Positions 1 through 43,530 of a stretch of 43,530 nucleotides of DNA are shown here, one piece after another. Positions within the stretch are counted from its first letter, which is position 1; each line of letters opens with the position of its first letter. The stretch covers positions 1 to 43,530 of the forward strand of contig CAMBQP010000019.1 of the NCBI GenBank assembly GCA_945869955.1. Direction: 5' to 3'. The notes under the pieces were generated by a model. That model was not told the DNA's origin. It ran no database searches and was given only the letters and a program-made list of their open reading frames with translations. The position numbers and the translations under genes are program-made. This DNA comes from Schlesneria paludicola DSM 18645. Lineage in GTDB: Bacteria > Planctomycetota > Planctomycetia > Planctomycetales > Planctomycetaceae.

Positions 1-270
1 GAAAAAGAGGGAACATTTGTTAACCACAAGGGACTCGCCCAGGCGATCCATCGTGGGTTGCGGGGGCCAGAAGGATCACGTCCTGATGGTCGGATTTTGT
101 TTGACTTACTGGGTCGCGGCGGATTGTTCCATGCAGCCTCGTTGCGTCAGGAAATTGCGAAAGAGATTCCGGCATTGGCAGCGATCGGTGCTGGTGATCT
201 GGGAGAAAATGGGGTGCTGCTGAGTGCCGCGAAGACCGAAGTCGGATCGACGCCTGTCGTGATGGCCTGA
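1..270 (+). CDS. nuoG: NADH-quinone oxidoreductase subunit G, C-terminal fragment (gene starts upstream of window)
   Basis: Frame 1 is open from base 1 to TGA at 268-270: EKEGTFVNHKGLAQAIHRGLRGPEGSRPDGRILFDLL...; molybdopterin oxidoreductase-like C-terminus directly upstream of nuoH. Confidence 0.75.
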   Translation, partial: EKEGTFVNHKGLAQAIHRGLRGPEGSRPDGRILFDLLGRGGLFHAASLRQEIAKEIPALAAIGAGDLGENGVLLSAAKTEVGSTPVVMA

Positions 271-505
271 AGTGGTGACGAGGGCCTGTCGGGAAATCTG
301 AGGCCGAGGAATGAAGAACTGATATTTCATCGGTTCACTTTAAGAGTACTGAAAGAAACAATAATTGCCGTCGAATTTGACGGCATGAAGTGGTTTAAGC
401 GACGAAATGACAAACGGTTGTCCTTCGTGACTTTTTTTACGAAATCCCTCACACCAGCCCGGTGAAATGCCTGGCGGGGGCGAGGGAGGAAAAATGACCT
501 GAGAC

Positions 506-1726
506 ATGCTTGAACAAATCATCAACTGGTTTCCCGAATGGGCTCGTCCGTTCATCATGCCGATGCTCACGATTGCGATCGTGCTGCAGGTGAATCTGGG
601 GGTCTGTTCGTATTTGATTTTGCTGGAACGAAAACTTTCGGCTTGGATGCAAGACCGCATCGGTCCGAACCGAGTCGGTCCGTGGGGTTTACTGCAGCCC
701 TTGGCAGACATGTTAAAACTGCTGATGAAGGAAGATGTGATCCCAGGTCATGTCAACAAGTTCCTGTATGTCCTTGCCCCTGGCATTTCGGTTTTTACCA
801 CGATGCTGGCGTTTGCGGTCGTCCCCTTCGGGCCTGTTCCGAGTAACCTGAGTGCTACCGATGGTCAATTTCCCTATATCATTGCACCGGGAATCGACCT
901 GGGGATGGTCTTTATCTTCGCCGTGGGAAGTCTGGCCGTGTACGGGATTATCCTGGGTGGTTGGGCCTCGAACAACAAATACAGTGCACTCGGTGCGATG
1001 CGGGCCAGTGCTCAGGTCGTCAGTTATGAAATCCCGCTCGGTATGTCCGTGATTGGTCTGGCCCTGTTAACGGGTTCGATGAGTATCGAAAAGATCTTGC
1101 TGCATCAGGCGAACGCGGGAATTTGGGGTTGGAACATCTGGTTCCAACCGCTCGCCTGTGTGATTTTCTTCGCGGCGGCCATGGCCGAAGCACAGCGATT
1201 ACCATTCGATCTTTCCGAATGTGAACAGGAATTAGTCGGTGGTTGGCATACCGAATACAGTGGAATGAAGTGGGCGTTATTTTTCCTCGGTGAATACACT
1301 CACGTCATCACGATCAGTTTTTTGACGAGTATTCTGTTCTTCGGCGGCTGGCATTTTCCGGGGATTGCCGAATCTGACAGCAACTATCTGGGTTCGACAC
1401 TGGTCAAGATGCTGGTGCTCATGACCAAATCATTTGCCTTTATTGTCGTGATTCAGATGTTGCGATGGACGATTCCCCGCTTTCGTTTTGACCAGTTAAT
1501 GGGCCTTGCCTGGAAAGTTCTGATTCCGCTGGCAACACTGAATGTGGTCTGCGTAATGATCGTCAAACAGTTTCATTTGAATGTCTGGTGGTTACTGCCG
1601 ATGTCCGCATTACTTTGTCTCGGGGCGGGTCTGATCGGAACGCAGGCGAAACGCCCGTTTTTGCGTCGAGCCACACCCCCTGTTGATAAGCCGCATGGGC
1701 ATCATGCTCCTGCACATGCCCATTGA
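506..1726 (+). CDS. nuoH: NADH-quinone oxidoreductase subunit H
   Basis: 406 aa; ERKLSAWMQDRIGPNRVGPWGLLQPLADMLKLLMKED and RLPFDLSECEQELVGGWHTEYSGMKWALFFLGEY are NuoH hallmarks. Confidence 0.97.
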   Translation: MLEQIINWFPEWARPFIMPMLTIAIVLQVNLGVCSYLILLERKLSAWMQDRIGPNRVGPWGLLQPLADMLKLLMKEDVIPGHVNKFLYVLAPGISVFTTMLAFAVVPFGPVPSNLSATDGQFPYIIAPGIDLGMVFIFAVGSLAVYGIILGGWASNNKYSALGAMRASAQVVSYEIPLGMSVIGLALLTGSMSIEKILLHQANAGIWGWNIWFQPLACVIFFAAAMAEAQRLPFDLSECEQELVGGWHTEYSGMKWALFFLGEYTHVITISFLTSILFFGGWHFPGIAESDSNYLGSTLVKMLVLMTKSFAFIVVIQMLRWTIPRFRFDQLMGLAWKVLIPLATLNVVCVMIVKQFHLNVWWLLPMSALLCLGAGLIGTQAKRPFLRRATPPVDKPHGHHAPAHAH

Positions 1727-1839
1727 AACTCAGCTGACTTTTTACCCCGAATGACGCTTCCCTGAGAGACATCGGGTCACAGGGTCATCATCAGAATACT
1801 ATCGGCCCCTGCCGGATGCGGAGATCACGAGGACCCATC

Positions 1840-2487
1840 ATGCCAATTGATGCCAATGAAGTTGAGTGGGTAGAAGAACCAGCGATGAACTTCTGGGAGT
1901 CGAGTTATCTTCCTGCAGTTTTGGACGGGTTACTGACCACGGGACAGCACGTCGCGAACTTTGCTCCGATTACCGAGTACTATCCTGAACAAAAGCCGAC
2001 GCTTCCTACCCATTACCGTGGGGTGCATCGGCTGAATCGGGATGATAAGGGCCGCGTGAAGTGCGTCGCCTGTATGATGTGTGCAACCGCCTGTCCTGCA
2101 CATTGCATTGATATCGTTGCCCAGGATGCTCCGAAAGACGATCCTCTGTGGGCTGATCGGGACAAATTTCCGAAGTCATTCGTGATTGACGAACTGAAAT
2201 GCATTTACTGCGGTATGTGCGAAGAAGCTTGTCCGGTCGATTCGATTGAATTGACCAGCATTTTTGACCTGACCGGGATGACCCGAAAAGAGATGCTGTT
2301 TGACAAGGAAAAACTATTGAGTGTGTTTGATCAGACGAAGGATTCTGGTAAGGATCCCGTCCGGACACACAAAGGAAAAATCGGTCACGCCAGTGACTTC
2401 ACGGAATTGCATACGCTGGGACCAGCCACTTCGGTCCGGGGAGACGACCGGGCCGCAAAGTCGGTTTCGGCCGGCGTGATTGAATAA
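1840..2487 (+). CDS. nuoI: NADH-quinone oxidoreductase subunit I (2x4Fe-4S ferredoxin)
   Basis: CVACMMCATACP and CIYCGMCEEACP cluster motifs; ATG at 1840 (MPIDANEVEW) preferred over the longer ORF start at 1816. Confidence 0.96.
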   Translation: MPIDANEVEWVEEPAMNFWESSYLPAVLDGLLTTGQHVANFAPITEYYPEQKPTLPTHYRGVHRLNRDDKGRVKCVACMMCATACPAHCIDIVAQDAPKDDPLWADRDKFPKSFVIDELKCIYCGMCEEACPVDSIELTSIFDLTGMTRKEMLFDKEKLLSVFDQTKDSGKDPVRTHKGKIGHASDFTELHTLGPATSVRGDDRAAKSVSAGVIE

Positions 2488-3272
2488 TGGAAAGAGGGTT
2501 GATCGCGATGGAATGGACTGAGGAAAACGGACTGCTGCTGATCCCATTGGGGTTGGGCTGGTTGGCCGTTTGGTTATTGATGCCATCCGAACGGAAACGC
2601 CCCCGAATCCTCGGTGGTCTCGCCGGATTGGCGGCAATCCTAATCATGCAAATGATGCTGCTTCCACCAGCGGGAGATCTCGTGCGCAATGCGCTGTTCT
2701 TCTTGTTTGCTGCGGGAAGTGTGATCAGTGCGGCACTGATGATTACCGATCGAAATCCAGTCTATTCCGCTCTGTGGTTTGCCCTGGTGACGTTATCGGT
2801 TTGTGGATTGTTCCTGCTGAACAGTGCTCCGTTCCTCGCCGCAGCGACGATTATCGTCTATGCAGGGGCGATCATCGTCACCTTCCTGTTCGTGATCATG
2901 CTGGCTCAACAATCGGGAACAATCGGAAACTATGATCAGCAGCCACTGCAACCGGCGATGGCTTCCCTGGGGGCCTTCATTCTGTTGGGTGCCTTGTTAT
3001 TCACCCTGCAGGAATGGGGCCACATCGGCGGGCCAGACGCGAGTCAGCATGCCATGCCAGGTCAGTTCATTACCGTTCCTGTGGAACTTCAGCCGAATCC
3101 TCTGAGTCAGCATCCTCCGGATAACCCACATGAAATCGGCTCGTTGCGGGTGCTGGGACGTTCGCTGTTTGGTGATTATTTGTTTGCAGTGGAATTGGCG
3201 GGAACGGTTTTATTAATTGCCACAATTGGTGCGATCGCGATTGCACCACGGAGGTCACAAGGAACACTATGA
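2487..3272 (+). CDS. nuoJ: NADH-quinone oxidoreductase subunit J
   Basis: 261 aa membrane protein; NPVYSALWFALVTLSVCGLFLLNSAPFLAAATIIVYAGAIIVTFLFVIML is NuoJ-like; position between nuoI and nuoK. Start could be 2511. Confidence 0.95.
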   Translation: MERGLIAMEWTEENGLLLIPLGLGWLAVWLLMPSERKRPRILGGLAGLAAILIMQMMLLPPAGDLVRNALFFLFAAGSVISAALMITDRNPVYSALWFALVTLSVCGLFLLNSAPFLAAATIIVYAGAIIVTFLFVIMLAQQSGTIGNYDQQPLQPAMASLGAFILLGALLFTLQEWGHIGGPDASQHAMPGQFITVPVELQPNPLSQHPPDNPHEIGSLRVLGRSLFGDYLFAVELAGTVLLIATIGAIAIAPRRSQGTL

Positions 3273-3727
3273 CCCAAGTTTCTGAGATGACCGCTACTGC
3301 TTTGGAAAGTCAGCTGATCGTTGGTGCGACCTTGTTCGTATTAGGCGTGATCGGTTTTTTAACTCGCCGCAATTTGATCTTAATCATGCTCTCGGCCGAG
3401 CTGATGCTGCATGGTGTTTCAATTAATTTGACGGCGTTCAGTCGCTATCACGGCAACCCGCAGGGACAAGTCTTCACGATCTTCGTGTTGACGATCGCCG
3501 CTTGTGAAGCGGGTCTGGGGCTTTCACTGATCCTGTCGCTTTATCAGCGACGCAAGTCGTTGGATGTGCTGCTCTGGGGGAAACTGGGGGAAGACGACTT
3601 GCCAGTCTTTACCAGCCCGTCGAACCTGCCTGTGCAAGTTCCGGTTGATCCGAATGCGGACTATCCGCATCTGTCACCATCCGGACGCATGCCCAAAACG
3701 CAGCCGACAACACCGACAAAAACCTGA
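3269..3727 (+). CDS. nuoK: NADH-quinone oxidoreductase subunit K with C-terminal extension
   Basis: GVIGFLTRRNLILIMLSAELMLHGVSINLTAF and AACEAGLGLSLILSLYQRR are NuoK-like; overlaps nuoJ by 4 nt. Confidence 0.95.
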   Translation: MTQVSEMTATALESQLIVGATLFVLGVIGFLTRRNLILIMLSAELMLHGVSINLTAFSRYHGNPQGQVFTIFVLTIAACEAGLGLSLILSLYQRRKSLDVLLWGKLGEDDLPVFTSPSNLPVQVPVDPNADYPHLSPSGRMPKTQPTTPTKT

Positions 3728-3787
3728 CTCTGAAGCGAATGAGCTGGTTCGAGTCTATCACACGAAAACCGAAGCTCGACGAAAAAT

Positions 3788-3811
3788 GCCCTAGGCCTGA
3801 CCGCCTGGGGC
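3788..3811 (+). other. Hairpin in nuoK-nuoL gap
   Basis: GCCCTAGGC-CTGACC-GCCTGGGGC: 9-bp stem with one T-G wobble, 6-nt loop. Confidence 0.5.
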
Positions 3812-3848
3812 TTGGTTCCAGATTGAATGTGCGAACGCAAACGCGGAG

Positions 3849-5852
3849 TTGACCGTGACTGACTGGTTACAAGAAAACGTGCTCTGGCTGATTCCCGCCG
3901 CCCCGCTGCTGGCGTGCCTGTGGATCGTGTTGGTAGGACATGTCATCCGTCGCCAATACGCCCATCGCCCCTTGGTGATCGGGCTCGCGGTCGCATTGGT
4001 CGCATCGCTGTACTTGCTCACCGTCGTCGTGCCTCATGGTTTCGGGCATGAGCATGAACCGAGTCACTCGGTTGTCACCACGGTGTATCAGTGGATTCAG
4101 ATTGGCACGATTGATATTCCCGTCAAACTGCGTGCCGATGCCATGTCTGCCCTGATGTTGACTATGGTGACTTCGGTCAGCCTGCTTGTCGCCATTTTTG
4201 CCAGCAGCTATATGAAGGGGGATCCTGGCTATCCGCGCTTCTTTGCCGCGATGGCGTTGTTCGTGTTTTCGATGTGTATGTTGGTGCTTGCGGGAAACTT
4301 TTTATTACTGTTCGTTTTCTGGGAAGCGGTGGGTCTTTGCAGTTACTTGCTGATTGGATTCTGGTTCCACAAACCGAGTGCCGCTGCGGCAGCCAAGAAA
4401 GCGTTTGTGGTTAATCGGATTGGGGACTTCGGCTTCATTCTGGCCATTTTTCTGATCTGGCAAACGTTTGGAACACTCGATTTTCAGACGCTCTTTGAAT
4501 CACCTCAGCGGATTGCCGAGGTTTTGAAAAGCCAACCCGAAATGTTCCATTGGATTTGCCTGCTGCTCTTTGTCGGTGCGGTCGGAAAATCGGCTCAATT
4601 TCCTCTGCAAGTCTGGTTGCCTGACGCGATGGAAGGGCCGACTCCTGTTTCGGCTTTGATTCACGCTGCCACCATGGTGACTGCGGGGGTCTATCTGGTC
4701 GCCCGTTGCACACCGTTCTTCGTCCATGCACCTCAGGTGCAAATGATTGTCGCGGGTATCGGGGCTGCGACGGCCTTGATCGCCGCCATCACGGCGTTGA
4801 CGCAATACGATTTGAAACGAGTCTTGGCTTATTCGACCGTGAGTCAACTCGGCTACATGTTCATGGCATTGGGTGCCGCCGGTGGTGGTGCTGAATTGGC
4901 TGTTCCTGCCGTCACGTTTGCCATGTTCCACATGTTTACTCACGCCTTCTTCAAGGCGGTCTTGTTTCTTTCCGCAGGTTCCGTGATGCATGCGATGGGT
5001 GACGTGATTGATATGCGTCGCTTCAGTGGACTGCGGAAGGCGTTGCCCATCACGCATTGGACGTTTCTCGCCGGGGCACTCGCCCTGGCTGGTGTCCCTT
5101 TGCTGTCAGGGTTCTGGAGTAAAGACGAAATCCTGGCCGTGTTGGCTGCCGCGTCCCGCGGATCCGAACATGGTGGCTTTTACAGCGTCATTCTTGGGAT
5201 TGCCTTGCTGACCTCGTTGATGACCGCCTTCTATACTTTCCGTGCTTACTTTATGACTTTCTGGGGTGACGAGAAGTTTCCAGAAGAGGCGGGACATCAT
5301 CCGCATGATGCACCACCCGCGATGGCAGGTCCGCTCGCCATTCTGGCCGGTGCGGCTCTGGTTGTGGGACTGATCTCAGGTCCGACCCATTTGTACGCCC
5401 ACTATCTGCATCATACACCCGGGTTCCCCGAGGGACACGAGTTCCCGATGGACTGGTTGATGATGGGGGTGAGCTCGGTTCTGGCGATCGGTGGGATTGG
5501 CGTCGCTTATCTGATGTATGTCCGATCACCAAAAACTGCCGAGAACCTGAAAAATCGCTTACCGATCCCCTTTTTGGTTTCGAACGAAGGTCTATTTATC
5601 GACTGGTGTGGGTACAAGTTTATCGCCAGCCCGCTGCGTGGGTTTGCAAAAGTGTGTGAACTGTTCGATCGTTGGGTCATCGATACACTGGTGGATTGTG
5701 TGGGATTCATTCCTGCCCTGTTCGGCAGTGTGCTCCGTCCGATCCAGAACGGGATGGTCCAAAACTACGCCATGGTGATGATGATCGGGCTTTTGGTTTG
5801 CCTGATCACGGTGCTCAGAGCGTTGGCGGTCACGACGTCGGGAACGATGTGA
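3849..5852 (+). CDS. nuoL: NADH-quinone oxidoreductase subunit L
   Basis: 667 aa; FVFWEAVGLCSYLLIGFW, VGAVGKSAQFPLQVWLPDAMEGPTPVSALIHAATMVTAGVYL, YDLKRVLAYSTVSQLGYM. Non-ATG start (TTG 3849 or GTG 3855). Confidence 0.97.
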   Translation: MTVTDWLQENVLWLIPAAPLLACLWIVLVGHVIRRQYAHRPLVIGLAVALVASLYLLTVVVPHGFGHEHEPSHSVVTTVYQWIQIGTIDIPVKLRADAMSALMLTMVTSVSLLVAIFASSYMKGDPGYPRFFAAMALFVFSMCMLVLAGNFLLLFVFWEAVGLCSYLLIGFWFHKPSAAAAAKKAFVVNRIGDFGFILAIFLIWQTFGTLDFQTLFESPQRIAEVLKSQPEMFHWICLLLFVGAVGKSAQFPLQVWLPDAMEGPTPVSALIHAATMVTAGVYLVARCTPFFVHAPQVQMIVAGIGAATALIAAITALTQYDLKRVLAYSTVSQLGYMFMALGAAGGGAELAVPAVTFAMFHMFTHAFFKAVLFLSAGSVMHAMGDVIDMRRFSGLRKALPITHWTFLAGALALAGVPLLSGFWSKDEILAVLAAASRGSEHGGFYSVILGIALLTSLMTAFYTFRAYFMTFWGDEKFPEEAGHHPHDAPPAMAGPLAILAGAALVVGLISGPTHLYAHYLHHTPGFPEGHEFPMDWLMMGVSSVLAIGGIGVAYLMYVRSPKTAENLKNRLPIPFLVSNEGLFIDWCGYKFIASPLRGFAKVCELFDRWVIDTLVDCVGFIPALFGSVLRPIQNGMVQNYAMVMMIGLLVCLITVLRALAVTTSGTM

Positions 5853-5865
5853 GGAAGATTCTTCG

Positions 5866-7551
5866 ATGCCCAGTTTGTTAGTTGTCATGATTTTTTTGCC
5901 TGCCCTTGCGGCGGTAGCGTTGTTGCTGCTCGATCCGCAAGCGTCGGCAGTCCGCGCCCGTTGGGTGGCCCTGATCGCCACGGTCGCAACGTTCTTTGTT
6001 TCCTGGGGAGTTGCTGCCCAGTACCTGGCGTTGCCAGCGATTGAAAGCCATGAACGTGGCCCCGTCCATCCGCAATTAGTGCTGCGGCAGACGTGGCTCG
6101 ATTTATCGGTGGCGGGACCCGTTTCGGCGTCCGGACCAGATAGCCCCGCAATCAAGATGGAGTTCTTCCTCGGACTGGACGGAATCAGTCTGGCACTCGT
6201 GCTGCTGACCACCATCCTGACGATCTCGTCCGTGCTGGTCTCGTGGACCGCTATCAAGGATCGGGCGGCCGAGTTCTATGCCTGTCTGCTGATTCTCGAA
6301 ACCGGTTTGATTGGGGTCTTTTGCTCGTTCGATATTCTGCTGTTTTACGTCTTTTTTGAATTCACTCTGATCCCCCTGTTCTTTCTGGTTGGGATCTGGG
6401 GTGGCCCGCTGCGGCGTTATGCCGCTGGCAAGTTTTTTGTTTACACCTTGGCAGGAAGCTTGATCACGCTGCTTGGTCTGGTTTCCATGGTGGTCACGAC
6501 TGTCAAAGCGAACCCGACCCTGGTCACGCCATTCTCGATTCCCGATCTGGCCAAAACGCTGACGGAGCACCCGTTGCCCGCCGAAACTCAGTTCATCCTG
6601 TTCCTGATGATCGCTGCCGGGTTTATGGTCAAAGTGCCCCTCTTTCCGTTCCATACCTGGCTGCCACTGGCTCACGTTGAGGCACCCACTGCAGGCTCAA
6701 TTTTGCTGGCGGGTGTGCTGCTGAAACTAGGAACTTATGGTTTCCTGCGGATGCTGTTGCCGATGTTACCTGATGCCTGTCTGAATACCGGCTTGCCCGT
6801 AATCGGCACGATGGCTTCCATCGGCATTGTCTATGGATCGTTTTGTGCTTTAGCTCAGAACGATATCAAGAAGCTGGTCGCCTACAGTTCGGTCGCACAC
6901 CTTGGCTTTTGCATGCTGGGCTTGTTCGCATTGAATATCGAAGGGATCAGTGGTGGGGTCCTGCAGATGATTAACCACGGCCTCTCGACCGGGGCGCTCT
7001 TCTGCATCGTCGGGATGTTCTACGAACGTTATCACACACGTCAGTTGAATGAACTTGGCGGGCTTGCCACGAAACTTCCGCTGCTCGCGGTGGCAATGGT
7101 CTTTACCTCGTTTGCCAGTATTGGACTCCCCGGCCTGAATGGGTTTGTGGGTGAGTTTCTCTGTCTGGCGGGGATGTTTCGTGCCGGTGATGGGATTGGA
7201 GTTCTCTTTTCCGCCTTGGGAGCCTTGGGTGTTGTGCTCGGTGCCTGGTATCTGCTCGGTGTCTTGCAACACGCGTTCTTCGGAGCGGTGAAAGTTCCGG
7301 CCGAGAGTCACGGTCATGATCATGAATCGGTGACCGACCTGAATGCTCGCGAGGTGGTCGCACTGGCTCCGCTGCTCACGTTATGTTTGTTGTTAGGTCT
7401 GTTTCCGCAACCACTGCTGAATCTCATCCGACCGGATGTCGAAGCGGTGGCCAGTCTGTACGAAATGAAAGCGGTTAAAGCAACTGCCGTGGTCAATGAA
7501 CCCTTGAAGCATTCGCCGAGCGTGGCTCTCGGCTCGGAGGTCCGCCCGTGA
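5866..7551 (+). CDS. nuoM: NADH-quinone oxidoreductase subunit M
   Basis: 561 aa; FFEFTLIPLFFLVGIWGG, KVPLFPFHTWLPLAHVEAPTAGSILLAGVLLKLGTYGFLR. Confidence 0.97.
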   Translation: MPSLLVVMIFLPALAAVALLLLDPQASAVRARWVALIATVATFFVSWGVAAQYLALPAIESHERGPVHPQLVLRQTWLDLSVAGPVSASGPDSPAIKMEFFLGLDGISLALVLLTTILTISSVLVSWTAIKDRAAEFYACLLILETGLIGVFCSFDILLFYVFFEFTLIPLFFLVGIWGGPLRRYAAGKFFVYTLAGSLITLLGLVSMVVTTVKANPTLVTPFSIPDLAKTLTEHPLPAETQFILFLMIAAGFMVKVPLFPFHTWLPLAHVEAPTAGSILLAGVLLKLGTYGFLRMLLPMLPDACLNTGLPVIGTMASIGIVYGSFCALAQNDIKKLVAYSSVAHLGFCMLGLFALNIEGISGGVLQMINHGLSTGALFCIVGMFYERYHTRQLNELGGLATKLPLLAVAMVFTSFASIGLPGLNGFVGEFLCLAGMFRAGDGIGVLFSALGALGVVLGAWYLLGVLQHAFFGAVKVPAESHGHDHESVTDLNAREVVALAPLLTLCLLLGLFPQPLLNLIRPDVEAVASLYEMKAVKATAVVNEPLKHSPSVALGSEVRP

Positions 7552-9092
7552 ACGAAGCCATCCAACAATTAAACGGAGCCTTGTCGCTCATCGCCCCCGA
7601 AGCGGTGATGCTGGCGGGGGTCTGCCTGATCTTCTTTGCAGCCCCTTTCCTGGTGAATGAGCGGGGCGAAGCGCCGGTCGGTTTGAGACACCGTTGGGGA
7701 TTCCTTTCCCTGTTAACCCTGGTGATCGCCGGATGTGTCTGGTGGCAAAGTCCACCCGTCCCCCGCACGATGGGCCCTTTCGTGCTGGACGAATTGACCT
7801 GGTACATCCGTGGCCTGACCCTCTTTTTCGGGGCAGTGCTGGTGTTATTGCACTGGAATCAAGCCGATGATTCCCGCTCGGCAGAAAGCCACGCCTGCCT
7901 GCTGGCGATCCTCGCGGGGGTCAATCTGATCGCAGCGTCCAACGACCTGATCGGGTTGTTCGTGGCGCTGGAACTGGTCAGTATTCCGACTTACCTCTTT
8001 CTGCTACTTCCTCGTCGGGACGCTCCCGCCCAGGAAGCGACTCTCAAATACTTCCTGCTGAGCATCTTTTCCTCGGCAATCGTGCTCTTCGGGATGAGCT
8101 ATCTCTACGGAGCGACGGGAACCACCAGCCTGGCGGGGATTCATGCCGCATTCTCGGCTGGCCCGCACCAGGTCAATCCTTTAGTGGCGGTGGCAACCGT
8201 GATGCTGATCGCAGGTCTCGGTTTCCGCCTGACCGCGGTTCCGTTTCACTTTTATGCTCCGGATGTCTTTCAGGGATCTCCGACTTCCGCTGCGGCAATG
8301 TTATCCTTCGTCCCTAAGATCGCAGGGTTTGTGGCGTTGCTGAGATTGATGGTTCCCGCGACTGGGGCCGAGCAGGCCGCGACCTCATGGTCGATGAACC
8401 CGGCAGCGATTCCACTGCTCTGGTGGCTGGCGGTCATTACGATGTTTGTCGGAAACCTGATGGCCCTGATGCAGACCGACATTCGTCGCCTGCTCGCCTA
8501 TTCCAGCGTTTCGCACGCGGGGTACATGATCGTTGGACTAGTTGTCGGCATGGAACACGAGATTCCCAAAGAGGTTCTCAGCCAACCAGTGGCTCATTCG
8601 GTGAGTGGCATTGGTGCCATGTTATTCTATCTGGCGGTCTACGGTTCCATGACACTCGGAACCTTCGCCGTGTTGATTGCTGCCAGTCGCGTCAACAAGC
8701 GGATCGAAACCTACGACGATCTCTCGGGACTGTCACGAACACGTCCAGGCTTGGCACTGGTGCTGGCGATTTTCCTCTTCAGTCTGGCGGGACTTCCCCC
8801 GACTGCCGGCTTCCTCGGCAAGCTGAACTTGTTCTTCGCAGCCTGGTCACAGGGATTTGAATCGAGTCGCTGGCTGGCGGTGGTGCTGGCGATCAATGCG
8901 GCGTTGGGTGCGTGGTACTATCTGAAGATCATCGGCGTCATGTTCTTGCGTGATCCGGTTGATCGAAGTGAAACCGAAATCCAGATCGAGGCCCCTTCGC
9001 TGCTTGCTGCGGGGATCTGCCTGATGGGGACGATCGGCTTGTTTTTCTTTCCTGGATGGATCTGGGGTCCGATTCAAAGCATCATGCCTTAG
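7548..9092 (+). CDS. nuoN: NADH-quinone oxidoreductase subunit N
   Basis: 514 aa; LELVSIPTYLFLLL, VPFHFYAPDVFQGSPTSAAAMLSFVPKIAGF, TDIRRLLAYSSVSHAGYM; overlaps nuoM by 4 nt. Confidence 0.96.
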   Translation: MNEAIQQLNGALSLIAPEAVMLAGVCLIFFAAPFLVNERGEAPVGLRHRWGFLSLLTLVIAGCVWWQSPPVPRTMGPFVLDELTWYIRGLTLFFGAVLVLLHWNQADDSRSAESHACLLAILAGVNLIAASNDLIGLFVALELVSIPTYLFLLLPRRDAPAQEATLKYFLLSIFSSAIVLFGMSYLYGATGTTSLAGIHAAFSAGPHQVNPLVAVATVMLIAGLGFRLTAVPFHFYAPDVFQGSPTSAAAMLSFVPKIAGFVALLRLMVPATGAEQAATSWSMNPAAIPLLWWLAVITMFVGNLMALMQTDIRRLLAYSSVSHAGYMIVGLVVGMEHEIPKEVLSQPVAHSVSGIGAMLFYLAVYGSMTLGTFAVLIAASRVNKRIETYDDLSGLSRTRPGLALVLAIFLFSLAGLPPTAGFLGKLNLFFAAWSQGFESSRWLAVVLAINAALGAWYYLKIIGVMFLRDPVDRSETEIQIEAPSLLAAGICLMGTIGLFFFPGWIWGPIQSIMP

Positions 9093-9179
9093 CCGGTGGT
9101 TTGGTGGCAATCTTCGAATTGAAATCTGGGATTTGCCGCTTGCAATCGGTCTTGGGATCGTTGACGATACAAGAATTGT

Positions 9180-9211
9180 GTGAGGGCCCGCGGGTCGTAC
9201 AGGGGCCTCAC
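9180..9211 (+). terminator. Possible hairpin after nuoN
   Basis: GTGAGG...CCTCAC arms with partial C/G continuation; no strong T tract, so weak. Confidence 0.25.
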
Positions 9212-9266
9212 GTGATTGGAATTTTTCCTTACTTTTCGGATGCCGACTGAGTTTTTTGACACAGAC

Positions 9267-10058
9267 ATGTCCGATCAATCCACCTCCCACGATCACAGTA
9301 TTGTTGTTCCAGACGCCGTCGAGCACGAGCGTCTGTTAGAGTCTTTTTTGAAGTTCGAAAAGAACTTTCACAAGAACTACTTTCCACTTTGGCTCGGAAC
9401 ACTGATTGGCCCGTTGGTCGTCACGCTGGTTCTGTTTGGCGTGATTTATGTTGTTTCCGGACCCAAGTTTTGCTGGGAACTGCTGGTCGCAACCGGATTT
9501 TCTTTCGCGTTTCTGGGTCGGTTTTCGATCATTACGCCGTTTCCCGGTTTAACCCCCTATGACCTGTTCTGGATGGTGACCTATCAGGACGCCATGGTCG
9601 CGTTGTTCTTTGCGTTCCACGTCGGTTTCATGTTCCGGGTCCCCTGGATCGGCCCCAAGATTGCCTCGCTTTCGAGTGACAGTGAATTTATTCTGGCACA
9701 CCAGCCCTGGATGAAGCGGATGACGTTCCTGGGACTACTCGCCTTTATCGCCTTTCCACTGGCGGCAACGGGAAGTGTTGGTGGTGCAATTTTTGGTCGG
9801 TTGCTGGGCCTCTCGCGCTGGGCCATCTTTTGGGGGAGTACGATTGGTGCGGTGGTTGGGAATGCCGCGATGTTATTTCTGGTCGTGGCGGTGAAAGACA
9901 GTTTGCCCGAGAACCTGCAGGACAACATCTTCATCAAGTGGGGCGGGATACCGATCATCATTCTGATCATCGTCTTCCTGGAACGCCGCTACTCGGCCAT
10001 GAAGCGCGCATTCGAGGCACAAAAAGCCCCGCAATCGGCTCCGACCGACCCCACGTAG
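9267..10058 (+). CDS. Integral membrane protein, small multidrug export-like
   Basis: Hydrophobic segments incl. GGAIFGRLLGLSRWAIFWGSTIGAVVGNAAMLFLV; ATG at 9267 (MSDQSTSHDH) is the likelier start within ORF 9216..10058. Confidence 0.55.
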   Translation: MSDQSTSHDHSIVVPDAVEHERLLESFLKFEKNFHKNYFPLWLGTLIGPLVVTLVLFGVIYVVSGPKFCWELLVATGFSFAFLGRFSIITPFPGLTPYDLFWMVTYQDAMVALFFAFHVGFMFRVPWIGPKIASLSSDSEFILAHQPWMKRMTFLGLLAFIAFPLAATGSVGGAIFGRLLGLSRWAIFWGSTIGAVVGNAAMLFLVVAVKDSLPENLQDNIFIKWGGIPIIILIIVFLERRYSAMKRAFEAQKAPQSAPTDPT

Positions 10059-10091
10059 CACCCCCGAGCCATCCCCGAAAACCCAGGCCAT

Positions 10092-10160
10092 CACCCTATC
10101 GGTCCCATAACCCTATCGGTCCCATCACCCTATCAGTCCCATCGGTCCTATCAGTCGCAT
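10092..10160. repeat. 17-bp degenerate tandem repeat
   Basis: CACCCTATCGGTCCCAT / AACCCTATCGGTCCCAT / CACCCTATCAGTCCCAT / CGGTCCTATCAGTCGCAT. Confidence 0.9.
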
Positions 10161-10401
10161 AAGTCCTATTCTTCTCGACTTTACGTGATCCGATGTCTTG
10201 TTAAATAGCCTCTGGTCGCTGCTGCCTATAAGTGCATTCCGAGTATTAACCGCGAAAACCTTCGTTGGTGATCTGGATTACGAGCGAAATTTGTTGTCGG
10301 AAACGCAATCTGGGATAAGCCGTATCCCAGCAGTTCCCAGCAGGGAAGTCGTAAAACTCAGGTCGTCCGCTGGGATGGCCGCCGTGGTAGCCAAGTCTCT
10401 G

Positions 10402-12327
10402 TTAGTTCGGCATGCCGGAGGGTGGTTGGCCAGGCGCCATCATTTGGCCCGGTGCGCCACCTGGAGGTCCACCGGGTGCCCCCCCTGGAGGACCCATTTG
10501 TCCCGGCATCATCTGGTTCTGCATCCCGGCGGGTGCTCCCGCAGCGGGTGCTCCGCCCGCTGGGGCTGCGGCACTCTCGGAATAACGGATGGGGAGTACT
10601 TCAACCGCAAAGGCGGCGATGATCATCCCAATCACCGAGAGGATCGAGAACAGGTACTGGAAAAACAAAGTCTGGCGATACTCCCAGTTCTTCGAGACGA
10701 AGATAAAGCCGGGAATAATGGGAATCAGATTCAACGATCCCCACATTGCACTATCCTGATAGCCGTCTTTGATGCCGTTGATATGGGCCACGATCCACGA
10801 GAGAATCATGCCGATCAGCATTCCTCCGACGATCCCTTTCGTGGTCCCTGCGTCGGTGAACGAACCGTACAACATTCCCCCCACCAGCCCCACCAAACCA
10901 AACACCATCACAAAGACAAAGCCGTCGACACCGTGCTGGACAAGGGTTTTTGGCTTGTCGTCTTCGTCTTCGTCCCGTTTTTCTTTTGCCTTATATTTAT
11001 ACTCTTTCAGCTTGTCGACCAGTTCGAGCGACGCCTTGTTGTAGTACGTGAACTGACCGTTGGTTCGCATGTTAAACAGGCTGGTAAAACCATTGATCAG
11101 TGCCATCACGGCAAGGATCACACAGGGGAGAATCAGCGGCTTCAGGTTCACGGATCGGGTCTCGGGCAACGGTTCCAGTACTGGTGCTTTTTGACCTTTT
11201 TTCTGGGTGTTCGGATTCTGAATCCGTTGAAATTTAATCCGCTCGATGCGGGCATTCTCTTCCATGATGTTCACAATGCCGGAAATCTCTTCTCCAGAGA
11301 CTGCCGCAATCGTGGCGACTCCCGCGATATTGGGAATGTTGGTGATCAGAAACCAAAGGATCCAAACCGAAAGCGGCTTCAGGTTTTTGAGCCACACGGG
11401 GACCATCTTCCAGACCATCCAGCCTTTGTATTGCACCGGCATCGACATGTGTGACATGACGACGGGAAGCATCCAGACCGCCGGAATCGATCCGATTCCG
11501 ACACAAAGGGGCAAGACAAAACTCGGCATCCCAGAATAGTTGACCAGCAGATAACCGAGTCCGGCGGGGAGTGCCACCAGTGGCAACAGAACGACGATGC
11601 TCCAGAAAATAAACGCCCCTCCCATGGCACTCGCCAGGAAAAAGTCGAAGTTTAATTTTTTGAATTTGTCTTTTCGTTCCAGTGTCAGCTTGATGACTTC
11701 GGTATCGAGAAACCACATCCAGCCGGGGATCACGAGGAAGCTGATGGTGAAACAGAGCGCCAGAAAGGCGCGCGGTGGCCACATCGAAATCCAGAGGTAC
11801 AGAAAGGCACAGCTCAGTGCAATCGCGAGGCAGACCAGCGTATACAGGACCGTTCGCCAGGCGAGAAAAATGTTGCGACCAACGAATTTCCACGCTTCTT
11901 TTACCAGCCCCGGATAAAAATCGGCCGGATCCGGCCCCTTCATCGCCCGCTTTTTGGCTCGAACTCCCAGCCCCCCTGCGGTGGTATCGTAGCCACATTC
12001 AGGGCATTCCGAGTCTTCTTCGTCATGATACTGCATGTCGAAGCCGCACTTAGGACAAATACGGGCTTCAGTATCCTCGGCCCGACGCAGATCGAGATTT
12101 CCCAGACCTTCTTCGCTGTCGATCACCTGCGTTGCTTTTTTTGGCTTCGGCTTCGAGGTCGTTGATTTGGGGCGGGGCCGGGAGCTAGAACTGGAACTGT
12201 CACTGTCATCCTCGGCGGGAACCGAAATCCGCGTGTCGCATTGTGGACATTTGACAGCCTTCCCGCGCGCAGCATCCGGGACCGACAGAACCTTGTCACA
12301 AGTCGTACATTTCACTTTGACGGGCAT
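10402..12327 (-). CDS. Zinc-ribbon multi-pass membrane protein (MJ0042-like finger) with Gly/Pro/Met-rich tail
   Basis: MPVKVKCTTCDKVLSVPDAARGKAVKCPQCDTRISVPAEDD, second ribbon CPKCGFDMQ...CPECGYD, several TM segments, tail MMPGQMGPPGGAPGGPPGGAPGQMMAPGQPPSGMPN. Start at 12327 within a longer ORF. Confidence 0.7.
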   Translation of the reverse strand: MPVKVKCTTCDKVLSVPDAARGKAVKCPQCDTRISVPAEDDSDSSSSSSRPRPKSTTSKPKPKKATQVIDSEEGLGNLDLRRAEDTEARICPKCGFDMQYHDEEDSECPECGYDTTAGGLGVRAKKRAMKGPDPADFYPGLVKEAWKFVGRNIFLAWRTVLYTLVCLAIALSCAFLYLWISMWPPRAFLALCFTISFLVIPGWMWFLDTEVIKLTLERKDKFKKLNFDFFLASAMGGAFIFWSIVVLLPLVALPAGLGYLLVNYSGMPSFVLPLCVGIGSIPAVWMLPVVMSHMSMPVQYKGWMVWKMVPVWLKNLKPLSVWILWFLITNIPNIAGVATIAAVSGEEISGIVNIMEENARIERIKFQRIQNPNTQKKGQKAPVLEPLPETRSVNLKPLILPCVILAVMALINGFTSLFNMRTNGQFTYYNKASLELVDKLKEYKYKAKEKRDEDEDDKPKTLVQHGVDGFVFVMVFGLVGLVGGMLYGSFTDAGTTKGIVGGMLIGMILSWIVAHINGIKDGYQDSAMWGSLNLIPIIPGFIFVSKNWEYRQTLFFQYLFSILSVIGMIIAAFAVEVLPIRYSESAAAPAGGAPAAGAPAGMQNQMMPGQMGPPGGAPGGPPGGAPGQMMAPGQPPSGMPN

Positions 12328-12697
12328 CGTTGAAAGGCCTTCTAAATCAGCAGTGAATGCGAAACGATCATGCCCAACTTCCAGAAACGTGCCGAGAGAC
12401 CGCAGCCAACCGCTGGGGGTGGCTTGTAGGAGACTCAGCTTCCTGCGACGAAGCGAACCATACCGATTGCAAAGTCGGTATGATATCGAAATGAAAACTT
12501 GAACCGGTGTGTGAAACCCAACACCCCGACCCAAACGAGACCGGCACGATCATTGCATCAACAGTACTGTGGTTTTGATCTTAAGCAAGTTACTCCACGA
12601 CGGAGAGAATTCAAGTCACTTTCTGTCGTCGTGACGTTTTGCTGGCCCCGATCGGTCTGTTTCCCTGGTTGATTATGGGTTGCCAGCCATCCTGTTC

Positions 12698-13915
12698 TCA
12701 CCGCTGGCTCTCACGGCGGACGGCGGTGGTCTCACGGTGGAAGATCAGTCGCGACTGGTGCCGACACGGAATTCCCCCAACAAATATCGGTGAAGTCCTG
12801 ATCGTTCTGGTCACCTCTTCTTCATGGATGGATTCATCACCGGTCGATTCTTCGTCTTTTTGCTGCACGCCATGTTCCCGAGCCCCATGCACCCAAACCC
12901 CATGCTCATAAAGCCTTAGCAACCGTCGCCAACCGAGACTCAGCCGCCCCATGGTCCAGCGGGCATTGATATCCTGCAGCGGACGAATTTGCCGAGCTCC
13001 TGTTGAGTCTCGGTAGGACATGGCGTCAATCCCCAGTGGACCGAAATAGCCCTGCGCTTGGAGGGTTTCGGCTGCACGCAGCCCCACCGTGATGGCGGCA
13101 GCCCAATCGTGGTGATCCCACTGCGAATCCGAGGAATTTCCCGGTTGATCCTCGGGATGATCCTCGGAATGATCCTGCGAATGATCCTGCGAAAACATGC
13201 TCCCCGCATATTGCCCGCGTTCGTCGACCCGCATCGGTGTCACCCCCATCAAACGGGGTGATCCAGTCGCCGGAACTTCGAATTGCATCCCGATTTCCTC
13301 GATCCGCTCAACCCACGGTTCGAGAAAGACGACCCCCTGAGCCAAAATTCGCCGCCGAATCCAATTCATTTCGGCAGCGGTCGCTGGCCCCCGACCGAGA
13401 ATCCGTTCCCGTGCTGACATACTGAACAAGGCTTTGACGACCCAGCGTTCGTTTGACGCGAGCAATCGCGGCAGCGCCGTCTGGAATTGCTCAACCGATT
13501 CGATTCGAGCCGCATCCGGTAAGCCGACACTCCAGCGCTGTTCCAGTTCTGCAGATGTCGCCCGGGAGTTGGCCCACCGGATCGCCTCGTCCGTCGGTGC
13601 ATTCATCTGCCACCCAGACCGAGTTCCCCATTTGCGGACTTCGTCAGACCAACCCCAGGGAATCAGTTCCGTCTGGCGGGGAACATGGGCCAGCGAGGTG
13701 ATCGGGATGACGTTGGGCAACTGATTCTGCACGGCCTCGACCCAGAACTGTGTGTCGATGGGGGACGGGGTCCAGATCAGGTCGCCATCGTCAGCGATCG
13801 CCAGCCAGGACGAGGCGAGTTCCGCATTCAGCCGCTTTAAGGCCTGAGAAGGTTCATTGCCAGCATCCGCTAACCGATGTTCAAAATCAAAATTGCCGTA
13901 AAACAAACGGGGCAT
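12698..13915 (-). CDS. ATP-grasp-like protein of unknown substrate
   Basis: 405 aa; RWVVKALFSMSARERILGRGPATAAEMNWIRRRI...GVVFLEPWVERIEEIGMQFEV and DINARWTMGRL resemble ATP-grasp motifs. Confidence 0.5.
   Translation of the reverse strand: MPRLFYGNFDFEHRLADAGNEPSQALKRLNAELASSWLAIADDGDLIWTPSPIDTQFWVEAVQNQLPNVIPITSLAHVPRQTELIPWGWSDEVRKWGTRSGWQMNAPTDEAIRWANSRATSAELEQRWSVGLPDAARIESVEQFQTALPRLLASNERWVVKALFSMSARERILGRGPATAAEMNWIRRRILAQGVVFLEPWVERIEEIGMQFEVPATGSPRLMGVTPMRVDERGQYAGSMFSQDHSQDHSEDHPEDQPGNSSDSQWDHHDWAAAITVGLRAAETLQAQGYFGPLGIDAMSYRDSTGARQIRPLQDINARWTMGRLSLGWRRLLRLYEHGVWVHGAREHGVQQKDEESTGDESIHEEEVTRTIRTSPIFVGGIPCRHQSRLIFHRETTAVRRESQR
13147..13194. repeat. 12-bp tandem repeat, 4 copies, inside coding sequence
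   Basis: GATCCTCGGGAT/GATCCTCGGAAT/GATCCTGCGAAT/GATCCTGCGAAA; encodes the SQDHSQDHSEDHPEDQ stretch on the minus strand. Confidence 0.9.
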
Positions 13916-14059
13916 CGAGCAAAACTCTTTCTTCGCAGGGGGTGGGCTTCACCGGAATCGGTGCTGGCGGGGAACTCGAGTCCACCATTCATGGAAGGGA
14001 CTGGGACGTTACGGTCTGCTCATTCATGGTGCTCGCCTGACGCGACTTCTCTGTTCCCG

Positions 14060-14146
14060 GTCTTCACGCTGTTAAATGTCTTCACTGTTTAATTGTCTTC
14101 ACTGTTTGAATGTCTTCCATGTGTTAAACGTCTTCACTGTGGCATT
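14060..14146. repeat. 17-18 bp degenerate tandem repeat, 5 copies
   Basis: GTCTTCACGCTGTTAAAT / GTCTTCACTGTTTAATT / GTCTTCACTGTTTGAAT / GTCTTCCATGTGTTAAAC / GTCTTCACTGTGGCATT. Confidence 0.92.
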
Positions 14147-14232
14147 GGGCAGACTTTCTTCCGTATGATGCTAAGTACGTAATTTTCGACTTCGGATGTT
14201 GCTGTTGGTCCTGTGGGAGCTTGTCGCATCAA

Positions 14233-15690
14233 ATGATCTGTATTTCCGTCACCCCCGAATCGCGTCAACTCGCCAAGGTTGACATTTATAACGCCGCGAA
14301 TCAATGCGATTTGGTGGAAGTCTGCCTCGACCGGCTTGTGAAAGAGCCCGATGTCAAAGACATGATCTCGGGTTCCAAGAAGCCGGTGCTGATTTCCTGC
14401 CGACCTCCCGAGGAGGGAGGGAAGTTTGACGGAACCGAGGAAGAACGTCTCGCCTTGTTGCGACAGGCCATCATCGCCGGGCCCGACTATGTGGAACTCG
14501 ACCCCGCCACGGCGATGAAGATCCCTCGTTTCGGTAAGACGCAACGAGTCATCAGTTTTGCCAGCATGACACGCCCGCTCACGGATGTCGACGAGGCCTT
14601 CGAAGAGGCGGCTCGCTGTAAGGGTGACATTGTCAAGTTCACCTGGCCGACGGATGTCCTAGAAGCCGCATGGCCGCTGCTGGCTGCCGTCAGTCAGAAA
14701 CGACTGCTCCCCGTAGTCGGCCTGGGTCTGGGGCGCTGCGGATTGACCTTTTCACTGCTCGGCCGCAAGTATGGTTCACCTTGGATTTACGCGGCCCTGG
14801 AAAAAGGGATGGAGGCTTTTCCCGGTCAACCGACTGTTGGTGAGCTGGATGATGTTTACCGCTGGCGGCAGGTTGATTCCAAAACACGCTTCATCGGCGT
14901 CGTCGGCGAAGGGGTGATCGAGCATGCCATCTCGAAAATTCTGAACGCCGCATTTGACCTCTCGGGGATGAACACCCGCTGCCTGCCGCTCGACTTCTCG
15001 TCGCTCGACCAACTGCCGAAAATGCTCGATATCCTGAAAGTTCCGGCAATCATTGCGACCCCCCTGGCAGGCCGACGGATCGCAGGATTGGCCGCAACGG
15101 GGGATGAGGTTGCTACGGCGGCCCAGTATGGTGATGTGGTCATCAAAACCGGCAATGGCTGGCAGGCACATAACCTGGTCTGGAAATCGGCTTTGCGGTC
15201 TCTGGAAGCGAAACTCGGAAAACAATCGGCCGAGGATCGGCCGCTGGATAAACGGAACACGATGATCATCGGCTCGGGAGGGCTGGCGATTTCGATGGCG
15301 CACGGGATTAAACGTCGCCAGGGTCTGGTCAGCATTTGTGCCGGGGACGAAGTTGAGGCCCAGAAGATCGCTCAGTCATCCGAATTGCGATTCGTCCCTG
15401 TTGCCAAGCTGTACGAAACATTGGTCGACGTGATCGTTCTGACGACCAACACGCTGGATTTTGGTTCCAAAAAGTCCGCACTGAATCCGTCCCTGTTACG
15501 CCAGGGGATGACCGTCATGGACCTCAGCGAAATGCCGGGGGAATCACGATACACCCGAGAAGCCCGAGATCGAGGCTGCAAGGTTGTTGAGCCCGCCGAA
15601 ATTTTTGCCGACTATCTCGGCTCGCTGTTCAAATCCTTAACGGGTCAAGAACTGCCGATGGAAGCGTTTGCGCAGGGGTTGAGCGATTGA
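14233..15690 (+). CDS. Type I 3-dehydroquinate dehydratase-like / shikimate dehydrogenase-like fusion
   Basis: N-term: VEVCLDRL, SCRPPEEGGKFDG, GDIVKFTWP, FPGQPTV; C-term: Rossmann TMIIGSGGLAISMAHGIKRRQ and a C-terminal EIFADYLGSLFKSLTGQELPMEAF like AroE ends. ORF extends to a possible TTG at 14221. Confidence 0.75.
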   Translation: MICISVTPESRQLAKVDIYNAANQCDLVEVCLDRLVKEPDVKDMISGSKKPVLISCRPPEEGGKFDGTEEERLALLRQAIIAGPDYVELDPATAMKIPRFGKTQRVISFASMTRPLTDVDEAFEEAARCKGDIVKFTWPTDVLEAAWPLLAAVSQKRLLPVVGLGLGRCGLTFSLLGRKYGSPWIYAALEKGMEAFPGQPTVGELDDVYRWRQVDSKTRFIGVVGEGVIEHAISKILNAAFDLSGMNTRCLPLDFSSLDQLPKMLDILKVPAIIATPLAGRRIAGLAATGDEVATAAQYGDVVIKTGNGWQAHNLVWKSALRSLEAKLGKQSAEDRPLDKRNTMIIGSGGLAISMAHGIKRRQGLVSICAGDEVEAQKIAQSSELRFVPVAKLYETLVDVIVLTTNTLDFGSKKSALNPSLLRQGMTVMDLSEMPGESRYTREARDRGCKVVEPAEIFADYLGSLFKSLTGQELPMEAFAQGLSD

Positions 15691-18212
15691 TCGCGAGAAT
15701 CTGGCGGGTGCGCTCACGTTTCTGGCTCTTTCAGCGTATCATACCATTGCCGATTGCGAACCGGTCGCAATCGGCCTCAAAGAGAATCCCCTTGATGTCG
15801 GTGTTTCGATTGCCTGCCCAACCCCATCACATCATCGTCAAACCGACTTCGTCCGATCCGCAATCGTTGAGTCGCGCGGTCGCGGAATCCCTATTTGGAC
15901 TCTTGGCAGTCACCCATGCGGTTACCCGTGCGACTCTTGGGCTCGGTAGGGACCCACTTCGAATCGGTTTCCTCTTCATACTGTGGGGAATCTGTTGTGC
16001 ATCATTCGTCTCGGCGGGGATCGCCTCGGCAGGGATCGATTCGGCCAGCCCGATCGCGACGATCCAGGGAACACCGACTGTCGGCTGGAAGGGGAATTAT
16101 CTGGTCGGCCGCTGGGCGCGAGTCGTCGTTCCCGTGCATGTCGATACGGTCGGTACGGATGGTCCCTTCCTGAACCTGAACAGTCAAATCACGGCAATTG
16201 ACCCGGATGGCCATCGCGTTCGGTTTCTCTCCCCCACGCAAACGCTTGGTCCAGGTGATCACCTGCTGGAAGGATTGATCAAAGTTGGTCGGTTGAATGG
16301 GGATTTGGAAATTCGGCTCGCACGGGATGATGGCACTCAAGAGGCGATGCTCACGGGTGTTGCCGGAAAGTCCGATTGGGTCCCCTTGCCACTGCTGCCT
16401 GCCACCCGCTTGATCGTCACCGTCGGAAAACCGGCCGGCTTTGAATCCATTGCGAGTTCGGTCAGTACTGGCTTGCAGGTGAAAGTGGTGGAAATCGAGG
16501 CGAGCGATCTCCCCACGAATGGCCTTGCCTTCGATGGGGTTTATTCGTTGGTCATTGCCGGGACTGCTGATCTGCAGCCGGGTCAAATTGACGCTCTGCA
16601 AGCATGGGTTGCAGCGGGGGGCCGGCTCATCATTTCGTTGCCAACCGACCAGGCCGCGGCGAGAAAATCGTTACCCGAATGGGTGCCAGTCCGGATTGCC
16701 GAACAGCCGATCACGGTGCGTGAGTTTGGTGGACTCGAAGCCTTTTCAGGAAAAAACCTGCGCATTCCTCAGACATCCAGCCTGACGATCCCCAAGCTGG
16801 AAATTGATTCGGGTGAGGTTCTGGCGGCGAGTCGTGCGAATCCGTTTCTGGTGCGAGTCCCCTCGGGAATCGGTTCGGTGGCGGTGCTCGCCATGGATTT
16901 GACCACCAGCCCGCTGAAGGATTGGAAGGGGCTCACCCCCTTTTGTGCTCGACTGACCGGGAACAGCCAGAATTCCGATTCGATTGAAAAAGGGGTCAAC
17001 AAAGGGATTAACAAGGGGGCTCAGCTGAGTTCCACAGGGATCACCGACTTATCGACGCAGATTCATGCGATTCAAGATCACTTTGATGAAGTGAAACGGG
17101 TCTCTCCGTGGTTTGCGATGATCGGGTTGCTCGGCCTGCTCTTGATCATCGGTCCGCTGGATTACCTGATTGTGCATCGTTTGTTGAAACGTCCGCACTG
17201 GACATGGATCACCTTCCCCCTGTTTGTCGTGGGGACCTCCGTCGTGGCCTCGGCTCTCGCCAATTCCTCGAATGGACGCTCCTTTCGGGCCAATCAGTTG
17301 AATATCGTGAATGTCGATGTCAGTTCCAACTCGGTTCATGCTCGACATTACCTGAGTCTTTACAGTCCCCAGACGGTCCAAACTTCGCTCACGATGGAAC
17401 CGGTTTCTTTGATCAAGGATCCACAGCAAAAGCCGGTTGGGCGAATCAGTTGGGAAGGGGTTCCGGAAGCGACTTTTGGCGGGATGTTGCGAGAAAAAGG
17501 GCTCGAGCAAGGAGCCTTATACGAACAGCCGGCGAATGGCGAACTGAATCAAATTCCGATTATGCAGTGGAGCTCGAAGTCGCTGGTCGGCGACAGCATC
17601 TCGTCCGCTGAGGGGTTGGTCGAATGTCAGCTGCGGGCAACTCCTGCAGGAAGCCTGACGGGAACGATTTTGCATCGATTCGCAACCCCGATCGAAGACT
17701 GGATGATCGTCTATCAAAATCGCGTTTACCGCCAGCTGAAATCCCGCGACGATCCCCGCTCGATTCCACTCAAGCAAGAGCAAGTCTGGCGCGTCGAACA
17801 ACCGAGTGTCTTTCAGCGGGAATTGCGACCTTACCTGACGGGAATCCTGACAATGGCGACCCCCCGTTTTGGTGCGCGGGCCGCGAGCGATCCCGCACAT
17901 CAGCATTCGTCCTACGACCCGTTGTCGCTGGATCCACTCAATGTCATCCGGATCCTGACCTTTCACGATGAAGTGGGCGGGGAACGTTACACCGGTTTGA
18001 CCAATCAAATGCTGCATGACCAGGACTGCTCGCAATTGATCAAACTCGGACGTGCCGTGCTGTTTGGACGTATCGATCAACCCCTGGCGACCCTGCGGCA
18101 GGATCAACAGGTCTTAACTCCTGATCGCGAAGCCTCGTTTGTTCGCCTGATCCTTCCCGTCTACAAGTCGGGAGAACTGATGAACGATTTGAAACGCGTT
18201 GTCCCTGACTAG
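15687..18212 (+). CDS. Large membrane-anchored protein (GATase-like middle domain)
   Basis: 841 aa ORF (true start may be ATG 15795); DALQAWVAAGGRLIISLP and TM MIGLLGLLLIIGPLDYLIVHRLL; sits upstream of an ABC ATPase. Confidence 0.55.
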   Translation: MIARIWRVRSRFWLFQRIIPLPIANRSQSASKRIPLMSVFRLPAQPHHIIVKPTSSDPQSLSRAVAESLFGLLAVTHAVTRATLGLGRDPLRIGFLFILWGICCASFVSAGIASAGIDSASPIATIQGTPTVGWKGNYLVGRWARVVVPVHVDTVGTDGPFLNLNSQITAIDPDGHRVRFLSPTQTLGPGDHLLEGLIKVGRLNGDLEIRLARDDGTQEAMLTGVAGKSDWVPLPLLPATRLIVTVGKPAGFESIASSVSTGLQVKVVEIEASDLPTNGLAFDGVYSLVIAGTADLQPGQIDALQAWVAAGGRLIISLPTDQAAARKSLPEWVPVRIAEQPITVREFGGLEAFSGKNLRIPQTSSLTIPKLEIDSGEVLAASRANPFLVRVPSGIGSVAVLAMDLTTSPLKDWKGLTPFCARLTGNSQNSDSIEKGVNKGINKGAQLSSTGITDLSTQIHAIQDHFDEVKRVSPWFAMIGLLGLLLIIGPLDYLIVHRLLKRPHWTWITFPLFVVGTSVVASALANSSNGRSFRANQLNIVNVDVSSNSVHARHYLSLYSPQTVQTSLTMEPVSLIKDPQQKPVGRISWEGVPEATFGGMLREKGLEQGALYEQPANGELNQIPIMQWSSKSLVGDSISSAEGLVECQLRATPAGSLTGTILHRFATPIEDWMIVYQNRVYRQLKSRDDPRSIPLKQEQVWRVEQPSVFQRELRPYLTGILTMATPRFGARAASDPAHQHSSYDPLSLDPLNVIRILTFHDEVGGERYTGLTNQMLHDQDCSQLIKLGRAVLFGRIDQPLATLRQDQQVLTPDREASFVRLILPVYKSGELMNDLKRVVPD

Positions 18213-18295
18213 TGACGGACGTTCCTGACCGATTTTTCGACAATTTGTTTCGCATCCGGCCCCGATTTTTCCTCATTACGCTTTGACTGACGATC

Positions 18296-19222
18296 ATGAT
18301 TGAAACCCGCCAGCTCACCAAACGTTATGGCCATCTGATCGCGGTCAACGAGATTAATCTCTCGTTGAAGGAAGGCGATGTGTTTGGGTTTATCGGTCCC
18401 AACGGATCGGGAAAAACGACCACCATGCGGATGATTGCCACATTGCTGACGCCCGATTACGGCGAGGCGTACATCTGTGGCAAGTCGATCTACAATGACC
18501 CGCGCGAGATTCGGCGACTGGTCGGGTACATGCCAGACTTTTTCGGCGTCTACGATGACATGACTGTCATCGAGTACCTCGAATTTTTCGCCTCGGCCTA
18601 CCGCATCAATGGTCCTTCGCGACGAAAAATCTGTGAAGAAAAACTCGAACTGGTCGACATGGCATTCAAACGCGATGCCATGGTCAATCAGCTCTCACGC
18701 GGTCAAACCCAACGGATCGGGTTGGCGCGAACCTTGTTGCATGAACCTCAGGTGTTGCTGCTGGATGAACCAGCCAGCGGCTTGGACCCCCGTGCCCGAA
18801 TTGAAATTCGTAACCTGCTGAAAAAACTGGGTGAACTGAAAAAAACGGTGATTGTATCGAGCCACATCCTGCCGGAATTGGCCGACGTTTGTACGCGTGT
18901 GGGGATGATCGAAAAAGGAAATCTGATCATTGATGGCTATGTCGACGAAGTGATGCGGAAGGCGCGTCAGCAGATCATGCTGCAGATTCGCGTGAAAGAG
19001 AACCTGGAAAAAGCGGCCGCCTTACTGCAAAAGCATGAACTCGTTTCGCATGTCGACATTGTCAAAGGGACCATCGACGCCACGCTGAAGGCAGATACCT
19101 TCGACTATAGTTCTCTGCCGACACTCTTAATCACGGAGGGCTTTCAGCTCACATTATTTCGTGAAGAGGAAGTCAATCTCGAAACCGCCTTTATGTCGCT
19201 CACCAAAGGACTGGTCCAGTAG
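18296..19222 (+). CDS. ABC transporter ATP-binding protein
   Basis: Walker A GPNGSGKTT, signature LSRGQ, Walker B VLLLDEPASGLDP, H-loop VSSHI. Confidence 0.93.
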   Translation: MIETRQLTKRYGHLIAVNEINLSLKEGDVFGFIGPNGSGKTTTMRMIATLLTPDYGEAYICGKSIYNDPREIRRLVGYMPDFFGVYDDMTVIEYLEFFASAYRINGPSRRKICEEKLELVDMAFKRDAMVNQLSRGQTQRIGLARTLLHEPQVLLLDEPASGLDPRARIEIRNLLKKLGELKKTVIVSSHILPELADVCTRVGMIEKGNLIIDGYVDEVMRKARQQIMLQIRVKENLEKAAALLQKHELVSHVDIVKGTIDATLKADTFDYSSLPTLLITEGFQLTLFREEEVNLETAFMSLTKGLVQ

Positions 19223-19286
19223 GCAAGCATCTGACAAGCTCACGACGGTCCTTGGCGGGCCGTCTGGGGAACTCAAGGAAGAGACC

Positions 19287-20555
19287 ATGGCTCGGACACC
19301 AAGCCCACCCTCGTTACGCAGTGATTGTTCGCACGAAGATGTTGTTCGGTTGAGTCAGTTTCTCGAAGATCAGGGGACGTTTCGATTCCCGACCCTTCCC
19401 AACGGGCTCTTCTCGGCTGCCGCAGGCGAGGGGGGAGATTTTGAGCTGACTGGCTATCGCAATGTCTGGGTTCGCGACAATGTGCATATTGCCAATGCAC
19501 ACCGGGAATGGGGCGAGACGGACAAAGCGGTCAGGGCAACGCGGTCATTAATGGCCTATTTTGTCAAACACCAGCACCGGTTTACCGAGATCATGACAGG
19601 ACAGGTCGATCCTGCGGACGTGATGAATCGTCCTCATATTCGTTTCGATGGCCACCACCTGAACGAACTCGACGAGAAATGGTCGCACGCCCAGAACGAT
19701 GCATTGGGAGGCTTTCTGTGGCTTGCCAGCAGAATGGAACACGAATGTGCCTGGAACGAGGCGGAACGGAAGCTGCTCGAACACGTGGCCAAGTTCTTAA
19801 TCGCTATCAAGTATTGGGATGATGAAGACAGCGGCCACTGGGAAGAGGTTCGCAAGATTGCGGCGTCGAGTATCGGTGTTGCAACAGCGGGGCTGCAATC
19901 CTGGCAACAGGTTTCGAGCCAACCCATTCCGACTGACGGTCAAAAAGGACTGGCGACCATTCTTCCCTGGGAATGCAATCAGTCAGACCCGCAAAAACAT
20001 CGTCGGTACGATGCCGCACTTTTATTCCTGATTTATCCCTATCAAATCGTCTCGGGCGAGATGGCTGACCAGATCGTCTCGGACGTGACAACCCAGCTGC
20101 TGGGTGATCACGGGATTCGACGTTATCAAGGGGATTCGTACTGGTGTGCCAACTATAAAGAAAAACTGGCGGCAGATGTCCGAACGGCGGATTTCAGTGA
20201 CAATCTCGCCGACCGCGACCGACTGCTGGAACCGGGCCTCGAAGCCCAATGGTGCCTGTTTGATCCGATTGTCTCGATCCATTACGGATTGAGGTCAGCA
20301 CGAACGGCCGACCCGGTCGACCGACATCGGCAGATTGAGCATCTCAACCGTGCACTCGCTCAACTCACCCCACCCGACTCGCGATTTGGCCCTTATCGTT
20401 GTCCTGAGTCGTATTACTCGGAACGAGGCCGTTATGTTCCCAACGACATTTGTCCCTTGCTCTGGACGCAGGCCAATTTGAAGTTGGCACTGCGACAACT
20501 GAGGAAAAACCTGAGTCCGTCCGAGGGGAATTCTTTACAGCTGGAGTCGATTTGA
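19287..20555 (+). CDS. Glycoside hydrolase family 15 / phosphorylase-kinase-alpha-like protein
   Basis: GYRNVWVRDNVHIANAHREWGETDKA, HAQNDALGGFLWLASR are GH15-like; ATG at 19287 preferred. Confidence 0.65.
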   Translation: MARTPSPPSLRSDCSHEDVVRLSQFLEDQGTFRFPTLPNGLFSAAAGEGGDFELTGYRNVWVRDNVHIANAHREWGETDKAVRATRSLMAYFVKHQHRFTEIMTGQVDPADVMNRPHIRFDGHHLNELDEKWSHAQNDALGGFLWLASRMEHECAWNEAERKLLEHVAKFLIAIKYWDDEDSGHWEEVRKIAASSIGVATAGLQSWQQVSSQPIPTDGQKGLATILPWECNQSDPQKHRRYDAALLFLIYPYQIVSGEMADQIVSDVTTQLLGDHGIRRYQGDSYWCANYKEKLAADVRTADFSDNLADRDRLLEPGLEAQWCLFDPIVSIHYGLRSARTADPVDRHRQIEHLNRALAQLTPPDSRFGPYRCPESYYSERGRYVPNDICPLLWTQANLKLALRQLRKNLSPSEGNSLQLESI

Positions 20556-20974
20556 TGCCCGCGATTTATGAGTGGATGCACGTTGTGGGTGAACCGGATT
20601 TGGATGAATTGGGGCATGCCAATAACATCTCGTATCTGAAGTGGATGCAGTCTGCATCGCTGGCCCATTCCGCAGCGCAAGGTTGGCCGCTTGCCGCCCA
20701 TCGCGAATTGGGTCAGGGGTGGGTGGTTCGCTCGCATCAGATTGACTACCTGACCTCGGCGCGATTAGGAGACGAAATCGTGGTCCGCACCTGGGTCGCC
20801 AACTTAAAAAAGGTGACCTCACTCCGCCGCTACCACATCATCCGGGCCCGTGATCAGGTTACCTTGGCGAGGTCATCGAGTGACTGGGCGTATGTCGAGT
20901 ATGCGTCGGCGATACCCAAACGAATTCCTCTTGAAGTCGCGAGGGCTTTTGAGATTGTGCCGGATACCGATTGA
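20555..20974 (+). CDS. Acyl-CoA thioesterase, hotdog fold
   Basis: DELGHANNISYLKWMQSASLAHS, VVRSHQIDYLTSARLGDEIVVRTWV; ATG at 20555 overlaps previous stop. Confidence 0.82.
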   Translation: MPAIYEWMHVVGEPDLDELGHANNISYLKWMQSASLAHSAAQGWPLAAHRELGQGWVVRSHQIDYLTSARLGDEIVVRTWVANLKKVTSLRRYHIIRARDQVTLARSSSDWAYVEYASAIPKRIPLEVARAFEIVPDTD

Positions 20975-21179
20975 ATCGACAGGAACCGCAGGTCCCGCTG
21001 TGGGGTGAACGGGTTCGCGAGCCGGTTCTGGGTCGGGTGGCGCGGGGCGTGGGATATCAGGCAATGAATCTGATAATGAAATCAAGCTCCTCCGTATTCA
21101 ATGCATTCAATTTCAATTCATTCCATGCAGCGGGTTCGGCGAGTCAAATGGGATCTCATCCAACTAAGGGGAGGCCGTA

Positions 21180-21980
21180 GTGAATTCACTCTGGCCGCTA
21201 GCGCCGGATTTGCCGGCGGAACTGGTCCCTGGAACGGTTCAAGTTATACGGCTGAATCTCGATTTACCACGTGAACGCTGGGTCCCGCTGGGGGAAGTTT
21301 TGACCGCAGCAGAACAGGCTCGTGCGGCACGATTTCGATTTGATGCACCCCGTCGTCAATTCATCATCTGTCGCGCAGCGCTGCGTCAACTGCTGGGATC
21401 CCATTTGCATCTCCCACCGCAGGAGATCGAGTTCGAGTATGGGCCACAAGGGAAGCCCGAGATCGGATCCATTCACCGGATCGAGACAAAAATGGGTCTC
21501 CCCATTCAATCCATTTCCTCAAGCATGGAATCCAAACTCGAGTTTAATGTTTCGCACTCGGGTGAGATTGGTCTGATTGCCCTGACGCGGGGTTCGGCAA
21601 TCGGCATTGACGTTGAAGAATACAATTCTTCGGTCGAGATCCTGAGATTGGCAGAGCGTTATTTCTCGCCAGCAGAAGCCAAAACGCTGTTCAAACTTCC
21701 GGCGCACCAGCAACAGGCGGGGTTTTATCGGGGCTGGACCTGCAAAGAAGCCTATATCAAGGCGAAGGGGAGCGGCTTGTCATTGCCGCTCAGCAGTTTC
21801 TCTGTAGAAATCGATCCCGATCGCCCTGCCGCACTGATTCATGTCGACGACTTACCCGACGAACCAGCCCGCTGGACGATCCGGACGCTCGAAGTCGATC
21901 CTCACTACGGGGCCGCCATCATGGTCGAAAGACCTGACTGCCAGTTCGTCTGCCGGGAATGGCCGGGGAACGAACCCTGA
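21180..21980 (+). CDS. 4'-phosphopantetheinyl transferase superfamily protein
   Basis: GKPEI...FNVSHSGEIGLIALTRGSAIGIDVEEYN ... FYRGWTCKEAYIKAKGSGLSLPLSSF; GTG start. Confidence 0.92.
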   Translation: MNSLWPLAPDLPAELVPGTVQVIRLNLDLPRERWVPLGEVLTAAEQARAARFRFDAPRRQFIICRAALRQLLGSHLHLPPQEIEFEYGPQGKPEIGSIHRIETKMGLPIQSISSSMESKLEFNVSHSGEIGLIALTRGSAIGIDVEEYNSSVEILRLAERYFSPAEAKTLFKLPAHQQQAGFYRGWTCKEAYIKAKGSGLSLPLSSFSVEIDPDRPAALIHVDDLPDEPARWTIRTLEVDPHYGAAIMVERPDCQFVCREWPGNEP

Positions 21981-22060
21981 TTCAGCGAGTCCCCAACAAC
22001 CCGCTCAGTGTTAGCTCAATCACCCCACAAGCAGCCACTGGCCACTGAAAACCGCCTCTC

Positions 22061-23254
22061 CTACTCTCCCAACAGCTTTTCCAGCTGTTTCGTCAATTCC
22101 GGCCCGCGAGCATTCAGCGAAACGACGTTTCCCTTTTTATCAACCAGGATTGCGGCAGGAATGGCGTTAATCCCGAAGTACTCGGCCATCGGATGATTCC
22201 AGCCCTTATCCTTTTGCACCTCTTCGTCGTACAACTGGCTCCAGGGAATTTCTTCATTCTCAATAAACTTGTCGAGCGGCTCACGCGAACGATCGAGGCT
22301 GATCCCGACAACTTCGAATCCTTTGTCGTGAAATTTTTCGTAGTTCGCTTTGACGTTGGGGAGTTCGGCAATACAAGGGCCGCACCACGTCGCCCAGAAG
22401 TCAACCAGGACCACCTTTCCACGATAGGCGGACCAGTCCAACGCTTCTCCATTCAACTGCTTCCCTTCGATGGCCATGAATTGTCCGGGGAGTCGAACGC
22501 GACGGCCCTGTCCCGCGAAGCGTTTGGCGGCCTCTTGGACCTTGGGGTCTTCGGCTTCGCTGGCCAGCTTCGCCAGTTGGTCGTACAAAACTCCGGCTTC
22601 TTCTGCATGACCTTTGCTGGCCAGTTTCGTTCCCAGCTGGGTTGCCATCCCGATTGTTTCTCGGGCAAATTTTGAGTCCACGACCGACTTGAGGATTTCT
22701 TCTGCAAACCGCTTTCGATCGGCATCGGACAACGCACCGAGATGATTAATCCGAATCGGGGTCCAGAACTGATTCGCGACCTTCACGACCTCAGGTCGTT
22801 CATCGGTTTTCAGCTGGTTGACGGCGACCATCGCTTCGGTCGCTGTGTCACCGATCCCATTGGACGCAAGCAACGTTAAAGCCCCCAGTTTCAATTGGGC
22901 TGCTTTCGCCGCCGTTTTGGGATCGATTTCCTGTTTTAAAATTTTATCGCCAGCACTGATGAACGAACGTTGAGTCCGCACCGCGTGATCCAGTGCCTCA
23001 CGTTGATTCCCGAACTTGGGTTTGCGAGTTCGCAAGCCTTCGACAAATTCCATGATCTCTTCGGGAGTCCCATCCGGAACGGCATAATCCGGGTCAGTCT
23101 CTTCTGCGGTGGGGCGGCTTTCCGGGGTTTCTTGAGCTCTGCTCACAGACGATTGCAGGAAGGGGATGGATACCACAGGTGCCAGGAGGGCCGCGGAAAC
23201 CAGACCCGCGAGGAAGCGGTGGGAAGATCGAGGTGCCGAAGAGTGATCAGTCAT
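22061..23254 (-). CDS. TlpA-like thioredoxin-fold protein, exported
   Basis: VVLVDFWATWCGPCIAELPNVKANYEKFHDKGFEVVGISLD; N-terminal signal-like segment. Confidence 0.85.
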   Translation of the reverse strand: MTDHSSAPRSSHRFLAGLVSAALLAPVVSIPFLQSSVSRAQETPESRPTAEETDPDYAVPDGTPEEIMEFVEGLRTRKPKFGNQREALDHAVRTQRSFISAGDKILKQEIDPKTAAKAAQLKLGALTLLASNGIGDTATEAMVAVNQLKTDERPEVVKVANQFWTPIRINHLGALSDADRKRFAEEILKSVVDSKFARETIGMATQLGTKLASKGHAEEAGVLYDQLAKLASEAEDPKVQEAAKRFAGQGRRVRLPGQFMAIEGKQLNGEALDWSAYRGKVVLVDFWATWCGPCIAELPNVKANYEKFHDKGFEVVGISLDRSREPLDKFIENEEIPWSQLYDEEVQKDKGWNHPMAEYFGINAIPAAILVDKKGNVVSLNARGPELTKQLEKLLGE

Positions 23255-23418
23255 TGCGGAATCCACGAAACAACGAGTCAGTCGATCAGCCCAGACGGAC
23301 GTTCCGAGTGGGACTCTTTGCAGAATAACCCGAATCGATTCAATCTCAAAGTCTGCGGAAAGTTGACTATGAAAAAATCAGACGAAACTCAGTCCTGATT
23401 GGTTGCCCTTGGCAAGAC

Positions 23419-24051
23419 TCAATCGAGTCTCCATTCGTGCAAATCAGGGTCTTGCATTTTGGCGGCCGCTGCGGCCCCCTTCAGCTTACGAATGACAAAA
23501 TCTTTATGGTTCGCAACCGCTTGTTCAGAAAGTCGCAATTTGAGGGCGACCTCACGATTCGAGTACCCCAGGACGAACAGCAATTCCACGCATTCGAGCC
23601 GCTCAAACTCACCCCGGCTGAGCCACGACTGGATCAGTCCGCGCAGGCATTGACTCAGGACTTGCTGCTGGGCCACTCGCTGCTCACCGCTACGAGCCAG
23701 ACTCGAAGCCTTGCGAGCCGGGCCAGCCGGTTCAATTCCTGCAGCGGATTCCCCATTGGGAATCAACGAAAGGAGCGGTCGTCGGCCCGCTCGGCGCAGC
23801 GCATCGGTCAGTTTATGAGCGGTGATGGCGAACAAAAATGTTTCCAGCGGAGTCGTCTCGTCATAGTTGGGTAACGAGACCAGAAACCCGAGAAAAGCCT
23901 CTTGGACCAAGTCTTCCGCAGCGACGGGGTCCTGCAGGCGACTCGTGGCAAACGCCAGTAAACGGCCTTGGTACAGCGCAATCAGCTGCTCCCAGGCACT
24001 TTCGTTTCCTTGTCGCACACCGAGTAAAAGGATTGCTTCATCCGTCGCCAT
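23419..24051 (-). CDS. ECF-type RNA polymerase sigma factor
   Basis: RLLAFATSRLQDPVAAEDLVQEAFLGFLVSLPNYDETTPLETFLFAITAHKLTDALRR; C-terminal NREVALKLRLSEQAVANHKDFVIRKL. Confidence 0.85.
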   Translation of the reverse strand: MATDEAILLLGVRQGNESAWEQLIALYQGRLLAFATSRLQDPVAAEDLVQEAFLGFLVSLPNYDETTPLETFLFAITAHKLTDALRRAGRRPLLSLIPNGESAAGIEPAGPARKASSLARSGEQRVAQQQVLSQCLRGLIQSWLSRGEFERLECVELLFVLGYSNREVALKLRLSEQAVANHKDFVIRKLKGAAAAAKMQDPDLHEWRLD

Positions 24052-24106
24052 GAGCACCGCTTCCCTGTTTGAAACCGTGCAGGCAGGGTAACACGATTCT
24101 CTTCAC

Positions 24107-24134
24107 CTGACTACGACCGCCTGACTACGACCGC
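24107..24134. repeat. 14-bp direct tandem repeat, 2 copies
   Basis: CCTGACTACGACCG twice, back to back. Confidence 0.85.
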
Positions 24135-24246
24135 AGTAAATCCAACGTGATCAAAGCCAGAGATTCCGATCATTCCCGCAAAGTGACCCAGCGGTTTCGA
24201 ACAACGACAGTGTCCCCATCATGTTCCCTGGGAACTCTGAGGTGTT

Positions 24247-25590
24247 TTATCGAGGACTCGTTCTCACACAGTAAAGGGCGTCGGCACCACGAAAGTAGAG
24301 TGCTCCGTCGCCGACGGCTGGCGTGGACCAGAAGACATCGTCGAGTTTTCCTCCACCAATCACTTCGAATTCCGGTCCCACTTTGACCAGTGCGGCATTT
24401 CCCGCTTCGTCGAGAATCAGCAGCTTATCACCGATGACAATCGGCGATGCCGCGACCATCGTGAGGGCGGGAACGCGGCTTTGATAAAGACGCTTTCCGC
24501 TCTGCGCTTCGTAGCATTTCAGGATATTTTTGTCGACGACATAGAGGTAGTCGCCCGACGAAACCGGGGAAGGCATTCCAGGGCCCCCTTTGCTTTCTTG
24601 CCAGGTACAGGTGTCGAACGTGTCGTTTTTCTTTTTCGGCGAAATATCACCGGTGGCACCCGCGCGCATGGCGAACAAGGGGCCGGTCGAGAACGGGTCC
24701 GAGCCACCAAAGTAAATTTGCCGACGGTCCGCAGCGATCGAACAGGCAGTTGGGGATTTCACGTTGCTCAATCGCCAGAGCTCGCGACCACTGTCAGGAT
24801 CATGGCTGCAGATCAAATCGTTTCCCGACGAGAGGAGTTCCAGACGGAGCTCATTATTCCAGAGGATCGGTGAGCTCCACGAGCTGTCGTTCTTGGCTCG
24901 ATCAACTCGCCAAATCGGATTCCCCGATCGGGTGTCAAACGCAGCCAGAATCCCGCTGCCATTCGTGAAGTGCTGGACGAAAACTTTGTCCTGATGAATC
25001 GCCAGAGAACTCCCCGTCCCAAATCCATTATTTGTGGAAAAGGCTCCGAGCTCCTGACGCCACAGGAGTTGGCCCTTGTCGTTCAGGGCCGCGACCGTCC
25101 CGGTGGCACCGAAGAAGGCATAAATTCCGTCCGCGTTGGCGACCGGCGATTCGGTCGCATAGGTGTTGGACGGATGAATCGGATACTTAGGCTTTCCCTC
25201 GGTCAGCGTTTCGGCCCACAATCGCTCGCCAGTGAGGGCATGATAGCAATGAACCTGCCACTGAATGGTGGTATTGGGGGCTTTGGTTAACCCGCCGAGC
25301 CCCATGCTCTGCGGCGTTTTTACTCCACTCGAAAAATCTTTCGGTTTGAGATTCTTATCCGAGACCGCTGTGGTGAGATACAGGCGTTCACCAATCAAAA
25401 TCGGTTGCGACCAGCCGGCTCCAGGGACAGGGACCTTCCATGCCACATTTTCGGTGGTCGACCACTTGCTGGGAATCGAGGTCTCGGCCGCGACCCCCGA
25501 CCCATTTTCACCGCGAAACTGAGGAAAATCGGCCGCAAACCCCGCGAGTGGAATGAGGATCCCGGCAACAATCCAAATTAATCGCAACAT
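24247..25590 (-). CDS. PQQ-binding-like beta-propeller repeat protein, exported
   Basis: MLRLIWIVAGILIPLAGFAADFPQFRGENGSGVAAE..., repeated WR/LW blades (LNDKGQLLWRQELG, DTRSGNPIWRVDR, DPDSGRELWRLSN). Confidence 0.82.
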   Translation of the reverse strand: MLRLIWIVAGILIPLAGFAADFPQFRGENGSGVAAETSIPSKWSTTENVAWKVPVPGAGWSQPILIGERLYLTTAVSDKNLKPKDFSSGVKTPQSMGLGGLTKAPNTTIQWQVHCYHALTGERLWAETLTEGKPKYPIHPSNTYATESPVANADGIYAFFGATGTVAALNDKGQLLWRQELGAFSTNNGFGTGSSLAIHQDKVFVQHFTNGSGILAAFDTRSGNPIWRVDRAKNDSSWSSPILWNNELRLELLSSGNDLICSHDPDSGRELWRLSNVKSPTACSIAADRRQIYFGGSDPFSTGPLFAMRAGATGDISPKKKNDTFDTCTWQESKGGPGMPSPVSSGDYLYVVDKNILKCYEAQSGKRLYQSRVPALTMVAASPIVIGDKLLILDEAGNAALVKVGPEFEVIGGGKLDDVFWSTPAVGDGALYFRGADALYCVRTSPR

Positions 25591-25810
25591 AAAATTCTCC
25601 TGGGACCTGGCCCACCTGACAAACGATTTTCCGGCGCGGTGCCTTCTCAATTTTAATCAACAGTTCAGTCTGTGTTTATAGGAGAGTCAGCGAAATTGGC
25701 CATCATTCGGGCCTGATCATTCTCATCACACTCGCAAAAATCATGAGTGGCCACTGTCCGGGAGCCCCACCATTTTTCATCATCCCCCGTAATTCCGCCA
25801 AAAAAACTGA

Positions 25811-25838
25811 TTGACATGTCGAAACATTCCGATATATT
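25811..25838 (+). promoter_or_regulatory. Candidate sigma70-like promoter with overlapping operator upstream of arsR-type gene
   Basis: TTGACA (25811-25816), 16-nt spacer, TATATT (25833-25838); palindrome GACATGTC at 25813-25820; TTGACAT repeated at 25838-25844. Confidence 0.5.
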
Positions 25839-25859
25839 TGACATACAGGGGAGCTGACC

Positions 25860-26186
25860 ATGAACACCGCAATCGACGACATCACCGAAACACCGCCGCT
25901 CACTTCGCTTGAGGCGTTGGGCCAGGCGGCGGAGTGCCTGAAGATCTTGGCGCATCCGCATCGTCTGCGGATGATCCAGATGCTGCTGCGGGATCGATAC
26001 ACGGTGGGCGAACTGGCCCAAGCGTGCGAAATTCCCAGTCACATGGCCTCGGAACATCTCCGATTGATGCAGCGGTGTGGTTTTCTGACCAACCAGAAAG
26101 AGGGACGAAATGCCTATTATCAAGTGGTTGAAACCCATCTGACTCATTTCATGGCCTGTATCGAAGCCCGTTTTGGACAGGCATGA
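25860..26186 (+). CDS. ArsR/SmtB-family transcriptional regulator
   Basis: LKILAHPHRLRMIQMLLRDRYTVGELAQACEIPSHMASEHLRLMQRCGFLTNQKEGRNAYYQVV winged helix. Confidence 0.92.
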   Translation: MNTAIDDITETPPLTSLEALGQAAECLKILAHPHRLRMIQMLLRDRYTVGELAQACEIPSHMASEHLRLMQRCGFLTNQKEGRNAYYQVVETHLTHFMACIEARFGQA

Positions 26187-26203
26187 GAGTTGCTGACTTA
26201 AAC

Positions 26204-26248
26204 TTGCTACCGAGAAACTCGCTACCGAGAAATTCACTACCGAGTTTT
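26204..26248. repeat. 15-bp tandem repeat, 3 copies
   Basis: TTGCTACCGAGAAAC / TCGCTACCGAGAAAT / TCACTACCGAGTTTT. Confidence 0.85.
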
Positions 26249-26349
26249 TCGCCAGCCCGGTTTCTTGTTAACTCGTTAAAAAAACAGGCGTCACGGAAAT
26301 AGCCTGATCTGAATTCTCCATAACCCCATTCACAACCTCATTTACGAAA

Positions 26350-26919
26350 ATGAACATCATGAGTACGACGATGATTAAACCACAAGAGTTTGCCAGTCTT
26401 TGCCAAGGAGGGAAATCGATTGACGTGATCGATGTTCGGACACCGGTCGAGTTTCGTGAGGTGCATCTGGAAATCGCCAGGAATGTTCCGTTGGATCAGC
26501 TGGACCCTGCCGCCTTGATGCAATCACGGAATGGGTTGGCTGCCGAGCCGCTGTATCTCGTGTGCCGCTCGGGGGGGCGGGGCCAACAGGCTTGTGAAAA
26601 ATTCCAACGGGCGGGGTTCACCAATGTGGTGAACATCGAAGGGGGGACCATGGCTTGCGTTGCGGCGGGATTACCGGTCGTTCGTGGCAAGAAAGCGGTC
26701 TCGCTGGAACGACAGGTACGGATCACTGCCGGCTCGCTGGTGTTGATCGGAGCGATTCTGGGCTGGTTTGTGCATCCTTACTGGAATGGCCTGTCTGCCT
26801 TTATCGGAGCGGGACTCGCTTTTGCCGGAATTACGGACACCTGCGGAATGGGAATGATGCTCGCCCGCATGCCCTGGAATCAAATCCCGACGAATAACAG
26901 TTCCTGCTCCACACGCTAA
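26350..26919 (+). CDS. YgaP-like membrane rhodanese (rhodanese + DUF2892-type TM tail)
   Basis: IDVIDVRTPVEFREVHLEIARNVPLDQL, active loop CRSGGRG, TM tail with DTCGMGMMLARMPWN. Confidence 0.88.
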   Translation: MNIMSTTMIKPQEFASLCQGGKSIDVIDVRTPVEFREVHLEIARNVPLDQLDPAALMQSRNGLAAEPLYLVCRSGGRGQQACEKFQRAGFTNVVNIEGGTMACVAAGLPVVRGKKAVSLERQVRITAGSLVLIGAILGWFVHPYWNGLSAFIGAGLAFAGITDTCGMGMMLARMPWNQIPTNNSSCSTR

Positions 26920-27016
26920 AGCGTTGCTGGGCTGTCATCCCCTGACGATCATTACTGGAGGATCACCCTCGGAGGATCATCCCCCGACGATCCTCTTACA
27001 GAAGGACTTGTGAGTT

Positions 27017-28675
27017 ATGAAATTGCTGATTGTGGGTGGTGTGGCCGGGGGAGCCTCGGCGGCCGCTCGAGCTCGTCGTCTTTCCGAAGAGGCCGAGATT
27101 ATCATGTTCGAGCGGGGGCCGGATGTTTCCTTCGCCAACTGCGGCCTCCCCTATTTCATTGGGGGTGAGATTGCTGACCGCGACAAACTGCTAGTGACCA
27201 CACCAGAGCGTCTGCAATCGCGATTTCGGCTGGATGTTCGGACACGGAGCAACGTCGAAGCGATCGACCGGGTCGCCAGGACGATCCGCGTCAAAAATCT
27301 CGTGACCGGCCGCGAGTACGAGGAATCTTTCGACAAGCTGATCCTCGCAACCGGGGCCGCCCCGTTTCGTCCACCGTTGCCGGGAATGGATCTGCCCGGA
27401 GTCTACACGCTGAGAACTCTGCAAGACACAGATCACATCAAACAGCGAGTGGATCAGGGGGTGAAACAAGCCGTACTGCTGGGAGGGGGCTTTATCAGTC
27501 TCGAACTGGCCGAAAATCTGCACCGTCGTGGAATCGCGACCACCATTGTGGAAAAGAATCAACAGATTTTGACCCCGTTTGACCCCGAAATGACGACGCC
27601 GATCGTCGCCGAACTCGCCAAGAAAGGGATTTCATTATTGCTGGGAGAGTCGGCCGAAGCGATCGAGCAATCGGCCGCAGGGCTGGTCGTCTGTTTGAGC
27701 TCGGGCCAGCGACTGACCGCGCAACTGGTGATCTTTGGTGTCGGTGTTCGTCCAGAAAATGCATTGGCCGTTGGCGCCGGACTGGCGGTCGGCGCACGTG
27801 GTGGCATCCAGGTCAATGAATACCTGCAAACCAGTGACCCCGACATTTTTGCCGTCGGCGATGCGATCGCGGTGCAAGATGTCATCTCGGGCGAATCGAC
27901 GCAAGTTCCCTTGGCTGGGCCCGCCAATCGGCAGGGGCGGATTGCGGCCGACAACGCTTTGGGTCGTATGGTGAAATATCGAGGGACACAGGGTACCGCG
28001 ATTCTCGGTTTCTTCGACCGGACGGCCGCCATCACCGGTGCCGCAGAAAAAACATTGCGGCGGGCGCAGCGTCCTTTCCGCAAAGTCTACATCCATCCTG
28101 CACACCATGCGGGATATTATCCCGGTGCCGAAGCGATGACGCTCAAGATCCTGTTTGATCCCACGACCGGTCAGTTACTGGGGGCTCAGGGAGTCGGTGG
28201 GGCCGGTGTCGACAAACGAATTGATGTGCTGGCCGTCGCAATTCAAGCGGGGATGACGGTCTTTGATCTGGAGGAAATGGAACTCGCCTACGCACCGCAA
28301 TACGGATCCGCCAAAGACCCAATTAACATGGCTGGTTTCGTCGCCGGGGGCTTAATTCGGGGAGATCATCCGCAAATCGATCTGGATGAGGTCCTGACGG
28401 CCTTGGCCAGTTCCACCGCCGAGCCTCCATTCCTGCTGGACGTTCGCCTACCAACGGAATTTTCCGCAGGTCATATCCCAGGCGCGGTCAATATTCCCGT
28501 GGATGACTTACGATCACGCCTGAGCGAAATCCCCTCGGGCCGGAAGATTGTGACGTATTGCCAAGTGGGTCAACGAGGCTATCTGGCAACACGGATTCTG
28601 GTACAGGCGGGATTCCCGGCAGTCAACATCGGCGGCGGTTTCAAGACGTTTCAGCTCTTTCAAGCGACTCGGTGA
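27017..28675 (+). CDS. CoA-disulfide reductase / persulfide reductase with C-terminal rhodanese domain
   Basis: GGVAGGASAAARARRLSEEAEIIMFERGPDVSFANCGLPYFIGG (SFxxC motif), FAD motif IFAVGDA, C-terminal LLDVRLPTEFSAGHIPGAVNIPVDDLR...VTYCQVGQRGYLA. Confidence 0.93.
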   Translation: MKLLIVGGVAGGASAAARARRLSEEAEIIMFERGPDVSFANCGLPYFIGGEIADRDKLLVTTPERLQSRFRLDVRTRSNVEAIDRVARTIRVKNLVTGREYEESFDKLILATGAAPFRPPLPGMDLPGVYTLRTLQDTDHIKQRVDQGVKQAVLLGGGFISLELAENLHRRGIATTIVEKNQQILTPFDPEMTTPIVAELAKKGISLLLGESAEAIEQSAAGLVVCLSSGQRLTAQLVIFGVGVRPENALAVGAGLAVGARGGIQVNEYLQTSDPDIFAVGDAIAVQDVISGESTQVPLAGPANRQGRIAADNALGRMVKYRGTQGTAILGFFDRTAAITGAAEKTLRRAQRPFRKVYIHPAHHAGYYPGAEAMTLKILFDPTTGQLLGAQGVGGAGVDKRIDVLAVAIQAGMTVFDLEEMELAYAPQYGSAKDPINMAGFVAGGLIRGDHPQIDLDEVLTALASSTAEPPFLLDVRLPTEFSAGHIPGAVNIPVDDLRSRLSEIPSGRKIVTYCQVGQRGYLATRILVQAGFPAVNIGGGFKTFQLFQATR

Positions 28676-29052
28676 CACGGTTGCGGACAAGACGGATCCG
28701 AGTGAATCAAACTCACTGCAATTCTGAGGGGAATCATCGCTTCGGTTCGCCGAGATCATCACGAATCGCCGATAAGTATTCCAGCCACTGCGGCATCAGC
28801 CATGATTGACCGGCAGGTTTTGCCGATTTCGGGTGGATTCAGTGAAGTCGTTGCCAGCAAATCGACAGATCCTGAATGAAACCTGAATTCGGAGTGACCG
28901 GCGCTGTCGGGGGTCGCATGAGCTGCGAGGACCGCTTAGTCTGAAGTGTGGGCGAGTCTGAAATGTGGGATTTCGTGATGAGCCAACGCTGGAACGAGTC
29001 ATGTTTTGTTTTGCCGCTTTTTGTTTTGCTACTTTGACGTTGAGGACGAGTC

Positions 29053-30549
29053 ATGGCCGATCAGCTGGCCTTAAGTTGGGATCGACATCGACTGACCGGG
29101 ATCGAAATCTCGCCCGCAGCAGCAGGACCGCGCATCCTGGCCGCGTTCAGTGTCGACTGGCCCGAGCAACCGCCGACCGCGACCTGGCTGCGAGAAACCT
29201 TGCGTCGGCATGGGATCAACGCCAAACAGGTGGTGCTGGGGCTCCCTCGTGAAGATGCGGTGCTGCGGCTCCTCGAATTGCCCGCAGTCTCTGATGACGA
29301 GCTTCCCACACTGGTCCGGTTTCAGGCCGCTGCCCGCTCGGCTCAGCCACTCGACCAATTACACCTCGACTACCTCCCCTTGCCCCTGCGAGCGGGTGTC
29401 TCACAAAAAGAAGTCTGGCTGGCGACCGCCGTCCAGACAACCGTCGAACCGATCCGCAAGCTTCTCGAAGGTGCCGGTCTGGAATTGATTCAGCTGACAC
29501 TCAGTTCACTCTGCCTGACCGAGTTGATTGCACGGGGTGAAGCGCGCCAATCCCTGAATAGCGGCGAGGCCAGTCTGGTCGTATTGCGAGACCGAGCCCG
29601 GATGGAATTGGCGGTCGTTTCGCAGCGTCAGTTGATCGCCGCTCACGCCGTCCGTTGGTCGAGCGTCAGCGAGATCCCCCCTGTCGCCAAGATGCTGGCG
29701 GAAGTTTCGCGCGTGCTGGTGCAGGTGCAGGCCTGGCTACCGGAAGGGACACTGCAACGGGCCTGGGTCATTGGTGACGATGCCGATGTCGGTGAGCTTC
29801 CTGCGGCCCTAGCCCAGCGATGGAACTGTTCGGTCCAGCGGTTTGATCCGTGGCAAGCCAGTGGCCTGTCACTGGGGACCGTGAAACCCGAAGGGCCTGC
29901 TGCACACTATGCCATCGCGGCGGGGCTGGCACTGATACAAGCAGGGGCTCTCGCACCCAAGCTCGATCTGCTGCATCCCCGTCAACCACCTCCGAAACGG
30001 AATCCGCATAAGCCGCTCTATGCGGCGGCGGCGGCGGCAGGATTGCTGGTCACGGCCCTGGGGACGGCGTTCATTCAACAAAGTCTGCAAAGCGCCGACC
30101 TGCGGATCGAAGACCTGAGGTCACGGGAATCCAAACTGAAACAGCAGCTCAAAGAGGGTGAACCGGTCTTCGTTGCGGCCAAGGCGATCGAAGACTGGCA
30201 GGGCAGAAGCACCAATCAATTGGGGCAGATGGCCGAACTTCACGAAGTGATGAAAGGGACCGAGCGCACGGTGATCTCGGATTACAAGTATGATCCCAAT
30301 GTTGGGGATGTGATCGCCAAAATCAGCGCGACCGGGATGGCCAAGACTCGTTTCGATGCCGAGCAGGTCTTGGGGCGGATTGCCGAATTGCCCAAATTTC
30401 GGAATGGAAGTCGTCCGAAACCAATCACACAGAATAGCCGGGATGCGGATTATCCTTATCGGTTTGAACTCGACCTGGACCTGGTTCCCGTTAAGGCCAA
30501 GCCGGCAACCACCACGAATCCGACCGCAAACACACCGCAAAAATCGTAA
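29053..30549 (+). CDS. PilM/GspL-like actin-fold protein fused to PilN-like segment
   Basis: LALSWDRHRLTGIEIS..., QVVLGLPREDAVLRLLELPAVSDDELPTLVRFQ..., then a TM (LYAAAAAAGLLVTALGTAFI) and coiled-coil plus periplasmic part. Confidence 0.6.
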   Translation: MADQLALSWDRHRLTGIEISPAAAGPRILAAFSVDWPEQPPTATWLRETLRRHGINAKQVVLGLPREDAVLRLLELPAVSDDELPTLVRFQAAARSAQPLDQLHLDYLPLPLRAGVSQKEVWLATAVQTTVEPIRKLLEGAGLELIQLTLSSLCLTELIARGEARQSLNSGEASLVVLRDRARMELAVVSQRQLIAAHAVRWSSVSEIPPVAKMLAEVSRVLVQVQAWLPEGTLQRAWVIGDDADVGELPAALAQRWNCSVQRFDPWQASGLSLGTVKPEGPAAHYAIAAGLALIQAGALAPKLDLLHPRQPPPKRNPHKPLYAAAAAAGLLVTALGTAFIQQSLQSADLRIEDLRSRESKLKQQLKEGEPVFVAAKAIEDWQGRSTNQLGQMAELHEVMKGTERTVISDYKYDPNVGDVIAKISATGMAKTRFDAEQVLGRIAELPKFRNGSRPKPITQNSRDADYPYRFELDLDLVPVKAKPATTTNPTANTPQKS

Positions 30550-30618
30550 GAGACTTGTTGTCCCTGCTGCGTACTATGATCAGGGCCGCGAATACCGGAC
30601 TTCGACTTTCGGAATGGA

Positions 30619-32340
30619 ATGATGCAACGTCGCGAACAAATCATGTTGGGCGTCCTTCTCGCCGCTGTTGTCATCTGGCAAGGGAGCGGCTGGTTGATTT
30701 CGACCGTCTTCGGTCCGTTTCAGGCACGCTCTGAGGCGACCGCCCTGTTGCAAAAATCGGTCCAGGAAAAAGACGATCAACTCCTGATGCTGGCTCGTTC
30801 CAGCAAGTCATTGAAAGCAGCACGGGGAATCAGCCTCCCCCCGGACGCCACGAAGTCGAAGCGACCAGACGCGGTTAATGGACAACGTCTCTACATGCAA
30901 TGGCTGACCGATCTCGCGGAACTCTGTGAAATTGAAGACCTGAAGGTGACACCCGATCGACGATTTCTGAAAGGAAACGACTACATCGCGGTCGTGGTCA
31001 AGGTTGACGCAGATGCCCGCTACGAGCAATTGGTGCGATTCCTGTATCTCTTCAATCGGACTGACCTGCTTCACCGGATCACGGCGATGCGCGTCTCGAC
31101 GAAAGAGTCTGAAGGGGATCCGTTCCTGAAAGTTCAATTTGAGGCGGAAGGGATTGCGCTGGTCGATGCCCCCTCCCGACCGGAACTGTTTCCTCAATCA
31201 GAGATCGTGGAAGACTTGTCGGACGACGGAACCACGATGCGTGTTACCGGAGGGGAAGATTTTCCCAAGCAGCCTGGTTTCCGTATCCGGATCAAGAACG
31301 AGTTTCTCGATGTCACGGCCATCGATGGCGACAATTGGACGGTGACTCGGGGAGTCGACCGGACCCAGCCCAAATCCCATCCCAACGGCGACCTGATCCA
31401 ACTGGTACGGCAAAAAGCCGCAGCAAATGATCATTCGCTGGAAGAATTCCGCGAGCTGGTGGCGACCAACATGTTTGTCAAACCGGCCCCACCTTACAAA
31501 ATGAAGTTGATGCCGATCACCGACAAACCGTTCACACGGGGTAAGCCGATCGAATTTACCATCAGTGCACAAGGGTATGACACCACCAAGGGGAAACCCG
31601 AATTCACCCTGGTGGGGACACCTCCCGAGGGATTGAAACTGGAAAAATCGGGTAAGCTCACCTGGAAGCCGACTGCGGAAGTCGCGGCAGAGAAATATCC
31701 CCTGTCGATCGAAGTGCGGCACCCCTCTGCACCACAGGGGATGTTGGCGGAAACCTTTTCGATCACACTGCGGGAACCGAACACCCCGCCGAAACTCGTC
31801 GCGGCCAAACCACCGGTCGCGTTTCTCAATCGCGAATGGAAATTTCAGCCAAAACTCCAACTACCCGAATCGGCGCTCGCACAGCTCAAATGGAAACTGG
31901 GTGAAAAACCACCTGCAGGGCTGACGATTAACGAGAAATCGGGTGAGCTGACCTGGATTCCCGATGACGAGGTTCTTCCCGGTGAAACGGCCGTCTCTCT
32001 GGTGGTCACGGACAGCGAATCCCCTCCACAGTCGACAACACTCGCACTACAACTCGATGTTCAGGATGACGAAGCCTCGTTCACCCGGCTGGATACCATC
32101 TTCATCCTGGGAGACTCGAAACGAGCCTTCTTCTACGACCCTTCAAAAAACAAGAAAACCGAACTGCACGAGGGTGATGAATTTAGCGTGGCCGAACTGA
32201 AGGGGACGGTCAAACAGATCCGGCGAAAATACATTGTCCTGCAGGTGGGGACCCGAGAAATCCGCCTGGATGCCGGTCAATCGCTCCGCGAAGCCCAGCT
32301 GGCGGTAGCAAAACGCGAGGAAGCCAGTTTTTCGCGTTGA
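30619..32340 (+). CDS. PilO-like membrane protein with two putative-Ig repeats and a PilP/GspC-like end
   Basis: N-terminal TM and coil, two repeats (PPEGLKLEKSGKLTWKPTAEVAAEKYPLSIEV; PPAGLTINEKSGELTWIPDDEVLPGETAVSLVV), C-term GTVKQIRRKYIVLQVGTREIRLDAGQSL. Likely start at 30622 (MQRREQ). Confidence 0.6.
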   Translation: MMQRREQIMLGVLLAAVVIWQGSGWLISTVFGPFQARSEATALLQKSVQEKDDQLLMLARSSKSLKAARGISLPPDATKSKRPDAVNGQRLYMQWLTDLAELCEIEDLKVTPDRRFLKGNDYIAVVVKVDADARYEQLVRFLYLFNRTDLLHRITAMRVSTKESEGDPFLKVQFEAEGIALVDAPSRPELFPQSEIVEDLSDDGTTMRVTGGEDFPKQPGFRIRIKNEFLDVTAIDGDNWTVTRGVDRTQPKSHPNGDLIQLVRQKAAANDHSLEEFRELVATNMFVKPAPPYKMKLMPITDKPFTRGKPIEFTISAQGYDTTKGKPEFTLVGTPPEGLKLEKSGKLTWKPTAEVAAEKYPLSIEVRHPSAPQGMLAETFSITLREPNTPPKLVAAKPPVAFLNREWKFQPKLQLPESALAQLKWKLGEKPPAGLTINEKSGELTWIPDDEVLPGETAVSLVVTDSESPPQSTTLALQLDVQDDEASFTRLDTIFILGDSKRAFFYDPSKNKKTELHEGDEFSVAELKGTVKQIRRKYIVLQVGTREIRLDAGQSLREAQLAVAKREEASFSR

Positions 32341-32443
32341 CGAACCCCTTGACGATGCGTCACAATCCATCCAGCCCGCCAAATATGTCCCGCCCCGATT
32401 GCGGTGGCCGATTGCTGCCGTTTTGATGATGCTCAGGTGTTGA

Positions 32444-33868
32444 ATGAGTCCCATTCGTTCCGTCACTCCGTTTGATTGCATTCCGCAGCGGTTCGCGCGG
32501 CGAACATTGCTACAGGCGAGTCTCTTCGGATCCGCCGGCTGGTCGCTCCGTTCGGCACTCGCAGCCAACGCGGGGGTCGCCAGTAGCGGGATCTCGAATA
32601 CCGGGGTCTTTCAGGATCCAGCGGGGTTGGGGAAGGCGAAGCAGTGTCTGCTGCTCTTTATGTGGGGTGGACCCAGTCAGCTCGACACCTTCGATCCAAA
32701 GCCCAATGCCCCCGATGCGATTCGTGGTCCCTTCAAGCCGATTGCCACCAATGTTCCGGGAATCGATTTCTCGGAAAACTTTCGGATGTTGTCGCAACGG
32801 GCCGACAAACTTGCCGTCATTCGTTCACTGGGACACGATGATCCGGCGCACCTGTCCAGTGGCCATACGGTGCTGACGGGGCATCTGCCCCCGGTAAACA
32901 AAAGCGATGCCGCCCCTCCCAGCGATCGGGATACACCGCATATTGGCTGCGTCATGTCGAAGCTGCGTCCTTCCACTGGGGCGTTGCCCTCCTTTGTGAC
33001 GCTCCCCTGGCTCGCCTATCACCCGGCGGCACCCGGTGGCCAGGCCCCTGGTCAGCATTCGGGTTGGCTTGGTCGTCAGTATGACCCGTTGTTGATTTCG
33101 GGTGATCCGAATACTCCTGGTTGGCAAGTTCCTTCACTCGCGCTGATTGAAGGTCAGTCTGCAGACCGTTTGCTGCACCGACAGCAATTGCTGGCTTCGA
33201 TTGATGCACAGCGTCGGATGCTGGAGGAATCGGTCGGGCCCAGCCGCGTCACCGCACAGCAGCAACAGGCGTTTGGATTGCTCACTTCCTCCACCGTCCG
33301 TCAAGCGTTTGACCTGCAGCGTGAGACCGATGAAACGCGTGAACGGTATGGCCGAAACATTCATGGGCAATGCGTGCTGCTGGCCCGGCGGTTGCTCGAT
33401 CAAGGGGTCCCGTTCGTCTCGGTCAACTGGCACAATGACGGCCAGAACTTCTGGGACACGCACGGTAACAACTTTAATCGCTTGAAGAACGACCTGATTC
33501 CACCGGCCGATCGTGCGCTGAGTGCCGTGCTGGATGATCTTTCGCAATCGGGGCGTCTGGAAGAAACGCTGGTGGTCTGGGTGGGTGAATTTGGTCGAGC
33601 CCCGACGATCAATGCGAGTGCCGGGCGTGAGCACCATCCGTACTGTTACAACGCCTTGATGGCGGGGGGCGGAATCCGGGGTGGTCAGGTCTATGGGGCG
33701 AGTGACAATCGGGGGGCCTATCCCAGTGAAAACCCGATTTCGCCGCAGGATCTGGTGGCGACGATGTATCGCAGTCTGGGAGTCGCCACCGAATCGGTGC
33801 TGCATGATTCGCTGAATCGTCCGCATCAATTGCTGGCAGGACGGCCCGTGGATCAACTGTTCCTGTAA
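32444..33868 (+). CDS. DUF1501 family protein with Tat-like leader
   Basis: FARRTLLQASLFGSAGW leader; KQCLLLFMWGGPSQLDTFDPKPNAPDAIRGPFKPIATNVPGIDFSENF; VVWVGEFGRAPTIN..GREHHPYC. Confidence 0.9.
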   Translation: MSPIRSVTPFDCIPQRFARRTLLQASLFGSAGWSLRSALAANAGVASSGISNTGVFQDPAGLGKAKQCLLLFMWGGPSQLDTFDPKPNAPDAIRGPFKPIATNVPGIDFSENFRMLSQRADKLAVIRSLGHDDPAHLSSGHTVLTGHLPPVNKSDAAPPSDRDTPHIGCVMSKLRPSTGALPSFVTLPWLAYHPAAPGGQAPGQHSGWLGRQYDPLLISGDPNTPGWQVPSLALIEGQSADRLLHRQQLLASIDAQRRMLEESVGPSRVTAQQQQAFGLLTSSTVRQAFDLQRETDETRERYGRNIHGQCVLLARRLLDQGVPFVSVNWHNDGQNFWDTHGNNFNRLKNDLIPPADRALSAVLDDLSQSGRLEETLVVWVGEFGRAPTINASAGREHHPYCYNALMAGGGIRGGQVYGASDNRGAYPSENPISPQDLVATMYRSLGVATESVLHDSLNRPHQLLAGRPVDQLFL

Positions 33869-33961
33869 GCCGTGACTGTCAGAGACTTGCATCCGTGACC
33901 TGTGAAACCCAAGATAGAGGTTCGGCAAGACCTTCTCTTTCACGAACCACAGGATCAAGCA

Positions 33962-35170
33962 ATGATGAACACACATCCCTTTTCACGGCTGGCGACTGGA
34001 TTGCTGCTCAGCGGCTGCCTGGCCGTTGTCGGCTGTGAAGGCAAAGTTTCGAAACCGGCCACCACCAGTCCGCAAGCAGCCAATCCTGCGAACACCCCTG
34101 AACTCAATTCTGCAGAAGAACCTATGCTCACCGTGCAAAAAGAACCATTTGGTCAAACCGAAAATGGCGATGAAATCAGCTCGTTCAGCTTGCGAAATCG
34201 CCAGGGGATGAAGGTCAGTCTGATCAATCGAGGTGGAATCCTCACCTCGGTCGAAGTCCCGGATCGGGATGGCAAGCTGGCCAACGTGACGTTGAGTTTC
34301 GACAGTCCCGAGGCGTATCTCGTCAACGGTCCCTATTTTGGCGGAATTTGCGGCCGGTTCGCCAACCGCATTGCCAACGGCAAGTTTTCCCTCGACGATG
34401 CCGAATACCAATTGGCAACGAACAATGGCAGCCACCATCTGCACGGCGGCATCAATCACTTCATGAAAAAGCTCTGGAAGGCCGATTCGTTCCAGACCGA
34501 AAAAGCGGTCGGCGTGAAGCTGACCTCGATCAGTCCCGATGGCGAAGAAGGCTATCCTGGCAAGCTGAAATCGGTGGTAACGTATTCGCTGAGTGACGAC
34601 AACGAGCTGACGATCGAATACGAAGCGACCGTCGAAGACAAGTCGACCGTCCTGAACTTGACCAATCATGCGTACTGGAATCTGGCAGGAGCCAATGGAC
34701 CAGTCCTGGATCACCAATTGACCCTGTTCTGCGACAAGTACATTCCTGTGGATGAAGGTTCGATTCCCCTGGGTGAACTGGCCCCTGTTGCCGGGACCTG
34801 CATGGACTTCACCAAGCCCGAAGCGATCGGTGCCCGGATTGACCAGCCGGTCAATGGTGCGGGTGGCTATGATCACTGTTACGTCGTGAATGGAAAAGCG
34901 GGCGAACTTCGTCCTGCCGCCCGCATCGTCGATCCGAAATCAGGCCGGGTGATGGAGATTTCGACGACGGAACCAGGGATCCAGTTCTATACAGGGAACC
35001 ACCTATCAGGGACACCCGAAACCGGGAACGCGTCCAAGCACGGCGCTTTCTGTCTGGAAACCCAGCACTTCCCCGATTCCCCGAACCGACCCGAGTATCC
35101 CACAACTCGCTTGAACCCCGGCGAAACCTATCACCAGACCACGGTGCATAAGTTCTCGGTCGAAAAATAA
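33962..35170 (+). CDS. Aldose 1-epimerase, predicted lipoprotein
   Basis: Lipobox LAVVGC; GPYFGGICGRFANRIANGKFSLDDAEYQLATNNGSHHLHGG, NLTNHAYWNLAG, LETQHFPDSPNRPEYPTTRLNPGETY. Confidence 0.93.
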   Translation: MMNTHPFSRLATGLLLSGCLAVVGCEGKVSKPATTSPQAANPANTPELNSAEEPMLTVQKEPFGQTENGDEISSFSLRNRQGMKVSLINRGGILTSVEVPDRDGKLANVTLSFDSPEAYLVNGPYFGGICGRFANRIANGKFSLDDAEYQLATNNGSHHLHGGINHFMKKLWKADSFQTEKAVGVKLTSISPDGEEGYPGKLKSVVTYSLSDDNELTIEYEATVEDKSTVLNLTNHAYWNLAGANGPVLDHQLTLFCDKYIPVDEGSIPLGELAPVAGTCMDFTKPEAIGARIDQPVNGAGGYDHCYVVNGKAGELRPAARIVDPKSGRVMEISTTEPGIQFYTGNHLSGTPETGNASKHGAFCLETQHFPDSPNRPEYPTTRLNPGETYHQTTVHKFSVEK

Positions 35171-35217
35171 GCGAACGGCGGTGGAAGTTGGTGAGGCCAG
35201 GAAGCGGACTTTGACGA

Positions 35218-35243
35218 AGCCTCTGTGATCAATCACAGGGGCT
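35218..35243 (+). terminator. Intrinsic-terminator-like hairpin after the epimerase
   Basis: AGCCTCTGTGAT-CA-ATCACAGGGGCT near-perfect inverted repeat (one T-G pair) followed by TTTC. Confidence 0.65.
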
Positions 35244-35398
35244 TTCGCCGTTACTGGTAAACAGAGATAATAATGCCTTATGGAATTACGAAAACCGTCT
35301 CTGTCCGTTACATAATTCACTGTCTGCGTTTCTGTCATAAATTCAAGAAGAGACAATCCATCGATTGGCATTACCAACTCCTTTTCTTTTCTTGCTGA

Positions 35399-36595
35399 TT
35401 AAACGTCTTCGGGTATCTCTGATGTGTCAGCATGGTCAGAGAATGTATCACTGAATGCAATATCCATGATTCTGTCGCAAATGAAAGTGCGTGGGTGAAC
35501 ATCACCCACTTCACGGATGATCCCAGCGCGAATCAGCTGTTCTATCTCTCGCCTCGCAGTGTCATACGACACATCGGATGATTTCATGACCGATGCAATC
35601 GTGAGTGCAGGCGAACTGAAGAGGCCCTCAATCAAATCGTGCGATCGACGAGTCTGTGGCGCATTGGCGTGAAATTCCTTTTTTGCTCGACCAAATGCAT
35701 GACATCTACGAATTGAGTCTTCCGCCTGAATGATCGATCCATTCAAACAGAATTCGATCCACTTCGACCAGTCGCCATGCGTACTGACTCGGAATAATCC
35801 ATCAATATATTCGTCTTTATACTTCTCAAAAAACGCACTCAGATACAACCACGGCATAGAGTGCTCAAGCCATCGCGAAATCATCAAAGCCAGAAGTGCT
35901 CGCCCAATACGTCCATTGCCATCTTGGAATGGATGAATCGCCTCGAACTGATAATGAGCGATAAACGCGCGGACCAAAGGATGCAATCCGTCATCGTGAT
36001 TGTTTACAAACTTAAAAAGGTCTTCCAATAGTGGCGCGATCTCGATGGGTGGTGGAGGCACGAAACGACCATTATGACCAATCTGCACTTGAACACTGCG
36101 ATAGGCACCTGGAGTCAGCTCAGGATTTTGTGTATTTTGCATCAGCGTATGATGCATTGTTTTCAAGACGTGATCACAAAACGGCAGCTTATTGGTGAGC
36201 AACTTGTGTCCGGCGCGTAACGCTTGACTGTAGTTAAACACCTCCTGCCATTCCGCCATTTCACTTCGCGTTGCATTTCGATCTTTCTGATCGACCATGA
36301 ACAGCATTAATTGCTGAGGCGTAACAAACGTCCCCTCGATTCGGGACGATGCGATCGCCTCACGTTCCTGAAGAGGCCGTTGTAATAATTCCGGGTGCGG
36401 TAGCGTCTGCCCAATCCCATCTAACTTTCCGAGCTTTCCGCAGGCTTCTGCCAATAGCGGCCATAACGAATCAAAATTTCCTTGAGGCGGCAGCATATCC
36501 GGAATGAATGACCAGTCTGATTTGGATGGCCTCGATGGCGACGGAATCGAAACGATCCTGCCAGTCGAGGAATCTGTGAATTTGGATTTATCCAT
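35399..36595 (-). CDS. Fic family protein with N-terminal inhibitory motif and C-terminal winged helix
   Basis: Fic motif HPFQDGNGRIGRALL; SSRIEGT fits (S/T)xxxE(G/N); C-term SPALTIASVMKSSDVSYDTARREIEQLIRAGIIREVG. Confidence 0.92.
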   Translation of the reverse strand: MDKSKFTDSSTGRIVSIPSPSRPSKSDWSFIPDMLPPQGNFDSLWPLLAEACGKLGKLDGIGQTLPHPELLQRPLQEREAIASSRIEGTFVTPQQLMLFMVDQKDRNATRSEMAEWQEVFNYSQALRAGHKLLTNKLPFCDHVLKTMHHTLMQNTQNPELTPGAYRSVQVQIGHNGRFVPPPPIEIAPLLEDLFKFVNNHDDGLHPLVRAFIAHYQFEAIHPFQDGNGRIGRALLALMISRWLEHSMPWLYLSAFFEKYKDEYIDGLFRVSTHGDWSKWIEFCLNGSIIQAEDSIRRCHAFGRAKKEFHANAPQTRRSHDLIEGLFSSPALTIASVMKSSDVSYDTARREIEQLIRAGIIREVGDVHPRTFICDRIMDIAFSDTFSDHADTSEIPEDV

Positions 36596-36891
36596 GATAC
36601 ATCAGCTGGATTGAGTAAGCTCGGCTATCTTATTCGAATTTTAATCACAGATTGCGATATGTCAACATCCATCTTCGCAAAAAAAACCGTTTTTCAAACT
36701 CAACTCGCTGGCTGGCCGTACGCTCTCAAGCATAACGAACATGCTGAACGAGTTAACCACCGAACACCGGGTCCAAGTAATCTCCACTCTCGTCAAAGGA
36801 ATTCGATCCGTTCGACGGTTTCAATCACTGGGTTTTTGCAATTCCAGTAGTGTCACGGCATCGTCCATCAACGGAACCATGTCGCGTCGCA

Positions 36892-37134
36892 TCAATCCGA
36901 GGAGTGCAGCCCGTCTGGCGTCATCTGAATGGTTTGAACATGACCAACGGCCAAAGCTCCATCCTGACACGCCGCCTCGTAGAGCGGAATGATCTCTGGA
37001 AACTGCCTGCTGAACTGCAATGCGATCCCCTTCCCCATCACGCCAACGGTGTTGACCGTATTGACCAAGGCCTCGACATCCGCCTCGAACAAATTGCCCT
37101 TCGTGAACTCCAGCACGTTTTTTCTCGCTTCCAA
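36892..37134 (-). pseudogene. Truncated macrodomain protein, DarG-like
   Basis: VLEFTKGNLFEADVEALVNTVNTVGVMGKGIALQFSRQFPEIIPLYEAACQDGALAVGHVQTIQM then stop; only about half of a macrodomain. Confidence 0.75.
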
Positions 37135-37153
37135 TACGGCCTACTAATACGGT

Positions 37154-37258
37154 CTACCAGTACCAGTCTCGCTTCACGACCACCTGCGGACCATATTTCT
37201 GTGAGGACAACAATTCTCGGACTTCATCCGCGACACTCTGGATCATGGCATCGATAAT
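37154..37258 (-). pseudogene. C-terminal remnant of a DarT-like (DUF4433) toxin
   Basis: My own minus-strand translation: IIDAMIQSVADEVRELLSSQKYGPQVVVKRDWYW*, preceded in-frame by TGA; ends 19 nt before the macrodomain ORF start. Confidence 0.55.
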
Positions 37259-37631
37259 TCACCTCAGCCGCAACGCGTGGACAGATCAATTCAGGGAAGT
37301 CTCAGGCCAACCTCGTTTGGGATTGATCGCAATTCTCTACGACGATCACCCCGTTGGGGTTTTAGAATTGAGTCGTGCCGCATTCCAGGGGTTTCCGCCC
37401 ATGGCGATTCGCTCACGTCCTGCTGGGATGAGGACTCAGAATTCGCGGAACATCGCTGCGACAAATCTCGCGATTGCAGCAACTCGCCTCTGATGCCCAA
37501 CCGACTTCTTTGACTTCTTCGATTCGTGAGAGTCGCTTGATTCGTGGTTGAACCTCTTCCTGATTTACCCGTTAATCCATGGACCTGAGTCGCCAGTGTC
37601 GCTCACGTCCTCACGGTTTGATCGCACTAGC

Positions 37632-38153
37632 TCAAGGTTTGATCGCGCTGGAGAGTCGGGGCGAATTTTTCAGTGTCTGGTAGACGACGCAGTAGCGTTC
37701 CGTCAGTTCAATCAGCTTTTGACGTTTCTCGTCCGGGGCGTCGGTGTCGAGATCGAACACCAGGCGGATTTCCTGAAAACCGATCGGAACGTCGCGACTG
37801 ACACCCAGTGTCCCGCGAAAATCGACATCCCCTTCGGCGGTGATCGAGCCTCCACGCAGCGGGATTTCCATTGCCGTGGCGACCGCACCCAGGGTGACCC
37901 CCGCACAGCCGACCAAGGCATGCAGCAGCATCTCGGCCGAACAAGCGGCTAAACCATCCCCTCCCGCCTGTGGATGCAGGCCCGCGTTTTCCGGTGGAAC
38001 GGAAAATAACAACCGGCAGGTGACATCGGGGGTGATCTGGCCAACCGCACGCAGGGTCAGCAGCGCCGATGCCGGGTCCGCTTTAAATTGGTTTTTAAAC
38101 GGGGCCTGTTTTTCGCGAAGTTCAGCGGGCTGCATGGGTGACTCTTCAAGCAT
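37632..38153 (-). CDS. OsmC family protein
   Basis: AEMLLHALVGCAGVTLGAVATAMEIPLRGGSITAEGDVDFRGTLGVSRDVPIGFQEIRLVFDLDTDAPDEKRQKLIELTERYCVVYQTLKN; exact start uncertain (38186, 38153 or 38135). Confidence 0.85.
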   Translation of the reverse strand: MLEESPMQPAELREKQAPFKNQFKADPASALLTLRAVGQITPDVTCRLLFSVPPENAGLHPQAGGDGLAACSAEMLLHALVGCAGVTLGAVATAMEIPLRGGSITAEGDVDFRGTLGVSRDVPIGFQEIRLVFDLDTDAPDEKRQKLIELTERYCVVYQTLKNSPRLSSAIKP

Positions 38154-38634
38154 GAGGGGACTGGTCACAGGATCGTACCCCGCCAAGCCGCCGCTTCAAG
38201 GGATAAGCCCTTTGTCGTGCGCAAACTGTCCTGCAGAAACTTTCCCCCTCAAACAACGATCCCAGCGGAATTAGAACAGAAATGGATGGGATCCGCGTGC
38301 GATTGGGTCGGATCGAGTATGACGTCCCGCGGACTTGGTGGCCCTCGGCATCGGCAAAACTGCGGGAGTCGATCTTCATGCCGGGTGAAATTCAAAACCC
38401 CAAGAGAACCAAACACCACAAAGTTGACCGACTTCGGCTGATACCGGCCTCAAGATGGCTCCCGCCCTCTGATCGACACGGGTCCCTTTTTCCTGATCGG
38501 ATCCGCGTGCGATCGAATCTTGTCTTCAACCGACGTATACTTCGCCGATTCTTTTGATTCATTCGACATGATCGCGTGGAGGGCCGCGTGGTCAGTCCCC
38601 GGTGGTCATTGCTGCGTGGACAAGGAGACCCCCG

Positions 38635-39741
38635 TTGGCGAAAATCTTCTATAGCATGGCGGGTGAGGGACGCGGGCATGCCGTTCGGGTGATGACGCTG
38701 GTCGAACACCTCCGCCACCAGCATGAACTGGTTCTGTTCGCACCGGGTGATGCCTACGAGTTTCTGGAAAAAGCGTATGGAGCCGGGCAGTTCGAGTCGG
38801 TCCGACTGGTGCCGGTGGCGGGACTGAAGTTTCGTTACACCGGTGGAAAGCTCGATCTCTTCAAGTCGACTGCCGGTGCGATGTCGTTCGCGTATCGGAA
38901 AATGCCGGCACTCGTCGAGGAACTCCGACGCCGCATCGAACTCGAACAACCGGATCTCGCCATTTCGGATTTTGAGCCGACCTTGCCACGCGCGGCCCGG
39001 TTAACGGGACTCCCCTGGATGAGCATCGACCACCAGCATGTGCTGCTCGCCTATGACCTTAGCTCGCTGCCGTTCCTGTTGCGTCGTTATGCGTGGTGGA
39101 TGAGCTGGGCGGTGCGCTGGTATTACGGCTGGAATGATTACACCCCGGTCGCCTCGTCCTTTTACACTCCACCACTGAAAACAGGGTTTTCGCACGTCCG
39201 CCAGGTCGGGCCGATGCTCCGCCCGGAAGTGGTGGCAACACCGACCAGCACCGGTGATTTTCTCTTGTCGTATCTGCGTTCGAATACTCCACCCGAGATC
39301 GTGGAAATTCTCGCCCAGTCTGGCTGGCCCGTCCGGATTTATGGGTTGGGAACCCGACCTGCGATCGGGAAACTCTCATTCCATGCGATCGATGAACACC
39401 GCTTCGTCGCCGATCTCGCAGCGTGTGCCGGATTATTCAGTGCTGCCGGAAATCAATTGCTGGGTGAAGCCCTGTACTATGGAAAACCGGTCTTCGCCAT
39501 CCCCGAAGCGATGCATCATGAACAACAGATCAATGCCCATTTTCTGCAACAAATGGGGGGCGGTGACTGGGTGACGGCCGAGTCCTTCCGAGCCGATCGG
39601 TTCCAACAGTTTTTGGCTCGACTGGACGAGTTTCGGTGTCACTTGGCTCCGCTGAAAGGAAACCTCAACGGCACCCCCGACGCCTTGTCTGCAATCCAGG
39701 CTGCGTTATTGCGGAACCATCCAGCCCCTTCTCGCCCGTAG
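38635..39741 (+). CDS. Glycosyltransferase, MJ1255/UDP-GlcNAc transferase-like
   Basis: AKIFYSMAGEGRGHAVRVMTLVEHL..., CAGLFSAAGNQLLGEALYYGKPVFAIPEAMHHEQQINAHFLQQMGGG; TTG start at 38635 with AAGGAGA upstream. Confidence 0.82.
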   Translation: MAKIFYSMAGEGRGHAVRVMTLVEHLRHQHELVLFAPGDAYEFLEKAYGAGQFESVRLVPVAGLKFRYTGGKLDLFKSTAGAMSFAYRKMPALVEELRRRIELEQPDLAISDFEPTLPRAARLTGLPWMSIDHQHVLLAYDLSSLPFLLRRYAWWMSWAVRWYYGWNDYTPVASSFYTPPLKTGFSHVRQVGPMLRPEVVATPTSTGDFLLSYLRSNTPPEIVEILAQSGWPVRIYGLGTRPAIGKLSFHAIDEHRFVADLAACAGLFSAAGNQLLGEALYYGKPVFAIPEAMHHEQQINAHFLQQMGGGDWVTAESFRADRFQQFLARLDEFRCHLAPLKGNLNGTPDALSAIQAALLRNHPAPSRP

Positions 39742-39853
39742 CCGTTTTTCGCGGGTCACCGTTTTCGCGCGTCACAGGGGTGAAGCAGGAGGAACCGAGA
39801 ATCCCCGGCTCCAACGCGGCGCCCGCCCCCTATTCACATCCCCATCAGCACCA

Positions 39854-41263
39854 TCATTCCCCCTTGAGCCGACCCGCCAATGCGCTAACCAGTTCGTAAA
39901 GCAGGTCAAGCGAATGTTCGGCTTCCGCGACGGTGATTGTGAGTGGTGGGCTGACGCGCAGCACCTTGCCGGCGAGTGCCCCCAGCAGATGAATCCCGAC
40001 ATCGTCGTGACCGAGATAACAGGCTTCGACAATCTTGGCAGCGACTTCGGCAGCGGTCCGTTTTCCTGACGGCTGGCATTCGAACCCGAAAACCATCCCC
40101 TCACCACGTACATGATTCACGAGGCCGGTTGACTTGAGTCGCTGCAGCCCCTTCAGGAAGATCGGGGTCAACCCCTTCGCATGTTCCAGCACCGTGGTCG
40201 ATTCGAATTCGTCGAGTGTCGCCAGCACGGAAGCACTCGATAACGGATTGGCACTCCACGTATCCGAAGCCTCGCCGTACTTCATGGCGGCCATCACATC
40301 CCCACGCGATGCAATCGCCGCCACCGGAACCCCGTTTCCGAGTCCCTTCCCCAGCACCACCATATCCGGTTCGACACCATACGATTCAAAGGCATACATC
40401 GCCCCGGTCCGACCGAAATTGGCCTGAACCTCATCAAAGACGAACAGCAAGTCATGCTCACGGCAGAACTGTTGCAGCATTTGATGGTAAGCGGCCGGTG
40501 GATGAAAGCTTCCTCCGCCGCCGAGATAAGGCTCGGTAATCAGACAGCTCAATTTGCGGCCAAACTGCTTCCAGAGATCGTCCAGCTCCTGTCGATACCT
40601 GGTCAAATCGATCGAATGGGGGTCATACCCGGCATCCAGAATTTCCTCCATCGGAAAGCTGATGAAGCGGACCCGCGGATCTCGTTCCGGATCTTTCTCT
40701 GACCCCGTCACCGCATTGGCAAAACCCTTCTTGCCGTGAAAGCCATATCGAGTTGCCAGGATGATATCGCGAGTTCGATCCCAACCGAGGCAGGCTCCGA
40801 TTGCCTTATGAACCGCTTCGGAACCCGAGGCGGCCCACAAAATCCTGGTCAGCCGTTCGCTCCCCCGGCTCCGGTGCAAATTCGCCAGCAACCGTTCGAC
40901 GGCGAGTGTTTCAATTTCCGTAATCCCGTTGTACGCGGTCATGGTGACCGCCGGGATGTATTCGTCGGCAGTTGCGGTTGTCGCTGCGGTTGTCGCGGCA
41001 AAGGTCTCGGGGGTCCAGCCCATATACTGACCAAATCGCTGCATCCACCGCCGCGGGTTGTGCCCCAGGTTGGCGACGAGAACTCCCGAGGAAAAGTCGT
41101 AGAGCTTGCGGCCTTCAGGTGTCCAGTGGCAGGCCCCAGCCGACTTGGCGAACACCGCCTGCGACGGGGTAAACGTCCGCAAGGAAATCGGTTCATAATC
41201 GGCAACGATCCGACGAATCGCGTTGGACCGGATCTCACCAGCAAATTGAATCGTATCAGTCAT
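39854..41263 (-). CDS. Class III aminotransferase (PLP-dependent)
   Basis: DFSSGVLVANLGHNPRR, LLFVFDEVQANFGRTGAMYAFESYGVEPDMVVLGKGLGNGVPVAAIASR. Confidence 0.92.
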   Translation of the reverse strand: MTDTIQFAGEIRSNAIRRIVADYEPISLRTFTPSQAVFAKSAGACHWTPEGRKLYDFSSGVLVANLGHNPRRWMQRFGQYMGWTPETFAATTAATTATADEYIPAVTMTAYNGITEIETLAVERLLANLHRSRGSERLTRILWAASGSEAVHKAIGACLGWDRTRDIILATRYGFHGKKGFANAVTGSEKDPERDPRVRFISFPMEEILDAGYDPHSIDLTRYRQELDDLWKQFGRKLSCLITEPYLGGGGSFHPPAAYHQMLQQFCREHDLLFVFDEVQANFGRTGAMYAFESYGVEPDMVVLGKGLGNGVPVAAIASRGDVMAAMKYGEASDTWSANPLSSASVLATLDEFESTTVLEHAKGLTPIFLKGLQRLKSTGLVNHVRGEGMVFGFECQPSGKRTAAEVAAKIVEACYLGHDDVGIHLLGALAGKVLRVSPPLTITVAEAEHSLDLLYELVSALAGRLKGE

Positions 41264-41535
41264 TATTGAGGATCTTCCTGGATTCCCGAAATACGCCACA
41301 TCAGAGCCAGTACGAGACTGCGGCTATGAGTATTCCAAAATCAGCCCGCCCGAGAAAGGGTCACATCACCCCAAGTCCGAATTTTCATCGCGCTTCGTCG
41401 CTCCCGAAGCGCTGAGTCAATCCAGAAACTCCGAATCAAGAACCGCACAGTCGCCTCGTACAGCTCAGGAGCAACAAACGAGACCGACAAGATCCGATTC
41501 CATCACCAACCCCGTGCGCGAGGCACACACTGACC

Positions 41536-41573
41536 ACTGAAAACTGCACACTGAAAACTGAAAACTGAAAACT
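41536..41573. repeat. ACTGAAA heptamer tandem repeat
   Basis: ACTGAAAACTGCAC-ACTGAAA-ACTGAAA-ACTGAAA-ACT. Confidence 0.85.
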
Positions 41574-41582
41574 CAGTCCCAC

Positions 41583-43530
<1,948 letters not shown>

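Follow-up and report, generated by a model that had tools for sequence, protein, structure and literature searches.

In the mechanism of type I dehydroquinase (DHQase), an essential histidine helps to form and to hydrolyse the Schiff base (PMC9902378). Stalled catalysis was reported for a His-to-Ala mutant, going by the title of Leech 1995 as it is cited in PMC9902378, and the H143Q variant of E. coli AroD is inactive (PMC9074039). In Aro1 of C. albicans, the type I DHQase domain, in which Gln replaces the histidine, is inactive (PMC9074039). The fungal repressors QutR, qa-1S, and GaaX resemble the last three domains of AROM and are thought to have lost enzyme activity (PMC6528562); their DHQase-like domain was suggested to hold a keto metabolite without turning it over (PMC6528562). 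Our literature search found no papers on planctomycete paralogues of AroDE, in which DHQase is joined to shikimate dehydrogenase (SDH). Here we describe such a paralogue from the planctomycetes, a group of aquatic bacteria; it lacks the canonical catalytic residues in both halves.

The window, a stretch of 43,530 nucleotides from Schlesneria paludicola DSM 18645, contains on its plus strand an open reading frame of 485 amino acids at 14233-15690, with its ATG at 14233 and its stop at 15690. The ATG was preferred over an in-frame TTG at 14221 because close homologues have this M(I/L)C motif at their start as well. An earlier note, made from the sequence by eye, had called this frame an AroD-AroE-like fusion. 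Pfam DHquinase_I matched residues 3-209 (E = 1.9e-34, 120 bits), and no Pfam model of SDH matched the protein even at E = 10. The NCBIfam model of bifunctional AroDE, PRK09310, covered residues 1-460 with 61.5 bits, below its curated cut-off of 598, and phmmer aligned residues 3-483 to the Arabidopsis DHQ-SDH 2gpt (E = 4.6e-31). An AlphaFold model built from 66 homologues was confident throughout (mean pLDDT 92.2, pTM 0.89), and its best PDB match in Foldseek was the Arabidopsis DHQ-SDH 2o7q, with a TM score of 0.87 over the full length. Both halves of the two-domain DHQase I-SDH fold are thus predicted to be kept, and the earlier domain reading is right. The Pfam match and column entropy delimit a slowly evolving DHQase-like barrel with the Schiff-base Lys at residues 1-211 (14233-14865). 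The SDH-like half, placed by the profile match, the alignment, and the structure match, comprises residues 212-485 (14866-15687); its fold is predicted to be kept, with its substrate and NADP sites lost.

Residues were counted in 121 altered copies, 108 from members of the planctomycete family and 13 from outside it, and in 23 intact copies. Pocket geometry was read from the alignment, which also carried over the E. coli and Salmonella residue numbers. In the copy under study, the equivalents of Lys170 (K135, codon 14635-14637), Glu46 (E29), Arg82 (R57), Glu86 (E61), and Gln236 (Q199) are kept, and the Schiff-base Lys, Glu, first Arg, and PGQ region that had been noticed by eye are therefore found again at K135, E29, R57, and Q199. 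Across the altered copies, Glu46 is present in 121/121 and Lys170 in 120/121; Arg82 is present in 118/121, with Lys in the remaining three, and Gln236 in 113/121, the same number that has Glu or Asp at the Glu86 position. Three other residues are lost in the copy under study: His143 is Ala110 (14560-14562), Arg213 is Ser174 (14752-14754), and Arg48 is Cys31. The catalytic histidine is absent from 119 of the 121 copies, the position being occupied by Thr in 97, Ala in 15, His in 2, and Ser, Val, or Asn in the others. At the Arg213 position, Ser was found in 110/121 copies (104/108 among family members) and Arg in none. The Arg48 position holds Cys in 87 copies and still holds Arg in 22, including most of the group from outside the family.

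Strand 8 of the barrel and the lid of type I DHQase structures, together W184-Q199 (WIYAALEKGMEAFPGQ, 14782-14829), are rebuilt. New residues near-invariant in the altered copies are Trp184 (121/121), Glu190 (120/121), and Glu194 (119/121), and the position of Ala233 is Phe, His, or Tyr in 117/121. Judged by the alignment, this half has the Schiff-base Lys of a functional type I DHQase but neither its catalytic His nor its substrate Arg. Two copies from one genus (L038 and L193, in G021 and G144) are the only altered ones with His at the His143 position; they have lost Arg213 and the acidic residue at Glu86, and L038 also has an unusual letter make-up. One family genome carries, beside another altered copy, a second and divergent one (L192, G075:C41:95142-96638) in which Arg213 is replaced by Gly and His143 by Asn.

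In the second half of the copy under study, the alignment places H231 and I233 at the two serines of the SxS motif, G280 at Lys65, D301 at Asn86, V316 at Asp102, and G371 at the NADP Arg. The canonical residues are all present in 22 or 23 of the 23 intact copies, with the Lys/Asp pair and both serines in 23/23, and are lost in most altered ones. K65 and D102 are gone from almost all altered copies, Asn86 survives in about a tenth, and the NADP Arg in a few only. The Rossmann GxGG motif, which the earlier note had seen to remain, is indeed present as GSGG in this copy, though it is eroded in many homologues. The Lys/Asp pair, the SxS serines, and the Rossmann motif together with its NADP Arg would all be expected of a functional SDH; by alignment the pair, the serines, and the Arg are missing here. 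The losses read by eye in both halves, at His143, Arg213, SxS, Lys65, and Asp102, are thereby confirmed.

The note had asked whether the genome has a separate intact aroD and aroE, and had regarded the lack of any other copy as an outcome that would overturn its reading. The opposite was found. A search of the assembly (6.25 Mb, 95% complete) for other AroDE proteins gave one relative, at C118:7743-9185, which is 29% identical to the altered protein and has all canonical motifs: SHHDF, DIIKL, GVWSR, APGQ, HSLSP, VTIPHK (PHKEA), SSNTD, GAGGAA, and SRT. No type II dehydroquinase (aroQ), no other SDH N-domain, and no third type I DHQase were found in the assembly. Genes for DHQ synthase (aroB) and chorismate synthase (aroC) are present, so the shikimate pathway runs, and since the C118 copy is intact and no other aroD, aroQ, or aroE was found, this copy is most likely the working pathway enzyme. 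The suggested planctomycete variant, in which the pathway step would run by different chemistry, is unsupported, because the intact copy covers that step.

The known DHQase mechanism is not possible for a protein in which the essential histidine is absent, and on its residues the altered protein has almost certainly lost both reactions. It could be argued that it still works as a DHQase or an SDH with unusual residues, given the kept equivalents of the Schiff-base Lys, Glu46, Arg82, Glu86, and Gln236. We regard this as very improbable in view of the loss of His143 and Arg213 across the copies, of K65/D102 and SxS, the inactivity of E. coli AroD H143Q (PMC9074039), and the intact copy in the same genome. 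Another idea is that the altered protein is a non-catalytic subunit that pairs with intact AroDE in mixed dimers and so modulates it. An intact AroDE is present in nearly every carrier, and the two folds are closely alike, but about 29% identity and a faster second half give no clear sign of a common interface, and the altered and intact genes are unlinked; we consider this idea unlikely.

The altered protein was seen in records of Schlesneria, Gimesia, Planctomicrobium, Thalassoglobus, and Fuerstiella, among others, and named relatives put the window in Schlesneria or close to it. Members of the altered family scored at least 385 bits against its profile, and the highest score of a full-length intact AroDE was about 330. 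When two samples (35/37 and 41/43) were merged with each genome counted once, the altered copy was found in 67/71 family genomes, being absent from G030, G035, G179, and G187. Outside the family, a high-scoring altered copy occurred sporadically in 11/116 genomes of the class, in three families (f3, f8, and f4), and in a phylum-wide sample every match from other classes scored below 270 bits. In one genome from another family of the class (G039), there are four AroDE-like copies (L041, L055, L056, and L057), of which L057 is intact and three are altered, two of them very divergent; L055 (334 bits) and L056 (303 bits) are altered, yet fall within the lower score range. A tree of 52 sequences, made by a quick search and with the long branches of L055 and L056 falling within the altered group, had one branch that split all intact from all altered copies (SH-aLRT 100). 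Nearly every carrier also holds an intact AroDE; the single-match carrier, G004, is an 89% complete assembly. Chance or sequencing error is excluded because the same kind of changes recur in 67/71 family genomes. These comparisons point to an old, conserved, separate clade and not to the decay of one gene.

The genomic context varied among the loci. Neighbours in the window are not common even to relatives at 86% identity, and clustering of 67 loci gave only lineage-specific neighbours and no conserved one: a CehA/McbA metallohydrolase upstream in 12 loci and a PfkB kinase downstream in 5 Schlesneria loci. Because the neighbours are not conserved, the altered gene seems to stand alone. Pfam showed no enriched family among 114 neighbour proteins, and NCBIfam spot checks added nothing; inference of function from gene neighbours was dropped, as the neighbours are lineage-specific and no family is enriched. 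One group of five loci with a called target (L096, L099, L100, L101, and L107) has trpD upstream on the other strand; in L096 and L099 the two genes are immediate neighbours. This hints weakly at aromatic amino-acid metabolism. Pfam found no DNA-binding domain in the altered protein, and no link to a regulator was found at the loci. No RNA families were found in 12500-18500, and similarity in the upstream DNA is limited to the closest relatives, with no shared leader by eye. For the flanking frames at 12698-13915 (minus strand, 405 aa) and 15687-18212 (plus strand, 841 aa), Pfam gave nothing above threshold; the latter has a sub-threshold match to DUF4350. Further upstream, the frame at 7548-9092 (plus strand) matches Proton_antipo_M, of the NADH:quinone oxidoreductase/Mrp antiporter type, and similar frames adjoin at 3849-7551.

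Typical close pairs of altered copies had dN/dS of about 0.02-0.04 in both halves by YN00, a figure that covers the closest pairs only, and two nearly identical pairs were lower. The frame is open in essentially all genomes, and the second half is kept nearly full length throughout the altered family. In one copy (G027:C1:128928-130358), an in-frame TGA lies near the C-terminal end, and the protein ends at about residue 470. Sequence comparison thus indicates that strong purifying selection preserves the altered gene. The loss of catalytic residues could be taken as a sign of a decaying pseudogene, but the family-wide open frame, the low dN/dS, and the many invariant columns refute that reading, and we give it practically no weight. 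The suggestion of a repurposed protein in the earlier note is well supported by an intact paralogue in the same genome and by an old clade under strong purifying selection. The phenomenon is wider than had been noted: by these comparisons, it is a family-wide, selected, catalytically altered AroDE paralogue.

The two halves evolve differently. Over 36 pairs among nine genomes with both copies, mean identity of the first half was 65.5% for the altered copies and 64.5% for the intact ones, whereas that of the second half was 41.3% and 57.5%. The DHQase half is as slow as that of the real enzyme, and the SDH half is much faster; column entropy in the altered copies was 1.02 bits for the former versus 1.82 bits for the latter. 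In the altered copies, the columns that once formed the active site of the second half show no more conservation than its remaining columns (permutation 0.34); in the intact copies, the active-site columns are by far the better conserved. In the altered first half, the DHQase shell is somewhat above average in conservation, but not significantly so (permutation 0.12), because some shell residues are invariant and others are replaced. From these constraints we infer that the barrel pocket is probably still used in some form and that the dehydrogenase pocket, its constraint lost, is not. The earlier note had missed that both folds are predicted to be kept while the halves fare differently, the first retaining the Schiff-base Lys and part of its pocket and the second having an unconstrained pocket.

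The altered copy probably became either a sensor or regulator or a new kind of enzyme. We lean tentatively, by analogy with QutR and GaaX, towards a repurposed paralogue that would hold a carbonyl ligand on Lys135 and act as a sensor or regulator. An old duplicate of planctomycete aroDE may have abandoned both textbook reactions for a new role, leaving the pathway to the intact aroDE elsewhere in the genome. The barrel would still bind a small carbonyl metabolite, and 3-dehydroquinate would no longer be turned over. A barrel with the Lys but without the His could keep its ligand in a slow or stalled Schiff base with Lys135. The non-catalytic second half might then pass on the binding signal by touching a partner protein, as was suggested for QutR and GaaX; such a role is favoured because the dead half was kept nearly full length and folded. 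With no conserved neighbour, DNA-binding domain, or link to a regulator found, the regulatory step rests on this analogy. Against the sensor reading, the strict Lys, Glu, and Arg and the new pocket residues could be explained just as well by a new enzyme. The DHQase shell also counts against it, as its conservation taken as a whole does not significantly exceed that of the remainder of its half.

Almost as probable is a new Schiff-base enzyme, which would use Lys135 with Glu29, Arg57, Glu61, and perhaps Glu190 and Glu194 on another carbonyl substrate, with the dehydrogenase half only structural. The near-invariance of the Lys, Glu, and Arg and of the new E190 and W184 speaks for it, as do the slow barrel and the aromatic residue or His at A233 with Arg213 to Ser in nearly all copies, which looks like a coordinated rebuild of pocket and lid. 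However, the His143 position varies among homologues, being mostly Thr and here Ala, so whatever replaces the His is not a catalytic residue in its own right; all through the family a dead second half of about 270 residues has been retained, and no neighbour gene suggests a pathway. A more specific form of the proposal is plausible but somewhat doubtful: in planctomycetes, an AroDE duplicate would have evolved independently into a metabolite-sensing pseudoenzyme, a bacterial counterpart of QutR that binds a keto metabolite on the old Schiff-base Lys and signals via its dead dehydrogenase domain, or, just as possibly, into a new lysine-dependent enzyme.

If the sensor reading is true, fungi and planctomycetes, two distant lineages, each recruited the same shikimate-pathway domain pair as non-catalytic proteins, which would be a clean case of repeated evolution from enzyme to sensor. 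Annotation may be affected too, as automated pipelines could label the altered gene aroD or aroE or count it as the pathway enzyme when the working enzyme is encoded elsewhere. The matter can be tested directly, because the intact paralogue, found in nearly every genome, gives the family a ready internal control, and Lys135 offers a clear prediction at the residue level.

The altered protein resembles AroDE and DHQ-SDH proteins (PRK09310, 2gpt, 2o7q, and intact planctomycete AroDE) in domain order, length, predicted fold, and the Schiff-base Lys with several other pocket residues. Unlike them, it has lost the catalytic His and the substrate Arg from its first half, along with the residues for substrate binding, catalysis, and NADP from its second, and it forms a separate clade that coexists with the intact copy; lacking these defining residues in the alignment, it does not belong among the functional AroDEs. 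With QutR, qa-1S, and GaaX it shares degenerate DHQase and SDH domains. These fungal repressors, however, are derived from AROM, have an extra shikimate-kinase domain, and are encoded beside their activator, whereas the altered protein starts at the DHQase domain and its gene has no conserved neighbour; a regulatory role here is a matter of analogy. Having no kinase-like domain and no activator neighbour, it does not belong to the QutR/GaaX group and at most may work like it. As in the DHQase domain of C. albicans Aro1, the catalytic His is replaced and another DHQase is present in the genome (PMC9074039), but the other domains of Aro1 are active in the pathway, whereas the present protein is altered in its two domains alike and is, as a whole, a spare paralogue.
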